A model generated the notes under the pieces. That model did not search any database and was not told where the DNA came from. It worked only from the letters and a program-made list of their open reading frames with translations. From contig NZ_JMKS01000005.1 of assembly GCF_000685865.1 (NCBI RefSeq), forward strand, positions 310,001 through 374,000: a stretch of DNA of 64,000 nt. Reading direction: 5' to 3'. Below are positions 1 through 64,000 of the stretch, in pieces. The stretch's first letter is position 1. The number at the start of each line of letters is the position of its first letter. Made by a program: the position numbers and the translations under genes. Origin of the DNA: Exiguobacterium antarcticum DSM 14480. Lineage in GTDB: Bacteria; Bacillota; Bacilli; Exiguobacteriales; Exiguobacteriaceae.

Positions 1-2594
1 AACAAGCATTACTTTCACCGGGGTATCCGGCTGTCGATGAAGAAGTGGACGGATTGACGATTGTTGCTGCGGTAAATCGTCAGGTCGAGGCGGAAGCGGC
101 TGTCAGAAAAGCTATCCAATTCGTACGGCAAAATGGATACCGCTTTAATGAAATTGCCTTTCTCGTGCGTCATCTCGAACCGTATGCGGATCATTTAGAA
201 CGGGCTTTCCAATTGTATGATATTCCGTACTTTCTGGACCAACGGGAATCGATGGTTCATCACCCGATCGTCGAACTAGTCCATGCGGTCCTCGAAATCG
301 TCATGACAGGTTATCGGGAGGAGTCTGTTTTTCGATTGCTAAAAACAGAACTGATTCCGCTGCCGGCAGAGGACGCGCGATTAGCTCTCGATCGATTAGA
401 AACCTTTGTGCTCGAACGAGGAATCAAAGGGTCGATGTGGAAAAAACCATGGCAACTCAAACGTCGTCTGGCGGATGAAGTCAGTTTGACGGATGATGAA
501 TTAAAAGAAGAACTCGAGTTGAACGAGTGGCGTCAATTTTTGATTGAAGCGATTGAACCCCTTGAAAAACGCTTTAAGGCTTCGAAGACGATGAGCGAAT
601 ATACGCGGGCCTTATACCGTTTTTTAGAAGAACATCAGCTGACGGATCGTTTGATGGTCTGGAAACAGCAGGCGCTCGAGGCAAATGAATTGAGTCAGGC
701 ACGGGAACATGATCAAGTGTATGAAGCGGTACTACACCTTTTTGAACAACTAGAAGCAGCAGCTCCTGAGACGGTTTTGTCTACTGAACTATTTGTTCAA
801 ATGGTTGAGACAGGACTTGAAAGTCTTCGTTTCTCGCTTGTTCCTCCGTCACTCGATCAAGTGATTGCAACGGACTATGTCCGAGGTCGTTTACAACAGG
901 TCAAGGTAGTCTTTTTACTTGGTGCAAACGATGGCTTGATTCCACTGGTGGAAGATCAATCGAAGCTGTTATCGGAAGGGGACCATGACTTTTTACATGA
1001 TCAAGGGATCCCGGTCGGAAAAGCATCACTTGACGTGTTTGATGACGAGTTGTATTACCTGTACCAAGGTGTAACGGCACCAAGCGAGTCCTTGCATATC
1101 AGCTATGCACTTGTTGACGAGGATGGAAAGGCACTTCAACCGGCCTCGATCGTCAAACAAATCAAACGTCAACTCCTGCAGGACCGTCCAGTAAAAACCT
1201 ATTTTGCGGAGGCCGGCGACCATGTACCGGATGATCAGCTACAGTTTGTGACGAGTCCAGACCGGGCAGCAGCTGCGACGGCAATTGAGTTAAGACGATT
1301 GCAACGTCGTTATCCGATTCAACAATCGTGGTTTGATGTCTACAATCTGTTGCTTGAGAACGGACGAGGGCGAGAACGGATGGCCCTGTTCTCGAGTGCG
1401 TTATTTTATCAGAATCAGGCAAAACCCTTGCCGGACGATTTAGCTCGGACCTTGTATGGGGACACGATCAAAGCGAGTGTTTCACGGTTTGAAACATACA
1501 ATGCGTGCTCCTATAAACATTTTGCTCGCTATGGATTACGGTTAAAGGAACGGAAATTGTATAAATTCGAAGCGCCAGACATCGGGAACCTGTTCCACGG
1601 GGCACTCAATGATCTATCGATGAACATCAAGGCGTCAGGGAAACACTGGCGTGAACTCGATGATGAGTCGTGTAGTACCCTCGCAAAAGAGGCCGTCGAA
1701 AAAGTGACACCAGAAATTCAAAATGCGATTTTAATGAGTTCGAACCGATTCGGATACATCAAGAAAAAGTTGACCGATGTCGTCGAACAAACCGCAAAAA
1801 TGCTTGTCAAACAAGCGGAACGGTCGGATTTCGAACCGGATTTATTTGAGATTAGTTTTGGGAATGCGATGTTTCCACCACTTCGGTTCACATTACCGGA
1901 TGGAACAGAAATTGAATTTACGGGTCGAATTGACCGAGTGGACCAAGCGACGATCGGCGATCAGCTGTACGTCCGGATCGTTGACTATAAGTCGAGTGCC
2001 AAAGAGTTGGACTTTGCTGAAATTTATTATGGATTGGCGATTCAGATGCTTTTGTATTTAAAAACCGTCGTCGAACAGTCCGAAGTTCTATTTGATCGAC
2101 AGGCCAAACCAGCCGGTGCCTTGTATTTCCATGTCAAAAATCCGATGTTACGTGGTGATTTGTCTGCTGATGAAACTGAGCGCAGTCGATTACTCCTCGA
2201 ATCGTATCAGATGCAAGGTGTCATCGTTGAAAACGATGAGGTGTTGCGTGCGATGGATCAGATTGCATACGATGAACGAAAAAAATCACCGCTTGTCAAA
2301 GTGACATTTACGAAAACGGGTCTTCATAAATCGCATACGAAAGGTGTCGTCAAGGAAGAAGAGTTGAATGCCTTGATGGATCATGCCTGGGATGAATTGA
2401 AAACGAGTAGCCAATCAATGTATGAGGGGGATATTGCAATTGATCCGTTTGATTATCAAGAACGGACACCGTGTACGTTTTGTGAATATCGCTCCGTCTG
2501 TCAGTTTGATGAGTCACTTGGAAATGACTACCGCCAACTGGACACGTTGTCGGAAAAAGAAGTCTTGGAACGGTTGAAGGAGGAGACAGAATGA
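1..2594 (+). CDS. addB: AddB, ATP-dependent helicase/nuclease subunit B (5' end cut by window)
   Basis: Subunit of the AddAB (RexAB) double-strand-break resection enzyme, the Firmicutes counterpart of RecBCD, acting with AddA. The reading frame is open from base 3, so the start lies outside the window. About 863 of the roughly 1150 residues usual for the family are visible. The C-terminal part shows the nuclease core: an acidic residue in FTGRIDRVD, then VRIVDYKSS. It also shows the iron-sulphur cysteines, one in NACSYKHF near 1506 and three in CTFCEYRSVC near 2470. The stop overlaps the addA start by 4 bp (ATGA), so the two are translationally coupled. Confidence 0.96.
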   Translation, partial: QALLSPGYPAVDEEVDGLTIVAAVNRQVEAEAAVRKAIQFVRQNGYRFNEIAFLVRHLEPYADHLERAFQLYDIPYFLDQRESMVHHPIVELVHAVLEIVMTGYREESVFRLLKTELIPLPAEDARLALDRLETFVLERGIKGSMWKKPWQLKRRLADEVSLTDDELKEELELNEWRQFLIEAIEPLEKRFKASKTMSEYTRALYRFLEEHQLTDRLMVWKQQALEANELSQAREHDQVYEAVLHLFEQLEAAAPETVLSTELFVQMVETGLESLRFSLVPPSLDQVIATDYVRGRLQQVKVVFLLGANDGLIPLVEDQSKLLSEGDHDFLHDQGIPVGKASLDVFDDELYYLYQGVTAPSESLHISYALVDEDGKALQPASIVKQIKRQLLQDRPVKTYFAEAGDHVPDDQLQFVTSPDRAAAATAIELRRLQRRYPIQQSWFDVYNLLLENGRGRERMALFSSALFYQNQAKPLPDDLARTLYGDTIKASVSRFETYNACSYKHFARYGLRLKERKLYKFEAPDIGNLFHGALNDLSMNIKASGKHWRELDDESCSTLAKEAVEKVTPEIQNAILMSSNRFGYIKKKLTDVVEQTAKMLVKQAERSDFEPDLFEISFGNAMFPPLRFTLPDGTEIEFTGRIDRVDQATIGDQLYVRIVDYKSSAKELDFAEIYYGLAIQMLLYLKTVVEQSEVLFDRQAKPAGALYFHVKNPMLRGDLSADETERSRLLLESYQMQGVIVENDEVLRAMDQIAYDERKKSPLVKVTFTKTGLHKSHTKGVVKEEELNALMDHAWDELKTSSQSMYEGDIAIDPFDYQERTPCTFCEYRSVCQFDESLGNDYRQLDTLSEKEVLERLKEETE

Positions 2595-5500
2595 GTGTGC
2601 AATGGACGGATGAACAGCAACAGGCGATTGATGCGAGGGGAGGACATATTTTAGTCTCTGCCGCTGCCGGTTCAGGAAAAACAGCTGTATTAGTGGAACG
2701 GTTGACACAACGTGTCATCAATCAAGATGATCCATTGACGGCAGACCGGATGCTTGTTGCAACATTTACGAATGCAGCCGCAAAAGAGATGAAAACCCGT
2801 GTCATCGAAGCGATCGAAGCAAAGATAAAACTAGCCCCGGACGACATTTATCTGAAAAAACAACGGCAAATGATGAACCGGGCTCAAATTACGACGATTC
2901 ATTCATTCTGTTTGTCCATCTTACGAGAAAACTATTACCGGATTGGTCTTGATCCTGCTTTTCGGATTGCTGAAGAAGCGGAGTTGTTATTGCTACAAGA
3001 TGACGTACTAGAAGAAGTGTTTGAGAGCTTCTACGCAGCGGCGGATCCCGCATTTTATGAACTGATTGATAGCTATACGTCAGATCGAGACGATCAAGCG
3101 ATGTTGACATTGATTTCGAATCTGTATCGTTTTTCCCGTTCACTTCCGGATCCTGAAGCCTTTTATGATCATTTGATTGCTCAGTACGATCAACCGATTG
3201 ATCCGGATGAATCCACGTTATTGACGCGATTGCTTGAACTCGAATGGGAACGTGTCGCGCCAGTCGTCAACCGGTATCTGGAACTGTCCTATCGTTTACG
3301 GCAATCGGGATACGATGAGATGGCTGAGATGCTGATGCAGGATGTAGCACCGATGCGACAAATCAACCCACAAACTGACCGGTGGACGACCATTGCCCTT
3401 GCCTTCCAAGCGGTCGAGTTCGGACGCTGGAAAGGTGTACGTGGAGATGAAGAGATGAAACTGTTTCAAGCAGAACGGACACGACTCGTCAGTGATTTGA
3501 AAAAAATGCGGGAGTTGTTCGTTGAAAAGGACGGAGTCGACTATCTAGAGGACTTACGTTCACAGCTGGGGCATGTCCAAATGATCGTTATGTTGGTCCG
3601 TCATTTTTCGACCGCTTATCTAGAAGCGAAACAACAGCGCGGAATCGTTGATTTTTCGGATCTTGAGCATTTTGCGTTAGCGATTTTGGAACAAGATGGG
3701 GAAGCGACCGATGTTGCCCGTTTGTTGCAAGAGCGTTTCGTTGAGGTATTGGTCGATGAATATCAAGACACAAACGAAGTACAAGAACGGATTTTAAAAC
3801 TCGTTTCGAAATCGGATGAGGCGACAGGTAATCTGTTTATGGTCGGTGACGTCAAACAGTCGATTTATAAATTCCGTCATGCTGAACCGGGGTTATTTCT
3901 CAATAAGTTTAAACGATTCCGACTAACCGATGTCGGGACACGAATTGATTTAACGAAAAATTTCCGGAGCCGTTTAGAAGTGTTGGACGGAACCAATCAT
4001 ATTTTCCGTCAGGTGATGGATGAAGCAGTTGGGGAAATTGATTACGACGAAGCGGCTCATTTACGATTGGGGAACCTGGGTTATGTCGAGTCGAACCAGG
4101 TAGAGCCAGAATTGTTGCTGGTTGATCAGACGGATACGAATAAAGAAGAACTCGAAGCACAAGTCATCGCAACACGAATCATTGAGATGGTAAACGATGA
4201 AAATCCGTATCTTGTATTCGATGCCAAACAAAAGCGATTCCGTAAATGCGAATACCGGGATATCGTTGTCCTCGTGCGTTCGAGAGGAAAACGGGTTCAG
4301 GCACTCGTCGATGTGTTTGAACAATATGAACTGCCGGTATACGCCGATACGACAGGTGGTTATTTCCAAGCAACTGAAATCCAAATCATGATGGCGTTAT
4401 TAAAAACGATTGATAACCCGTTACAAGACATCCCGCTAGCCGGTGTATTACGGTCGCCGATTTTTGGATTGACGGATCGGGATTTAGGGCGTATCCGTGC
4501 CAAATCGAAAGAGACTACTTTTTATGAAGCGGCAGTGTTGGTGGCGCAAGAGGAGACACCGCTAGGGTTACGGGTGGATGAAGCACTTACACGATTACAA
4601 CAATGGCGTACGGAAGCACGCGGCAAATCATTGGCGAGCCTGATTCGTTCCTTGTTCGATCAGACAGGGTACTTCGAGTATGTCGGTTGTCTGAACGGTG
4701 GACGAAGCCGGCAAGCGAACTTAAATGCGCTCTATGAACGGGCCAATCAGTATGAAGCATCCGGTTATCGGGGGTTATACCGATTTTTACGTTTGATCCA
4801 CCGTCTAGTGGAACGAGGGGAAGATTTTTCAGAAGCCCGTTCTTTAGGAGAAGATGAGGACGTGGTCCGAATCATGACGATTCACCAGTCAAAAGGGTTG
4901 GAGTTTCCTGTGACAATCGTCAGCCAGCTCGGAAAACAATTTAATAAACAAGATCAGATGCAAGCAATCCAATTACACAAAACGTATGGGATTGCCCTGG
5001 ATGCGATTGATCCAATTAAACGTCTTCGGTCCGGAACCTTGCTGAAAGAAGTCATTCGTCGCGAGATGGACCGTGAGATGAAGGCAGAAGAGATGCGGGT
5101 GTTATATGTCGCGATGACACGTGCTAAAGAAAAGTTGATCTTAGTAGGGGCAATCAAAGGACTGGAAGAGCAACTTTCGAAGTGGCAAGATCAACCGCTG
5201 GATGAGTTGCTTTTACCAGAAATCGATCGACGTAACGCCAAAACATATGCCGACTGGGTCGCACCAGCCGTCCTTCGGAAATTCATGTTAGACGAGCAGG
5301 AACAACAGTGGTCGCTCCGAATCATGACGCGAGATGACATTGCACCGTATCAAGAATTGACGAAAATGATTGATCAACTCGAGCATGTCCGAGCGCTCGA
5401 AAAAATTGATCATGTCGGGAACGAGCCGTTCAAACAACAAATCGAAGCGGCATTTGCCTATCAATATCCGTATCAAGTTGCTACTGATACGGCCGCCAAA

Positions 5501-6142
5501 CAAACCGTCACAGAGTTAAAGCGGACGGAACAGCTAGAACGGGCTGCATTTGAATCGACATACCGTCAATCGACCTATTACCGGACACCCCAATTTTTAG
5601 GTCCGACATTGACAGGGGCTGAACGGGGGACCGTTCTGCATTTAGCGATGCAGTTGTATGAAGCTGGTCGAACCATCGAAGATCAGATTGTTGACTGGGA
5701 ACGAACAGAACGGATTTCTGCTTTAGAAGCCGGTACGATGCGAGAAGCGATTCCGGAGCTCACGACGTTCCTGTCTTCAGCGATCGGACAGCTGTTTGAA
5801 CAACGCTTGGCGACAGGGGATGTTTACCGGGAACTGCCGTTTACGTATAAAATTGATTCGGCGCGTTTCCGGAAGGACTGGCATGGTCCGAGTGACCAGG
5901 CTGTCATGCAAGGAATCGTGGATTGTTTGATTCAGGACGGTGAGACTTATATCCTGTTGGATTATAAATCCGATCAAGTGTTTGAGGCGATTGATGGTCA
6001 GGATCAGCATGACTTGTTACGAGAACGGTATGCAACGCAGTTGAATCTGTACCAAGAAGCTTTGGAATCGATTTTAAAAATCACGATTTCCCAAAAATTG
6101 ATTTACGCTTTTGCACTCCATGAAGTGATTGAAATTCATTAA
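2591..6142 (+). CDS. addA: AddA, ATP-dependent helicase/nuclease subunit A
   Basis: Large UvrD-like 3'-5' helicase plus nuclease subunit of AddAB, working on broken DNA ends in the cytoplasm. Length is 1183 aa, close to the family's about 1200. Visible motifs are Walker A AAAGSGKTAVL near residue 25, the Walker B region VLVDEYQDTN, SF1 motifs QSKGLEF and VAMTRAKEKL, and a C-terminal nuclease motif ILLDYKSD. The ATG overlaps the addB stop by 4 bp. No sbcCD follows; a two-component pair comes next, after a hairpin. Confidence 0.98.
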   Translation: MSVQWTDEQQQAIDARGGHILVSAAAGSGKTAVLVERLTQRVINQDDPLTADRMLVATFTNAAAKEMKTRVIEAIEAKIKLAPDDIYLKKQRQMMNRAQITTIHSFCLSILRENYYRIGLDPAFRIAEEAELLLLQDDVLEEVFESFYAAADPAFYELIDSYTSDRDDQAMLTLISNLYRFSRSLPDPEAFYDHLIAQYDQPIDPDESTLLTRLLELEWERVAPVVNRYLELSYRLRQSGYDEMAEMLMQDVAPMRQINPQTDRWTTIALAFQAVEFGRWKGVRGDEEMKLFQAERTRLVSDLKKMRELFVEKDGVDYLEDLRSQLGHVQMIVMLVRHFSTAYLEAKQQRGIVDFSDLEHFALAILEQDGEATDVARLLQERFVEVLVDEYQDTNEVQERILKLVSKSDEATGNLFMVGDVKQSIYKFRHAEPGLFLNKFKRFRLTDVGTRIDLTKNFRSRLEVLDGTNHIFRQVMDEAVGEIDYDEAAHLRLGNLGYVESNQVEPELLLVDQTDTNKEELEAQVIATRIIEMVNDENPYLVFDAKQKRFRKCEYRDIVVLVRSRGKRVQALVDVFEQYELPVYADTTGGYFQATEIQIMMALLKTIDNPLQDIPLAGVLRSPIFGLTDRDLGRIRAKSKETTFYEAAVLVAQEETPLGLRVDEALTRLQQWRTEARGKSLASLIRSLFDQTGYFEYVGCLNGGRSRQANLNALYERANQYEASGYRGLYRFLRLIHRLVERGEDFSEARSLGEDEDVVRIMTIHQSKGLEFPVTIVSQLGKQFNKQDQMQAIQLHKTYGIALDAIDPIKRLRSGTLLKEVIRREMDREMKAEEMRVLYVAMTRAKEKLILVGAIKGLEEQLSKWQDQPLDELLLPEIDRRNAKTYADWVAPAVLRKFMLDEQEQQWSLRIMTRDDIAPYQELTKMIDQLEHVRALEKIDHVGNEPFKQQIEAAFAYQYPYQVATDTAAKQTVTELKRTEQLERAAFESTYRQSTYYRTPQFLGPTLTGAERGTVLHLAMQLYEAGRTIEDQIVDWERTERISALEAGTMREAIPELTTFLSSAIGQLFEQRLATGDVYRELPFTYKIDSARFRKDWHGPSDQAVMQGIVDCLIQDGETYILLDYKSDQVFEAIDGQDQHDLLRERYATQLNLYQEALESILKITISQKLIYAFALHEVIEIH

Positions 6143-6150
6143 GGGACCTA

Positions 6151-6206
6151 CGTCTAACGAATCGTTTCTGTCACTTATCCAGTGATCGGAGCTAGTTCGT
6201 TAGACG
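6151..6206 (+). terminator. Long inverted repeat downstream of addA
   Basis: An 11-bp perfect inverted repeat (6151-6161 with 6196-6206) encloses a second 5-bp stem (6171-6175 with 6181-6185), starting 9 bp after the addA stop. The sequence after it is T-rich but has no uninterrupted T run. It probably ends or attenuates the addBA transcript; it could instead be a small intergenic repeat. Confidence 0.45.
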
Positions 6207-6290
6207 ATTTTCATTTCTAAATATGAAAGAACTGTGTAAAATGAGAAGGTATGCAAAAAGATCAGTGATATTAATTAGGAGGGTTTATAG

Positions 6291-6668
6291 ATGGCACGTA
6301 TATTATTAGCAGAAGACGAAGATGTGTTACGTATGCTGGTATTAGATACATTGGAAGATGAAGGATACACAATCGATGAAGCGACGGATGGGGACGAAGC
6401 CTATCAGAAAATCATGAGTCAGCATTATGACTTGGTTTTACTGGATTACATGATGCCTGGCATGACAGGGATCGAAGTCATTGAAAAGGTCCGCCGTCAT
6501 CCGGATAAACAACACTTGAAAATCATGATGTTAACAGCAAAAAGTCAACAATCCGACCGCGAACGGGCAGAAGAAATCGGAGCCAATTACTTCTTTTCTA
6601 AACCGTTCAGTCCGTTGGAATTAATTGATGTCGTAGGAGGAATATTGAGTGATCATCCAGTGGATTAA
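6291..6668 (+). CDS. Stand-alone receiver (CheY-like) response regulator
   Basis: A 125-aa single REC domain with no output domain. It has the acidic pair in LLAEDED (residues 8-10), the phospho-acceptor Asp52 in LLDYMMPG, the Thr switch in MLTAK and the Lys in SKPFSP. A strong AGGAGG site precedes the ATG. Its 3' end overlaps the following kinase gene by 20 bp, so this is most likely its cognate receiver, passing phosphate to another protein or acting by protein-protein contact. The target is not evident here. Confidence 0.9.
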   Translation: MARILLAEDEDVLRMLVLDTLEDEGYTIDEATDGDEAYQKIMSQHYDLVLLDYMMPGMTGIEVIEKVRRHPDKQHLKIMMLTAKSQQSDRERAEEIGANYFFSKPFSPLELIDVVGGILSDHPVD

Positions 6669-9213
6669 TCGGAAAATCGGACGCCAGTTGATGGCATCCT
6701 TTTATATCGTGTTAACGACACTGATGATTTCTTCACTGATTGTTTATAATTATACCGATACGAAATTACAAGAAACACGACAAAAATTAGAAGATATCAG
6801 AGACCGGAGCGCACGTGCCGGCGCGCTGTGGGAAGAATGGCAAGACTTGCAATTCAATATGCGGGGATATGCCCTCATCGGTGATCGGGAAATTTATCAG
6901 AAGATGGTAGATCAACGAGCGACGATTGATGAACAAACACGTTGGTTCGAGGAAAATGCGATTTATACACAAGGCAAAGATTATGCACGTTCCTCACGTG
7001 AACTGTATGCCTATTATTTTGAATCGATTTTGCCGTTGATTGAATCCTACGTCGAAGCAAAGGAAACAGGCACCGTAGATGAATCCTTTTTACGCGGAAC
7101 GACGTTGACGTCGCTACCGCTTGGGAAAGAGTTGTTAGCAAGCGGACGAATTAAGCTAGACGGTGCTGGAAACATCGATGTCTTGTCTGAAATCAATAAA
7201 AGTGAGCTGGCGCTTGGTGGTTACCGAGAGTTTTTGGAAGAGTGGTCAGAAACGACGAGTGGTCAACTCGAACGAGAAATTCAGACGACACAATTGATCT
7301 GGTTATCGAATATCGTCGTTCTAGTCGGTGTCTTAATCTTCTTGATCTATCCGTTTATTCGACGCATTACGGCGGAACTGCTATCGCTCGTTAAAAATAG
7401 TGAACGTCTTGCGAGTGGAGAAGATGTCTCGCGCGTGAAAATACCGGATCGTACAGATGAGATTGGTATTTTGGCAGTATCGTTTAACCAGATGGCGAGT
7501 TCAATTTCAGATAACAAACAGCATTTGTTAGCAAAAAATGAAGAATTACAGGCGCAACAAGAAGAGTTACAGGCACAACAAGAAGAATTGCAGGCCCAGC
7601 AGCAAGAACTTGAGGAAGCGTTGGAACTGACGATGCGAAATGAACAACATCTCCAATATCGAAATGATTTGACGGAAACACTGGCAGCGCGAGAAGCATT
7701 GACGGCTTATCCAGAAATCATCGAGAAATTGGTCACAATCACTGATTCTGAAATTGGAGCGCTTGTATTCGTCGATGAAGGCGCCGCCTATTCAATCGTG
7801 ACACATGGCATGACGGAAGAATTATCCGAACAGTTATTAGGTGGCGATTTTTCTTTATTAAAACGAGCAGAATCACTAAAAAAAGCGGTTCATTCGTCGA
7901 AACAAGTTGCGAGTGACCATCCGTTACCATATCCATACTACATGTATGAGACGGCTGTGCCGATTCTTGATCCGGCGTCGGAAGAAATCATTGCCTTCAT
8001 CTATCTTGTCCGTTACCGTGATCAGTTTACGAACGAACAGATGCGTGACGTCATGTCATTTTCACGTCAATTGTCGCTTTCTTTGTTACGGATGCGGTTA
8101 TTTGATGAAATGAATCGGGAAAAAACCAAAACGGAGCGAATCCTCGATTCGATTCGAGAAGCAGTCATCTATATCGAACCGGGCAAACAGGAAGTGTTCG
8201 TGAACCGTCCCTTGTACGATTTGTTTCCAGAACTCCAACACGGAACGACGAAGACGGAAACCCTCCAAGGATGTCTGGATACGATCCGTGCTGTCGTCGA
8301 TGAACCTGAAACCTTCTCGCGTTATGTGGAAGGGGTCTTACAAGGAGAAGTTCCGAAAAATAGCCTTCAGTTTTCGATTCGCCAGCAAGTCGTATTCATT
8401 CATTTTTATGTAGAACCGATTGAAATTGATGGAATGCGAAAAGGGACGATGCTTGTATTACGTGACGTGACGAAGGAAACGGAGATGGATCGACTCAAAT
8501 CCGAGTTGGTCTCGACAGTGTCCCATGAATTGCGGACACCGTTATCGTCGATTTATGGTTTTACCGAATTGATGTTGAACCGGGATATCGATTTATCAAA
8601 ACAAGACCGGTATTTAAAGACGATTCATTCGGAAACGGAACGATTGGCGAATCTTGTCAATGACTTTCTAGATGTACAACGGATGGAATCAGGAACCCAG
8701 TCCTATCAAAAGAGACCGCTTGATTTACGTCCTTTATTGGAGGAAACGACCCAATTCTATGCGGCCTCAACGACGAAGCATACGATTACGTTCCGTTCAT
8801 TCAATGAGACGGGTCCATGGATTGAAGCGGATGAAGAGAAGATGAAACAACTGATGAATAATTTACTGAACAATGCCGTCAAATATTCACCGTCTGGTGG
8901 GACGATCGAAGTCGTGTTAACAGCCGATCAGCACCATGTCCAATTCACCGTACGCGATGAAGGAATCGGTATTCCGAAAACGGCTCTAGCGAAGTTGTTC
9001 GAAAAATTTTATCGGGTCGATAATTCGGATAGTCGAAAAATCGGAGGAACCGGTCTCGGACTTGCCATTTGTAAAGAAATCGTCGAAGGACATGATGGGG
9101 AAATATTAGTGGATTCGGTCGAACGGAAAGGTAGTCTCTTTACCGTAAAATTACCACAAATGGTCACTTCTCATTCCGCCGTTTCGGAAATGATTGATAT
9201 GTCAGGAAAATAA
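6649..9213 (+). CDS. Membrane sensor histidine kinase (CHASE3-HAMP-GAF-PAS-HisKA-HATPase)
   Basis: 854 aa. A first membrane helix (about 15-33) and an extracytoplasmic CHASE3-like helical domain lead to a second helix (about 214-238) and HAMP. Next come a Gln/Glu-rich coiled coil (about 294-330) with the heptad LQAQQEE repeated in tandem, a GAF-like region and a PAS-like region. The catalytic core has phospho-acceptor His626 in VSHELRTPL, an N box NNLLNNAVKYS near 740 and a G box DEGIGIP. The start is a GTG at 6649, about 10 bp after TAGGAGG, inside the end of the receiver gene. The signal sensed is unknown. Confidence 0.92.
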   Translation: MIIQWINRKIGRQLMASFYIVLTTLMISSLIVYNYTDTKLQETRQKLEDIRDRSARAGALWEEWQDLQFNMRGYALIGDREIYQKMVDQRATIDEQTRWFEENAIYTQGKDYARSSRELYAYYFESILPLIESYVEAKETGTVDESFLRGTTLTSLPLGKELLASGRIKLDGAGNIDVLSEINKSELALGGYREFLEEWSETTSGQLEREIQTTQLIWLSNIVVLVGVLIFLIYPFIRRITAELLSLVKNSERLASGEDVSRVKIPDRTDEIGILAVSFNQMASSISDNKQHLLAKNEELQAQQEELQAQQEELQAQQQELEEALELTMRNEQHLQYRNDLTETLAAREALTAYPEIIEKLVTITDSEIGALVFVDEGAAYSIVTHGMTEELSEQLLGGDFSLLKRAESLKKAVHSSKQVASDHPLPYPYYMYETAVPILDPASEEIIAFIYLVRYRDQFTNEQMRDVMSFSRQLSLSLLRMRLFDEMNREKTKTERILDSIREAVIYIEPGKQEVFVNRPLYDLFPELQHGTTKTETLQGCLDTIRAVVDEPETFSRYVEGVLQGEVPKNSLQFSIRQQVVFIHFYVEPIEIDGMRKGTMLVLRDVTKETEMDRLKSELVSTVSHELRTPLSSIYGFTELMLNRDIDLSKQDRYLKTIHSETERLANLVNDFLDVQRMESGTQSYQKRPLDLRPLLEETTQFYAASTTKHTITFRSFNETGPWIEADEEKMKQLMNNLLNNAVKYSPSGGTIEVVLTADQHHVQFTVRDEGIGIPKTALAKLFEKFYRVDNSDSRKIGGTGLGLAICKEIVEGHDGEILVDSVERKGSLFTVKLPQMVTSHSAVSEMIDMSGK

Positions 9214-9275
9214 CACTAGGTCTCATGCTGAAAATCAGCTACGATAAATAAGGAATGATAAAAGGGGGAACAAAA

Positions 9276-9656
9276 ATGCCGATTACTGCATTTGTATACA
9301 CACACGTCTTATTATGGGTTTTATTGTTGGTCACATTTTTTGTTGCGTTTTCGATGTATAAGAATGGTAAGAGTGCTGCTAAGGGCGTACACATGGCGTT
9401 TCGTTTGTTATTGCTGTTGACGTTCGCAACAGGTCTTTACCTGTACATCAAGATCATGGGAATGTCTGCTAATCCAGATGGCTTGTACCATGCAAAGATT
9501 ACAGCAGGAATTCTTGTTTTGATCTTTGGTGAGTTGACACTCGTTCGTCTGAAAAAAGGCAAAGCCTATTCTGGTTTCTTGCTTGGGTTTGCTGTCCTCG
9601 TTCTTGTGACGATTTTCCTTGGGTATTCGTTGCCATACGGTATGCAATTCTTTTAA
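9276..9656 (+). CDS. YisL/UPF0344-family small membrane protein
   Basis: A 126-aa integral membrane protein with four predicted helices: an N-terminal one (LLLVTFFVAFSMY), two central ones and a C-terminal VLVLVTIFLGYSL. It begins MPITAFVYTHVLLW, typical of the YisL family. The ATG at 9276 is chosen because AAAGGGGG lies just before it; an in-frame ATG at 9255 overlaps that ribosome site. Function is unknown in the family. A strong terminator follows, so it is monocistronic or the last gene after the kinase. Confidence 0.8.
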   Translation: MPITAFVYTHVLLWVLLLVTFFVAFSMYKNGKSAAKGVHMAFRLLLLLTFATGLYLYIKIMGMSANPDGLYHAKITAGILVLIFGELTLVRLKKGKAYSGFLLGFAVLVLVTIFLGYSLPYGMQFF

Positions 9657-9704
9657 ACGATACTGGGCTGTTGAATGAAGAGGTACGGATCGTTCGATTG
9701 ACTG

Positions 9705-9748
9705 AAATACACGTTTTGTCCATTTGCGACGAAACGTGTATTTTTTTT
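9705..9748 (+). terminator. Rho-independent terminator
   Basis: A 12-bp stem (9705-9716 with 9732-9743) is followed by a run of T. It terminates the YisL-family gene. Confidence 0.88.
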
Positions 9749-9809
9749 GGTTACAATTTGTTGTTATTTGGGAAAAGGGATATATTACGCAGTCGAGAGG
9801 GGAACGCTT

Positions 9810-10808
9810 GTGGCACAGTTGAAAGAATGGACAAAAGTTTTCCGGGCAAGAAAATGGATGAAACGGGCAGAGCCAGTCTTACCGTTATGGCACGGGTATA
9901 TTGGATACAAGTATGGTTTGTTTGACGTCCTAGGGTCAGGTGCAACGCAAGCGGAAGCACAAATCCGATTAAAACAACCGCTGACGACAGAAGCCTTGTC
10001 GCGTTGGTTTGAAGTCGGTCTAGCCGTCGGACACTTAAAAAAGAAAGATCTTCGTTACACGGCGACACGCCATGTCTTACCGGAGTTATCGAAATCAGAT
10101 GATCGAAGTATCGGTTTTATGTTATCCGAGTTAATGGAATTGCATCTGCCTGCACTATTTTCCTATCCACAGTTTTTAGAAGACGGTCAACAAAAGACAT
10201 TTAATGGTGAAGAACACGGGGATATCGTTGCTGAAACGTCTGCTTTAGTGGAGACCGTTGCCTTTCCTGCTGTGCGACACATTATCCGTAGTCAAAATGT
10301 GACGTCCTTGCTTGACATCGGTTGTGCCTATGGAGGGTACTTACGTAAAATACATGAAGCATTACCAGAGTTGCGACTAGCAGGAATCGATATCGAGGAA
10401 TCTGTCATTGCGGAAGCAAAACGGCGAGATACGACAGGTGAAATTGATTTTGTGGTCGGGGATATCAAAAGTTTTGAAGTGAAAGAAACATATGATGGTG
10501 TGATGATGAATAACATTCTGTATTACTTCCCAAAAGAAGAACGACTTCGTCTTCTAGAAGGCGTTCGGCGTTTCGTCAAAGATGCGGGAACGGTCATCCT
10601 CGTCACGCCACTGCGGGACAGCGAGTATGGGGCTCCTTTCTCTGCTGCGTTTAACGCGTTCATGACGCTACATGACAATCTTTATCCGTTACCAGGCAAA
10701 CAAGAATTGACGGAACAACTACATGCTGCCGGTTTCGAAAATGTATCGATTTCACCATTTTTGAAAGAAGGAGCTTGGTATATCGTGACTGCAAACGCCA
10801 CTTCCTAA
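9810..10808 (+). CDS. Class I SAM-dependent methyltransferase
   Basis: About 332 aa. An N-terminal helical, winged-helix-like region (about 1-110), common in small-molecule O-methyltransferases, is followed by a Rossmann methyltransferase domain. Motif I is LLDIGCAYGGYL; an acidic strand end, LAGIDIEES, follows. The GTG at 9810 is chosen because AGAGGGGAA lies 5-6 bp upstream; a longer reading from 9747 lacks a ribosome site. Substrate is unknown. It lies just before the carotenoid genes but has its own terminator, so a role in carotenoid methylation is only a possibility. Confidence 0.78.
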   Translation: MAQLKEWTKVFRARKWMKRAEPVLPLWHGYIGYKYGLFDVLGSGATQAEAQIRLKQPLTTEALSRWFEVGLAVGHLKKKDLRYTATRHVLPELSKSDDRSIGFMLSELMELHLPALFSYPQFLEDGQQKTFNGEEHGDIVAETSALVETVAFPAVRHIIRSQNVTSLLDIGCAYGGYLRKIHEALPELRLAGIDIEESVIAEAKRRDTTGEIDFVVGDIKSFEVKETYDGVMMNNILYYFPKEERLRLLEGVRRFVKDAGTVILVTPLRDSEYGAPFSAAFNAFMTLHDNLYPLPGKQELTEQLHAAGFENVSISPFLKEGAWYIVTANATS

Positions 10809-10828
10809 AGGAAGCTTGGCGTTTTTAC
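10794..10828 (+). terminator. Rho-independent terminator overlapping the gene end
   Basis: AACGCCA and CTTCC arms pair with GGAAG and TGGCGTT, followed by TTTTT. It ends the methyltransferase transcript just upstream of the crt promoter. Confidence 0.75.
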
Positions 10829-10848
10829 AGTTTTAGGACAGTTCAAAT

Positions 10849-10877
10849 TTGTGGGGAGTAGTATGTGATTAGTATAA
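10849..10877 (+). promoter_or_regulatory. Probable sigma-A promoter of the crtN operon
   Basis: TTGTGG, a 17-bp spacer and TATAAT (10872-10877), ending 37 bp before the crtN GTG. It lies directly after the preceding terminator, so the crt arm is probably transcribed independently. Confidence 0.65.
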
Positions 10878-10914
10878 TAGTTAAAACAAGTAGAGAGAAA
10901 AAGGAGAGATTCGT

Positions 10915-12405
10915 GTGAAGCAGCGTGTAGCCGTTATTGGAGCAGGACCCGGAGGACTCGCGTGTGCGATGTTGCTTGCGGGCAGAGGAGTAGACGTGAC
11001 CGTGTACGAAAAACAACCGATTGTTGGTGGACGGACATCTCGTGTACAAGTAGGTGACTATCAATTTGATCGCGGACCCACATTTTTGAATATGCCGCAT
11101 ATTCTAGAAAATCTTTTTACGAGTATCGGTCTAAAACTGAGTGATTATTTAGAACTGAAGGCCCTTGATCCTATGTATACGCTATACTTTAACGGGGGCA
11201 ACGATCATTTCACGATGACGACGGACCGTGACCGGATGAAACAGACGATTGAACATCACTTTCCTGGAAATGGGGAAGGCTATGATCGTTTCATGGCAGA
11301 ACAGGCATTGAAGCTTGCCAAAATGATGCCGATTTTACAGACGAAACACGATAAACTAACGGATTATCTGTCGCCACGTGTCATCACGGCACTGCCACGT
11401 CTCTCGTTAGGACGTTCCCTATATGATGTTCTCTCTGACTATTTTACGAGTGAAGAATTAAAATATGCCTTTACGTTTCAAGCCAAATATTTAGGGATGT
11501 CAGCATGGGAATGCCCAGGCGGTTTTTCGATTTTATCTTACATGGAGCATGCTTACGGTGTCCATCATCCGATTGGAGGAATGAATCAGATTCCGGAAGC
11601 GATGAAACGGGCAATCGAAGAATTAGGTGGAACGGTCCATCTCGATACAGGAATCAGCCAGCTGATTTTAGACGGAAAAACAGCGACGGGCGTAATACTT
11701 GAGTCGGGCGAACATGTTTTATACGATGACGTCGTCGTCGGTGCAGACTTTGCACATGCGATGAACCATCTTGTTCCGGAAGGTGTCCTGAAAAAATGGT
11801 CACGTCCGAAAATTGATCGAAAAAAATTCTCGTGTTCGACGTTCATGTTGTACTTAGGTGTCAATCAAACATTTGATGCCCCGCACCATACGATTTATTT
11901 TGCTGATGATTACGAAAAGAATGTTCGTGAGATGACACAGACATTAGAATTATCGGAAGATTTTTCATTTTATGTCCAAAACCCTTCTGTGATCGATTCG
12001 ACATTGGCTCCGGAAGGAAAATCGGCCCTTTACGTGTTAGTTCCGGTTCCAAACAACTATTCAGAACTTGATTGGGCGATTGAAGGACCGAAATTACGTC
12101 GCCGCGTCCTTGATGCGCTAGAAGACCGTTCTCCGTACAAAGGGGTCGAAGCGGCAATCGAGGTCGAAGAAATGTTTACACCGGATGACTGGGAAGCAAT
12201 GGGAGTCCATCAAGGTGCTACGTTTAACCTGGGACATCAACTGACACAAATGATGTATTTTAGACCACATAACCGCTTTGAAGAATTGGATCATGTGTAT
12301 TTAGTCGGCGGCGGAACACACCCTGGAAGCGGACTTCCGACCATCTTTGAGTCGGCCCGGATTACAGCAGACTTATTGACAAGCGAAGTAGGTGTTGGAA
12401 AATGA
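10915..12405 (+). CDS. crtN: CrtN-type C30 carotenoid desaturase (4,4'-diapophytoene desaturase)
   Basis: 496-aa FAD-dependent phytoene-desaturase-family enzyme that introduces double bonds into dehydrosqualene to give diaponeurosporene or diapolycopene at the membrane. The N-terminal dinucleotide fold is VIGAGPGGLACA, then the GGR motif VGGRTS. The middle region SCSTFMLYLGV and the run STLAPEGKSALYVLVP resemble staphylococcal CrtN as I remember it. The C-terminal FAD motif is GGGTHPGSGLPT. GTG start after AAGGAG. It overlaps the next gene by 4 bp. This is the best crtN (crtNa) candidate of the three related oxidoreductases here. Confidence 0.85.
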   Translation: MKQRVAVIGAGPGGLACAMLLAGRGVDVTVYEKQPIVGGRTSRVQVGDYQFDRGPTFLNMPHILENLFTSIGLKLSDYLELKALDPMYTLYFNGGNDHFTMTTDRDRMKQTIEHHFPGNGEGYDRFMAEQALKLAKMMPILQTKHDKLTDYLSPRVITALPRLSLGRSLYDVLSDYFTSEELKYAFTFQAKYLGMSAWECPGGFSILSYMEHAYGVHHPIGGMNQIPEAMKRAIEELGGTVHLDTGISQLILDGKTATGVILESGEHVLYDDVVVGADFAHAMNHLVPEGVLKKWSRPKIDRKKFSCSTFMLYLGVNQTFDAPHHTIYFADDYEKNVREMTQTLELSEDFSFYVQNPSVIDSTLAPEGKSALYVLVPVPNNYSELDWAIEGPKLRRRVLDALEDRSPYKGVEAAIEVEEMFTPDDWEAMGVHQGATFNLGHQLTQMMYFRPHNRFEELDHVYLVGGGTHPGSGLPTIFESARITADLLTSEVGVGK

Positions 12406-13874
12406 AAATCGGATTTGTAGGAGCCGGTGTCGGAACGTTACATGCGGCGTTATTGTTAACGAAACGATACCCTGAAATCGAGATTACTATTTTTGAAAAG
12501 GAAACACGTGCGGGTGGACGACTTGCATCAGTCGATTTTGAGTCGGGTGGACGAATTGATCAAGGTCCGACAATCGTCTTGATGCCTGGAAAACTTCAGG
12601 AACAACTGAAGGAAGCAGGTCTGGAAGGTGTGGAACTAAAACGGATTGATCCGCTATATGATCTACACTTTGATGATGGGACAGTGGTCACGAAACAGGC
12701 AGATGTCGTCGATCAGGCGATTGCGATTGAACGTCAATTCGGAGAAGGCCGTGGTTTTCAAGAATTTATGAATCAAAAATCAAAGGATTATGACGTTAGC
12801 GTATCGAAATTTTTAGAACGGAGTTATTTCCGTAAACGTGAATTGTTGCACCCTAGTATGCTAGCACCACTGGTGAAGATGCATGCGATGGAGACGGCAC
12901 ATGATCATTTAAAACGTTTCTTTAAAAGTAAATATCTCAGAATGGCCTACAGTTTTCCAACTTTTTATATCGGTGGGAATCCGTACACGACCCCATCGAT
13001 TTATGGTTTGATTCCTTACCGGGAGCAAGAAGAGGGTGTCTGGTACGTCAAAGGTGGTTATTTTTCCTTGGCGGAACGAATGTATGAGGCATTAATTGAA
13101 CGAGGTGTCCAGTTCAAGTTTAATCAATCCGTCGAACGTGTAATGATTAGAGAAGGACAGGCAAAGGGGCTTATTGTCGAGGGGCAAGAATATCATTATG
13201 ATAGCGTCGTATTAAATGGCGAATTTCCGCTGATGGAATATCTGGTCGAAGGGAAACAACCTAAAAAATATGTCCCGTCTGGTGGTACATTATTGTTGTA
13301 CTTTAAGATACACGGAAAAGTCGATTTGCCAGTGCATCGTTTTTTGATGCCAAGTGACTTAAAACCCTTGATGACATCGATTTTTCAGAAAGATGAGTTG
13401 CCAGAACATCCGGCTGTCTATCTGTTTAATCCAAGTAAGGTAGATGATTCGTTAACTGAAGCGGATGACAGCGTTGTGTATGCGTTAGTTCCTTCGCCAC
13501 GTGGATATGATCAGGAAAAATATGAAGCACATGGATTCATCGATCAAGTTTTAGCAAAAATCGAACAGCATCTTCCTGGTTTCCAAAGTCAAATTGCAGA
13601 AATGAAGATCCGCACACCTCAAGATGCACAAGATTTTGGATTGTATGAAGGGGGCAGTTTTGGAATCGCTCCGACGATTCGCCAATCAGCTGCTCTAAAA
13701 ACCCAAGCAAAACCGTATGCTGATATTGAACGGTTGTATGCAGTAGGCGCATCTGTCCATCCGTGTGGAGGCGTTCCGATCGTCATGATGGGAGCGACAT
13801 TACTTGTCAATCGAATGGAACAAGAGATGAGGTGGAAAAATGGATACAGTGACGAACGCATACGTAGTATGTGA
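12402..13874 (+). CDS. CrtN-like paralogue (C30 carotenoid desaturase/oxidase, possibly CrtNc)
   Basis: 490-aa second member of the phytoene-desaturase family. FAD-binding start FVGAGVGTLHAALL; AGGRLASV in place of the usual GGK/GGR segment; YIGGNPYTTPSIYGLIP in the substrate domain; and C-terminal VGASVHPCGGVPIV. The dinucleotide-fold glycines are less canonical (GAGVGTLHA), so it may have a specialised step such as further desaturation or end-group oxidation. Some Planococcaceae C30 clusters carry crtNa, crtNb and crtNc; this would fit crtNc. Coupled to crtN by a 4-bp ATGA overlap and to crtM by a 35-bp overlap. Confidence 0.7.
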   Translation: MKIGFVGAGVGTLHAALLLTKRYPEIEITIFEKETRAGGRLASVDFESGGRIDQGPTIVLMPGKLQEQLKEAGLEGVELKRIDPLYDLHFDDGTVVTKQADVVDQAIAIERQFGEGRGFQEFMNQKSKDYDVSVSKFLERSYFRKRELLHPSMLAPLVKMHAMETAHDHLKRFFKSKYLRMAYSFPTFYIGGNPYTTPSIYGLIPYREQEEGVWYVKGGYFSLAERMYEALIERGVQFKFNQSVERVMIREGQAKGLIVEGQEYHYDSVVLNGEFPLMEYLVEGKQPKKYVPSGGTLLLYFKIHGKVDLPVHRFLMPSDLKPLMTSIFQKDELPEHPAVYLFNPSKVDDSLTEADDSVVYALVPSPRGYDQEKYEAHGFIDQVLAKIEQHLPGFQSQIAEMKIRTPQDAQDFGLYEGGSFGIAPTIRQSAALKTQAKPYADIERLYAVGASVHPCGGVPIVMMGATLLVNRMEQEMRWKNGYSDERIRSM

Positions 13875-14667
13875 ACAGACGATTCAAAATGGGTCAAAAA
13901 CCTTTTATAAAGCCTTTTCCCTATTACCGAAACAAGATCGGATGGCCGTCTATGCGATTTATACGTTTTGTCGGTTTCTTGACGATACGGTGGACGAGTC
14001 AGCGACGCCAAAAGAAAGCTTAGCCGAATTCTTGGAGGAATTTCGTCAGTTCCGATCGGGTCAACACATTGACAAACCACTCTGGATTGCGCTTTCTGAT
14101 GTATTTACTAGATATGAGATGGATGAAACACCATTTTTGGAATTAGCAGAAGGTATGCGGTGGGATATTGAGAAAAACCGCTATCATTCTTTGGAAGAAA
14201 CAGAAAAATATAGTTATTACGTCGCGAGTACGGTCGGTTTGATGTTACTCCCGATCCTTGCACCAGGACAACCTGAGTTACGAGATTCAGCAATCCAGTT
14301 GGGCATTGCGATGCAACTCACGAATATTTTGCGTGATGTCGGTGAGGATGCGAAACGAGGTCGCGTCTATCTTCCTGAAAATTGGATGGACGAATATAGT
14401 GTCACGACAAACTCCTTACTAGCAGGAACCCCATCCGGAGACTTTGCTGGTCTTTGGGAAGCATTGGCGTTCCGAGCCGAACAACTGTATGATGCAGCGA
14501 CTCCGTCTTTTGAACAGTATCCGAAAGAAAGTCGTCGGGCATTAAAAGTAGCGGCTTTACTTTATCGTGGTATTCTAGATGCGGCGCGCGATAATCAATA
14601 TGATGTTTTTACGAAACGTGCCTACGTCAGTCGTTGGCAAAAAATGAAATTGCTCGCAACGATTTGA
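13840..14667 (+). CDS. crtM: CrtM, dehydrosqualene (4,4'-diapophytoene) synthase
   Basis: 275-aa trans-isoprenyl diphosphate synthase that joins two farnesyl diphosphates head-to-head, the first committed C30 step. The first Asp-rich motif is FLDDTVDE near residue 46; the second is NILRDVGEDAKRGRVYLP near 166. YTFCRFLDD precedes the first. The ATG lies 35 bp inside the preceding gene after GAGGTGG. Last gene of the plus arm, followed by a strong terminator. Squalene and phytoene synthases share the fold; the C30 context favours CrtM. Confidence 0.88.
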   Translation: MDTVTNAYVVCEQTIQNGSKTFYKAFSLLPKQDRMAVYAIYTFCRFLDDTVDESATPKESLAEFLEEFRQFRSGQHIDKPLWIALSDVFTRYEMDETPFLELAEGMRWDIEKNRYHSLEETEKYSYYVASTVGLMLLPILAPGQPELRDSAIQLGIAMQLTNILRDVGEDAKRGRVYLPENWMDEYSVTTNSLLAGTPSGDFAGLWEALAFRAEQLYDAATPSFEQYPKESRRALKVAALLYRGILDAARDNQYDVFTKRAYVSRWQKMKLLATI

Positions 14668-14690
14668 TGTCACTGCTTAAAAACTCCATA

Positions 14691-14727
14691 AAAAAAAGAC
14701 CTTGGCGGGGACCAAGGTCTTTTTTTA
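14691..14727. terminator. Bidirectional rho-independent terminator between convergent crt arms
   Basis: GACCTTGG and CCAAGGTC arms are flanked by an A run on one side and a T run on the other, so the hairpin works on both strands. It ends crtM from the left and any crtP read-through from the right. Confidence 0.9.
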
Positions 14728-14760
14728 TTGAGTTTAGACCGGGGAGTCTAAACCTGATCT

Positions 14761-15108
14761 GTGTGTACATGATCGGATACATACTTCCAACAAGGCAGGT
14801 CAGCGATCCACGGGGATGAATCTGTTGGTGATTGAGCTGCCTGTAAACTAGTCAGGATGAGACGATCTAAGGGGGAACGTCGTAAGTCATGCCGAGTAGT
14901 TTACGGTGGTGTATCTTCTGAACAAGTGGGTCTTGAACAAGCTATCAAGACACAACAGATATGTTAAGTTCCTAAACGCTTTTGACTCGGGGAAGTCACC
15001 ATGCGCTTGATTGAGGATGTGGGGTCAATCACTACCTCTTGAACTCGAAGTAATCGTATCAAATCTAAGTTGTCCGTACAAGTAATTGATATGCAATTCA
15101 CATAACGT
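14761..15108 (+). mobile_element. Probable 5' (domain I) remnant of a group II intron, no ORF
   Basis: No reading frame fills this 348-bp stretch. It begins with GTGTG, the group II 5' splice consensus GUGYG. It continues with blocks I remember from domain I of bacterial group II introns: GTCAGGATGAGACGATCTAAGG, shortened here to its core GTCAGGATGAG near 14855, then CTTCTGAACAAGTGG near 14920, then AAGTTCCTAAACGC near 14967. Domains IV-VI and the reverse transcriptase gene are absent, so it is a truncated, inactive copy. A short hairpin (14732-14739 with 14746-14753) lies 7 bp before it. The right boundary near the crtP stop is approximate. Recognition is from memory and unverified. Confidence 0.5.
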
Positions 15109-16581
15109 TCACAGGGTGGAAGCGACGGCGGACACGATTCGTTCGCTTGCCAGTTTTCCTGAAAGCGTCACCATTGGACTGCCACCACCGGGATGCGTCG
15201 ATCCACCGGCAAAAAACAAATTGTGAACATTCTTTGAACGGTTGCTCGGACGCATGAAAGCACCACGCGTTCCGTTCGATGAAAGACCGTACAGTGAGCC
15301 GTGATATGCTGAAAATTTCTGTTCGATGTCTTGTGGTGTGATCCGTTGCTCAAACAGAACATCAGACGTAATATCGATGCCGAAGTGCTGCAGACGCTGA
15401 TCAATGATCTTGTCATACGTGTCAAAATCGATGATGGGTCCTTTATGGGTAGCAGGGGCATTGACGAGCACAAACAAATTATCACCGGCAATCCCCATTT
15501 CCGGTGCAGTGACCGAAGAGTTGGAAATATAAATCGTTGGTTCCTCCGCGTAACGGTGTTGATCAAACAGTGCCTTGAACTCCGCTTCATAATCGGAAGA
15601 GAAAAAGACATTATGATGTGCCAATCCCTCGATGCGACGTGAAAGTCCGATACAGCGGACATACGCAGAAATCGATGGTTCCATCTGGGAGGGGGTTGGA
15701 TTTTTAAAGTCCGGTCGGATCGTTTCTGAAATCAAGCGAGGATATTGCGTCAGGAGATCCCCGTTTAAGACGATGAAATCAACGGACAGATAATCGATAT
15801 GATTTAGTTCGATTTCTGTTGCCAGCTGGTTCGTGACTTCGATTTGTGTCACTTCTTCTCCTAATCGGAAGACGACACCAAGTTCGCGTGCACGACGGGC
15901 AAATCCTTCGGCAATCGCAGTGTTTCCTCCGTGCGTGAAGTAGACACCGTCATTGAGTTCAAGATGAGCAATCAAACCAAATGTTGCCGGTGCCTGAAAC
16001 GGACTACTGCCAATATAAGTCGCATAGCGATCAAGTGCTTGGATCAGCTGGGGATCCTTAAAATATTTTTTGTGTAGCCCATGTAAGGTCTTTAACGGGT
16101 GTACTTTCGTCATATCGCGTAACAAAGAAAAATTGAAATAAGAATCGATATTAACGAAAAATTGTTGTTTAGCAATCTGGAAAAGGTGTGCGACTTCTTC
16201 TTGATAACCCGTGATATCGTTTTTAGCGAGCTGCCCGTTCGTGAAGCGGTCGACTTCGGTTCGCATAGCTTCGCGTCCAGTCGCAAACGTCAAGGTCCGA
16301 CCATCTGGAAAATGGTTGACGGTATGACGTGCCAATTTTTCAAATGTAAAATAATCATCAGGGTCTGCACCCGACTCTAAGATGACAGATTGAAAAATTT
16401 CAGGCATCGTGATGGTGTTTGGACCAAAGTCAAAACGATGACCGTCCGCGGTAATGGGCATCATCTTTCCACCAATATGTTCGTTGCGTTCGATGACAGT
16501 GACCTTAAATCCTTTTGAAGCGAGGGAAATCGCGGCACTTAAGCCACCTAACCCCGCACCAATGACTGCAATATGTTTCAT
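15109..16581 (-). CDS. crtP: CrtP (CrtNb)-type 4,4'-diaponeurosporene oxygenase
   Basis: 490-aa phytoene-desaturase-family flavoenzyme that oxidises a terminal methyl of diaponeurosporene or diapolycopene toward the aldehyde or acid. Features are IGAGLGGLSAAISLAS, then IGGKM, and C-terminal AGGSTHPGGGSPMVTLSG. The stretches GLAHHNVFFSSDY and PTIYISNSSV resemble staphylococcal CrtP more than CrtN. ATG at 16581 after AAGGAGG. Last gene of the minus arm, 13 bp after crtQ. The shared terminator is displaced by the intron-like remnant directly downstream. Confidence 0.83.
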   Translation of the reverse strand: MKHIAVIGAGLGGLSAAISLASKGFKVTVIERNEHIGGKMMPITADGHRFDFGPNTITMPEIFQSVILESGADPDDYFTFEKLARHTVNHFPDGRTLTFATGREAMRTEVDRFTNGQLAKNDITGYQEEVAHLFQIAKQQFFVNIDSYFNFSLLRDMTKVHPLKTLHGLHKKYFKDPQLIQALDRYATYIGSSPFQAPATFGLIAHLELNDGVYFTHGGNTAIAEGFARRARELGVVFRLGEEVTQIEVTNQLATEIELNHIDYLSVDFIVLNGDLLTQYPRLISETIRPDFKNPTPSQMEPSISAYVRCIGLSRRIEGLAHHNVFFSSDYEAEFKALFDQHRYAEEPTIYISNSSVTAPEMGIAGDNLFVLVNAPATHKGPIIDFDTYDKIIDQRLQHFGIDITSDVLFEQRITPQDIEQKFSAYHGSLYGLSSNGTRGAFMRPSNRSKNVHNLFFAGGSTHPGGGSPMVTLSGKLASERIVSAVASTL

Positions 16582-16594
16582 ACGTAACGCCTCC

Positions 16595-17671
16595 TTAAGA
16601 ATATGTCCGACCTTTCCAACTGATTTCCCTTTTCTTGAGTCTTCGAATCATTGCCGTTGCGAGCAGTACTACATAAAGGACCGTCGCCACCGGATGCCAA
16701 AACCAGGCATGAGAAATTTGAGCATTTCGGTCAATCCGGTAACGGGCTAACAAGAGGAAGAATAATGCGCCAATCGTGAAGAACGATGGGAACAAGATGG
16801 CCAGTGGTAAGATGGTGGCCTGTGCGAGATAAAATAGAAGAAAATAGCTGCCGATCAAGTACGAATCATTCATCCCCCGAAAGACATTTTTCAGAAAACC
16901 TTGCCAGACATCAGGATTGGTCGCATACATATCACAGCTGACGTATGGAGCAACATGAACGAGGGTCGTCGTGAATCCGTTTCGTTTGAAGGTCCGACAC
17001 AGTTCTAAATCATCGACGAGCGCCATTTGAATGGATTGATGACCACCAACTTGTTCATAGGCTTGACGTTCCACTAAGACGACCATCCCGTTTGCAGCGG
17101 CAAACGCAGGATGTTTGACTTTCCGGAAGGGGATGGGAAGATGTTGCGCAATTAACACATGTTGCATTGGAATCAGACATTTCCCTAAAAAAGTCGGAAC
17201 AGGAAACGAAGGAAAACCGGATAAAAAGACAGCTCGTTCTTGTTTCATCGTCGCATACAGTTTAGGGATCGTCTCTTTTGTCAACGTGATGTCGGCATCT
17301 AAAAACAACAGATACTCTTCTTTTGACGCCAAAGCGAGTTGGTGGCAGGCATGGACTTTTCCGGCCCAACCAGTCGGTAAGTCAATCCCGTCAATCATCG
17401 TGAAACGGTCATCTGCGCCGATCTGCTCGAGCAACAAATCGCGTGTCCGGTCGGTCGAACGGTCTTCATATAAATACACATGTACATTAGCGTGGAGTGC
17501 TTGTTTCAGTGATGTCATTAATTTTTCGACATTTCGTTCTTCGTTTCGAAGTGGAATGCAGACCGCAAGACTTGGAGGTGCAACGGGTCCTGTTAGCTTT
17601 GGTAAAAATGCTAGATTGAGGAACGTGTAAAGACAGACTAAAACAGAAAAGATAAAAATACCTATAATCAT
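16595..17671 (-). CDS. crtQ: CrtQ-like family 2 glycosyltransferase (carotenoid glucosylation)
   Basis: 358-aa membrane-associated GT-A glycosyltransferase predicted to add a sugar to a hydroxyl or carboxyl of the C30 carotenoid. N-terminal helix (IFIFSVLVCLYTF); nucleotide-sugar site LAVCIPLRNEE; DxD-type FLDADITL; EDRSTDRT; acceptor-side VDDLELCRTFKRNG; and two or three C-terminal membrane helices. The C-terminal WKGRTYS closely matches my memory of staphylococcal CrtQ. The ATG at 17671 overlaps the acyltransferase stop by 4 bp (ATGA), so the two are coupled. Confidence 0.78.
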   Translation of the reverse strand: MIIGIFIFSVLVCLYTFLNLAFLPKLTGPVAPPSLAVCIPLRNEERNVEKLMTSLKQALHANVHVYLYEDRSTDRTRDLLLEQIGADDRFTMIDGIDLPTGWAGKVHACHQLALASKEEYLLFLDADITLTKETIPKLYATMKQERAVFLSGFPSFPVPTFLGKCLIPMQHVLIAQHLPIPFRKVKHPAFAAANGMVVLVERQAYEQVGGHQSIQMALVDDLELCRTFKRNGFTTTLVHVAPYVSCDMYATNPDVWQGFLKNVFRGMNDSYLIGSYFLLFYLAQATILPLAILFPSFFTIGALFFLLLARYRIDRNAQISHAWFWHPVATVLYVVLLATAMIRRLKKREISWKGRTYS

Positions 17672-18366
17672 TTTCGGATGGCCTGTAACCACTGTTCTGT
17701 TTTGACGGGCAGTGGATCCTTTCGTTCAGTTAAAAGTTGATACGCGGTTGTCTGTCCTTCAATCGCATCAGAGCGGACATCGTCATAGAGCGAAGTCATC
17801 GCATCCGTTAAGTATTGCATTTGGACGGATGAACGATCGTTAGGCAATTGAATCTTTCGCGTTCGAATGTAAACATCCGGTTGTTGCTCATGCCCAAACG
17901 AATAATAAAATGAAAACAAGGAAATCGACGGAGCACTTTTTGCTAAATGGGTCGCTCCACTGCTCAACTTGAGTGGCCGTTCTTCTTGATGTCGTTCTTC
18001 ACCTTGTGGAAACATCCAGACGCTACTGCCGTTGGCCAGTTGATCCTTCGCATATTGAAGGCTTTGTTTAATTTCTTTATATGAGCTGCGATCGATTGAA
18101 AATCCACCGAGCCGTGTGAAAAAAGGAAACCGTGCGAGTCCTTGTTGGTCGATCATGACGTAAGGGTCATGATGAAGAGTTGTCTGATCGAGGTGGAACA
18201 AAATCATTCCATCCCACCACGAACCATGAGTCGCAAGCATTAGTCCCGGTGTCGGCAAATCATCCGCCCGGTATAAGATACGATGAAATTGTTTTCGAAT
18301 CAAACGTTGTTTGACATAGAGATGAAAAGTGTACTCAGCTAATTTGTTTTTGTTTGCTTTTTGCAA
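17668..18366 (-). CDS. PlsC-like acyltransferase, probable carotenoid-glycoside acyltransferase
   Basis: 232 aa. The acyltransferase signature HGSWWD (HxxxxD) lies near residue 42 and the second motif FPQGEERH near 120. There is no obvious membrane helix, so it is probably peripheral. Position between the hydratase and glycosyltransferase genes, with a 32-bp overlap upstream and 4-bp overlap downstream, points to acylation of the glucosylated carotenoid rather than bulk phospholipid synthesis. It is unrelated in motif to staphylococcal CrtO, so it would be an alternative for the same final step. Confidence 0.72.
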   Translation of the reverse strand: MQKANKNKLAEYTFHLYVKQRLIRKQFHRILYRADDLPTPGLMLATHGSWWDGMILFHLDQTTLHHDPYVMIDQQGLARFPFFTRLGGFSIDRSSYKEIKQSLQYAKDQLANGSSVWMFPQGEERHQEERPLKLSSGATHLAKSAPSISLFSFYYSFGHEQQPDVYIRTRKIQLPNDRSSVQMQYLTDAMTSLYDDVRSDAIEGQTTAYQLLTERKDPLPVKTEQWLQAIRK

Positions 18367-19090
18367 AAAGAATACCTCCTCGTGTGAGCCAATACGTGAG
18401 ACCGGCGAGGAGACTAATCATCGTGACGCCGTAAAGTCCCGCAACACCTGCCGTCAAACCGAACAATGCATGGAGCATTAAGAATAGATACTGATTGTTT
18501 CGTTCCAGTTCCGCGAGGGTGACTTTTTGTTCGAACCGAGCAAGCAGTAGTGAGAAGAACAGGGCCGTCCCGTACCAACCAAAGAAGTTTTGGGTCGGGA
18601 TATCGTAATACAAACCACCGTCTTGCCAAAGCCAATACGATTTGACGTTTGCAGCAACGGGGTCGATCGCTAAATCCAACCAGACTGCAAACAGCGGGAC
18701 TAAGATCACTGTGTTATAACGAAACGGAAACCGACGTGAGAAGGCAAGGCTAGCTCCCATGACAGATAACCAGGCGGCGCCGATCGTGATGGGTACACCA
18801 AGCAGTTGAACACCAAAGTCCGCTTCATAAGCATATGTACCAAACGGCCAACCGGTGTGTACACCAATGGACTCGATCCCGATTGACCCAAAAAAGATGA
18901 CTGGAATGATGAAGCGACCTTTTGGGAGGACGTCCCATAAGTAAAGGGCGGCATACAAACCAGAGGCGAATAAAAAGACCGCATTTGCCCATTCAAGCCA
19001 AGGAGGAAGTAACGAAAAACCAACTAAAATCAAACCGATGACAAACCAAATCGTAAAAAATAACCAGAGACGTTTTTGAAAAACATTCAT
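18335..19090 (-). CDS. CruF-like carotenoid hydratase family membrane protein
   Basis: 251-aa polytopic protein (about 6-7 helices) of the carotenoid biosynthesis/CruF family, whose members hydrate the end-group double bond of acyclic carotenoids. Conserved-looking polar residues lie in GIESIGVHTGWPFGTYAY and in VWLDLAIDPVAA. The ATG at 19090 is chosen because TGGAGGACAG lies just upstream; the frame stays open for another 79 codons without a ribosome site. First gene of the minus crt arm. In a C30 pathway it would create a tertiary hydroxyl that CrtQ could glucosylate. Confidence 0.75.
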   Translation of the reverse strand: MNVFQKRLWLFFTIWFVIGLILVGFSLLPPWLEWANAVFLFASGLYAALYLWDVLPKGRFIIPVIFFGSIGIESIGVHTGWPFGTYAYEADFGVQLLGVPITIGAAWLSVMGASLAFSRRFPFRYNTVILVPLFAVWLDLAIDPVAANVKSYWLWQDGGLYYDIPTQNFFGWYGTALFFSLLLARFEQKVTLAELERNNQYLFLMLHALFGLTAGVAGLYGVTMISLLAGLTYWLTRGGILFAKSKQKQIS

Positions 19091-19180
19091 AGTGTCTGTC
19101 CTCCATATCCAAGTATTCTGATGTAAGTATACCTGTACAAAAGGGAAACGAGCCAGAAATGAGGTGTGATTGCAATAATC

Positions 19181-19213
19181 AAAAAAAAACAAACCGGGAT
19201 ACGGTCTGTTTTT
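19181..19213 (-). terminator. Rho-independent terminator of pssA
   Basis: On the minus strand AAACAGACCG pairs with CGGTTTGTTT and is followed by a long T run. It separates pssA from the crt arm downstream. Confidence 0.8.
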
Positions 19214-19919
19214 AATCGATTTGATGATTTTTTTGTTTTTTCTTCTTGATGAAAGAAAATAGCAGGAACGCGACATAGAGAGGAACGGCGACAAACCAAA
19301 ACGTCGACCACTCATTGCTTCTCGCAATCATGACATAAGTAACGTAAAGCAGCGTAAAAGTGATGACGAAGGTATGTCGTGGAACCGGAATGTCTTTAAA
19401 GCTTGGAATCTTCACACGACTGACCATGAGGAAAGCGAGTGCAGTGAACACAAGCGGAACCATCAAATCATTCATTCGTCCACTGAACAGCGTGACAACG
19501 GCCAACATGCCTCCGGCAGCGGTAATCGGTACACCGGAAAAGTAGGCAGAAGCTACGTTTGTTGCTGAAAGGTTGAAGCGTGCTAAACGAAACGCTCCAA
19601 ATAAAGGGAACAAAGCTGCAATCAATAAACCGATTTCTCCAAAATCATAAAAATAAGTGTAATAAGCCATCATAGCGGGGGCGACACCAAACGTCACGAC
19701 ATCAGCAAGTGAATCCAATTCCTTTCCGAAGTCGCCTGCGACGCCAAGCATCCGGGCAATTCGACCGTCCAAACTATCGAGCATCATCGCAATGACAATC
19801 AGTAAGGTCGCATTTTGAAAGTCTCCTCGAGCAGCCATGACAATGGCAAGAAATCCACAGTATAAATTTCCGAATGTAAAGAGATTCGGAATCGAGTTAC
19901 GTACACGTTCTTTCCACAA
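19212..19919 (-). CDS. pssA: CDP-diacylglycerol--serine O-phosphatidyltransferase
   Basis: 235-aa membrane enzyme making phosphatidylserine from CDP-diacylglycerol and serine. The CDP-alcohol phosphotransferase signature spans LDGRIARMLG and FGKELDSLADVVTFG, with its full DG-AR-G-D-D spacing. The start NSIPNLFTFGNLYCGFLAI is typical. A TTG at 19919 is chosen because GGAGG lies 7 bp upstream; an ATG at 19958 is possible but has no ribosome site. Its partner psd lies about 19 kb away at 39.1 kb. Confidence 0.92.
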   Translation of the reverse strand: MWKERVRNSIPNLFTFGNLYCGFLAIVMAARGDFQNATLLIVIAMMLDSLDGRIARMLGVAGDFGKELDSLADVVTFGVAPAMMAYYTYFYDFGEIGLLIAALFPLFGAFRLARFNLSATNVASAYFSGVPITAAGGMLAVVTLFSGRMNDLMVPLVFTALAFLMVSRVKIPSFKDIPVPRHTFVITFTLLYVTYVMIARSNEWSTFWFVAVPLYVAFLLFSFIKKKKQKNHQID

Positions 19920-19979
19920 AATGATTCCTCCTGCCACATCTTCGATACTATCCATCATATCATAAATTTCCAGTACGTA

Positions 19980-20447
19980 TCAGCGGTTCGTGAAGAGAAT
20001 CCCATTCGTGAATGTTAGAAAATCGTCAGGAGCTAATTTAATCTGCCAGCCACGTTTACCAGCGGAAATGATCATATAGGATTGACCGACTGCCCGATCC
20101 GATAAGAGGACGGGAAATGTTTTTTTAGCACCAATCGGGGCGACACCTCCTCGGATGTACCCCGTCAGTCTCATTAAATCGTTCATAGGCACCATTTGTA
20201 CTTTTTTTGTGGAAAGCGCCAGTGCTACCGCCTTCAAATCTAACTCTTCTTCTCCAGAAATGACGGCAAAAACATGTTGTTTTTGGTCTGTTTCTAAAAC
20301 AAGAGTTTTAAAAATAGATGAAAGCGGGTAATTAATCTTCCTAGCCACATTTTGAGCGGATAAATCCTTTTCATCGACAGTGTAAGAAAGCAAATCAAAT
20401 GGAACATCAGATTGCTTCAGAAGTCTTGCGACGTTCGTTTTGCTCAT
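19980..20447 (-). CDS. ybaK: YbaK/EbsC-family aminoacyl-tRNA deacylase
   Basis: 155-aa trans-editing domain that hydrolyses mischarged Cys-tRNA(Pro). YbaK hallmarks are a Lys in SSIFKTLVLE, the loop GYIRGGVAPIGAKK and the closing APDDFLTFTNG. The ATG at 20447 follows AAAGGAGAT. It starts 41 bp inside the MATE gene end, in another frame, suggesting translational coupling. Confidence 0.87.
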   Translation of the reverse strand: MSKTNVARLLKQSDVPFDLLSYTVDEKDLSAQNVARKINYPLSSIFKTLVLETDQKQHVFAVISGEEELDLKAVALALSTKKVQMVPMNDLMRLTGYIRGGVAPIGAKKTFPVLLSDRAVGQSYMIISAGKRGWQIKLAPDDFLTFTNGILFTNR

Positions 20448-21789
20448 GTTGATCTCCTTTGACGACAGCATATTGTGCCCATTTCCGGCTGTTCCAACGT
20501 TTCATGGCGAAAATTCCGCGGAACCATTCATCGGCAGAGAAGGCGATCCAAATACCAAGTAGTCCAAGTCCGTACTGAAGTCCAAGTGTATAACTGAGGA
20601 CAACGGCGATTCCCCACATCGAAAGGATACCGATGGCTACCGGGAAGCGGACGTCTCCGGCTGATTTCAAAGTTCCCATGAGTACGATATTCATGGCACG
20701 GCCCGGTTCGAGGATGACACTTGCCCAAAGCAATGGAATGCCGATGGCGATGATTTCAGGACTTGAAGTAAATAAAGACATAATCGATGTTCCGAATGAA
20801 GCGAGAGCTACAGCAGAAACAAAACTAGCAAACACCGCGATTTTTAATGTTTTTACAGCACGTTTGTGTGCTGCTTCAAATTGTTGTGCCCCCACTTGGC
20901 GGGCGACAAGCAATTGTGTTCCTTGTGCAATCGCTAAAGTGAATAAGAAACAAAGCATCGTAATGTTTGAGACGTAAACACGTGCAGATAGGGCGGACTC
21001 GCCAATCGTCGCAATGAACCCGGTAATGATGAGTTGAGAAAATTGGTACGAGACGCCTTCGCCAGCAGAGGGAATGCCGATATTCATGATACTTTTGATA
21101 TCACGACGATTAATTTGAATTAAATCTTTTAGTTTGAAACGTAATGATAGTTTGCGGTAAACGACGAAAAACAGAAGGACGACTGCGACTGTCCGAGCGA
21201 TGACGATTGACCAAGCGACACCGGCAACACCGAGTACGGGAATACCAAACAGTCCGAGGACGGCGATGACGTTACCGAAGGCACTGACAAAGTTCATCAA
21301 CAACGTGACATACATAGCATTTTTCGTAAAACCATGACTTCTTAAGATGGCACCTAACGTTAAGGAGATAGCTTCTAAAAACAAGAAGAGACCAACAATC
21401 TCTAAGAAGGTTTCGCCGTAAGCTAATGTTTTTCCTTCTAATGAGAAGAAACCAAGTAATTGTTTGCCGAACAAGGCAACGAGAACAGAAATGATTAAGC
21501 CGATATATAAATTAATGGAAAAAGCAGATCGTGCAGTTTGACGAGCATCCTGGACTCTTCTAGCTCCCAGGTATTGTCCGATGATAATCGTAGCTCCAAC
21601 AGACGTAATGTTAAATAAAATGATGAAAATATTGAGTACCTGATTGGAGACACCTACGGCAGCAGCTGCACTGTCCGAATAGTAACTAAGAATCAGGGTG
21701 GCGATGATTCCTAGGCTCATATGAAGCGCGATTTCAATGAATAGTGGCCAAGTAATTTGGAATAATGATTGTTGTTTAGCTGTTTTCAT
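20407..21789 (-). CDS. MATE-family multidrug/toxin efflux transporter
   Basis: 460-aa polytopic membrane protein with about 12 helices in two similar halves. Typical segments are SNQVLNIFIILFNITSVGATIIIGQYLGAR in the first half (20 residues shown at most in the family logo) and QGTQLLVARQVGA in the second. It exports cationic compounds using a Na+ or H+ gradient; the substrate is not deducible. Followed by ybaK with a 41-bp overlap. The upstream gene runs divergently. Confidence 0.86.
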   Translation of the reverse strand: MKTAKQQSLFQITWPLFIEIALHMSLGIIATLILSYYSDSAAAAVGVSNQVLNIFIILFNITSVGATIIIGQYLGARRVQDARQTARSAFSINLYIGLIISVLVALFGKQLLGFFSLEGKTLAYGETFLEIVGLFLFLEAISLTLGAILRSHGFTKNAMYVTLLMNFVSAFGNVIAVLGLFGIPVLGVAGVAWSIVIARTVAVVLLFFVVYRKLSLRFKLKDLIQINRRDIKSIMNIGIPSAGEGVSYQFSQLIITGFIATIGESALSARVYVSNITMLCFLFTLAIAQGTQLLVARQVGAQQFEAAHKRAVKTLKIAVFASFVSAVALASFGTSIMSLFTSSPEIIAIGIPLLWASVILEPGRAMNIVLMGTLKSAGDVRFPVAIGILSMWGIAVVLSYTLGLQYGLGLLGIWIAFSADEWFRGIFAMKRWNSRKWAQYAVVKGDQHEQNERRKTSEAI

Positions 21790-21986
21790 AAAATAAATTC
21801 CCCTTTAAGTCCTTAAAACGTATTGTCTTTCTGTATCTTTTGGAAACTATACGCCTTCAATTTTCATAATGAAAGAGTAAAAACAGTCCTTTCATAAAAA
21901 AGTAGGAGATTTAAAAGGATTTTCATAAAACATCACGAATACATCATAATGAATTGATATTCATTTTTAGGATGGAGGGGAATGGA

Positions 21987-22760
21987 GTGAAAAGTGAGGT
22001 CGATTATCTAGTAAAAGGGCACATCGCGACGATTACGTTGTCACGTCCTGAACGATTAAATGCGCTCACATCGACGCTTTTGACAGAATTAGCAGAATCA
22101 ATCGAAGAAGCGAATCAAGATGAAAGTGTTCGGGTAATTGTTATGACGGGAAAAGGACGAGGATTTTGTGCCGGACAAGATTTAAAAACTGTCCAACCTG
22201 GCATGGATCATGGTGAGTATTTAAAGAATTATTATCATCCGGTCATTCGAGCGCTGGCAACAACAAATAAACCAACCGTTGCCGCTATCAATGGTGTCGC
22301 TGCAGGAGCAGGTCTTTCCTTGACGTTAGCGTGTGATTTTCGGCTTGTACGGGAGGATGCGAAACTATCTTTAGGATTCATCAACATTGGGTTGGTACCT
22401 GATGCGGGAGCACCTTATTTCTTACCACGATTGATTGGAAGTGCCAAAGCATTGGAACTGGCCTTATTAGGTGAGACGATTACAGCGCAGCAAGCGTATG
22501 ATTATCATTTAGTGACAAAAGTCGTCGAAGCGGAACAGTTTGAAGATGAGGTAACTGCTTTTTCAGAATTTCTTTCCAATCGCCCAACAAAAGTCATCGG
22601 CTACATTAAACAATTGCAGGCGGCGAGTTCAGAATCGACGTTAGAAGACATGTTGGCTCAGGAAATCATCTATCAATCGCGTGCGGGTAAAACGGAAGAC
22701 CACCAACAAGCAGTTCAAGCTTTTCTTGAGAAAAAAGCGCCGGTTTTCGTCGGGCGTTGA
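21987..22760 (+). CDS. Enoyl-CoA hydratase/isomerase family protein
   Basis: 257-aa crotonase-fold enzyme acting on acyl-CoA thioesters. The first oxyanion-hole segment is GRGFCAGQDL; the second is AINGVAAGAGLSLTLACDFR; the glutamate-poor segment LGFINIGLVPDAGA resembles PaaG-type isomerases more than classical hydratases. GTG at 21987 is chosen 6 bp after GGAGGGG; an in-frame ATG at 21972 overlaps that site. Monocistronic, ended by a bidirectional terminator. Which pathway it serves is not shown by the context. Confidence 0.82.
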   Translation: MKSEVDYLVKGHIATITLSRPERLNALTSTLLTELAESIEEANQDESVRVIVMTGKGRGFCAGQDLKTVQPGMDHGEYLKNYYHPVIRALATTNKPTVAAINGVAAGAGLSLTLACDFRLVREDAKLSLGFINIGLVPDAGAPYFLPRLIGSAKALELALLGETITAQQAYDYHLVTKVVEAEQFEDEVTAFSEFLSNRPTKVIGYIKQLQAASSESTLEDMLAQEIIYQSRAGKTEDHQQAVQAFLEKKAPVFVGR

Positions 22761-22790
22761 CGAAACGGTTCTTATATAATAATTCTATCA

Positions 22791-22832
22791 AAAACGAGAC
22801 CTTCCGACTATTTAATCGGAAGGTCTCGTTTT
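22791..22832. terminator. Bidirectional terminator between convergent genes
   Basis: A 17-bp perfect stem (22791-22807 with 22816-22832) has A4 at the left and T4 at the right end, serving the enoyl-CoA hydratase gene and the facing antiporter gene. Confidence 0.93.
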
Positions 22833-22838
22833 CAGCGC

Positions 22839-23990
22839 TTATTGCATCTTTTGTTTGATTTTCTTAGCGGTCGCATGTGTTCGATCGGTCAATCTACTAG
22901 AAATACGGAACAACATGATCCCAAGAAAGGCGGATACAAAAATGTACAGACCAGTCAAGGTCACAAAAGCTCCACTAGCAAGCGTAATGAATAAAATCGA
23001 AAATTCTCCACGCGGTCCTAAACAAAACCCGGATTCAATCGCATGGTAGTTAGAGAGTCCAAACGATCGTCCTCCTAGGAAACCAACAAGGAACTTCGAC
23101 AAAAGTCCCCAGACGACAAGGGCAAAGAAAAACCAGTCTAATGGAAGTCCTTCCGTCATCTCAAACGACATTCCGAATGAAATAAAGAATAATGGTAAAA
23201 GCAAATCTTGAAATGGTGTTACAAGCCGTTTTAAATAGCGCGTCTCTTTGATTTCCGTCAATAAAATCCCGACGATGAATGCACCGAGGACTTCGGACAA
23301 ACCAAACATGATCCCAATTCCTGAAAAGGTCAAAATTAAGCCGATGATGCCGATTCCGGCGTCTGGATGACGATAGAGAGAGTCAACGACTTTGGATTTT
23401 TGACGAATGAAGACGGTTAAAAAAATCAAAGCACTGAACAAGAATACAAAACCAAGGAAAATCGTTCCGACCTTCATGAAGGTGAATTCTTGTGTTCCGA
23501 GGACAAATGGAGCTGTTGTTAACAAAAGTGGGGCCGCCAAGTCTTCAAAGATGAGCAAAGAGAGTACGAAGCGATTCACATCTTTATGTTTATCAGGTTC
23601 ACGATCGAGTAAGCGGGCTGAAATCGAAGAACTTGTCGCATACAGGACACAACCGATTAAAAATGCTTCCGGTACAGAAAAACCAAAAGCTAACGTTAAA
23701 AGGAAAGTACCACCAAAAGATAACAAAAGATCAATCAGTCCCGCTTTCCAAATGTTTCGGAACTGAATAATCAAATCGGCGACAGAAAACTTTAAACCGA
23801 GCAAAAAAAACAGAACAATGATACCCGCTTCTCCACCAAGTTTTAGTTCTTCAGGAAGATCGAAATAAAGACCAAGTACAATCCCGATTAAGATGAAGGC
23901 TAAGATGCTTGGAAGATGAAACCGTTCGCTCAGATAACTGACGGCAAACAGACCAATCAAGATGAGTCCAGTGTAAAAAATTAATTCCAT
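22839..23990 (-). CDS. CPA2-family cation:proton antiporter (KefB/KhtU-like membrane domain)
   Basis: 383-aa integral membrane antiporter with about 12-13 helices. It covers only the Na+/H+-exchanger domain; no C-terminal RCK/TrkA-N domain is present, unlike KefB/KefC. The ion-binding region LIFEDLAAPLLL and the segment GLSEVLGAFIVGILL fit K+/H+ or Na+/H+ exchange. A separate regulatory subunit like KhtT is not adjacent. Reading runs from 23990; AAAGGGG lies upstream. Confidence 0.85.
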   Translation of the reverse strand: MELIFYTGLILIGLFAVSYLSERFHLPSILAFILIGIVLGLYFDLPEELKLGGEAGIIVLFFLLGLKFSVADLIIQFRNIWKAGLIDLLLSFGGTFLLTLAFGFSVPEAFLIGCVLYATSSSISARLLDREPDKHKDVNRFVLSLLIFEDLAAPLLLTTAPFVLGTQEFTFMKVGTIFLGFVFLFSALIFLTVFIRQKSKVVDSLYRHPDAGIGIIGLILTFSGIGIMFGLSEVLGAFIVGILLTEIKETRYLKRLVTPFQDLLLPLFFISFGMSFEMTEGLPLDWFFFALVVWGLLSKFLVGFLGGRSFGLSNYHAIESGFCLGPRGEFSILFITLASGAFVTLTGLYIFVSAFLGIMLFRISSRLTDRTHATAKKIKQKMQ

Positions 23991-24067
23991 GAGAGAAGAA
24001 TCACCCCTTTCTTATTTTTATTTACCCTAAATTGAAAAAATAAATGAGCTTATCATACAAATGAAAA

Positions 24068-24105
24068 AAGACAGTCTTTTCGCAAAAAAGCGAAAAGACT
24101 GTCTT
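24068..24105 (-). terminator. Rho-independent terminator of the neopullulanase gene
   Basis: A 16-bp perfect stem (24068-24083 with 24090-24105), A6 loop on the plus strand, followed on the minus strand by a T run. It starts 4 bp past the neopullulanase stop. Confidence 0.93.
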
Positions 24106-24109
24106 CAGA

Positions 24110-25897
24110 TCAAATGACTTGAATAATTGTTCCGGTATACGGAGCAAGTGTCACATCCAATGAAGGAAGCGGCGTGTTCGAAAAGAGATCCATGCCTTGT
24201 CCAGCCTGAGGAGCTGGAATCGTTGCTTGGTGGTTTGAGTTGTTGAAGTAGACATAATAGGTCCCATCTTGACTCATTCGACGCATGACGATGGTATTGG
24301 TTTCATCGTCAGCGTGGACAAAGGAAATATGTCCGTGATTGGCCAGTGTCTTATGGTGGCTTCTCAAATGAAGCAAATGTTTTGTATACATCAACAGATT
24401 TAAATCCTGTTCTGCAGTATCCCAAGGCATACACTTTCGGCAACCTGGATCTTGATCGCCACCCAGTCCGATTTCGTCACCATAGTAGATGACCGGGCTT
24501 CCAGAGAACGTCAACATCGATAATAAGAGTAACCGCATTTTATTTTTATCATTGCCGGCTCGTGTCAAAGCCCGTGGCGTATCATGTGAGCCAATCAAAT
24601 TAAACGTCACTTCGTTGACATTCATCGTATTCGAGAACAGGACATGCGACATATCATTGGCATAGGCAGAAGCGGTCGTCTTATCGAGAGCAAAGAAGTT
24701 TAAGGCAGCGTTCGTAAATGGATAGTTCATGACGGCATCGAATTGATCGCCGAGCAACCATTCTTGGGAGTCGTGCCAAATCTCTCCAAGAATATACGTA
24801 TCGGGATTCGCTTCTTTGACGACGTTTCGGAAATCGCGCCAAAAGGCATGATCGACTTCGTTCGCGACATCTAATCGCCAACCGTCGATCCCAAATTCTT
24901 CGACCCAATAACGAGCGACATGAAGCAAGTAGGCTTTTACTTCCGGGTTTTCCGTATTGAATTTTGGCATTTCCGGGACAAACGCAAAAGTATCATAGTT
25001 GGGCATAGGTTCTGTCACCAGCGGGAAGTTACGCAGGTGGAACCAATCTCGGTAAGATGAATTGCTACCATGTTCTCGAATGTCAGCAAACGCCTTGTGG
25101 TGGAAACCAGCATGATTAAAGACGGCATCAAGCATGATTCTGATTCCTTTTTCATGGAGCAGATCCACCATTTCCTTGAACTTTTCTTTTGTTCCGAATT
25201 GAGGGTCAATCTCGAGATAATCAATCGTATCGTATTTATGGTTTGATTTGGCCTCAAAAATTGGGCAGAAATAGATTCCTGTAACGCCTAACTCTACGAG
25301 ATAATCAATCTTATCAATCACACCTTGAAAATCGCCACCGAATAGATTGGTCGTCGTCGGTTCAGTACTGTTCCAAGGCAGTGTGCCGGCAGGATCATTG
25401 GCCGGGTCACCGTTCGCAAAACGATCAGGGAAAATTTGGTACCAGACCGTATCTTTGACCCAGTCAGGTGCATGAAAGACGTCCACTTTATTCAAATAAG
25501 GGACACAGAAGTAGTAGCCAGTATCATCTAAAGGTTTTTCATCAAACCAGCCACGTTCTGTGAAAACATGGCTTGACTGTCCGTCGTGTAGGCGAAAACC
25601 ATAGCGGAGACGGCGAAATGGAGGAATGACATCGATGAACCAGTAATCAAACAGTTCATCAGAACCACTGCGTGTCATCGGAGTCTCGAACGTATTCCAG
25701 TAGTTAGCCTTAGACGGATCAAAATTCCAGTCAGCATCATCTGGATTTTCAGTATGCCAATCGTACGGGTCACCCCAGATCAACTCGACGTGATTGACAT
25801 CATTTTTTTTAGTTTGTAATCGAATGTGAATGGTTTTTTCATCATATTTGTAGACGAATGGAGACATGGCGCGGTGGAAAACGGCTTCTTTCAGCAT
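24110..25897 (-). CDS. Neopullulanase/cyclomaltodextrinase/maltogenic amylase (GH13_20)
   Basis: 595-aa cytoplasmic (no signal peptide) alpha-glucanohydrolase cutting cyclodextrins, pullulan and maltodextrins. The N-terminal about 120 residues form the family's dimerising beta domain. The catalytic triad is visible: nucleophile Asp343 in GWRLDVANEVDH, acid/base Glu372 in LGEIWHD and Asp439 in GSHDTPR. Spacings of 29 and 67 match those I know for this subfamily. ATG at 25897 is favoured by AGGGAG 8 bp upstream. Divergent from malE across a shared operator region, so probably under the same LacI-type control. Confidence 0.93.
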   Translation of the reverse strand: MLKEAVFHRAMSPFVYKYDEKTIHIRLQTKKNDVNHVELIWGDPYDWHTENPDDADWNFDPSKANYWNTFETPMTRSGSDELFDYWFIDVIPPFRRLRYGFRLHDGQSSHVFTERGWFDEKPLDDTGYYFCVPYLNKVDVFHAPDWVKDTVWYQIFPDRFANGDPANDPAGTLPWNSTEPTTTNLFGGDFQGVIDKIDYLVELGVTGIYFCPIFEAKSNHKYDTIDYLEIDPQFGTKEKFKEMVDLLHEKGIRIMLDAVFNHAGFHHKAFADIREHGSNSSYRDWFHLRNFPLVTEPMPNYDTFAFVPEMPKFNTENPEVKAYLLHVARYWVEEFGIDGWRLDVANEVDHAFWRDFRNVVKEANPDTYILGEIWHDSQEWLLGDQFDAVMNYPFTNAALNFFALDKTTASAYANDMSHVLFSNTMNVNEVTFNLIGSHDTPRALTRAGNDKNKMRLLLLSMLTFSGSPVIYYGDEIGLGGDQDPGCRKCMPWDTAEQDLNLLMYTKHLLHLRSHHKTLANHGHISFVHADDETNTIVMRRMSQDGTYYVYFNNSNHQATIPAPQAGQGMDLFSNTPLPSLDVTLAPYTGTIIQVI

Positions 25898-25914
25898 TGT
25901 GGTCACTCCCTAAG

Positions 25915-25928
25915 TGCAATCGCTTGCA
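25915..25928. promoter_or_regulatory. LacI/MalR-type operator at the neopullulanase promoter
   Basis: TGCAATCGCTTGCA, a 14-bp near-palindrome, sits directly after a TATAAT on the minus strand (25929-25936) and 17 bp before the neopullulanase ATG. Binding there would block initiation. This is one of five similar sites in the maltose regulon. Confidence 0.68.
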
Positions 25929-26031
25929 TTATAATGTAATAGTCCTCGACCTAAGAATAGTGAAGCGCTTTCTTAAAGTCAATTGGAATTCAAGAAAAAG
26001 ATGACGGATTAAACAGAAGACGCGTATACAA

Positions 26032-26045
26032 TGCAATCGATTGCA
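26032..26045. promoter_or_regulatory. Perfectly palindromic LacI/MalR-type operator
   Basis: TGCAATCGATTGCA is a perfect 14-bp palindrome with the central CG of LacI-family operators. It lies between the divergent neopullulanase and malE promoters and could allow looping to the neighbouring sites. Confidence 0.68.
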
Positions 26046-26068
26046 CCTGTTTGTGCAAAAGGTCTAAA

Positions 26069-26082
26069 TGTAAACGTTTTCT
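26069..26082. promoter_or_regulatory. cre-like site for CcpA
   Basis: TGTAAACGTTTTCT matches the degenerate catabolite-responsive element TGWAARCGYTWNCW at all 14 positions. It lies about 110 bp upstream of the malE promoter, suggesting glucose control of the divergent region. Confidence 0.6.
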
Positions 26083-26176
26083 TTTTAAATCGATTTTACT
26101 AATACAGACAAACCGTTTTCGAAAAAAATTTTAAATAATCTTTTTGAAATGTAGGAAAATATTTAATAAAAAGGAC

Positions 26177-26204
26177 TTGTCAAAAGGATTTTAGATTGTA
26201 TAAT
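26177..26204 (+). promoter_or_regulatory. Probable sigma-A promoter of the malEFG operon
   Basis: TTGTCA (26177-26182), a 16-bp spacer and TATAAT (26199-26204). It leaves a leader of about 140 nt before malE that contains two operator-like sites. Confidence 0.72.
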
Positions 26205-26220
26205 AAAAATGTAAAGGTGA

Positions 26221-26247
26221 TGCAAACGTTTTCATAAAACGCTTACA
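26221..26247. promoter_or_regulatory. Adjacent operator and cre-like sites just downstream of the malE promoter
   Basis: TGCAAACGTTTTCA (26221-26234) fits both the LacI/MalR pattern and 13 of 14 cre positions. ATAAAACGCTTACA (26234-26247) fits 12 of 14 cre positions. Both lie right after the expected transcription start, where a bound repressor would act as a roadblock. Confidence 0.6.
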
Positions 26248-26286
26248 ACCCCTCGGTTGTTATCACGAGAAAATGGTTGTGCCTTT

Positions 26287-26303
26287 ATGCAAACGTTGTG
26301 CAT
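26287..26303. promoter_or_regulatory. Operator-like near-palindrome in the malE leader
   Basis: A 17-bp near-palindrome, ATGCA-AACGTTG-TGCAT, inside the untranslated leader about 45 bp before the malE ATG. It shares the TGCAAACGTT core with the other sites. Confidence 0.55.
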
Positions 26304-26348
26304 CAGAACTTATCATTCGTACGTTAACTTGGGGAGGAATTTTCAAAC

Positions 26349-27614
26349 ATGGAAATCAAAAAATTAGTAGCAGGTCTTTCGGTATCTGTCATGGCAGTCG
26401 GTGCTCTTGCAGCATGTGGTGGTGGCACGGATTCAGGTTCTTCGGACACAAGTTCAGAAGGCGGAAAAAAACCAGCTAAAATCGTCATCTGGGAAGATAC
26501 AGAAAAAGCTGAAACAACAAAAGCAGCTGCTAAAGCGTTTGAAGAAAAAGAAGGCGTCAAAGTTGAAGTCAAAGAAGTAAAAATGACGGATCAACAAAAG
26601 AAAGTCGCTCTTGACGGTCCTGCTGGAAAAGGTCCTGACATCATTCTCCTTCCACATGACCAAATCGGAACAGTTGTTGACCAAGGGTTGATCGCTGAAC
26701 TCAAAGACGGCGAAAAAGCACTTGAGCCATTTATCGATACAGCGAAATCAGCAGTAACGTTTGACGGAAAAGTATACGGTTATCCAAAAGCAGTCGAAAC
26801 ACCAATTCTTCTTTTCAACAAAGATGAGTTAAAAGAAGCACCTGCTTCAATGGATGACTTGTACAAGATTTCAACAGATCAGAAAAAAGACGGCAAATAC
26901 GGTTTCCTCGCACTTTGGGATAACTTCTACTTCGCACACGGTCCGATTGGTGGATACGGTGGATACGTCTTTAAAGATAACGGTGGAAAACTTGATCCTG
27001 CAGACATCGGCCTCAATAATGAAGGCGCAGTCGAAGGAATGGACTACATCGGCAAATGGTACAAAGAAGGTCTCTTCCCGAAAGGTTTGATCGGCGGTGG
27101 CGGTGGTCAAGCAATGGACCAATTGTTCGGCGACAAAAAAGCAGTCGCAGTCATGAACGGACCATGGGCAGTCGCAAGCTACAAAGAAAAAGGTATCAAC
27201 TTAGGGGCAGCAGCTCTTCCGAAGCTTCCTAACGGCGAAGCAATCAAAACATTCGTTGGGGTAAAAACATATGCCGTTTCAGCATACTCAGAAAACGCAG
27301 AGTGGGCTGAGAAGTTCCTCGCATCACTCACTGGCGAAGAGAATGCCAAAGCGATGTTTGAGAAATACAACGAGATTCCACCAGTAACAGCACTTCAAGA
27401 AGATGCAACGATCAAAGACAACGAAGTCGCAGCAGCTGTCTTCGCACAATCTAAAGATGGTGTTCCAATGCCGAACATCGCTGAGATGGGTCAAGTTTGG
27501 GAGCCGATGGCAGCAGCACTTCAACTCGTTGCAACTGACAAACAAGATGCCCAAAAATCAGCTGATGATGCTGTCAAACAAATCAAGCAACAAATCGAAG
27601 CAAACAATCAGTAA
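26349..27614 (+). CDS. malE: Maltose/maltodextrin ABC transporter substrate-binding lipoprotein
   Basis: 421-aa extracellular solute-binding protein (family 1) anchored to the outer face of the membrane. Signal peptide with lipobox ALAAC, Cys23, followed by a Gly/Ser/Asp linker. The MalE-type fold shows IVIWEDTEKAE, DIILLPHDQIG and KVYGYPKAVETPILLFNK. First gene of malE-malF-malG-amylase-malR. The promoter region has cre-like and LacI-type sites. Codon choice and GC3 pattern look like those of a highly expressed gene. Confidence 0.94.
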   Translation: MEIKKLVAGLSVSVMAVGALAACGGGTDSGSSDTSSEGGKKPAKIVIWEDTEKAETTKAAAKAFEEKEGVKVEVKEVKMTDQQKKVALDGPAGKGPDIILLPHDQIGTVVDQGLIAELKDGEKALEPFIDTAKSAVTFDGKVYGYPKAVETPILLFNKDELKEAPASMDDLYKISTDQKKDGKYGFLALWDNFYFAHGPIGGYGGYVFKDNGGKLDPADIGLNNEGAVEGMDYIGKWYKEGLFPKGLIGGGGGQAMDQLFGDKKAVAVMNGPWAVASYKEKGINLGAAALPKLPNGEAIKTFVGVKTYAVSAYSENAEWAEKFLASLTGEENAKAMFEKYNEIPPVTALQEDATIKDNEVAAAVFAQSKDGVPMPNIAEMGQVWEPMAAALQLVATDKQDAQKSADDAVKQIKQQIEANNQ

Positions 27615-27645
27615 TCAACTGAATCGATGAGACAGAATTAAAGAG

Positions 27646-27667
27646 AGGGGGATCTTCGATTCCCCCT
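27646..27667 (+). terminator. Intercistronic hairpin between malE and malF
   Basis: A 7-bp G/C-rich stem (AGGGGGA with TTCCCCCT), loop of about 8 nt, then a weak T-rich tract. It lies 31 bp after the malE stop and 62 bp before malF. It is likely a partial terminator or 3' stabiliser that keeps malE expression above that of the permease genes. Confidence 0.62.
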
Positions 27668-27729
27668 TATCTTTATGGTTGGAAGAGAAGCCTGAGGTCA
27701 GACATGACCTTTGGAAAGGAGAACAGACG

Positions 27730-29082
27730 ATGGCGGCCATTGCGACACCAAAACCAACAAAGACACCAGAACCTAAAACGAATCACCGGACGATTGCGGC
27801 GGTGATATCGATCGTTCCTGGATTGGGGCAACTGTACAACAAACAATTTTTAAAAGGCGCGACTTTTTTTATCGTCGTTCTATCGTATTTTTTAGTTAAC
27901 TTCGAACTGTTTTTTAAAGGAGCTGGGAACGGTCCTGGAGATCGCGGTGCGATTTGGGGATTGATTACACTCGGTGAGGTACCAGGCGTAAGGGGGGATC
28001 ACTCGATCTTCTTGATGGTCGAGGGAATCATTGCATTGATTCTGCTTGTGTTTGGTATCGCCATTTACGTCTGGAACTTTATCGATGCGTATCGGATCGG
28101 TAAGCTCCGTGATATGGAATTAGAAGTACCTTCTTTGAAAATGCAGCTCCGGAACTTCCGTGATAATGGATTCCCGTATGCCATGCTGATTCCATCGTTG
28201 GTTCTCCTAGTCTTTACGGTCGTCTTACCATTGATCTTTACATTTTTGATTGCCTTTACGAACTACAAGTTCAATAACTCACCACCCGCAAAACTCGTCG
28301 ACTGGATTGGAATTCAAAACTTCTTGAACATCTTTACAGTGGATATCTTCCGAGACACGTTCATCAGTGTATTAGGATGGACCTTGATTTGGACAGTCGC
28401 TTCGACAACCGGTGTCATCGCGATCGGAATCGGTCTTGCTGTCTTATTGAATCAAAAAGGCTTAAAGGGAAAACGATTCTTCCGTTCGATTTTGATTTTA
28501 TCGTGGGCAGTACCAGCGTTCATCACGATTTTGATCTTCCGTTCGATGTTTAATGAAACGTTTGGTGTCTTCAATACGACATTACTTCCGGCAATCGGAT
28601 TAGACGGTGGTGTCGAGTGGATGACGGATCCGACCTATACACGACTCGCTTTGATCGGTATTCAGTGGTGGCTCGGATTCCCGTACATCATGACGTTGAC
28701 GACGGGTATCTTACAGTCGATTCCAGAGGATTTGTATGAAGCAGCGACGATTGACGGAGCGACTTCAGGCGAAAAATTCCGTTTGATTACGTTACCGATG
28801 ATCTTGTTTGCAACAGCACCGATCTTAATCACGCAATATACATTTAACTTCAACAACTTCAACATCATCTATCTCTTTAACAACGGGGGACCGGCTGTTC
28901 CGGGTCAATCGGCTGGCGGAACGGATATCTTGATCTCCTGGATTTACAAACTGTCGCTTGGTTCGAATCCGCAATATGGATTTGCCGCAGCGATTACGCT
29001 CGTGTTGTCGTTCTTTATCATGACGATTGCCGTCATTCAGTTTAAACGTTCAAAATCATTCAAAGATGAGGATATGATCTAA
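27730..29082 (+). CDS. malF: Maltose/maltodextrin ABC transporter permease MalF
   Basis: 450-aa inner membrane permease. An N-terminal extension with membrane helices around VPGLGQLYNKQFLKGATFF precedes the binding-protein-dependent permease domain. The EAA loop that docks the ATPase is EAATIDGATSGEKF. ATG at 27730 follows GGAAAGGAGAAC; a longer reading from 27679 lacks a good ribosome site. The stop overlaps the malG start by one base. No ATPase gene (msmX/malK type) is in the window, so a shared ATPase encoded elsewhere is expected. Confidence 0.93.
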   Translation: MAAIATPKPTKTPEPKTNHRTIAAVISIVPGLGQLYNKQFLKGATFFIVVLSYFLVNFELFFKGAGNGPGDRGAIWGLITLGEVPGVRGDHSIFLMVEGIIALILLVFGIAIYVWNFIDAYRIGKLRDMELEVPSLKMQLRNFRDNGFPYAMLIPSLVLLVFTVVLPLIFTFLIAFTNYKFNNSPPAKLVDWIGIQNFLNIFTVDIFRDTFISVLGWTLIWTVASTTGVIAIGIGLAVLLNQKGLKGKRFFRSILILSWAVPAFITILIFRSMFNETFGVFNTTLLPAIGLDGGVEWMTDPTYTRLALIGIQWWLGFPYIMTLTTGILQSIPEDLYEAATIDGATSGEKFRLITLPMILFATAPILITQYTFNFNNFNIIYLFNNGGPAVPGQSAGGTDILISWIYKLSLGSNPQYGFAAAITLVLSFFIMTIAVIQFKRSKSFKDEDMI

Positions 29083-29915
29083 TGAGAAAACAAAACCGAA
29101 TCAATATGGCGTTGTCATACCTCATTTTGACGATCGCCTCGATAATTATCGTGTATCCACTGCTATGGGTTGTCGGGACATCACTGAACCCGGGGAAAAG
29201 CATCACTTCTGATATCTTCCCAAGCAATCCGACATTGATCCATTACTTTGACTTATTTGATGCGACACAAACGGATTACGGCATGTGGTACTTAAACACT
29301 ATCAAAATCGCTGTGATTACGATGGTTGTCTCGGTGGCATTGATTACGTTGACGGGATACATTTTTTCACGGTACCGGTTCGTCGGCCGGAAAAATTCAC
29401 TGATCTTGTTCCTCGTGCTGCAAATGGTGCCACAATTCGTTGCCATCATCGCGATCTACGTCTTGTTGAACATGTTGCAGTTGTTTGATACACATTTGGC
29501 ATTGATTCTCCTCTACGCAGGTGGCGCGATTCCGATGAATACGTATCTTGCAAAAGGATATTTTGATACAATACCAAAGGAACTAGATGAAGCGGCACGG
29601 ATGGACGGGGCAGGACATCTTCGGATCTTCTGGCAGATCATTCTTCCACTCGCTAAACCAATGGTCGCGGTTATCGCCTTGTTTAACTTCATGGCACCAT
29701 TCAACGATTTCATCTTGGCATCACTCGTTCTCCGTTCACCGGAGAAACAGACGTTAGCCGTTGGACTCTACAACATGGTTTCAGAGCAATTTGATAATAA
29801 CTTCACATTGTTTGCGGCAGGTGCCGTGTTATCAGCAGTACCAATCGTTCTCCTGTTCTTCGCTTTCCAGCGCTTCTTCGTATCTGGACTGACAGCAGGT
29901 GGAACGAAAGGGTAA
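29082..29915 (+). CDS. malG: Maltose/maltodextrin ABC transporter permease MalG
   Basis: 277-aa second permease subunit with six predicted helices. EAA loop is DEAARMDGAGHLRIFWQI; the C-terminal AGGTKG is typical of MalG. Starts in the TAATG junction with malF. Together with MalE and MalF it imports maltodextrins; the energising ATPase must come from elsewhere. Confidence 0.94.
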   Translation: MRKQNRINMALSYLILTIASIIIVYPLLWVVGTSLNPGKSITSDIFPSNPTLIHYFDLFDATQTDYGMWYLNTIKIAVITMVVSVALITLTGYIFSRYRFVGRKNSLILFLVLQMVPQFVAIIAIYVLLNMLQLFDTHLALILLYAGGAIPMNTYLAKGYFDTIPKELDEAARMDGAGHLRIFWQIILPLAKPMVAVIALFNFMAPFNDFILASLVLRSPEKQTLAVGLYNMVSEQFDNNFTLFAAGAVLSAVPIVLLFFAFQRFFVSGLTAGGTKG

Positions 29916-29938
29916 TCAATCAAGGGGGAATCAGCGGC

Positions 29939-31468
29939 ATGAGACGAGGCGTGATGCTTCTCCTCTTGCCGCTTCTCTTGTCTATCGGAATATTTCCGCA
30001 GACGAGCGAAGCAGCAGGATGGGAAAAAGAACGGATGTATTTCATCATGGTCGACCGGTTTGAGAACGGTGACCCGAGTAACGATCTAGAAGCAAATTCC
30101 GATGATCCAAAAGCCTTTCAAGGTGGCGACTTAGCAGGGGTCACAAAACGTTTGGACTACATCAAGGAACAGGGGTTCACATCGATTTGGTTGACACCAA
30201 TCTTTAAGAACCGACCGAACGGATACCACGGATACTGGACGGATGATTATTATGAAATCGATCCACATTTCGGGACAAAAGAAGAGTTCAAGACATTGGT
30301 CCAGGAAGCGCATAAGCGTGATCTTAAAGTAGTGCTTGATCTGGTCGTCAATCATTTAGGACCTAACCATCCACTTGTTGAGGAAAAACCAGATTGGTTC
30401 CATAAAGAACAAACCATCATAAACTGGAACAACCAAGCAGAAGTCGAAAACAATTGGTTATTTGACTTGCCAGACTTCAATACGGAAAATCAAGAGGTCG
30501 TCAACTATTTGATTGATGTCGCCAAGTATTGGGTCGATGAGACGGGAATTGATGGCTATCGTCTTGATACCGTCCGGCATGTTCCACCCGGTTTTTGGGA
30601 AAAGTTCATTCCGGCCGTCAAACAAGATCATCCGGATTTGTTCTTGCTCGGAGAAGTATTTGACGGGGATCCACGAAAGATTGCGACGTATTCAAAATTA
30701 GGATTTGATTCCGTCACGAACTTCCCGTTTTATTACGGCATCAAAGATCAATTCACTCGAAAAAATGGTTCGGCGGAAGAGTTGGATTCGGTTTATAATC
30801 GAGATACTACGTTTAACCCGAAAGCGATGTCTTTAGCGAACTTCATTGATAATCATGACTTAAAACGCTTTATCACAGAAGCGAAGATTGGTGGAGCCGA
30901 AGATGAGGAACGTCAACTGCGTCTCGCGTTGTTTGCCTTGTATGCAGCACCAGGAATGCCGATTGTCTATCAGGGGACAGAAGTGGCGATGCCTGGTGGA
31001 GACGATCCAGGAAATCGGATGATGATGGAGTTCGACAAAAACGATAAGATGCAAGAATATGTACAGACGTTAAACAAGATGCGTGATGACTATTCTGCCT
31101 TTGAAACAGGTAAACAGCGAATGGTCGCGAAAACCGATCATATGGCTGTGTTTGAACGAAAAACAAAAAATCAGACAGTCCTGTATGCGATTAACTTAGG
31201 GGAAAAGAAAACGACATTACGTGTAAAGGCATCAGAAGTGGGTGACGATCAACGATTACGGGGGTTACTGTTCTCGGATGTCGTTCGCCAAGATGGTGAT
31301 GCGTATGAAGTGACGCTTGATGCGAACAGTGCCAATGGATATGTGATCGAGCGTTCGCAAGTGAATTGGGTCTCGCTTGTTGCAATTGGGTCAATCGCAC
31401 CGATTCTTGCCTTAATCATTTTGTTCGTGCATCGAAGACGGATCAATCGGACGAAGGAAACACTCTAA
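29939..31468 (+). CDS. Exported, membrane-tethered alpha-amylase family enzyme (GH13)
   Basis: 509 aa. Signal peptide (residues about 1-26, cleavage near SEAA-GW), a GH13 barrel and a C-terminal membrane helix (about 476-497) followed by HRRRINRTKETL. It should be held on the outer face of the membrane. Catalytic residues are Asp210 in GYRLDTVRH, Glu239 in LGEVFDG and Asp307 in FIDNHD. Reads in the malEFG operon 23 bp after malG with GGGGGAA upstream. It would shorten external starch fragments beside the importer. Confidence 0.93.
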   Translation: MRRGVMLLLLPLLLSIGIFPQTSEAAGWEKERMYFIMVDRFENGDPSNDLEANSDDPKAFQGGDLAGVTKRLDYIKEQGFTSIWLTPIFKNRPNGYHGYWTDDYYEIDPHFGTKEEFKTLVQEAHKRDLKVVLDLVVNHLGPNHPLVEEKPDWFHKEQTIINWNNQAEVENNWLFDLPDFNTENQEVVNYLIDVAKYWVDETGIDGYRLDTVRHVPPGFWEKFIPAVKQDHPDLFLLGEVFDGDPRKIATYSKLGFDSVTNFPFYYGIKDQFTRKNGSAEELDSVYNRDTTFNPKAMSLANFIDNHDLKRFITEAKIGGAEDEERQLRLALFALYAAPGMPIVYQGTEVAMPGGDDPGNRMMMEFDKNDKMQEYVQTLNKMRDDYSAFETGKQRMVAKTDHMAVFERKTKNQTVLYAINLGEKKTTLRVKASEVGDDQRLRGLLFSDVVRQDGDAYEVTLDANSANGYVIERSQVNWVSLVAIGSIAPILALIILFVHRRRINRTKETL

Positions 31469-31502
31469 AATACATTTGTAGGGAAATGATGAGGTGAAAG
31501 GG

Positions 31503-32531
31503 ATGCAAGTAACAATCAAGGATGTCGCAAGAGAAGCAAATGTCGCGCCCTCTACTGTATCGCGTGTGATTGCAAACAGCCCGCGGATCAGCCAAAAAAC
31601 GAAGGAACGTGTCCGTCAGGCGATGGAGGAGTTGGGATACTATCCAAACGTTCATGCCCGGAGTCTCGCGAATCGGACAACCCAGGCAATCGGTCTTGTC
31701 ATGCCAAGTGCGGCGACGAAAACACTTCAAAATCCATTTTTCTCAGAAGTGATTCGGGGTATCAGTACGAAAGCACATCAAAACGGATACTCGCTATACA
31801 TGACGACAGGTGTCTCGGAAGAAGAAGTATACGAAGGTGTCGTCTCGATGGTTCAGGGTCGTCGAGTCGATGGGGTCGTCGTCTTGTATTCACGGACGGA
31901 TGATAAAGTCGTCCAGTTTTTACAGGACTCTAAATTTCCGTTCGTCGTCGTCGGTAAACCGTTTAGTGATTCTTCCCATGTGACGTATGTGGATACGGAT
32001 AACTACCTCGCAGGGCGTGAAGTCACAAAATATTTACATCAACTCGGTCACGAATGTATCGCCTTTGTCGGTGGATCACAGGACTTAGCGGTCACACAGG
32101 AACGTGTTGGTGGATACAAAACGGCACTGATGGAAGAAGGCATCCCGATTCATGACTCGTATATCGTCAGTGCGCCGTTCATGACGACAGGCGGGGCCGA
32201 TGCCGTCAAACGTTTGATGTCGCTTGAACATCCGCCGACTGCTGTCGTTGTCAGTGACGACATGATGGCACTTGGTGTCATGAGTACGCTCAATGAGATG
32301 GAAATCAGTGTCCCCGATCAGATGGCAGTCGTCAGTTTTAATAACTTATTCATCGCGGAGTTCTCTAGTCCCCCGTTGACATCAGTCGAAATCAACATCT
32401 TTGGTCTTGGATTTGAAGCGACGAATTGTCTGATCGAACAGATTAATGAAGAAGCGACACCTTACGGAAAACGGGTCATCGTGCCTCATTATCTGGTCGT
32501 TCGCCAATCATGTGGTGGAACCGCCAAGTAA
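31503..32531 (+). CDS. malR: LacI-family maltose regulator (MalR-like)
   Basis: 342-aa repressor. The LacI-type helix-turn-helix is VTIKDVAREANVAPSTVSRVI with hinge helix NVHARSLANR, followed by a periplasmic-binding-like sensor domain (IGLVMPSAATK to the C-terminus). ATG at 31503 is 7 bp after GAGGT; a GTG at 31494 is an alternative. Placement inside the maltose operon and the LacI-type palindromes around it suggest autoregulation. The effector, likely maltose or a maltodextrin, is inferred. Confidence 0.88.
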   Translation: MQVTIKDVAREANVAPSTVSRVIANSPRISQKTKERVRQAMEELGYYPNVHARSLANRTTQAIGLVMPSAATKTLQNPFFSEVIRGISTKAHQNGYSLYMTTGVSEEEVYEGVVSMVQGRRVDGVVVLYSRTDDKVVQFLQDSKFPFVVVGKPFSDSSHVTYVDTDNYLAGREVTKYLHQLGHECIAFVGGSQDLAVTQERVGGYKTALMEEGIPIHDSYIVSAPFMTTGGADAVKRLMSLEHPPTAVVVSDDMMALGVMSTLNEMEISVPDQMAVVSFNNLFIAEFSSPPLTSVEINIFGLGFEATNCLIEQINEEATPYGKRVIVPHYLVVRQSCGGTAK

Positions 32532-32538
32532 GTCTTAA

Positions 32539-32577
32539 ACACCATCAGTCCATCACGGACCGGTGGTGTTTTTTTTG
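32539..32577 (+). terminator. Rho-independent terminator after malR
   Basis: ACACCA pairs with TGGTGT and an inner GTCC with GGAC, followed by an eight-T run. It ends the malEFG-amylase-malR operon. Confidence 0.85.
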
Positions 32578-32647
32578 AGGGAAATGCCGTGAAGAGGGCC
32601 GTCTTGTCCAAAATAGAAAGAGACGCAGAAAAAGAATTTTATTTTCG

Positions 32648-32684
32648 TGCAAACGATTGCATTAGTGGTTATTATGTGTAAAAT
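32648..32684 (+). promoter_or_regulatory. malP promoter overlapped by a LacI/MalR-type operator
   Basis: Operator TGCAAACGATTGCA (32648-32661) overlaps a -35-like TTGCAT (32657-32662); TAAAAT (32679-32684) follows after 16 bp. Overlap with the -35 would give direct repression. The phosphorylase thus appears to share control with malE. Confidence 0.65.
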
Positions 32685-32701
32685 AAAGAAGGTAGAGAAT
32701 A

Positions 32702-32715
32702 TTAAAACGCTTACA
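32702..32715. promoter_or_regulatory. cre-like site in the malP leader
   Basis: TTAAAACGCTTACA matches 13 of 14 positions of the cre consensus. It lies about 18 bp after the -10, a usual place for CcpA roadblock repression. Confidence 0.58.
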
Positions 32716-32762
32716 AAAAGGCTTGTGCGTCCATGTGATTAAGAATGAAGGAGCGACTTAAA

Positions 32763-35063
32763 ATGAAACGATTATTTGATATTAACGAATGGAAGATTAC
32801 AGAACAAGGATTCCATCCGGAAGATAACCGTCTAGCTGAATCGATGACATCGATTGGGAACGGACATATGGGAATGCGAGGGAACTTCGAGGAAGATTAT
32901 TCGGGCGATACCCATCAAGGCATGTATGTCGCCGGTGTCTATTATCCGGACAAGACGCGTGTCGGCTGGTGGAAAAATGGCTATCCAGAATACTTTGCAA
33001 AAGTATTGAATGCCGTCAACATCATGGGTATCCGTGTTTCGATCAACGGAAAAAACGTTGACTTGAACGAATGGGATGTCGTTGATTTTAAACGCGAACT
33101 CGATATGCAACATGGTGTCCTCACGCGGACGATGTTGATCAAAAATGGAACCGAAGAAACGAAAATCGAAGCAAAACGTTTTTTCTCGATCGTCGATAAA
33201 GAGCTTGCCGGACTCCGGTATACCGTCACTCCTGTTAACTTTGACGCAGAAATCGTCATCGAATCCTACCTTGATGCGGATGTCGAAAATGAAGATTCGA
33301 ACTACGATGAAAAGTTCTGGCTCCCCGTCGAACATGGAGCAGAGGAACGGTTTGCCTATGTCACGTCTAAAACGAAAAAACTGGATTGGCATGTGACGGC
33401 AGCAATGATTACAGATGTCGAAGGAGCAAGATGTGAAGTGCTTGAAGGCACATTGCAGTACGTTTCGAATCGCTTCACGAAGCAGGTACCCGCGGGAGAA
33501 TCCGTTACAGCTGAAAAGTTGGTTGCACTCGTGACGAATCGTGATTATGAAATCGAGGACTTGCTTGCTCAGGCGATGAAACGGGTCAATGATGCGTTCG
33601 AAGCTGGATTTGATCATGTTCTGGCTGACCATGAAGCAGCCTGGTTAAAACATTGGGAAGAGGCAGACGTAAAAATCGAAGGCGATATCGAAGCCCAACA
33701 AGGTATTCGATTCAATATCTTCCATATGTTCCAGACGTACACAGGAGAAGACTCCCGTCTAAACATTGGACCAAAAGGGTTTACGGGAGAAAAGTATGGC
33801 GGTGCGACATACTGGGATACAGAAGCCTACTGTCTCAACTTCTACCTCGCGACGTCGAAGCCGGATGTCGCTTGGAACTTACTCAAATACCGTCATAACC
33901 AATTGCCGCAAGCAAAAGAAAACGCGGATAAGAATGTTGGAATGAAAGGTGCCTTGTATCCGATGGTGACGATGAACGGAGAAGAATGTCACAACGAGTG
34001 GGAAATCACGCACGAAGAGATTCACCGCAACGGGGCGATTGCTCACGCTATCTACAACTATACGAACTATACAGGTGATACGTCATACCTTGGACAATAT
34101 GGATTTGAAGTGCTCGTTGAGATTGCGCGTTACTGGGCGAGTCGTGTCAACTATGTGCCACATAAAGACGTCTATATGATCTTGGGTGTAACAGGACCAA
34201 ACGAATACGAAAACAATGTCAACAACAACTGGTACACGAACCTGATGGCAGCCTGGTGTCTTGAGTATGCCCAAACGGTTCACCGTCATTTAGAACAAGA
34301 AGAACCGACACGGTTGGAAGAATTGATGCATCAGCTCGCGTTGACGGATGAAGAATTGGCGCACTGGGCAGATATCGATCAAAAGATGTATTATCCAAAA
34401 GATGACTCTGTGCCGGACGTCTTCATGCAACAGGATGGTTTCATGGATAAGGAACAAATCATGGTCGCAGATCTTGATCCGAAACACTTACCATTAAACC
34501 AAAACTGGTCGTGGGACCGTGTCTTACGTTCCGTCTTCATCAAACAAGCGGACGTCTTACAAGGGTTATACTTCCTGACGGATCGTTTCTCTATTGAAGA
34601 GAAAAAGAAAAACTTTGATTTTTACGAGCCGCGGACGGTCCACGAATCGTCGCTCTCGCCGTGTATCTATTCAATCATCGCGGCAGAAGTCGGGTATGAA
34701 GAAAAAGCAATGGAATTATATCAACGTTCGGCGCGTCTCGATCTTGATAACTACAACAACGATACAGAAGACGGTCTACACATTACGTCGATGGTCGGAT
34801 CTTGGATGTCAATCGTCCACGGATTCGCGGGACTTCGTGTTCAAGACGGTGCCTTGTCCTTTAAGCCGATGTTGCCAAAAGGCTGGACAAGTTATTCGTT
34901 CCGGATGCAATGGCGCGGTCATCACATCCTCGTGCACGTCAAACAAAACGAAGTATCTATCGAGCAGAATATCGGCGAGGCATTTACGTTGCAGCTACAT
35001 GGTGACAGCGTAGAAGTTCCGGCAGAAGGTACGGTTACGATTCCAGCATCGATGACAGTATGA
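32763..35063 (+). CDS. malP: Maltose phosphorylase (GH65)
   Basis: 766-aa cytoplasmic enzyme converting maltose and phosphate to glucose and beta-glucose 1-phosphate. N-terminal super-beta-sandwich, then the (alpha/alpha)6 barrel with catalytic Glu481 in TGPNEYENN, and the phosphate-binding segment HESSLSPCIYS. ATG at 32763 lies 9 bp after AAGGAG. Kojibiose or trehalose phosphorylases share the family; context favours maltose. The usual partner beta-phosphoglucomutase is not adjacent. Confidence 0.9.
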   Translation: MKRLFDINEWKITEQGFHPEDNRLAESMTSIGNGHMGMRGNFEEDYSGDTHQGMYVAGVYYPDKTRVGWWKNGYPEYFAKVLNAVNIMGIRVSINGKNVDLNEWDVVDFKRELDMQHGVLTRTMLIKNGTEETKIEAKRFFSIVDKELAGLRYTVTPVNFDAEIVIESYLDADVENEDSNYDEKFWLPVEHGAEERFAYVTSKTKKLDWHVTAAMITDVEGARCEVLEGTLQYVSNRFTKQVPAGESVTAEKLVALVTNRDYEIEDLLAQAMKRVNDAFEAGFDHVLADHEAAWLKHWEEADVKIEGDIEAQQGIRFNIFHMFQTYTGEDSRLNIGPKGFTGEKYGGATYWDTEAYCLNFYLATSKPDVAWNLLKYRHNQLPQAKENADKNVGMKGALYPMVTMNGEECHNEWEITHEEIHRNGAIAHAIYNYTNYTGDTSYLGQYGFEVLVEIARYWASRVNYVPHKDVYMILGVTGPNEYENNVNNNWYTNLMAAWCLEYAQTVHRHLEQEEPTRLEELMHQLALTDEELAHWADIDQKMYYPKDDSVPDVFMQQDGFMDKEQIMVADLDPKHLPLNQNWSWDRVLRSVFIKQADVLQGLYFLTDRFSIEEKKKNFDFYEPRTVHESSLSPCIYSIIAAEVGYEEKAMELYQRSARLDLDNYNNDTEDGLHITSMVGSWMSIVHGFAGLRVQDGALSFKPMLPKGWTSYSFRMQWRGHHILVHVKQNEVSIEQNIGEAFTLQLHGDSVEVPAEGTVTIPASMTV

Positions 35064-35064
35064 C

Positions 35065-35101
35065 AAAAATTCCGACATGGTCAGCATGTCGGAATTTTTT
35101 T
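35065..35101 (+). terminator. Rho-independent terminator after malP
   Basis: AATTCCGACATG pairs with CATGTCGGAATT, followed by a T run, immediately after the malP stop. Confidence 0.92.
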
Positions 35102-35255
35102 AGTTTTTCCTAAACGTTAAGTTGTGTTCAACTTCCGAAAATGAGAGCGGTACCAAAAAAAGAAATACAATTCTTTCGTCTTCTTGACTATCCGGACTCA
35201 TTTGTTATGTGCTAAAGTGTTCCAAGATAGTTTACGAATGAGAGGAGAACAAGGT

Positions 35256-36107
35256 GTGACAGCGGTTGTAAAGGAAAGTATCTTAAAGGTAATTGTCGCC
35301 TCGATTGGCGGGTTCGTCATTGCTTTAGCAATGAACTGGTTCCTGATTCCAAGCGGAGTTTATTCAACAGGATTTACAGGACTCGCCCAGATTTTAACGC
35401 AGACCTTACAGGGGACGGCATTCGCTTTTGGTGAAAACGTCTGGTTCTTAGTCCTGAATCTGCCGTTGATTGTTTTAGCATGGATCATGTTAGGACGTAG
35501 TTTTACCATCGTTACCTTGATTTCAGTTTTGGCGACGACGATTTTTATTGGACTGATTCCACAGTATGCTGTCATTCCGGGTGATCAGACACTAAATGCT
35601 GTATTTGGCGGTGTGTTGCTTGCGATTGGAACAGGAATCACGATTAAATTCGGGGCCTCGACGGGTGGATTTGATATCGTTGCTTTGATTTTTGCTCGTT
35701 TTTCCGATCGAAGCGTCGGGCTGTATCTGTTTGTCCTCAATTTCTTGATCGCGATACTCGCAGGTGCGTTGTTTGGTTGGTCGACAGCGCTCTATACGAT
35801 TGTCTTCATCTATGTGACATCAAAAGTCGTCGATGAGATCCATACGAGTAACCAACGCCTGACGATTTTCATCATTACCAATCATGCCGATGACATCACG
35901 ACGGCACTCCATCAACATATCATTCGTGGAATCACACAGATGCCATCGATCGGGACCTATTCAAGAGCGGAGAAGTCGACGCTGATGATGGTCATCGAAC
36001 GACATGAATTACGGGATGTCGAACGGATTTGTCGTGACGCGGACGAGACGGTTTTCATCAATGTCGTCGCAACAGATTCAGTCGTTGGCTATTTCCGAAA
36101 AGGGTAA
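35256..36107 (+). CDS. YitT-family membrane protein (DUF161-DUF2179)
   Basis: About 283 aa. Five or six membrane helices in the N-terminal two thirds (IVASIGGFVIALAMNWFLIPSG onward, 20 residues at most typical) precede a cytoplasmic DUF2179 domain (LTIFIITNHADDI to the end) that resembles a small regulatory fold. GTG at 35256 is chosen about 8 bp after AGAGGAG; an ATG at 35238 is an alternative. Function unknown in the family; transport is suspected. Confidence 0.8.
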   Translation: MTAVVKESILKVIVASIGGFVIALAMNWFLIPSGVYSTGFTGLAQILTQTLQGTAFAFGENVWFLVLNLPLIVLAWIMLGRSFTIVTLISVLATTIFIGLIPQYAVIPGDQTLNAVFGGVLLAIGTGITIKFGASTGGFDIVALIFARFSDRSVGLYLFVLNFLIAILAGALFGWSTALYTIVFIYVTSKVVDEIHTSNQRLTIFIITNHADDITTALHQHIIRGITQMPSIGTYSRAEKSTLMMVIERHELRDVERICRDADETVFINVVATDSVVGYFRKG

Positions 36108-36146
36108 GGGTATAGCGTATGAATCAACGGTCCTTGAAGGACACGA

Positions 36147-36189
36147 ATAAGCCGTCTTCCTTGTCGTATAGACAGAGAAGACGGCTTAT
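36147..36189. terminator. Stem-loop between convergent genes
   Basis: A 13-bp perfect stem (36147-36159 with 36177-36189) with an inner TGTC/GACA pairing. It lies between the facing YitT and HAD genes. T runs are short, so its efficiency is uncertain. Confidence 0.65.
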
Positions 36190-36204
36190 GTTGTTTAGGA
36201 TGGC

Positions 36205-37014
36205 TTAAATCAGTCCGAGCACATGCTTCAGATAGTAGGTAATCCCGTCTTCTTGATTGGTTTTTGTTGTCCCGTTGGCGATTAGCTTGAGCGGACCAAT
36301 CGCATTGCCCATCGCGACACCATGACCCACGTAATCGAGCATTTCCAAATCATTTTCTTCGTCACCAAAGGCGACGATCTGTTTTTGATCAATGCCGAGA
36401 TATCTTGAAATCTGTTGGAGACCAATTGCTTTACTCGTTCCTTTGCGCATCACTTCGACCATATATTCAGGTTTAATCCACTGCCTGTTCAAGACCGTTT
36501 CGGCATGGATGCTCGACAACTCAGAACGGATGTCTTGGACGTGTTCACCTTTCGCATGAATCAGTAACGATGTCGGTTCGTGTTGTAAGACCTTTCGGAG
36601 GTCACCTGTCGTCACGGATAAAGCATGGTCCGTATAAAATTCATAAATACCGACCGGATCACGTTGGAAATAAACATGATCGGTCACTTCACAGACGATA
36701 TTCTGCGTTTTCGTCTCGGATACCGATTCTAAAATATGCTGAACCGTCTTCAGTGGAATCGGATGGTGACTGACTTCAAAGTGTTGATCGTGTGGATGAT
36801 GAACAAGCCCACCATTGAAATTGACGATCGGTGTCGTCAGACCGAGTTCGTCGTAATAGCGTTTGGCATGTCGAAAAGGACGTCCGGTTGCGATGACGAC
36901 TTCATGACCGTTTTCCCGAGCGGTCCGTAAAGCCTTTAAGTTCGTTTGACTGATTGTCTTGTCGTCACGTAGTAAAGTACCGTCTAGATCGACGGCGATA
37001 AGATGACGTTGCAT
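36205..37014 (-). CDS. Cof-type HAD-IIB sugar-phosphate phosphatase
   Basis: 269-aa haloacid-dehalogenase phosphatase. Motif I is AVDLDGTLL, motif II is VIATGRP, motif III a Lys in GTSKAIGLQQI and motif IV FGDEENDLEML, with a large IIB cap between II and III. Such enzymes dephosphorylate sugar phosphates or FMN-type substrates; the specific one is not deducible. ATG at 37014 with GGAGTGGG upstream. It is not a beta-phosphoglucomutase, which would be a different HAD subclass. Confidence 0.85.
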   Translation of the reverse strand: MQRHLIAVDLDGTLLRDDKTISQTNLKALRTARENGHEVVIATGRPFRHAKRYYDELGLTTPIVNFNGGLVHHPHDQHFEVSHHPIPLKTVQHILESVSETKTQNIVCEVTDHVYFQRDPVGIYEFYTDHALSVTTGDLRKVLQHEPTSLLIHAKGEHVQDIRSELSSIHAETVLNRQWIKPEYMVEVMRKGTSKAIGLQQISRYLGIDQKQIVAFGDEENDLEMLDYVGHGVAMGNAIGPLKLIANGTTKTNQEDGITYYLKHVLGLI

Positions 37015-37101
37015 AAAATAACCCACTCCACTCTTGATTCATTATGTTTACTGTAGCATATCCCTCTAAAAAACATCTGGAATTGCCTGCTTTCCAGAAT
37101 C

Positions 37102-37115
37102 AAGAAAGCGTTTAA
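37102..37115. promoter_or_regulatory. Weak cre-like sequence between divergent genes
   Basis: AGAAAGCGTTTAAA matches 12 of 14 cre positions in the gap between the HAD gene and the DUF2929 gene. This could be chance. Confidence 0.25.
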
Positions 37116-37151
37116 AAAAAACAGAGAAAAGCTGTCTGTCGTACTAAAAAA

Positions 37152-37160
37152 TGATATACT
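37152..37160 (+). promoter_or_regulatory. Extended -10 promoter of the DUF2929 gene
   Basis: TGATATACT combines the TGn extension with a TATACT -10, about 48 bp before the start codon. The -35 region is weak, as is common with extended -10 elements. Confidence 0.6.
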
Positions 37161-37208
37161 ACAAAACGTAGGACATTAAAAAGTAAGCTAAGAAATGGAG
37201 GGGGAAGA

Positions 37209-37403
37209 ATGCGTTTTCTCGTTACATTCTTCTGGTCGTTCTTACTCGTGAACACAGCCGTGTTCATCGTATCAGCGGTCGATGCAGTCACGTACAACTT
37301 CGGATTTGCGACAGCTATGTCAGTCGTGACTTCACTTGTCGTCTTCGCACTTGATGCAGTCAATGAAGATCTTGGTCTTGGTCAAGGGACAAAGGCAGAA
37401 TAA
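37209..37403 (+). CDS. YjzD-like DUF2929 small membrane protein
   Basis: 64 aa with two predicted membrane helices: LVTFFWSFLLVNTAVFIVSA and GFATAMSVVTSLVVFAL. The start MRFLVTFFWSFLL is like the DUF2929/YjzD family. A GGAGGGGGAAG ribosome site precedes the ATG, and a terminator follows, so it is a single-gene unit. Function unknown. Confidence 0.75.
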   Translation: MRFLVTFFWSFLLVNTAVFIVSAVDAVTYNFGFATAMSVVTSLVVFALDAVNEDLGLGQGTKAE

Positions 37404-37406
37404 GTT

Positions 37407-37447
37407 AAAAGCGAGATATCGTCATTCGGACGATAGGCTCGCTTTTT
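37407..37447 (+). terminator. Rho-independent terminator
   Basis: AAAAGCGAG pairs with CTCGCTTTT, with inner TATCGTC/GACGATA, then T residues. It ends the DUF2929 gene. Confidence 0.85.
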
Positions 37448-37466
37448 ATGGTTTAGGAGGCAAGCG

Positions 37467-38600
37467 ATGATAATTCTTAAAAATGTAAGTGTAGCAGGTG
37501 AATCCACCGATGTATGGATTGGGGCAGGTAAGGTTCTGGCAATCGGATCCTATGCCATCGATGAACGGTTGATTACAGAGACCATCGATGGGACAGGGAA
37601 ACAGCTTATTCCCGGTTTGATTGACGGACATGTCCATCCGATTGGTGGAGGTGGAGAAGGGGGATTTGCGACGCGGACCGCTCCTCTTGTGGCAACAGAC
37701 TTCTTAGCCGGTGGCGTCACGACCGTCGTTGGTCTGCTTGGGACGGACGGCTGGACCCGGACAGGGATGGACTTACTTGCACACGTTCGTGGGTATACAA
37801 GTCAGGGCATCCGTCCTTTTTTATTGTCCGGTAGTTATGCCGTGCCCCCTGTATCAATTACGAATTCAATTGCCGAAGACATTCTTTTAATCAACGAAGT
37901 CATCGGCATCGGTGAGATTGCGATCAATGACCATCGTTCGACGCAACCGACTGTCGAAGAGTTAGCGCGTCTCGCTTCACAAGCCCGGATTGCCGGTCTT
38001 CTAAAAGGAGTCAACGGAACGATGAATGTCCATATCGGTGACGGCAAACAAGCACTTCGTTTACTGGAAAAAGTGGTCGAAACAACAGACATTCCCATCA
38101 CACAATTTTTGCCGACGCACATCAATCGAAGCGAACGGATTTTCGAAGCCAGTTTAAGGTGGGCCAAACAAGGTGGGCGAATCGATTTCACGACGTGTAC
38201 GACGGAGGCCTTCATTCAAGAAGGGGAATTACCGGCAGGACTTGCATTAAAACGTACGCTCGATGCGGGTATTCCGCTCGATCAGATTACGATGTCGAGT
38301 GATGCCGGAGCCAGTCTGCCTGCGTTTGATGAGAACGGAAAACTGTTGCGTTTAGAGACAGGAAAACCAAACTCGATTCTTGAAGCAGTCCGTGATGCCG
38401 TCCGGCACGGTGTTCGACTGGAGGATGCAATCCAGACGGTCACGTTGAACGTCGCACGGGCATATGGGATTTCTGGTGGAGAAATCAAAATAGGAGAACG
38501 CGCTGATCTGTTACTGATTGATGACGCTTTGCAAATCGATACGATTCTTGCGAATGGGCGTGCTATAATGATTCAGAAAAAATGGCTTTTGCCAAGATGA
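37467..38600 (+). CDS. iadA: Isoaspartyl dipeptidase (beta-aspartyl peptidase)
   Basis: 377-aa amidohydrolase-family metallopeptidase that removes isoaspartyl residues from damaged dipeptides. Metal ligands are visible in GHVHPIGG, LPTHINRSE and MSSDAGAS; GIGEIAINDHRS fits the family. GGAGG precedes the ATG. It is followed 13 bp later by the thioredoxin-like gene, perhaps in one transcript with psd. Confidence 0.88.
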   Translation: MIILKNVSVAGESTDVWIGAGKVLAIGSYAIDERLITETIDGTGKQLIPGLIDGHVHPIGGGGEGGFATRTAPLVATDFLAGGVTTVVGLLGTDGWTRTGMDLLAHVRGYTSQGIRPFLLSGSYAVPPVSITNSIAEDILLINEVIGIGEIAINDHRSTQPTVEELARLASQARIAGLLKGVNGTMNVHIGDGKQALRLLEKVVETTDIPITQFLPTHINRSERIFEASLRWAKQGGRIDFTTCTTEAFIQEGELPAGLALKRTLDAGIPLDQITMSSDAGASLPAFDENGKLLRLETGKPNSILEAVRDAVRHGVRLEDAIQTVTLNVARAYGISGGEIKIGERADLLLIDDALQIDTILANGRAIMIQKKWLLPR

Positions 38601-38613
38601 CGGAGGGATCGAT

Positions 38614-39105
38614 GTGTCAAAGAAGTCTAACCGTGTCAAACCAACAAAAAAACCGCAATCAAAAGCCAATTGGATTACAGCTGGTGTCATTGCGCTAATC
38701 GTCTTACTCGGAGCGGGCCTGTTACTGTTCATGGACCGAGAAGATTCGGCTTCTAAAAACGGAAACTTAACTGCAAGTCAAGTGTCCGATAAACTGCAAT
38801 CCGGAGATGAGTTCTACACATACTTTTATCAAACGGGATGCGTCCATTGTGAAAAAGTAAAACCGTACTTAGTTCCGCTCGGCGAGAAGCAGGATATTCC
38901 GTTCGAACAAATCGATCTTGCAGTTGAGCAGTCGGCTTGGGATACGTTTGCCATCGAAGGGACACCGACCGTCGTTCATTTTAAGGATGGAAAAGAAGTC
39001 AGCCGTGTGTCAGGTGAGCAGACAGAAGAAGCGTATAAAGAATTTTTTGCCGGTAAAGACGTTAAAAATTCAGAAGAAGAATCGTCAGGTGATTTAAATG
39101 ATTAA
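38614..39105 (+). CDS. Membrane-tethered thioredoxin-like protein
   Basis: 163 aa. A basic N-terminus and one membrane helix (about 20-41, WITAGVIALIVLLGAGLLLF) anchor an extracytoplasmic thioredoxin fold with the redox motif CVHC and the cis-proline loop GTPTVVHF. Probably a thiol-disulphide oxidoreductase or reductant of exported proteins. GTG start after CGGAGGG. The 3' end overlaps psd by 8 bp. Confidence 0.82.
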   Translation: MSKKSNRVKPTKKPQSKANWITAGVIALIVLLGAGLLLFMDREDSASKNGNLTASQVSDKLQSGDEFYTYFYQTGCVHCEKVKPYLVPLGEKQDIPFEQIDLAVEQSAWDTFAIEGTPTVVHFKDGKEVSRVSGEQTEEAYKEFFAGKDVKNSEEESSGDLND

Positions 39106-39877
39106 AAAATGGTTTTTTACTCAACTGTTTGAGTTGAACGGACATCCAGTAGTTGCGAAACAATTACGGCGATTTGCAATGAGTCCAGCGAGTCGACCAT
39201 TGATCCAACCGTTCGTAAAGATGTATGACCTGCAGATGCAAGAAGCAGACCAACCGCTTGATTCATATAAAACCTTACACGACTTGTTTGTCCGACACTT
39301 AAAAGAAGATGTCCGTCCGATTGACGCGTCTCCGAACGCCTTCGTCAGTCCGTGTGACGGTATGTTATCCGTCGTCGATGATTTGACGGAAGACAGTCGG
39401 TTTGTGGTAAAGGGTCAAACCTATTCGGTGTCAGAGTTACTCGGTTCGCACCACGAAGCTCAGAATTATGTTGGCGGACGCGTCATGATCTTTTATCTCA
39501 GTCCACAAAACTATCACCGGGTCCATGTACCGATCGATGGCATGGTTCGGACAAGCTATACGCTAGGACGCGATTCAGCGCCTGTCAATGAGCTGGGACT
39601 CGAGTATGGGAAACGTCCGTTGACACGAAACTACCGACGTGTGACCCGAATTACCCAAGGAAAACACGCACTCGAACACGTCATGGTCGGAGCATTGAAC
39701 GTCAACACGATCGTTCAGACGAACCCACGTCGTGAAGTCAAACGTGGCGATGAGTTTGGTTATTTTTCGTTTGGTTCGACGGTCGTCTTGATCTGTCCGA
39801 AAGATGCTGTCACGCTAGCGGGCGACATCACGGGCTCCGTCCTCATGGGGCAACAAATCGGTCACTGGAATTCATGA
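39098..39877 (+). CDS. psd: Phosphatidylserine decarboxylase
   Basis: 259-aa proenzyme that makes phosphatidylethanolamine. The self-cleavage site is FGST (in YFSFGSTVVLI), where the Ser becomes the pyruvoyl group. Conserved regions VSPCDGMLS and NYHRVHVPIDG hold the usual His and Asp. Overlaps the preceding gene by 8 bp. Works on the product of PssA encoded at 19.2-19.9 kb; here the two are not in one operon, unlike in Bacillus subtilis. Confidence 0.94.
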   Translation: MIKKWFFTQLFELNGHPVVAKQLRRFAMSPASRPLIQPFVKMYDLQMQEADQPLDSYKTLHDLFVRHLKEDVRPIDASPNAFVSPCDGMLSVVDDLTEDSRFVVKGQTYSVSELLGSHHEAQNYVGGRVMIFYLSPQNYHRVHVPIDGMVRTSYTLGRDSAPVNELGLEYGKRPLTRNYRRVTRITQGKHALEHVMVGALNVNTIVQTNPRREVKRGDEFGYFSFGSTVVLICPKDAVTLAGDITGSVLMGQQIGHWNS

Positions 39878-39879
39878 AC

Positions 39880-39912
39880 ACGAGACGCTCTCTCTACAAG
39901 GGAGCGTCTCGT
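39880..39912 (+). terminator. Hairpin after psd
   Basis: An 11-bp stem (39880-39890 with 39902-39912) begins just after the psd stop. There is no T run, so it may be a processing hairpin or weak terminator. Confidence 0.55.
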
Positions 39913-39933
39913 CATGCTTAGGAGGAATCTGTC

Positions 39934-41283
39934 ATGCAGATTTTGATGTTTACAGAAATGACGAACTCATCGCTTCAAGTATATGGAGCCTTATTTATTT
40001 TTTTAGTGACGTATGCCTTTATCATCAGTGAAAAGGTGAGTCGAGCGATCGTCGCGCTGCTTGGTGCACTAGCAATGGTGATGTTCGGAATCGTGGAGCT
40101 CGAATCCGCTTTATTCGAATACGTCGAATGGGGAACGATCGTCTTACTAATTGGGATGATGATTCTTGTTACGATCGCCAATCAATCAGGGTTATTTGAA
40201 TACATTGCGATCCGAGCAGCGAAACGGACAAAAGGAGACCCCATTAAAATTTTAATTATGTTGTCGGTATTGACGGCGTTTGGGTCGGCATTTTTAGATA
40301 ATGTCACGACCGTCCTCTTAATTGTTCCGATTACGTTTTCGATTACAAAAGTCTTGAAAATCAAGCCCTTTCCGTTCCTTCTAGCAGAAGTTTTGTTCGC
40401 GAACATCGGCGGAACGGCGACGCTGATTGGAGATCCTCCGAATATCATGATTGGGGCAGCGAATCCTCATCTGACGTTCAACGCCTTTTTATGGAATCTA
40501 GCCCCATTGATCGTTGTACTTACGGTCGTGACGATCGGTATTTTATATCTGATTTTCCGGAAACAGTTGCATGTCGAACCGGAAAATCAACAAAAATTGA
40601 TGGAAATTGATGAAAACAGCTATATCATCAGTCGTAAACTGGTTTTACGCAGCAGTATCGTTTTGTTGAGCACGATCGCGTTGTTCGTCCTGCACCCAGT
40701 CCTTGGTCGTATCGGGATTCATCTCGAAGCCCCCGCGATTGCGATGCTTGGAGCGACCGTGTTGATGTTACTGACGATTGAAAACAATCATCAGTTAGAA
40801 GAAGTGTTCGCTCGGATCGAATGGACGACGATCTTTTTCTTTGCCGGTCTGTTCATTTTAGTCGGAGGGATTCAAGAAGCTGGAATCATTCGCTTCTTGG
40901 CCGAAAAAACAATCACGTTAACAGGTGGAGATATCAATACGACCGCGACTGCCGTCCTGTGGTTATCTGGGATCGCAAGTGCGACGATTGATAATATCCC
41001 GTTTGTCGCGACGATGATTCCACTCATCAACGATGTCGCAACTGGAATCGGTCTATCGCCGGACAGTCAACAAGTCGAGGTGTTATGGTGGTCGCTATCG
41101 CTTGGGGCCTGCTTGGGTGGGAACGGGACACTGATCGGTGCATCTGCCAATGTCATCGTGGCAGGGTTGGCCACGCGACAAGGTGAGAAATTCACGTATG
41201 GACGGTTCTTATTGTATGGAGCGCCGATCACACTCGTGACACTGATTTTATCGCAACTGTATTTGTGGATTCGTTATTATTAA
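39934..41283 (+). CDS. ArsB/NhaD (SLC13/P-protein) family ion transporter
   Basis: 449-aa membrane protein with about 11-12 helices in two halves. Family signatures are FLDNVTTVLLIVPIT and NIGGTATLIGDPPNIMIG in the first half, and ATIDNIPFVATMIP and GNGTLIGASANVIV in the second. Members transport arsenite, Na+ or carboxylates; no arsR, arsC or other clue is nearby. AGGAGG precedes the ATG. Confidence 0.85.
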   Translation: MQILMFTEMTNSSLQVYGALFIFLVTYAFIISEKVSRAIVALLGALAMVMFGIVELESALFEYVEWGTIVLLIGMMILVTIANQSGLFEYIAIRAAKRTKGDPIKILIMLSVLTAFGSAFLDNVTTVLLIVPITFSITKVLKIKPFPFLLAEVLFANIGGTATLIGDPPNIMIGAANPHLTFNAFLWNLAPLIVVLTVVTIGILYLIFRKQLHVEPENQQKLMEIDENSYIISRKLVLRSSIVLLSTIALFVLHPVLGRIGIHLEAPAIAMLGATVLMLLTIENNHQLEEVFARIEWTTIFFFAGLFILVGGIQEAGIIRFLAEKTITLTGGDINTTATAVLWLSGIASATIDNIPFVATMIPLINDVATGIGLSPDSQQVEVLWWSLSLGACLGGNGTLIGASANVIVAGLATRQGEKFTYGRFLLYGAPITLVTLILSQLYLWIRYY

Positions 41284-41305
41284 CAGTCGATGATACAGGC
41301 GGCGG

Positions 41306-41410
41306 ACTCAAAAGTCATTTTTACAGAGAACAGTGTGGTGGATTAAAATCTGCCACACTGTTCTTGTCTAGGAAAAAATCACTTGGTTCACGCGACTCGT
41401 GCAGGGAAAG
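41306..41410 (+). repeat. Truncated copy of the structured intergenic repeat
   Basis: Aligns with the left part of the element at 63161-63403. It shares ACTCAAAAGTCAT, a 15-bp hairpin (41327-41341 with 41350-41364), and a block ending CGACTCGTGCAGG against CAACTCCTACAGG. The right-hand terminal repeat is missing. The hairpin sequence differs from the other copy but remains paired. It lies 23 bp after the transporter stop and could end its transcript. Confidence 0.7.
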
Positions 41411-41467
41411 GGGATTACCTTTGGGTTAACCCCTTTTCGTTTGGTCGTCGCTCTATCAAATTGATTG

Positions 41468-41476
41468 TGCTATAAT
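41468..41476 (+). promoter_or_regulatory. Extended -10 promoter of the yqeG operon
   Basis: TGCTATAAT combines a TGn extension with a consensus -10, 70 bp before yqeG. No clear -35 is seen. It likely drives the long yqeG-to-yqeM operon. Confidence 0.65.
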
Positions 41477-41546
41477 CGAACGATAAGAACATAACTGTTT
41501 CTTAAACTTAACTATAGAGCTAGACCATCATCTGGAGGTTTTATTC

Positions 41547-42131
41547 GTGTTTAAACGACTTTATCCAAAACATTTTGTAGCGTCGATTTATGATATTGAC
41601 TTAGAAATGTTAAAACGAAACGGTGTCAAAGCAATTTTAACGGATCTCGATAATACACTTGTCGCTTGGAATATTGCCGATGCTCCAGACGAATTGGTGT
41701 CATGGCTCGATATGGTGAATAACCAATATGGATTTGACGTCATCATCGTCTCGAATAACAACGGCGATCGAGTCAAGAAGTTTGCGGATCCACTTGGCCT
41801 ACATTATATTGCACCGGCACGTAAACCATTACCGATCGGTTTCAAACGGGCGCTGACGGAATTCGGTTATCACGCGAAGGAAGTTGTCTTCCTTGGGGAT
41901 CAACTGTTTACGGATGTGTTAGGCGCAAATTCAGTAGGTATCGAAGTGATCCATGTTCAACCCGTCGTCAAGACAGACGGTGTCGTCACAAAATTTAATC
42001 GCCTGATGGAACGCGTGATTTTTCGACGGATGAAACGTAAAGGGATCTATAAATTGACGCAACGTGTCAAAGAGGATCCAGCAGTGTTAAAACATCCAAT
42101 TGAAGCGATTCGTCAAGATAAGCAACAATGA
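41547..42131 (+). CDS. yqeG: YqeG-family HAD-IIIA phosphatase
   Basis: 194-aa HAD phosphatase. The nucleophile motif is LTDLDNTLV, the second motif VSNNNGDR and the final one VFLGDQLFTD. GTG start after TGGAGG. First gene of the conserved cluster leading into ribosome-assembly GTPase yqeH. Its substrate is unsettled; homologues are annotated as phosphatidylglycerophosphatase-like. Confidence 0.9.
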   Translation: MFKRLYPKHFVASIYDIDLEMLKRNGVKAILTDLDNTLVAWNIADAPDELVSWLDMVNNQYGFDVIIVSNNNGDRVKKFADPLGLHYIAPARKPLPIGFKRALTEFGYHAKEVVFLGDQLFTDVLGANSVGIEVIHVQPVVKTDGVVTKFNRLMERVIFRRMKRKGIYKLTQRVKEDPAVLKHPIEAIRQDKQQ

Positions 42132-42254
42132 CCCTGTCATACCGGTAGATGAAAGGATAGGCAGCAGTCGCAGCATGTACGGCAAAAGGTCGGAAGTTAC
42201 GCTCTTGGAGTGGCGAGCAGGGCGCTACGTTGAATAGAGAAGGGAAAGTTCCCG

Positions 42255-43379
42255 ATGCGGCTCAACACACACATGGAAGAAATCAATTGCGCAGGCTGTG
42301 GTGTCGCGATCCAAACAGAGGATCCGAAAGCACCTGGTTATGCGCCTAAATCTGCACTTGACCGTGAAATGGTCATCTGCCAACGTTGTTTTAAACTCAA
42401 GCACTACAACCAAATTCAAGACGTCGCATTAACGGACGATGATTTTGTCAAAATTTTAGATGGAATCGGTCAAAAAGATGCACTTGTCGTCAAAATCGTT
42501 GATATTTTTGATTTCAACGGAAGTTGGTTACCAGGCTTACATCGTTTTGTCGGAAAAAATGATGTATTATTGGTCGGAAACAAAGCCGATCTCTTACCGA
42601 AGTCACTTAATCCGAATCGTCTGATGAACTGGATGCGCCAAACATCGAAAGAACTTGGATTACGCCCAGTGGATGTCCATCTGATCAGTGCGAAAAAAGG
42701 ACACGGTGTGGACGAACTGGCAGAAAAAATCGATTATTACCGTAAAGGACGCGACGTCTATGTCGTCGGCTGTACGAACGTCGGTAAATCGACTTTAATC
42801 AATCAAGTCATCAAACGATTCGGGGAAGAAGAAGAGGCGGTCATCACGGTCAGTCACTTCCCGGGAACGACGCTGGATCTGATTGACATCCCACTCGATG
42901 ATAACTGTAACCTCTACGACACGCCAGGAATCATCAACCATCATCAGATGGCGCATTATGTGGATGGAAGAGACTTGAAATTGATTACGCCTAAAAAAGA
43001 AATCAAGCCGCAAGTGTTCCAAATCCATCCGCAACAAACGTTGTTCTTCGGTGGTCTGGCTCGTCTCGACTACATGGAAGGAAACAAACGGTCATTCGTC
43101 ATCTACATGTCGAACGACTTGAAGGTCCATCGGACGAAGCTCGATAAAGCGGACGATCTGTATGCGAATCATAACGGAGAACTGTTGTCCCCTCCGAATG
43201 AAAAAACGCTTGAGATGCTTCCTCCGCTCGTTCGACACGAGTTCAGTCTCCGCGACAACATGAAGACGGATATCGTCTTCAGTGGACTTGGCTGGGTTGC
43301 TGTTCATGGAAAAGGCGGACGAGTTGCTGCTTACGCACCAAAAGGTGTTGCCGTCTCTCTACGTGAGGCGCTCGTCTGA
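42255..43379 (+). CDS. yqeH: YqeH, circularly permuted GTPase for 30S ribosome assembly
   Basis: 374 aa. An N-terminal zinc finger has CAGCG and CQRC. The permuted GTPase motifs follow in the order G4 NKAD, G5 SAKKG, G1 GCTNVGKST, G3 DTPG. A C-terminal RNA-binding-like domain ends the protein. The ATG at 42255 is preceded by AGAAGGG; the inner ATG at 42273 matches Bacillus homologue starts but has no ribosome site. A 123-bp spacer before it contrasts with the tightly overlapping genes downstream. Overlaps aroE by 1 bp. Confidence 0.93.
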   Translation: MRLNTHMEEINCAGCGVAIQTEDPKAPGYAPKSALDREMVICQRCFKLKHYNQIQDVALTDDDFVKILDGIGQKDALVVKIVDIFDFNGSWLPGLHRFVGKNDVLLVGNKADLLPKSLNPNRLMNWMRQTSKELGLRPVDVHLISAKKGHGVDELAEKIDYYRKGRDVYVVGCTNVGKSTLINQVIKRFGEEEEAVITVSHFPGTTLDLIDIPLDDNCNLYDTPGIINHHQMAHYVDGRDLKLITPKKEIKPQVFQIHPQQTLFFGGLARLDYMEGNKRSFVIYMSNDLKVHRTKLDKADDLYANHNGELLSPPNEKTLEMLPPLVRHEFSLRDNMKTDIVFSGLGWVAVHGKGGRVAAYAPKGVAVSLREALV

Positions 43380-44167
43380 TGCATTTTGCTGTCATCGGTC
43401 ATCCGATTGCCCATTCACTTTCGCCCATGTTGCATGAAACATGGCTGAAGGCGGCTGGGCTTTTCGGCTGTTATACCATGGTGGATGTCGAAGCAGACGC
43501 ATTAGAGTCACTTGTCATGCGACTACGAAATCGGCAGTTGGATGGAATCAATGTCACGATTCCATATAAAACGGCGATCATTCCCTTTCTCGATCGCTTA
43601 GAGCCTGCTGCTGCGCGTGCAGGAGCGGTCAATACGGTCTATTGGGATGGGGATGAACTGGTTGGGGCCAATACAGATGGCATCGGATTTGCGCGTGCCT
43701 TAGCAACACAGGGAACGACGACAACGAATCTATTGGTGATTGGTGCCGGTGGAGCAGCCCGTGGAATCATTCCGGCATTATCCGGGCGTGTGACCGTCAT
43801 GAATCGAACGGATGCGACGGCGCAACAGGTCGCGACTGAATTCGGATGTAACAGTATCCCGTGGTCGACGGTCGTGGATTTAACACCGTACGATGTCGTC
43901 ATCAATACGACATCGGTCGGAATGGCGCCTCATCTTGAAGTGATGCCGATCGAGTTGACAGAGACGACGGCCTTGATTTGTGATATTATTTATCGACCGA
44001 CTCCGACCCGTCTCTTGCGTGAAGCAACCGCAAGCGGACTTGCTACATTAGATGGTGTCTTGATGTTCGTACTACAAGCAGCTGAAGCGTTTGAACGTTT
44101 CACTGGTCAAAAACCTGATCTCGCACTTGGCGAACAGGTGATTAGAAAGCAATTGGAGGAATCATAA
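43379..44167 (+). CDS. aroE: Shikimate dehydrogenase
   Basis: 262-aa NADP-dependent enzyme reducing 3-dehydroshikimate in aromatic amino acid synthesis. Substrate site HSLSPMLHE, catalytic Lys in NVTIPYK, catalytic Asp in ANTDGIGF and dinucleotide fold VIGAGGAARGI. The NADP clamp NRTDAT is present. Starts in the TGATG junction with yqeH. Confidence 0.95.
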   Translation: MHFAVIGHPIAHSLSPMLHETWLKAAGLFGCYTMVDVEADALESLVMRLRNRQLDGINVTIPYKTAIIPFLDRLEPAAARAGAVNTVYWDGDELVGANTDGIGFARALATQGTTTTNLLVIGAGGAARGIIPALSGRVTVMNRTDATAQQVATEFGCNSIPWSTVVDLTPYDVVINTTSVGMAPHLEVMPIELTETTALICDIIYRPTPTRLLREATASGLATLDGVLMFVLQAAEAFERFTGQKPDLALGEQVIRKQLEES

Positions 44168-44168
44168 G

Positions 44169-44462
44169 ATGTTAACAGGTAAACAAAAACGGTATTTACG
44201 GGCAACTGCCCACGATTTAAGCCCGATTTTCCAAGTTGGAAAAAATGGAGTCGGTGAAGCGATGTGTGCTGATTTGATGGACGCACTCGAAAAACGTGAA
44301 TTATTGAAAGTACAAGTCTTGCAAAACTGTGCGGAAGCACCAAAAGATGTCGCGTCGGAACTCGTTGACGGAACAAATGCAGATTTGGTACAAGTCATCG
44401 GTAAGGTCATTGTTCTCTATAAAGAGTCGAAAGAGAATAAGACACTTCAATTACCACGATGA
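44169..44462 (+). CDS. yhbY: YhbY/YqeI-family CRM-domain RNA-binding protein
   Basis: 97-aa single CRM domain with the start LTGKQKRYLRATAHDL and GxxG-type loop VGKNGVGE. Homologues bind the large ribosomal subunit precursor. One bp after aroE and overlapping nadD by 4 bp. Confidence 0.9.
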   Translation: MLTGKQKRYLRATAHDLSPIFQVGKNGVGEAMCADLMDALEKRELLKVQVLQNCAEAPKDVASELVDGTNADLVQVIGKVIVLYKESKENKTLQLPR

Positions 44463-45028
44463 AGATTGGTCTGATGGGCGGGACATTTGACCCGCCGCAT
44501 ATCGGACACCTGTTGATCGCAGAACAAGCGAAGGAACAACTTGGACTCGATGAGGTCTGGTTTTTGCCGGCAAAACTTCCGCCGCATAAACAATCGACAA
44601 TCACGAGTGCAACGAAACGACTTCAGCTCGTTCAAGCCGCGATTCAGTCCAATGAGGCCTTTTTTGTATCGGATATTGAATTTGAACGTGAAGCGAAGTC
44701 GTATACGTTGGATACGATTCGTGAACTAAAGAGTCGGTATCCGGAACAGGATTTCTTTTTTTTGTTAGGCGCCGATTCGTTAGTCAATCTGGATACTTGG
44801 TACCGGGCGGAAGAATTGTATGAAGAAATTCGCTTTGGGGCTGTTGCCCGTCCAGGAAATCAGTATTTGATACCGGAGGGTGCCCGGGTCACAGCCGTCG
44901 ATATGCCGTTGCTTGAAGTATCTTCGACCGATATCCGGCAACGGGTCGCAAGAGGACGCAGCATTCGTTATCTTGTACCGGAACCGGTCCGACAATTAAT
45001 CGAGGAGTGGAAACTCTATGCGACTTGA
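44459..45028 (+). CDS. nadD: Nicotinate-nucleotide adenylyltransferase
   Basis: 189-aa enzyme making deamido-NAD from nicotinate mononucleotide and ATP. Nucleotidyltransferase motif GGTFDPPHIGHL at the start and SSTDIRQRVARG at the C-terminal end. It begins in the ATGA overlap with yhbY and overlaps yqeK by 11 bp. Confidence 0.95.
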   Translation: MKIGLMGGTFDPPHIGHLLIAEQAKEQLGLDEVWFLPAKLPPHKQSTITSATKRLQLVQAAIQSNEAFFVSDIEFEREAKSYTLDTIRELKSRYPEQDFFFLLGADSLVNLDTWYRAEELYEEIRFGAVARPGNQYLIPEGARVTAVDMPLLEVSSTDIRQRVARGRSIRYLVPEPVRQLIEEWKLYAT

Positions 45029-45593
45029 AGAAGCCAAACAAATCATTGAACAGACCTTACCGGAAAAACGGTACATTCATACGTTAGGGGTCGTCGAGAC
45101 GGCGATTCAACTGGCGCAACAGAATGGAGTTTCAAAAGAGCAAGCCGCATTAGCCGCAATGCTACATGACTACGCCAAGTATCGGAATGTATCCTATATG
45201 CGTACGATAGCAGTCGAGTTAGGTTTGGATGATTTATTGATGTATGACGATGAATTACTGCATGCACCGATTGGGGCAGAACTCGTCAAGCGTGAGCTTG
45301 GGATCGAGGATGCATCCATCTATCAGGCGATTGCGAATCATACGACGGGTGCGCCTAATATGCCGTTACTCGATCAAGTGATTTTCGTTGCGGATGCCAT
45401 TGAACCGAACCGGAATTATCCGGGTGTCGAACAACTCCGGCAGATTGCACAAAAAGATTTGACGCAAGCGGTCATTGCGACACTTGTGCAGACGATTGAA
45501 TTTTTATGTAAAAAACAAACAGTGATTTTTCCGTTGACGATTGAGACGTACAATGCGTTCGTCGCGGAAAAACGAAAGGGGACCGTCCTATGA
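45018..45593 (+). CDS. yqeK: YqeK-family HD hydrolase (probable diadenosine tetraphosphatase)
   Basis: 191-aa HD-domain metal phosphohydrolase. Ligands lie in YIHTLGVVE, MLHDYAKY and a later AIANHTTG. YqeK enzymes split Ap4A symmetrically to ADP. Fits between nadD and rsfS as in Bacillus; overlaps both. Confidence 0.91.
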   Translation: MRLEEAKQIIEQTLPEKRYIHTLGVVETAIQLAQQNGVSKEQAALAAMLHDYAKYRNVSYMRTIAVELGLDDLLMYDDELLHAPIGAELVKRELGIEDASIYQAIANHTTGAPNMPLLDQVIFVADAIEPNRNYPGVEQLRQIAQKDLTQAVIATLVQTIEFLCKKQTVIFPLTIETYNAFVAEKRKGTVL

Positions 45594-45937
45594 CAGTCGA
45601 ACAAGAATTAAAATTAATCGTAAATGCTATTGATGATAAACGTGCCGAGGACATCGTCGTACTCGACATGTCGAAAATTTCACCGATTGCGGATTACTTC
45701 GTCATCTGTGAAGGGAACTCCGAAAAACAAGTTCAAGCGATTGCACGTGAAGTAAAAGAAGTTGCTCACAAAAACGAATTGCCGATCAAACGACTCGAAG
45801 GAATGGATGCGGCACGTTGGGTCCTCGCTGACCTTGAAAACGTCGTCGTCCATGTGTTCCACCGCGATGACCGTGACTATTACAACCTCGAGAAATTATG
45901 GGCAGATGCTCCTAAAGTAGAAGTCGAGATCGACTAA
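45590..45937 (+). CDS. rsfS: Ribosomal silencing factor RsfS
   Basis: 115-aa DUF143 protein that binds L14 and blocks subunit joining in starvation. The signature run is ADYFVICEGNSEKQVQAIA, followed by RLEGMDAARWVLADL and VVVHVFHRDDRDYYNLEKLW (20 residues), both diagnostic. Overlaps yqeK by 4 bp and yqeM by 1 bp. Confidence 0.95.
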   Translation: MTVEQELKLIVNAIDDKRAEDIVVLDMSKISPIADYFVICEGNSEKQVQAIAREVKEVAHKNELPIKRLEGMDAARWVLADLENVVVHVFHRDDRDYYNLEKLWADAPKVEVEID

Positions 45938-46665
45938 TGGCGTACGAACAGTTTGCGTATGTCTATGACGAACTGATGCAAGATGTTCCGTACCCCGAGT
46001 GGGTGGCGTGGGTCCTCAAACATGTGGAGCCAGGGAAAACAGTTGCTGATATTGGTTGTGGTACGGGAACAGCGACGTTGTTACTCGCCGATCATTACGA
46101 TGTCACAGGCGTCGATTTGTCAGAGGAAATGCTTGAAATCGCTCAAGAAAAGGCGATGGAAACAGGACGACATATTGACTTTTGGGTACAGGACATGCGG
46201 GAACTCGAACTGCCGGCACCGGTCGATGCGATTACGATTTTGTGCGACTCGTTGAATTATCTGCAAACAGAAGCAGATGTCAAACAGACGTTTGAGAGTA
46301 TGGCACGTTTGCTACAGGACGGTGGATTATTGTTATTTGATGTCCATTCGCCACATAAGATGGAGACCCTTTTCAACGGGAAAACATATGCGACCCATGC
46401 CGAACAAAGTTCGTATATTTGGTTTGCCGATCCCGGTGAGTCTCCGTTGTCCGTCGTCCATGAACTGACGTTTTTCATTGAAGGGGAAGATGGACGATAT
46501 GACCGTGTCGACGAAACGCATCACCAACGGACGTATCGACCTGAGCAGTATATCACCTGGTTACGCGAGGCGGGTTTCCGTGTGCGTGCGGTGACGGGCG
46601 ACTTTACGTCCGATGCTCCGACCGAGACAGCTGAGCGCATTTTTTTCGTCGCTGAAAAACTATAA
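45937..46665 (+). CDS. yqeM: YqeM-family SAM-dependent methyltransferase
   Basis: 242-aa class I methyltransferase with motif I VADIGCGTGTATLLL and an acidic strand VTGVDLSEEML. Starts in the TAATG junction with rsfS. Last gene of the operon before a strong terminator. Substrate unknown; the family is always found beside rsfS. Confidence 0.88.
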   Translation: MAYEQFAYVYDELMQDVPYPEWVAWVLKHVEPGKTVADIGCGTGTATLLLADHYDVTGVDLSEEMLEIAQEKAMETGRHIDFWVQDMRELELPAPVDAITILCDSLNYLQTEADVKQTFESMARLLQDGGLLLFDVHSPHKMETLFNGKTYATHAEQSSYIWFADPGESPLSVVHELTFFIEGEDGRYDRVDETHHQRTYRPEQYITWLREAGFRVRAVTGDFTSDAPTETAERIFFVAEKL

Positions 46666-46676
46666 GAGTTGCCAAG

Positions 46677-46711
46677 ACCATCAACCAAGTCCAGGTTGAT
46701 GGTTTTTTTTG
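46677..46711 (+). terminator. Rho-independent terminator after yqeM
   Basis: A 10-bp stem (46677-46686 with 46694-46703) followed by T8. It ends the yqeG-yqeM operon. Confidence 0.93.
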
Positions 46712-46855
46712 CGTTAATCGCGAATAGCCGCAAATAATCGCCCATAAGGAAGGACGGACGGCGATTAGTGTTCAAGAGACGGAGGAGAAAAAGAAGTTAA
46801 CGAAAAACGATGGTCGCGGAAAAATTGATACAGTCGAAAGACAGGAGGGATACTG

Positions 46856-47467
46856 ATGACGATTCCACGCTTACAACAATTTGCTACTGGAGCAGTAGTC
46901 GTGTTACTACTTATCGTATTATTCGTTCCACTGCCTTCTTGTTCGAACGAAGCGCTTGTTGAAAAACCAGCGATCGTCAAACATGAACAGGATGCACAGG
47001 CGGAAGATCAATCAGAAGAGCAGCTTCTCCAAAAAAAAATCATGGTCGACATCAAAGGAGCCGTAAAACGTCCCGGACCGTATTCCTTCCGTCTCGGGGA
47101 CCGGGTTCAAGATGCCGTCAAGCGAGCAGATGTGACAGCGGAAGCAGACACCCATCAATTGAATCTAGCTGCACGTTTGATTGACGGTCAGGAGTTGATT
47201 GTTCCGACTAAAAAGAAGGGACGGTCGTCCAAGTCCAAGTCACCGGAAAAAACGGCGGCCGATGTCCCGAAAGGACTGCTTGACTTGAATGCGGCGACGG
47301 AAGAACAGTTATTAGAAGTCCCTGGTATCGGTCCGGCGAAAGCAACTGCGATTTTACAATACCGAGAGGATAAGGGTGGATTTGCGACATATGCAAATTT
47401 AGGGGACGTCAAAGGCTTTGGACCGAAGACGTTGGAAAATCTGAAAGCCTATTTGATTGTCTACTAA
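46856..47467 (+). CDS. comEA: Competence protein ComEA, DNA receptor
   Basis: 203 aa. One N-terminal membrane helix (about 10-27), an SLBB-type domain (about 62-118, IMVDIKGAVKRPGPY) and two C-terminal helix-hairpin-helix motifs (LNAATEEQLLEVPGIGPAKA) that bind incoming double-stranded DNA. AGGAGG precedes the ATG. Joined directly to comEC by a 1-bp overlap; comEB, which sits between them in Bacillus, is absent. Confidence 0.93.
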   Translation: MTIPRLQQFATGAVVVLLLIVLFVPLPSCSNEALVEKPAIVKHEQDAQAEDQSEEQLLQKKIMVDIKGAVKRPGPYSFRLGDRVQDAVKRADVTAEADTHQLNLAARLIDGQELIVPTKKKGRSSKSKSPEKTAADVPKGLLDLNAATEEQLLEVPGIGPAKATAILQYREDKGGFATYANLGDVKGFGPKTLENLKAYLIVY

Positions 47468-49626
47468 TGCCTCTATTTCCTTTGTTTTTTATCATTCTGC
47501 TCATTGCCTGCAAAGAATCCCTCTGGTTCGTCGCGGTGCTCGCAAGCATCGGAGTCCTCAAAGCATGGTCGCTGTCGACGTTTCATCTACTGACAATCTG
47601 TGGACTGAGTCTGCTTTTCCTGTTTCATGTCGTCACGCCTCCCACGTTAAAAGAAATCACGGTCATCGACATCCTTGATGCCAAACAGAACGGAGACCGG
47701 ATTCGTTATCTGGCAGAAGCGCAAACACAAACAATCGTCGTCGCGGCAACGCTTGATGATGCAACGCATCTTGATTACGAACGGATTGGACAGCGCTGTG
47801 AGGTGACGCTAAAAGAAGTACCTGTCCTGCCGAGGATGAACGAGGGTGGTTTTGATGAGGCACGCTGGATGCGGACAGAACAGTTACGAGGGAAGTATGA
47901 GGTCGAACAGTGGGGAGACTGTTCCGAGACACCGGGATATGAAGCGAACGGACGCCGCATTCGACAACGATGGATGGCGCGGATTGAGCAACTTCCCATC
48001 AAACAAGCCCTTTATATCGAAGCACTTGTCTTAGGAGAAGACCGTCTGATGGATCAGACGACGCTAGAGCGGTTCAAGAAGTTTGGATTACTCCACGCCA
48101 TCGTGATTTCCGGCTCGCACATCGCGTTTTTGATTTGGACGATGTTATGGGTCTTAAAGAAGCTCCGATTGACAAGGGAGCGTCGATACGAGTTCCTCTT
48201 AGCATTGTTACCGCTGTACGGTTGGTTGACAGAATGGAGTCCTCCGGTGACACGTGCTGTATGTGTCGCGATGTTCCTCTTGTTTTGCTATCGCATCAGC
48301 CGCCGACCGGACCCTTTGATGGTCGTTGCTTGGGTAGCGTCCCTTCAATTAGCGGTCTCCTTTACTAGCTTATATGATGTTGGTTTTCAATTGACGGTGG
48401 GGTTAACGATTTTTCTCTTATTGTCCCGTAACTTGTGGGAAGGCATCCCTCGTCCGTGGAACTGGTTGTTGATCAGTATGTGGGCACAAGTCATGACGAG
48501 CCTGTTTTTACAACTAACGGAGCAGACGGAACTTTCCGTCTGGTCTCCAGTGTTGAATATCGTCTTAGGGGGATGGATTGAATGGATCATCCTACCGCTG
48601 TCGTTTCTCGCGAGTGCGACCATCTTGCTGCCAACGTCGACGACGATCATTCCTCTTCATGGTCAAGCCATTTCATTACTCGATCAGTCCTTAGCATGGG
48701 TAGAACGATTACCGTTGTCTTCGCTAGCACTGCATCTGTTACCACTCCCGCTCTGGGCGGCTGTCGTAGCTGGTGTGTTTTCGGGGTGGTGGGTAGCTGA
48801 ACGCAAATGGTTCGGGCATGTGATCCCGCTACTGTGCCTCGCATTAGCGAGTACATGGATGGATGTGCGGACAGGGGAACGGATTACCTTTCTTGATGTC
48901 GGACAAGGGGACAGTACGGTCGTCGAAAAAGACGGGGAGACGTTTGTTGTCGATACAGGCGGTGCGTATTCACTCTCGAAACGCCCTCCTTTACGCCCCT
49001 TCGATCCAGGTGGGCAAATCGTCGCTCCTTTTCTGTATACACGATCTGAGAAGCAAATTGACGGTTTGATCCTGACCCACGCCGATCACGACCATATCGG
49101 TGGTCTTGTCGGACTACTGCAGAAAGTACAGGTTGATACGATTTACCTGGGACGATACGATAACGAAGACGAGAAACGACAAGAATTGGTCAAAACGATT
49201 GAAGCGACGGGGGCACGAGTTGAATTCGTCCGATCCGGGCAACGGATTCGCCCCTGGTTGCGTGTCCTTGCTCCGCGAGGGAGTGAGGAGGAAGAAAACG
49301 ACCGTTCGATCGTCCTGCTGGCCGATGTCGCAGGAAAGCGGGTTTTATTGACAGGAGATGCCAGTGTCGATGAAGAGGAGGAGTGGTCAGTCGGGAAAGT
49401 AGACATCCTGAAAGCCGGACATCATGGTTCAAAGACATCGACAGGAAAAGAATTGTTGGAACGGACTGACCCGGAGATCGTCATCATTTCAGCCGGACGA
49501 AACAATCGGTATGGTCATCCCCATGCAGAAGTACTGGAGCGAATAAGAGGTCGGACCATCATGCGGACCGATCAAGAAGGAATGATAACTTGTTCAGCAA
49601 CGGGTTGTGAACCTATGCTAAAATAA
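47467..49626 (+). CDS. comEC: Competence protein ComEC/Rec2, DNA channel
   Basis: 719-aa polytopic protein forming the single-strand DNA uptake pore. N-terminal helices and a soluble DUF4131 region, the Competence domain with several helices (VISGSHIAFLIW, then PPVTRAVCVAMFLL), and a C-terminal metallo-beta-lactamase domain with LTHADHDHIGG near residue 536 and KAGHHGSKTS. Starts in the TAATG junction with comEA. Confidence 0.94.
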   Translation: MPLFPLFFIILLIACKESLWFVAVLASIGVLKAWSLSTFHLLTICGLSLLFLFHVVTPPTLKEITVIDILDAKQNGDRIRYLAEAQTQTIVVAATLDDATHLDYERIGQRCEVTLKEVPVLPRMNEGGFDEARWMRTEQLRGKYEVEQWGDCSETPGYEANGRRIRQRWMARIEQLPIKQALYIEALVLGEDRLMDQTTLERFKKFGLLHAIVISGSHIAFLIWTMLWVLKKLRLTRERRYEFLLALLPLYGWLTEWSPPVTRAVCVAMFLLFCYRISRRPDPLMVVAWVASLQLAVSFTSLYDVGFQLTVGLTIFLLLSRNLWEGIPRPWNWLLISMWAQVMTSLFLQLTEQTELSVWSPVLNIVLGGWIEWIILPLSFLASATILLPTSTTIIPLHGQAISLLDQSLAWVERLPLSSLALHLLPLPLWAAVVAGVFSGWWVAERKWFGHVIPLLCLALASTWMDVRTGERITFLDVGQGDSTVVEKDGETFVVDTGGAYSLSKRPPLRPFDPGGQIVAPFLYTRSEKQIDGLILTHADHDHIGGLVGLLQKVQVDTIYLGRYDNEDEKRQELVKTIEATGARVEFVRSGQRIRPWLRVLAPRGSEEEENDRSIVLLADVAGKRVLLTGDASVDEEEEWSVGKVDILKAGHHGSKTSTGKELLERTDPEIVIISAGRNNRYGHPHAEVLERIRGRTIMRTDQEGMITCSATGCEPMLK

Positions 49627-49656
49627 AAAACAGCAACCCCCCAAGGTTGCTGTTTT
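49627..49656. terminator. Bidirectional terminator between comEC and yqzM
   Basis: A 12-bp perfect stem (49627-49638 with 49645-49656) with A and T runs built into its ends. It serves comEC on one strand and yqzM on the other. Confidence 0.9.
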
Positions 49657-49661
49657 AGTGA

Positions 49662-49823
49662 TTATAGACTTAAGAATTTGATTACAACGCCAATGATGAA
49701 CAAGACTGCGAAAAAACCGAACGATGCGCCAAAACCGACGGCAGAGTCAAGCGCGTCATTACGTTTTGATTGAATATCGTTTTCAAACGCATTCTCACTT
49801 GGTGGGCGTACTGAATGTGCCAT
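49662..49823 (-). CDS. yqzM: YqzM-family small membrane protein
   Basis: A 53-aa protein read on the minus strand. A polar N-terminus (MAHSVRPPSENAFENDIQSK) leads to one membrane helix, ASFGFFAVLFIIGVVIKFL. The segment QSKRNDALDSAVGF resembles Bacillus YqzM, which sits at the same place beside comEC. AGGGGGAA precedes the ATG and a bidirectional terminator follows. Function unknown. Confidence 0.82.
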   Translation of the reverse strand: MAHSVRPPSENAFENDIQSKRNDALDSAVGFGASFGFFAVLFIIGVVIKFLSL

Positions 49824-49925
49824 GCTGCATTCCCCCTAAAAATAGATTCCGCTTCTAGTATAGCGGAATAAAAGAGGATTATCTATGATGAAGTTAAGAA
49901 CAAACTGTGAAATGTGGTGGGGAAG

Positions 49926-50927
49926 ATGAAAACTCCTTGGCTTGTCAACGGAAAACTGGCGAACCTTTATTTATTATACGGAACTGAACGGCACCTTTTG
50001 GAAGAATGGGAACGTGAAATCGTGAAAGCTGCCTTGCCGGACGGCGAGCGGTTTGATTATATGAAAATCGATTTGAATGACCAGCCGCTCGATGCCGTAC
50101 TCGATGAAGCAGAAACCGTTCCTTTTTTGAGTGACTACCGTGTTGTCATTGCAAAACCGGCGACTTTTTTAACGGGAGCAAAAGATAAAAAAACACATAA
50201 CGTCGACCGGTTAGCGGAATACATCATCAAACCAGCTGATTATGCGATCGTCGTCCTGATTGTCGAAGCTGAGAAACTGGACGAACGTAAGACGATCGTC
50301 AAACGTCTAAAAGATCGTGCGGTATTGCTTGAAGCGAAAAAACCAACAACGGAAGAATTATTTCGTTTTGTGATGGACGCGGTTAATGACAAAGGATATC
50401 GAATGGAACGCCCGGCCATCGAACGACTGATTTTTTTGACGGGTGAGATGTGGGCGACGCTGACACATGAACTGGATAAACTGATGCTGTATGCAGGAGA
50501 TCATCCGACGATTGAGCTGGAGGATGTGAATCTACTTGTCCCGCGGACGTTGGAAGACAATGTATTTCAATTGACCGATTATTTGATGAAACGCCAACTC
50601 GAACCAGCGATTCGTTTGATCCGTGATTTAGAGAAGCAAGGTCAGGAAGTATTGGCTTTACTTGGATTGATGGCGCGTCAATACCGGATGATGCTCTTAG
50701 CGAAACGGTTAGCCGAGCAAGGTTATGGAGAGCGACAAATCGCTTCGAAAGTCGGTGCCCATCCTTATGCCATCAAACTGGCATTACAATCCGGAAAACG
50801 ATTTACGTTCGCCCAGCTCGAACAAGCCTTGATTGCCATTACGACGACGGACGAAGGGATGAAGACCGGACGAGGCGATAAACGCATTTTATTTGATGCG
50901 CTCGTCGTTCGATTAGCAACTTTGTAA
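49926..50927 (+). CDS. holA: DNA polymerase III delta subunit
   Basis: 333-aa clamp-loader subunit that opens the beta clamp. Start region LYLLYGTERHLLEEWE, then PFLSDYRVVIAKPATFL and the C-terminal MKTGRGDKRILFDALVV. AAA-like fold without a Walker A motif, as expected for delta. ATG at 49926 is chosen about 5 bp after GGTGG; GTG codons at 49914 and 49917 are in frame but lack a ribosome site. Confidence 0.92.
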   Translation: MKTPWLVNGKLANLYLLYGTERHLLEEWEREIVKAALPDGERFDYMKIDLNDQPLDAVLDEAETVPFLSDYRVVIAKPATFLTGAKDKKTHNVDRLAEYIIKPADYAIVVLIVEAEKLDERKTIVKRLKDRAVLLEAKKPTTEELFRFVMDAVNDKGYRMERPAIERLIFLTGEMWATLTHELDKLMLYAGDHPTIELEDVNLLVPRTLEDNVFQLTDYLMKRQLEPAIRLIRDLEKQGQEVLALLGLMARQYRMMLLAKRLAEQGYGERQIASKVGAHPYAIKLALQSGKRFTFAQLEQALIAITTTDEGMKTGRGDKRILFDALVVRLATL

Positions 50928-50939
50928 GGAGGAGATTAC

Positions 50940-51377
50940 GTGGAAATTCGAATGATCCAAGCATCCGAAGTGATTCCGCTTCGACATGAAGTCTTACGTC
51001 CGCATCAACCGATCGAAGCATGTATGTATCCGGATGACCATGCGGAAGAGACATTCCATCTCGGTGGAATCAAAAATGGGCGTGTTGTTGCAATTGGTAC
51101 ATTTTCAAAACGTTCGTTTGAACAAGATTCTGAATTGACGTATCAATTGCGCGGGATGGCGACGAGTCCTGATGTTCGGGGTGAAGGGTTCGGGAAGGCA
51201 TTGATTGAAGAAGCGCGAAACGTGTTAGTCGAACGACAAGCGCGTGGTTGGTGGTGTAATGCCCGACTCGTGGCAGTTCCATTCTACGAGCGGATCGGGC
51301 TGACCATCGCAAGTGAATCGTTTGAAATTGAAGGAATTGGCCCGCATCATGTGATGGTCGATCGATTTAAAGCTTGA
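50940..51377 (+). CDS. GNAT-family acetyltransferase
   Basis: 145 aa. Acetyl-CoA loop is YQLRGMATSPDVRGEGFGKA (R/QxxGxG/A as RGEGFG) with the late strand AVPFYERIGLTIASE. GTG start after AAGGAGG, 12 bp downstream of holA, so probably cotranscribed. Substrate unknown. Not part of the usual Bacillus order between holA and rpsT. Confidence 0.85.
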   Translation: MEIRMIQASEVIPLRHEVLRPHQPIEACMYPDDHAEETFHLGGIKNGRVVAIGTFSKRSFEQDSELTYQLRGMATSPDVRGEGFGKALIEEARNVLVERQARGWWCNARLVAVPFYERIGLTIASESFEIEGIGPHHVMVDRFKA

Positions 51378-51380
51378 AGA

Positions 51381-51415
51381 AAACCACCTGACAGTACTCT
51401 GGCCAGGTGGTTTTT
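51381..51415 (+). terminator. Rho-independent terminator after the acetyltransferase
   Basis: AAACCACCTG pairs with CAGGTGGTTT, then T residues; starts just after the stop codon. Confidence 0.9.
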
Positions 51416-51422
51416 AGACATA

Positions 51423-51457
51423 AAAAAATCACCACTGGAGCAAGCTCCAAGTGGCGA
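51423..51457 (-). terminator. Rho-independent terminator of rpsT
   Basis: On the minus strand ATCGCCACTTGGAG pairs with CTCCAGTGGTGAT, followed by a T7 run, 28 bp past the rpsT stop. Confidence 0.9.
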
Positions 51458-51484
51458 TCGATCACTGTATTCTTCAGAAAAGAA

Positions 51485-51745
51485 TTAAAGTGCGTTTACG
51501 AGTTTAGCGAGACGTGATTTGTCACGACCAGCTTTGTTGCTGTGGATAAGACCTTTAGCAGCAGCTTTGTCGATTTTCTTAGACGCTGTGTTGAAAGCTA
51601 CGAGCGCTTGCTCTTTGTTGCCTTCAGTAGCGAAAGTTTCGACTGCTTTGATTGCTGAACGCATAGACGATTTACGTTGTACGTTAGCGACGCGGCGTTT
51701 TTCAGCTGTTTTAACACGCTTGATTGCTGATTTAATGTTAGCCAT
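51485..51745 (-). CDS. rpsT: 30S ribosomal protein S20
   Basis: 86-aa basic helical protein of the small subunit, [18 protein letters not shown] to [12 protein letters not shown] at 51745 with GGAGGTGA upstream; an in-frame extension to 51799 has no ribosome site. Divergent from lepA with its own promoter and terminator. In sporulating Bacillus the next genes would be gpr and spoIIP. Confidence 0.97.
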
Positions 51746-51823
51746 GGATGATTCACCTCCAAGAAAACTCATTCGAGATTTATATTCGCATATCTGCATT
51801 TATCGTTCAACAGAACAAACACA

Positions 51824-51852
51824 ATTGTAGCAAACGTTTTTCTTAAAAGCAA
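51824..51852 (-). promoter_or_regulatory. rpsT promoter
   Basis: On the minus strand TTGCTT (51847-51852), a 17-bp spacer and TACAAT (51824-51829), about 80 bp before the ATG. Confidence 0.75.
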
Positions 51853-51926
51853 TAACAGCTCTAGGGTTTCTTTGGATTTTTGTTTTTTGGGAAAACAAAA
51901 CGAGATGGTACACCCCGTGTGATTTT

Positions 51927-51935
51927 TGGTATAAT
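51927..51935 (+). promoter_or_regulatory. Extended -10 promoter of lepA
   Basis: TGGTATAAT, a TGn extension joined to a consensus -10, 43 bp before the lepA start. No clear -35. Confidence 0.65.
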
Positions 51936-51978
51936 GAAGCGTATGTACGTTTGACTATAAGGTAAGGTGACTATAAAC

Positions 51979-53802
51979 ATGAATAATGCAGACCGTTTAA
52001 AGCGGCAAAAAAGTATTCGAAATTTCTCGATCATCGCCCATATTGACCACGGGAAATCGACGCTTGCAGACCGTATTTTAGAAAAAACAGGTGCTTTGAC
52101 ATCACGCGAAATGAAAGATCAGACGCTGGATGCGATGGACTTGGAACGTGAACGTGGAATTACCATTAAATTGAATGCCGTCCAGTTGAAGTATACGGCA
52201 AAAGATGGTGAGGAATATATCCTCCATCTGATCGATACACCGGGACATGTCGACTTCACATATGAAGTATCACGCTCGCTTGCTGCTTGTGAAGGCGCTG
52301 TACTCGTCGTCGATGCGGCGCAAGGAATCGAAGCCCAGACGCTTGCAAACGTCTATTTGGCGCTTGATAACGATTTAGAAATCTTGCCGATCATCAATAA
52401 GATCGATTTACCGTCGGCGGATGTAGAACGTGTCCGTCAAGAAATCGAAGACGTCATCGGACTCGATGCGTCTGAAGCTGTTCCGACGTCGGCGAAAGCC
52501 GGAATCGGAATCGAAGAGATTCTCGAACAAATCGTCGCAAAAGTTCCGGCACCAACAGGAAATCCGGAAGCACCACTCGAAGCGTTGATCTTTGATTCAT
52601 ATTATGACGCCTATCGTGGTGTCGTGGCATCGATTCGTGTCGTCAACGGGACGGTGAAAATCGGTGATAAGATTCGTATGATGTCGACAGGAAAAGATTT
52701 TGAAGTCCTTGAACTGGCCGTATCGACACCAAAACCACTTCGTCAGAAGGAATTGACAGTCGGAGACGTTGGAACATTATCGGCGTCCATCAAAACGGTT
52801 GGAGACGTCCGGGTCGGAGATACGATCACGCTTGCGAAACAGCCAGCTACTGAGGCCTTACCGGGCTATCGGAAAATGAATCCGATGGTGTACTGTGGTC
52901 TCTATCCGATTGATGCAGCACGTTACAATGATTTACGGGAAGCGCTCGAACGTCTTCAGTTGAGTGATGCGGCCCTCGAATTCGAGCCGGAAACATCACA
53001 GGCTCTTGGATTTGGTTTCCGCTGTGGATTCCTTGGTATGCTTCACATGGAAATCATTCAGGAACGGATTGAACGTGAATTTAACATCGATATGATCACG
53101 ACGGCGCCATCGGTTATTTATCATGTGACGACGACGGCTGGGGAAGTTCTCCACGTCGATAACCCGTCGAAGATGCCAGAACAACAAAAAGTCGAGTTCA
53201 TCGAAGAACCTTACGTCAAAGCGGCTGTCATGACGCCAAACGATTATGTCGGGGCGATCATGGAACTGTGTCAAAAGAAACGTGGGACGTTCATCGATAT
53301 GGAATATATCGATACGGCACGGGTCAAAATCACATACGAACTCCCGTTGTCGGAAATCGTTTATGATTTCTTTGATCAGCTGAAGTCGAGTACAAAAGGA
53401 TATGCATCACTTGACTATGAATTGATCGGGTACCAGCAGTCACGTCTCGTCAAGATGGACATCCTCTTGAACAATGAAAACGTCGATGCCTTGAGCTTCA
53501 TCGTTCACCGTGATTTTGCGTATGAACGAGGTAAGGTCATCGTTGATAAATTAAAAGCATTGATCCCACGGATGCAATTTGAAGTACCGATTCAAGCAGC
53601 GGTCGGAACGAAGATTGTCGCCCGTTCGACAATTAAAGCGTTGCGGAAAAACGTTCTTGCGAAATGTTATGGTGGAGATATTTCACGGAAACGTAAATTG
53701 CTTGAGAAGCAAAAAGAAGGTAAGAAACGCATGAAGATGGTAGGCTCGGTAGAAGTGCCGCAAGAAGCCTTCATGTCGGTTCTATCGATGGATGAAGATT
53801 GA
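51979..53802 (+). CDS. lepA: Elongation factor 4 (LepA)
   Basis: 607-aa translational GTPase that acts on stalled or forming ribosomes. G1 [10 protein letters not shown]3 DTPGHVDF, G4 NKIDL, and the EF4-specific C-terminal domain ([18 protein letters not shown]). ATG at 51979 follows AAGGTAAGGTG; an in-frame GTG at 51967 lies in that site. First gene before hemW and the heat-shock operon. Confidence 0.96.
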
Positions 53803-53811
53803 GGAAATAAA

Positions 53812-53838
53812 CCAAGGGGGCGTCTAACGCACCCTTTT
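53812..53838 (+). terminator. Weak terminator-like hairpin after lepA
   Basis: GGGGGCG pairs imperfectly with CGCACCC, then TTTTTCTG. Some read-through into hemW is likely. Confidence 0.55.
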
Positions 53839-53868
53839 TCTGTTTAAGTTGAGAAAGGATGAGGCGAA

Positions 53869-55014
53869 ATGACACCACGCGCCGCATATGTCCACATTCC
53901 ATTTTGTGAACATATTTGTTATTACTGTGACTTTAATAAAGTATTTTTAAAAAACCAACCGGTCGCCGAGTATCTCGATGCGTTAGAACGGGAAATCGAA
54001 CTCACGTTACAGCAGTACCCAACCGACCGCCTCGAAACGATTTTCATCGGCGGAGGAACGCCGACCGCGTTGAATGAACCCCAGATGCAACGGTTGATGG
54101 ACATCATTACAAAACATTTGCTTCCGTTAACGGATGAGACGCTTGAATATACGGTCGAATCGAACCCGGACGGCGTCTCACCCGAAAAACTCGACATCAT
54201 GAAAGCGGGAGGGGTCAACCGGGTCAGTTTTGGTGTCCAGTCGTTTGACGACGGATTGCTCGAGCGGATCGGACGGACACACCGGGAGGCGAAAGTCGCG
54301 GAGACGCTTGATCACGCAGCGAAACGGTTTGATAACATTTCCGTCGATCTGATGTTCGGACTACCGAATCAAACGCTCGAACAAGTTAAATACGATGTCG
54401 AACGGGCTTTACGGTTGCCGATCACCCATATCTCATCCTATTCCTTAATCCTTGAGCCGCATACGGTCTTTGCGATTCAAGAACGCAAAGGAAAGTTACC
54501 TTTGCCGACACAGGATTTAGAAGCCGATATGTATCGCTTGATGATCGAGACGATTGAAGCAGGTGGCTTAAAACAATATGAAATCTCGAACTTCTCCTTA
54601 CCGAATCGGGAAAGTCGTCATAACCGGGTTTACTGGGAGAATGACGAATACTACGGATTTGGGGCTGGTTCCCACAGTTACATCAATCAGACACGTCGGG
54701 CGAACATCGCACCGATTCCACACTACATCAAAGCGGAAGGGTTACCGGTCCGTAATGAAACACTGTTGACGATAGTCGAACGGATGGAAGAGGAAATGTT
54801 CCTTGGTCTCCGGATGAAGGAAGGCGTATCCGAGAAACATTTCGAACACAAGTACGGACTGTCCCTCGACAAAGTGTTTGGGAAAACGATTGCGAAGTTA
54901 TTGCCACGCGGATTAGTCGAGCGGACAGCGACACACATCCGCTTGACGGATGCAGGTGTACCGCTCGCCAATGAAGTGTTTGCCGAGTTCATCGGGGAAG
55001 CGGAGATGGAATAA
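53869..55014 (+). CDS. hemW: HemW, radical SAM heme chaperone
   Basis: 381-aa radical SAM protein, often called oxygen-independent coproporphyrinogen oxidase-like but a heme carrier in tested members. The 4Fe-4S motif is CEHICYYC (CxxxCxxC), then GGGTPTAL. SAM-site VSFGVQSF and SVDLMFGLP follow. Placed between lepA and hrcA as in Bacillus. Confidence 0.92.
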   Translation: MTPRAAYVHIPFCEHICYYCDFNKVFLKNQPVAEYLDALEREIELTLQQYPTDRLETIFIGGGTPTALNEPQMQRLMDIITKHLLPLTDETLEYTVESNPDGVSPEKLDIMKAGGVNRVSFGVQSFDDGLLERIGRTHREAKVAETLDHAAKRFDNISVDLMFGLPNQTLEQVKYDVERALRLPITHISSYSLILEPHTVFAIQERKGKLPLPTQDLEADMYRLMIETIEAGGLKQYEISNFSLPNRESRHNRVYWENDEYYGFGAGSHSYINQTRRANIAPIPHYIKAEGLPVRNETLLTIVERMEEEMFLGLRMKEGVSEKHFEHKYGLSLDKVFGKTIAKLLPRGLVERTATHIRLTDAGVPLANEVFAEFIGEAEME

Positions 55015-55052
55015 CGAAAAATCAGCACGATGACAGGTTCAATTTCGACAAC

Positions 55053-55096
55053 AAAACGGCGTCCATACGAAAGTATGCAGACGCCGTTTTATTTTT
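55053..55096. terminator. Terminator after hemW
   Basis: An 11-bp stem (55053-55063 with 55080-55090) plus an inner CATAC/GTATG stem with GAAA loop, then a T-rich tract. It stops hemW and overlaps the last codons of a facing small gene. Confidence 0.9.
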
Positions 55097-55184
55097 TGGA
55101 TTTTCGCAAGAAGTATGCTGTTGTTCCAAGGACTGCGATGAAGACCCAGACGAACACGCCGGCCATTGCAAACAGTTCTAACAT
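55089..55184 (-). CDS. 31-aa small membrane protein
   Basis: An open frame of 31 codons on the minus strand starts ATG after AGGAGGAGTGAG, a strong ribosome site. MLELFAMAGVFVWVFIAVLG leads to TTAYFLRKSKK: one membrane helix followed by a basic tail, topology N-out. Its 3' end lies inside the hemW terminator hairpin, so the two convergent units share it. I do not recognise a family. Confidence 0.6.
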   Translation of the reverse strand: MLELFAMAGVFVWVFIAVLGTTAYFLRKSKK

Positions 55185-55258
55185 CTCACTCCTCCTTTTG
55201 GTTGTTTGTTTCACTGTATCGCAGAATGGGAAAGTCTTCAAAGGGTTCAGCAAATTGG

Positions 55259-55287
55259 TTGACATCATTTCCGGGATTCCTTATAGT
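55259..55287 (+). promoter_or_regulatory. Sigma-A promoter of the hrcA operon
   Basis: TTGACA (55259-55264), 17-bp spacer, TATAGT (55282-55287). Near-consensus, 10 bp upstream of the CIRCE operator. Confidence 0.9.
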
Positions 55288-55297
55288 AAAGATGTAA

Positions 55298-55324
55298 TTA
55301 GCACTCGTTAAAAGTGAGTGCTAA
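55298..55324. promoter_or_regulatory. CIRCE operator for HrcA
   Basis: TTAGCACTC, 9 bp, GAGTGCTAA: a perfect CIRCE inverted repeat at the expected transcription start. HrcA binding here represses the hrcA-grpE-dnaK-dnaJ operon until heat shock. Confidence 0.98.
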
Positions 55325-55345
55325 CAAAATAAGGTGGTGAAGAAG

Positions 55346-56383
55346 GTGCTGACGGATCGCCAATTGTTGATTTTACGTGCAATCGTCGATGATTATATCA
55401 AAACCGCTCAACCCGTCGGCTCACGGACGCTCTCGAAACGGAGTGACGTGACGTTCAGTTCCGCGACCATTCGAAATGAGATGGCGGACCTCGAAGAGAT
55501 GGGATTGATTGAGAAGCCACATACATCTGCTGGCCGAATCCCATCCGAGCTTGGATATCGATTTTATGTCGATCATCTGATTCGTCCGGAAAGCATCTCA
55601 CCGCAAGAGGCAAAAGCATTAAAATCGTTATTTGCCCATTCCGTGAATGAAAATGATCGGTTGATCAGACATACAGCGGACCTGTTGAGCGAATTGACCC
55701 ATTATACGACGCTTGTATTAGGACCAAAAGAAGAAGGGCAACGCCTCCATCACTTAGAGTTGATTCCGTTAGCGGAAGGACGTGTCGTCATCGTTCTCGT
55801 GACCGAAACGGGGCATGTCGAACATAAAACCCTTCAGTTAGCAGAAGCACTTTCACGAGAGGCAGCAAGTCGCCTGATGGAACGGTTGAACCAAACGTTG
55901 CGCGGTACACCGCTGAGTCAGCTTCGTGTACGTCTGTTAGAAGAAATCAGACGGTTTCGTTCCGAACATTCGGAACAGACGACGTTGCTGTCAAAAGCAC
56001 TTGATATCGTCCTGATGGATCAAGACAACGAACGTCCGTTGATTTATCTGGGCGGTAAAGCAAATATGTTTGACCAACCGGAATTTCAAGATGTCGCCAA
56101 GTTGCGACCTGTTCTTGAGTTGATTGAACAACAGGAAGCATTGTTTGATTTCTTGAGTCCGAATCTCGATAATCAGATTTTGATTACGATCGGTAGTGAA
56201 AACAATGTCGATGCCCTGAAGGACTGTAGTGTGATTCGTGCGCATTATTCCGTAGACGGGATTTCGCTTGGCACACTTGCGCTGATTGGTCCAAAACGGA
56301 TGGATTACAATCGAGGCATCAATTCGATCATTCATCTTCTCCAAGCATTCCAAACCGAGTTGCGTAAAAACAGCTTGGATTGA
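55346..56383 (+). CDS. hrcA: Heat-inducible transcription repressor HrcA
   Basis: 345-aa repressor of class I heat-shock genes. Winged helix at the N-terminus ([35 protein letters not shown]), then the dimerising GAF-like domain. GTG at 55346 lies 8 bp after AAGGTGG; other in-frame GTGs at 55334 and 55337 overlap that site. Autoregulated through the CIRCE site just upstream. First gene of the chaperone operon. Confidence 0.95.
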
Positions 56384-56407
56384 ATATAGAAAGGGGCTCG
56401 ATTCAGA

Positions 56408-56971
56408 GTGGAAGAAAAAGAGCAGAATCAAAACCTCAATAATAATGAAGAAGTTACCGAACAAGCAACAGAAACAGTCGAAGTAACGGAAGAAGAGGTC
56501 GTTCAAGCTGATCTCGTCGAAGAAACACCGGCTCCTGATTTTGAGGCACAACTTGCGGAAGCAAAAGCGTCAGAGTTACGTCTTCGGGCAGACTTTGATA
56601 ATTTCAAACGCCGGAACCGGATTGAAGCAGAAAACCGGGCGAAGTATTCTTCGCAAGCGATCGTCGAGAAATTACTCCCGCTCGTCGACAATTTAGATCG
56701 TGCACTTCAGATTGAATCAGACAATGAAGAAACGAAATCTGTTTTAGCGGGTGTTGAGATGGTCAAACGACAATTGGTTGAGACGCTTCAAAATGAAGGT
56801 GTCGTTGAGATTCCTGCCGTTGGCGAAGCATTTGATCCAAACTTACACCAAGCTGTCGTTCAAGAAGCAAGTGACGAACATGAATCAGGCGTCGTCACGG
56901 CCGAGTTCCAAAAAGGGTACAAGTTACACGATCGTGTCATCCGCCCAAGTATGGTTAAAGTCGCAGAATAA
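56408..56971 (+). CDS. grpE: GrpE nucleotide exchange factor
   Basis: 187-aa co-chaperone that releases ADP from DnaK. An acidic, disordered N-terminus of about 50 residues, a long coiled coil (LRLRADFDNFKRRNRIEAEN, 20 residues) and the beta-rich head ending DRVIRPSMVKVAE. GTG start; AAAGGGG lies about 10 bp upstream. 24 bp after hrcA. Confidence 0.95.
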   Translation: MEEKEQNQNLNNNEEVTEQATETVEVTEEEVVQADLVEETPAPDFEAQLAEAKASELRLRADFDNFKRRNRIEAENRAKYSSQAIVEKLLPLVDNLDRALQIESDNEETKSVLAGVEMVKRQLVETLQNEGVVEIPAVGEAFDPNLHQAVVQEASDEHESGVVTAEFQKGYKLHDRVIRPSMVKVAE

Positions 56972-57002
56972 ATAAGAGTACCATCTGGTTTCACTACACT
57001 AA

Positions 57003-58853
<1,851 letters not shown>

Positions 58854-58883
58854 TTCAATCGACCGATCTTTCGGGCGCTAGAG

Positions 58884-58918
58884 AGAGCCAAAGCGTAATC
58901 CGCGCTTTGGCTCTTTCC
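58884..58918 (+). terminator. Hairpin between dnaK and dnaJ
   Basis: A 12-bp perfect stem (58884-58895 with 58903-58914) followed by TTCC, not a full T run. Likely a partial terminator giving more DnaK than DnaJ. Confidence 0.7.
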
Positions 58919-58981
58919 ATGTCGCATGAAGTTCGGTAAAATCAAACAGTATGAAATGAATCGGAACCAAAGAGAGGAAGA

Positions 58982-60094
58982 ATGCACGTGGAAAAACGCG
59001 ATTATTATGAAGTCTTGGGCGTCGCGCGCGATGCCTCAGCAGCAGAAATCAAACGAGCTTACCGAAAGTTAGCTCGTACGTATCATCCGGACGTCAATAA
59101 AGAGGCGGATGCCGATCAAAAATTCAAGGAGCTTTCTGAAGCATACGAGGTGTTATCGGACGATAATCAACGCGCCCGTTATGATCAGTTTGGTCACCAA
59201 GATCCATCACAAGGTGGAGCTGGCTTCAGCGGAGCTGAAGGATTTGGCGATATCTTTGATATGTTCTTTGGTGGCGGTCGCCGTCAAGATCCGAACGCAC
59301 CACGTAAAGGACAAGACCTCCAATATGTCGAAGAAATTGACTTCATGGAAGCTGTCTCGGGTGTCGAGAAAGTCATCACGATTCCAGTCGAAGAGGATTG
59401 TGGCACTTGTCACGGTTCAGGCGCTAAACCAGGCACGCATCCAGAAACGTGTAAGCGTTGTGGTGGATCTGGTCACATCAACGTTGAACAAAACACGATG
59501 TTTGGTCGTGTCGTGAACCAAACAACATGTTCGACATGTCACGGACGAGGTCAAATCGTCAAAGAACCATGTGAAACATGCCGTGGTGCCGGTCGCGTTC
59601 GTAAAAACAAAGATGTTCGTGTCAAAATTCCAGCAGGGATCGATAACGGACAACAGATTCGTCTTGCTGGTAAAGGAGAAGCAGGCGTCAATGGTGGACC
59701 GTTTGGTGATCTGTACGTCGTCGTCCGTGTCCGCGAACATGAATTGTTCGAACGGGTGGATGATCACATCGTCATGGACATGCCACTGACATTTGCCCAA
59801 GCGACACTTGGGGATGAAATCGAAGTGCCGACCGTTCATGGAAAAGTGAGCCTCAAGATCCCAGCAGGCACACAAACCGGATCACGTTTCCGTCTGCGGG
59901 GCAAAGGGATGCCAAACGTGCGTTCAGGACATCAGGGGGACCAATACGTCAATGTCGTCATCATCACGCCGAAAAACCTGACTGATCGTCAAAAAGAGTT
60001 ACTGCGTGAATTTAATGAAATCAGTGATGAAAAAGGTGTCGAGGAACAACACGAAGGCGTATTCAGCCGAATCAAAACATTCTTTACAGGGTGA
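58982..60094 (+). CDS. dnaJ: Chaperone protein DnaJ (Hsp40)
   Basis: 370-aa co-chaperone that stimulates DnaK. J domain with HPD in TYHPDVNK, a G/F region ([19 protein letters not shown]), four zinc-binding CxxCxGxG repeats ([32 protein letters not shown]) and the C-terminal substrate domain. ATG at 58982 or GTG at 58988 could be the start. Confidence 0.97.
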
Positions 60095-60117
60095 TCACTA
60101 AAGGAGCGTGACAGATA

Positions 60118-61065
60118 ATGAAATGGTCGGAAGTCAGTGTCCATACGACACAAGAAGCGATCGAGGCAGTCTCGAATATTTTACATGAAGCAGGAGCGAG
60201 TGGGGTCGTCATCGAGGATGTAGAGGATTTCGAAGTGATGTCACACCGTGAAGATAACTTCGGTGAAATTTGGGATGAGAAGAAACGGGACGAATATCCG
60301 GATAGCGGCGTCCTCGTCAAAGCGTATCTTGCAGAAAGTAGCGATTTGACGGATACGATCAAAGGAATCGAACGTGATATTCAAATGCTGACGAAATTCG
60401 GTCTGACGATTGGTGCAGGAACTGTCACGCTCACTCAAGTGGATGAAGAAGACTGGGCACATTCGTGGAAACAGTTTTATAAACCGGTCAAGATCAGCCG
60501 GCATTTGACGGTCGTCCCGATGTGGGAGGACTATACACCACAACCGGATGAGAAGATCATCGAACTGGATCCCGGAATGGCATTCGGAACCGGAACACAT
60601 CCGACGACAGTCCTCTGTATTCAGGCGATCGAAAACTATCTCCAAGACAACGACCGGGTCGTTGATGTTGGTACGGGTTCCGGTGTCCTGGCGATTGCAG
60701 CGGCTAAACTCGGAGCAAAAGACGTCTTTGCGCTTGATTTAGATGAAGTCGCGGTTCGTTCGGCAACGGACAATGTGGCATTAAATCAAGTCAGTCAACA
60801 AGTCACCGTCCGTCAAGGCGATTTGATGAAAGAACTGAAAGAACCGGTTGAGTTGATTGTCGCGAATATCTTAGCTGAAGTCATCTTATTGTTCGTAAAC
60901 GATGCCTATGAACTGACTTTGCCGGGCGGTCACTTCATCGCTTCCGGCATCATTGGTCAGAAAAAAGACATGGTGCGTGACGCGATGGTGGAAGCCGGAT
61001 TCACAATTGTCGAAACGACGAAGCTTGAAGACTGGGTCGCAATCATCGCGAAACGTGAGGCTTAA
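60118..61065 (+). CDS. prmA: Ribosomal protein L11 methyltransferase
   Basis: 315-aa enzyme trimethylating L11. An N-terminal ferredoxin-like substrate domain (MKWSEVSVHT) and a Rossmann domain with motif I VDVGTGSGVLAIAAAKLG. The segment DPGMAFGTGTHPTT is diagnostic. AAGGAGCGTG upstream. Follows dnaJ as in Bacillus (yqeT). Confidence 0.95.
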   Translation: MKWSEVSVHTTQEAIEAVSNILHEAGASGVVIEDVEDFEVMSHREDNFGEIWDEKKRDEYPDSGVLVKAYLAESSDLTDTIKGIERDIQMLTKFGLTIGAGTVTLTQVDEEDWAHSWKQFYKPVKISRHLTVVPMWEDYTPQPDEKIIELDPGMAFGTGTHPTTVLCIQAIENYLQDNDRVVDVGTGSGVLAIAAAKLGAKDVFALDLDEVAVRSATDNVALNQVSQQVTVRQGDLMKELKEPVELIVANILAEVILLFVNDAYELTLPGGHFIASGIIGQKKDMVRDAMVEAGFTIVETTKLEDWVAIIAKREA

Positions 61066-61069
61066 GCCG

Positions 61070-61816
61070 ATGCAACGATATTTCGTCGAACAGACCGCAC
61101 GTGCGGGAAACACCTTTACACTGTCAAAAGACGACGCCCATCATATGAAAAACGTCATGCGGATGGATGTCGGTGATGAGATTTTAGTGTTGGACGGAAC
61201 AGGACTGTTTCGTTGCCGACTTGAGCAGCTCGAAAAGCAAACGGCCGTCGCGGAAATGATTGAAGAATTGCCAATCGAGACGGAACTCCCGATCCACGTG
61301 ACGATTGCTTATGCGTTACCGAAGGGTGATAAGATCGAACTCGTGGCACAAAAAGCGACCGAACTTGGAGTTCATCAACTACTTGTTTTTGAATCGGCCC
61401 GTTCTGTCGCCAAATGGGACGCCAAAAAAGTTCCGAAAAAGCTGGAACGACTCGAAAAAATCGTCAAAGAAGCAGCAGAGCAATCATACCGGGCGCACTT
61501 GCCGACGGTTGAGTATGTGACGTATGATGAAGTCCTACAAAGTACTACTGATTATACGGCGTGTCTGATTGCCTATGAAGAATCGGCGAAAGAAGGGGAG
61601 GCGTCAGCCTTCGCTTCTACGCTGTCGCGGCTTCAGTCCGGCGACTCCTTATTGGTTGTGATTGGTCCGGAAGGTGGACTGACGGAAACAGAAGTAACGC
61701 GTTTAACCGCTGGTGGTTTCGTGCCGGCATCACTCGGACGACGGATTTTACGGACGGAAACGGCACCACTCTATGTCCTGTCCGCCGTATCGTATCATTT
61801 TGAATTGAAAGGGTGA
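61070..61816 (+). CDS. rsmE: 16S rRNA m3U1498 methyltransferase RsmE
   Basis: 248-aa SPOUT methyltransferase. N-terminal PUA-like domain (MQRYFVEQ, DDAHHMKNVMRM) and knotted SAM site VIGPEGGLTETEV with C-terminal LGRRILRTETAPLYVLSA. ATG at 61070, 4 bp after prmA; the frame stays open upstream inside prmA but that part has no family match. Confidence 0.94.
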   Translation: MQRYFVEQTARAGNTFTLSKDDAHHMKNVMRMDVGDEILVLDGTGLFRCRLEQLEKQTAVAEMIEELPIETELPIHVTIAYALPKGDKIELVAQKATELGVHQLLVFESARSVAKWDAKKVPKKLERLEKIVKEAAEQSYRAHLPTVEYVTYDEVLQSTTDYTACLIAYEESAKEGEASAFASTLSRLQSGDSLLVVIGPEGGLTETEVTRLTAGGFVPASLGRRILRTETAPLYVLSAVSYHFELKG

Positions 61817-61821
61817 GTGAA

Positions 61822-63156
61822 ATGGCAACTGTTGCCTTTCAAACGCTTGGTTGTAAAGTCAATCATTACGAGACAGAAGCCGTCTGGCAACTGTTCAAGG
61901 ATGCGGGATATGGACGTGTTGACTTTGCAAATCATGCCGACGTTTATGTCGTCAATACATGTACAGTAACAAATACGGGCGACAAAAAGAGCCGCCAAGT
62001 CATCCGACGGGCCATCCGTCAAAATCCAGACAGTGTCATCTGTGTCACCGGTTGTTACGCCCAGACATCTCCCGCTGAAATCATGGCGATTCCCGGGGTC
62101 GATGTCGTCGTCGGGACGCAGGACCGGCACAAGATGATTGGTTACATCGAACAATTCCGCGAAGAACGGATGCCGATCAACGCCGTCGGTAACATCATGA
62201 AGGCAAAAGTCTACGAAGAACTCGACGTCCCGGCATTTACGGACCGGACGCGGGCTTCTCTGAAGATCCAAGAAGGTTGCAACAACTTCTGTACGTTTTG
62301 CATCATTCCTTGGGCACGCGGTCTGATGCGTTCACGTCAACCGGAAGATGTCTTGAAACAAGCACAACAACTAGTGGATGCGGGCTATAAGGAAATCGTC
62401 CTGACCGGTATTCACACGGGCGGTTACGGGGAAGACCTCAAAGACTATAACTTGGCGAAATTGTTAAAAACGCTGGAGTCCGTGACAGGTCTCGAACGGC
62501 TTCGGATTTCTTCGATTGAAGCGAGTCAAATCACAGATGAAGTACTGGACGTCTTAAAAGATTCGCCGATCGTCGTCCGGCATCTCCATGTTCCGATTCA
62601 ATCGGCATCGGATACGGTCTTGCGCCGGATGCGCCGGAAATACACGATGGCGGAGTTTGGTGAACGGATTACTCGCTTAAAAGAAGTCTTGCCGGATTGT
62701 GCGATCACGTCTGACGTCATCGTCGGTTTCCCGGGGGAGACGGAAGAAGAGTTCATGGAGACGTTTAACTTCATCAACGATCACAAGTTCAGCGAACTGC
62801 ATGTCTTCCCGTATTCGAAACGGACCGGAACACCGGCTGCGATGATGGAGGATCAAGTGGATGAACACGTGAAAGAACAACGTGTCGCTCGGTTGATTGC
62901 CTTATCGGATCAACTGGCGAAAGAATATGCTTCGAAATACGAGGGAGAACTGCTTGAAATCATTCCGGAAGAATTTTCGGAAGAAGCAGGGGGTCGTCTC
63001 GTCGGCTATACCGACAATTACTTACGTGTCGCGATCGAAGGGGACGAATCATTGATTGGTCAACTCGTTCGTGTCAAAATCACTAAAGCGGGTTATCCGA
63101 TGAACGACGGACAATTCGTCCGCGTCATGGAGACATTAAAAGAACAAGCGATCTGA
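61822..63156 (+). CDS. mtaB: MtaB, tRNA t6A37 methylthiotransferase
   Basis: 444-aa radical SAM enzyme adding a methylthio group to t6A37. N-terminal UPF0004 domain with three Cys (LGCKVNHYE, NTCTVTN, TGCYAQ), radical SAM motif CNNFCTFC, and a C-terminal TRAM domain. ATG at 61822 lies 8 bp after AAAGGG; an in-frame GTG at 61813 overlaps the rsmE stop. The structured repeat starts 4 bp after its stop. Confidence 0.94.
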   Translation: MATVAFQTLGCKVNHYETEAVWQLFKDAGYGRVDFANHADVYVVNTCTVTNTGDKKSRQVIRRAIRQNPDSVICVTGCYAQTSPAEIMAIPGVDVVVGTQDRHKMIGYIEQFREERMPINAVGNIMKAKVYEELDVPAFTDRTRASLKIQEGCNNFCTFCIIPWARGLMRSRQPEDVLKQAQQLVDAGYKEIVLTGIHTGGYGEDLKDYNLAKLLKTLESVTGLERLRISSIEASQITDEVLDVLKDSPIVVRHLHVPIQSASDTVLRRMRRKYTMAEFGERITRLKEVLPDCAITSDVIVGFPGETEEEFMETFNFINDHKFSELHVFPYSKRTGTPAAMMEDQVDEHVKEQRVARLIALSDQLAKEYASKYEGELLEIIPEEFSEEAGGRLVGYTDNYLRVAIEGDESLIGQLVRVKITKAGYPMNDGQFVRVMETLKEQAI

Positions 63157-63160
63157 AATG

Positions 63161-63403
63161 GGGGCTGACTCAAAAGTCATCCTCTACAAAGATAAGGGTG
63201 GCAGAATAATAATCTGCCACCCTTATCTCGTAAAAAAAAGAATTACTCGTTACACGCAACTCCTACAGGAAAAAGCGCATTTTTGCGCTGTCAGAGACAA
63301 ACAAGACCAGCTTTCCTGCCTGAATGAGGCAGGAAAACTGGCTTGTGTCTCGCCTGAGGAAAGGGCGTGAAAAGACGAGTAATTCTTTTTTTGAGTCAGC
63401 CCC
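63161..63403 (+). repeat. Full-length structured intergenic repeat with terminal inverted repeats (MITE-like)
   Basis: 243 bp without a credible gene. Ends GGGGCTGACTCAAAA and TTTTGAGTCAGCCCC are a perfect 15-bp inverted repeat. Inside are a 15-bp hairpin (63190-63204 with 63214-63228), a second long inverted repeat (about 63234-63250 with 63375-63391), a small hairpin (63274-63279 with 63284-63289) and a long interrupted hairpin (63294-63351). A truncated relative lies at 41306-41410. The ends recall those of IS1182-type transposons as I remember them. It may also terminate mtaB. Confidence 0.82.
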
Positions 63404-63427
63404 TTATTTTTGGAGTGACAAATTATT

Positions 63428-63456
63428 TTGTTTTCAAGTAACGGATACGCTACACT
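63428..63456 (+). promoter_or_regulatory. Promoter of rluF
   Basis: TTGTTT (63428-63433), 17-bp spacer, TACACT (63451-63456), 37 bp before the start codon. Confidence 0.6.
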
Positions 63457-63493
63457 GAGTAAAGATTATAAAAGAGAAAGAGGACACAAACTT

Positions 63494-64000
63494 ATGCGAA
63501 TCAATAAATTCATCAGTGAAACAGGATATTGTTCCCGGCGGGCTGCCGATAAATTAATCGATGCCGGACGTGTGACGATCAACGGAAACGTGGCCGAGCT
63601 CGGCTCGCAGGTCGAAAAAACAGATGCCGTCGAGATTGATGGACAACCGTTACAAGCGAAGCCGGAGCTCGAGTATTTGATCTTAAACAAACCGGTCGGG
63701 ATCACGTGTACGACAGAGCGTGACATCGAAGGCAACATCATTGATTTCGTCAATCATCCGAAACGGATTTTCCCGATTGGGCGACTCGACAAAGATTCCG
63801 ATGGATTGATCATCTTGACGAACGATGGGGATATCGTCAACCGGATTTTACGGGCGGAAAACAACCACGATAAAGAATACATCGTAACGGTCGACGCACC
63901 GATTACGGAAACGTTCATCGAAGGTATGGCGAGCGGCGTCGACATTCTTGGAACGACGACGAAGGAATGTGTCGTTGAACAGCTCGAGTCGCGGACGTTC
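63494..64000 (+). CDS. rluF: 23S rRNA pseudouridine synthase, RluF-type (3' end cut by window)
   Basis: The first 169 codons are present. N-terminal S4 RNA-binding domain (MRINKFISETGYCSRRAADK), then the RsuA-type catalytic domain with nucleophile Asp in GRLDKDSDGLIILTNDGD. The run ILRAENNHDKEYIVTVD and VDFVNHPKRIFPIG, the latter as IDFVNHPKRIFPIG here, match RluF rather than RluB. The C-terminal part lies beyond the window. Confidence 0.88.
   Translation, partial: MRINKFISETGYCSRRAADKLIDAGRVTINGNVAELGSQVEKTDAVEIDGQPLQAKPELEYLILNKPVGITCTTERDIEGNIIDFVNHPKRIFPIGRLDKDSDGLIILTNDGDIVNRILRAENNHDKEYIVTVDAPITETFIEGMASGVDILGTTTKECVVEQLESRTF

Follow-up and report, generated by a model that had tools for sequence, protein, structure and literature searches.

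Introduction

Directly behind mtaB, Exiguobacterium antarcticum DSM 14480 carries a 243-bp stretch made of nested inverted repeats. What is this element, and how did it come to stand at the end of this gene? We addressed this question starting from a 64,000-nucleotide stretch of the genome (the window). An initial annotation, made from the letters of the window alone, offered three readings: a miniature inverted-repeat transposable element (MITE) mobilised by an IS1182-like transposase, a terminator or a structured RNA.

Transposition into hairpins is known from staphylococci. IS1272, a member of the IS1182 family, and TnSha1, which is moved by it, are reported to target hairpins, including terminators confirmed by RNA-seq; part of the stem-loop is deleted without duplication, and one target was entered in both orientations (PMC4923244). 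A model of stem-loop-replacing transposition has been proposed for IS1272 (PMC5678879). We found no description in the literature of the 243-bp element, of any Exiguobacterium IS1182 MITE or of the structured core that the element contains. Among the short interspersed repeats of Bacillales, the bcr repeats of the Bacillus cereus group are comparable to the element, the likeness being one of description alone.

In this study, we present comparative evidence that the element is very probably a non-autonomous MITE of the IS1182 family, which would move by stem-loop replacement and is predicted to supply its own terminator. Moreover, we describe its inner core, which recurs in other Bacilli.

Anatomy of the 243-bp element

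The element was initially placed 4 bp after the mtaB stop, which is correct: the stop codon ends at 63156 and the element starts at 63161. The features of the locus are as follows (positions in the window).

61813..63156, plus strand: mtaB, tRNA t6A37 methylthiotransferase, upstream gene (NCBIfam TIGR01579, 466.9 bits, cut-off 357)
63161..63403, plus strand: whole mobile element (putative MITE), 243 bp (repeat copies and replaced 31-bp palindrome)
63161..63175, plus strand: left terminal inverted repeat GGGGCTGACTCAAAA (exact repeat)
63166..63179, plus strand: small left-end hairpin TGACT-CAAA-AGTCA (read from the sequence)
63190..63228, plus strand: subterminal hairpin with 16-bp arms, 63190-63205 and 63213-63228 (fold)
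63233..63249, plus strand: inner 17-bp inverted repeat, left arm (sequence and fold)
63247..63377, plus strand: structured core ACTCCT ... GGAAAG, a Bacilli-wide repeat family (covariance model R1, 131.7 bits, this copy itself being in the R1 training set)
63274..63289, plus strand: core hairpin AGCGCA/TGCGCT (fold)
63306..63342, plus strand: core hairpin with variable tip (fold)
63376..63392, plus strand: inner 17-bp inverted repeat, right arm, with a T run at its end (sequence)
63389..63403, minus strand: right terminal inverted repeat (exact repeat)
63404..63411, plus strand: T-rich tract, remnant of the replaced native terminator (same tract 3' of the native hairpin in L031 and L032)
63494..64000, plus strand: rluF-like pseudouridine synthase, downstream gene, leaving the window (NCBIfam NF007784, 341.4 bits taken on the full gene in L001, cut-off 318)

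The architecture proposed initially largely holds. The 15-bp terminal inverted repeats are perfect, the second inverted repeat measures 17 bp, and two more hairpins inside it give a multi-branched fold; the first hairpin is present, with arms of 16 bp and not of 15 bp. The plus strand of 63150-63420 folds at -142.1 kcal/mol (z -15.7, equalled by 0 of 200 shuffles) and the opposite strand of the element region at -143.0 kcal/mol (z -16.9). Exact copies of the 15-bp end motif in the 64-kb window are confined to the element's own two ends, and up to 3 mismatches yield five matches, 1.6 being expected. A decayed relative of the element lies at 41299-41420 of the window, with a left end GCGGCGGACTCAAAA, the subterminal hairpin and the start of the core.

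The element was said to hold no plausible gene, and we agree. Its only sizeable frame (70 aa, 63158-63370) has its ATG start outside the element and matches no NCBIfam family, and this frame is open over at least 60 codons in just 8 of 26 full-length copies. A protein-coding relic was rejected on these grounds. Seen by eye, the outer stem and the TTATTTTT T tract have the layout of an intrinsic terminator; a simple terminator scan, which allowed loops of 3-8, listed no plus-strand terminator at the element, while the two core hairpins do figure in its list.

Replacement of a terminator hairpin at the window site

The same intergenic place was located in KRL4, E. undae, RIT594 and E. sibiricum (L031-L034), and each of them holds an ordinary terminator there. 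KRL4 reads TGAAATG-AGTTCGTCTTCCGGTTACCGGAAGACGAACT-TTATTTTTGG, the middle being a perfect 31-bp palindrome. This palindrome is also present in E. undae, which together with KRL4 is the nearest named relative; RIT594 and E. sibiricum have related hairpins of other sequence. In the window the 31-bp palindrome is missing and the element stands between TGAAATG and TTATTTTTGG, without target duplication. The reading as a terminator is thus retained as a consequence of the insertion, in that the element stands where relatives have a terminator hairpin and is itself predicted to terminate.

Fourteen sites followed into relatives

Fourteen sites of the same genome (G000) were followed, each into up to four relatives. 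Eight belong to the 243-bp family and six to a sister family, which has identical ends and a different interior (e.g. C5:182548-182912, C5:544647-545019). We called a site clean if at least one relative holds a hairpin where G000 holds the element, with the A-rich and T-rich flanks retained and no duplication. Nine of the 14 sites are clean, three are suggestive and two have no usable empty site. In the 243-bp family, C5:373161 (the window copy), C3:1791751, C5:622030 and C3:1704057 are clean; C5:748852 and C3:1687756 are only suggestive because their right ends have decayed, and C3:1073259 and C3:905951 are without a usable empty site. In the sister family five sites are clean (C3:223517, C3:928030, C3:1009965, C5:182548, C5:544647). 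The sixth, C5:49697, is suggestive: the hairpin of the relatives is framed by an A tract and a T tract in the same way, the wider flanks are unalignable, and the closest genome, G012, shows no hairpin there, with another IS close to the end of a contig (L261). The terminators at L278 and L285 were read by eye, the automatic hairpin finder having chosen wrong ones.

C5:622030 illustrates the outcome. A relative reads GAAGAA-[31-bp hairpin]-TTCTTTTG, G000 reads GAAGAA-[element]-TTCTTTTG, and the outer pairs of the old stem remain and now lengthen the element's own stem. The initial annotation had advised looking for flanking target duplications. Comparison with the relatives revealed none at the nine clean sites; instead, the target hairpin is replaced. 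The native hairpins that were lost are unrelated in sequence.

The surroundings of the copies give the same picture. In 40 end-bearing copies, taken from both families, A makes up 61% of the 10 positions preceding the element and T 61% of the 10 following it; the 134 shifted controls, drawn from the same loci, give 26% and 24%. At least three further pairs beyond the ends were found in 23 of these 40 copies and in 2 of the 134 controls; the window copy has none. From other genomes we fetched the 26 best-scoring full copies; in 25 of them an ORF stop faces the element within 80 bp (the exception is L196, without a stop in that range), as compared to 233 of 1040 control points from the same loci.

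Flanks rich in A and T would also be expected from an ordinary cut-and-paste MITE that makes short target duplications and prefers intergenic A/T-rich DNA. Such an element would not account for nine clean sites that lose a hairpin without duplication, nor for outer flanks that pair with each other as the halves of an old stem would do, and we regard it as very improbable.

Different elements may meet at one target. At C3:928030 the same terminator is occupied by the sister family in G000 and by the 243-bp family in G008, while other genomes have the bare hairpin. Four pairs of full copies share a site, and two of them are in opposite orientation (L200/L223, L201/L217); inversion in place is possible for the latter pair, since its members are 98.3% identical. 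Four sites (C5:373161, C5:622030, C3:223517, C3:928030) are filled in G000 and empty in G012, with matched flanks 86-95% identical. Movement is therefore recent on that scale.

Copies and forms across Exiguobacterium

Pieces of the element are present in all 19 Exiguobacterium genomes, 12-63 per genome by blastn, with 49 in G000; these piece counts are not copy numbers and include reverse-strand matches of the hairpin arms. In G001 we counted at least 24 near-full copies among the matches listed. Compared over about 240 bp, full copies from different loci have 82-95% identity to the window copy; among themselves they reach up to 98%. Besides the full 240-bp form there are shorter copies without the first hairpin, core-only copies and the sister family. 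A plasmid or phage origin was considered and rejected, as blastn gave no match.

At two loci, L116 (C5:532634) and L132 (C6:37013), bare 24-bp terminators occur which read GGGGCTGACTCAAAAGTCAGCCCC or nearly so. They consist of the end hairpin without any interior and are an extended form of the element's small left-end hairpin. They would result from full copies by deletion between AGTCAG repeats near both ends. The one at C5:532634 may have evolved in place: four relatives hold other terminators there, two of which (L286, L287) are loosely similar in sequence.

These bare hairpins and the loosely similar terminators are what one might expect if the whole element were a native terminator grown in place by hairpin expansion, without transposition, and the element does stand exactly where the relatives' terminator stands. 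Against this, copies at different loci resemble the window copy at 82-95% identity, whereas the native hairpins they replaced are unrelated; furthermore, no intermediate lengths at one site were seen among the relatives fetched. Growth in place has an even smaller chance of being right than cut-and-paste movement.

Two copies, L141 (C3:1073259-1075196) and L142 (C5:622030-623964), have been invaded by one two-ORF IS, which sits at an almost identical inner position in both; a remnant lies in C5:445704-446377. Either this is a preferred landing place or a composite has moved. The 1.7-kb insert is apparently of IS150/IS3 type, according to our reading of its ORFs. We had considered these loci (C3:1073259, C5:622030) as an autonomous element composed of the MITE and the insert, and rejected this, because the insert is an IS in its own right, with two ORFs, which inserted into the element.

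Possible IS1182-family partners

Genome G000 has six full IS1182-family genes (NF033551), none of which has the element's ends. Five of the six copies (L161-L165) form one group, group A. Four of these (L161, L163, L164, L165) each have an entire copy of a terminator hairpin on either side, and L162 is without the left copy; for L165, two relatives have an empty site with a single hairpin copy. Hairpin duplication at L161 and L163-L165 is the opposite outcome to replacement, within one family and one genome. The sixth copy, L166 (ends GAGGCTGGGACATAACT), occupies the place of a hairpin that is retained in G012.

A transposase with the same ends was a further check advised by the initial annotation. 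An autonomous IS with exactly the element's ends was not found; the closest counterpart is an IS1182-family IS in G005 (L298-L300) with ends GAGGGTGACTCA. One of its ends agrees with the element's 15-bp end at 13 of 15 bases and the other at 12, i.e. they differ at 2 or 3 bases. The G005 IS is about 2.05 kb long and encodes a 527-aa DDE transposase with the IS1182 domains PF05598, PF13751 and PF01609; those copies with both ends in view extend to contig ends. Its left part of about 175 bp is 74-79% identical to the sister MITE family, and its subterminal region contains the core (78.9 bits). By blastn, only the sister family matches this IS, and not the 243-bp family; the core common to the 243-bp family and the IS was found by model R1. 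The G005 IS resembles the element in end type and subterminal core and differs from it in its length and its transposase.

The G005 transposase is 36-37% identical to those of L166 and L170 and 24% to that of L161. The element's ends probably belong to the hairpin-replacing branch of IS1182, because the G005 transposase is nearest to L166/L170 and L166 replaces a hairpin. Group A has the same transposase family as the G005 IS and L166, and it shares with the element the preference for terminator hairpins and, as a weak match in its leader, the core. Unlike the element, it has other ends and duplicates the whole hairpin (4 of 5 copies).

The parentage of the sister family by interior deletion from an IS1182 element is suggested by the 74-79% identity over about 175 bp. 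In its interior, the 243-bp family shares with the G005 IS only the core; judged by its ends, it is an IS1182-type MITE. The proposal of a MITE mobilised by an IS1182-like transposase is supported at the level of sequence by repeat number, ends and empty sites, and by an IS1182 relative whose ends are similar and whose left part is homologous to the sister family. More distantly, the ends of an IS1182 copy on a Paenibacillus plasmid, GGGGCTGTCCCAAAAGTCA, agree with the element at 17 of 19 bases. In the Paenibacillus IS1182 copies L374 and L375 the left inverted repeat is directly followed by its inverted copy, so that a terminator hairpin is already in place ahead of the transposase.

Short, hairpin-rich and intergenic, the element could also be likened to REP repeats moved by an IS200/IS605-type (RAYT/TnpA) transposase, and nine of the 19 genomes do have Y1 transposases. 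The remaining ten give no match to Y1 (PF01797), and all of them carry the element; a DDE element is also the better fit to inverted repeats that are perfect at both termini and to an IS1182 IS whose ends are similar. Of all the explanations considered, we give this one the least credence.

A model of movement by stem-loop replacement

We propose that a transposase supplied in trans would join the ends of the element to a target palindrome at its base; in most cases this target would be the intrinsic terminator hairpin behind a gene. That a DDE transposase acts on these ends follows from the family; the supply in trans, the strand chemistry and the recognition of a cruciform or hairpin would complete the model. 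The palindrome would be lost, the A-rich and T-rich flanks would remain, and no target duplication would arise. The GC-rich inverted-repeat ends of the element and the left-over T tract would then form a new terminator. The element is expected to terminate because these ends now abut the T tract, and since it would be the new terminator, such insertions should be nearly harmless.

As reported, IS1272 and TnSha1 agree with the element in targeting a hairpin or terminator, in deleting part or all of the stem without duplication and in following no sequence consensus (PMC4923244, PMC5678879). Both orientations at one target are published for them; for the element they amount to the two flipped pairs among four, with the reservation of inversion in place. 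IS1272 is 1,945 bp long and carries its transposase (PMC5678879), and TnSha1 also carries fabI, whereas the element has 243 bp and is non-coding. The element further differs from IS1272 by its 12-63 pieces per genome across the genus and by its structured core, which is absent from the IS1272-like Exiguobacterium copies searched.

Insertions of IS1272 and TnSha1 in staphylococci provided the description of hairpin-replacing transposition; in the present case it is seen throughout a genus and with a tiny non-coding element. Since near-full copies number at least 24 in a single genome (G001) and relatives offer empty sites, many natural events are available for studying the reaction. Moreover, one genome has two branches of IS1182 transposases, one replacing and one duplicating hairpins, which makes cut polarity directly testable. 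If the element also terminates transcription, it would be a parasite that mends its own damage and re-wires gene ends. The element is best accounted for as a hairpin-replacing IS1182 MITE, a carrier of the known IS1272-like type, whose core deserves separate study.

The structured core

Forty cores were aligned for covariance model R1. The selection pattern required ACTCCT, GG and GGAAAG, and these columns are therefore invariant by choice; the pattern did not force the remaining conserved columns, nor most of the pair counts. In this alignment 94.5% of cells are paired, and 17 of 27 pairs have two-sided changes. Cells with such changes number 129, whereas shuffles give 34.7 and slid controls no more than 38. 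The initial annotation had mentioned an ACTCCT core scattered through Bacillales. Among 151 Bacilli genomes from 81 genera, model R1 indeed finds it (E <= 0.001) in 32 genomes and 17 genera, counts which are lower bounds (at most 22 candidates scored per genome) and which include four genomes of Exiguobacterium, the main training genus of R1; the Bacillus sequence L088 was also in the training set. Occurrence in one copy per genome, lack of conserved pairing and a decayed gene had been named as observations that would speak against a mobile or structured element, and on all three points the opposite was found. Rfam 15 contains no match to core or element above the gathering score, and a search by E-value gave only matches far below it.

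More distant cores, 16 among the matches listed, have a shorter form, e.g. GACTCCTGCGGGA...GAGACCCC...GGCTC...GCCCGCGGAAAGCGAG. At L009 (about 1702-1808) and L211 (about 1717-1823) a shorter core of the Bacillus type (ACTCCTGCGGG ... CCCGCGGAAAGCG) adjoins a core of the long type; both forms therefore coexist in Exiguobacterium.

Cores also accompany transposases elsewhere. We searched 30 IS1182 transposase loci in core-bearing genomes of other Bacilli; at six of them a core lies at a distance of 83-140 bases from the match to the transposase. With at least 131 cores in about 49 Mb of these 15 genomes, the number expected in the 100 kb searched is about 0.3. Each of the six loci is a fragment, and a core is missing from all seven loci whose transposase scores over the family cut-off. 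Group A copies (L161-L165) show a weak match in the leader (about 20.9 bits). No core was detected in the IS1272-like Exiguobacterium copies searched, nor in the Paenibacillus/Cytobacillus IS1182 copies L374-L376, and because of these the core seems dispensable for hairpin replacement as such. As a guess, it may shield the IS against transcription entering from its surroundings, or serve as a recognition structure.

Nine core-bearing copies of G000, among them C3:1188178, were followed into relatives. Six have the core at the same place there, with C1:108442 partly kept. At five quantified sites solo cores are kept at 94-100% identity, which exceeds that of both 60-bp flanks in 8 of 11 comparisons; local alignment of cores and global alignment of flanks favours the cores. 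At C3:1687756 the left end of the copy has decayed and relatives show a hairpin in its place, and the core at C3:630369 is absent in both relatives fetched. Core-only copies as a separately mobile family were rejected, six of the nine being kept in place and C3:1687756 being a decayed end-bearing copy.

Could the whole element then be primarily a structured RNA, i.e. a functional non-coding RNA with the ends as its terminator, the copies having been duplicated and selected? Covarying pairs, solo cores kept at orthologous sites and occurrence in 32 of 151 Bacilli genomes would suit this view. It accounts poorly for the window and the other end-bearing sites, where relatives have a palindrome in place of the element, as expected from mobility, or for copies at one site that vary in orientation; the core is also found inside an IS, and Rfam has no match. 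We judge it unlikely as an account of the element, though less so than the other alternatives considered. As a reading of the inner core, a structured RNA is possible.

A more far-reaching idea, which we put forward only tentatively and hold to be rather doubtful, combines the IS1182-type MITE with such a role. The core (P1-ACTCC/GGAAAGCG-P2, multi-branched, with an AGACCC/GGCT inner motif) would be a structured nucleic-acid module of Bacilli, so far undescribed, that is carried and scattered by IS1182-type elements and kept by their hosts, with solo copies that outlast the transposon and preserve pairing and loop letters across species. It might work at gene ends, in RNA 3'-end processing, transcript stability or insulation. 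If this were true, hairpin-replacing transposons would be a delivery system for 3'-end regulatory parts. At the ortholog of C5:731295, the solo core of G012 lies on the strand opposite to that in G000 and G004 (L310 compared with L311).
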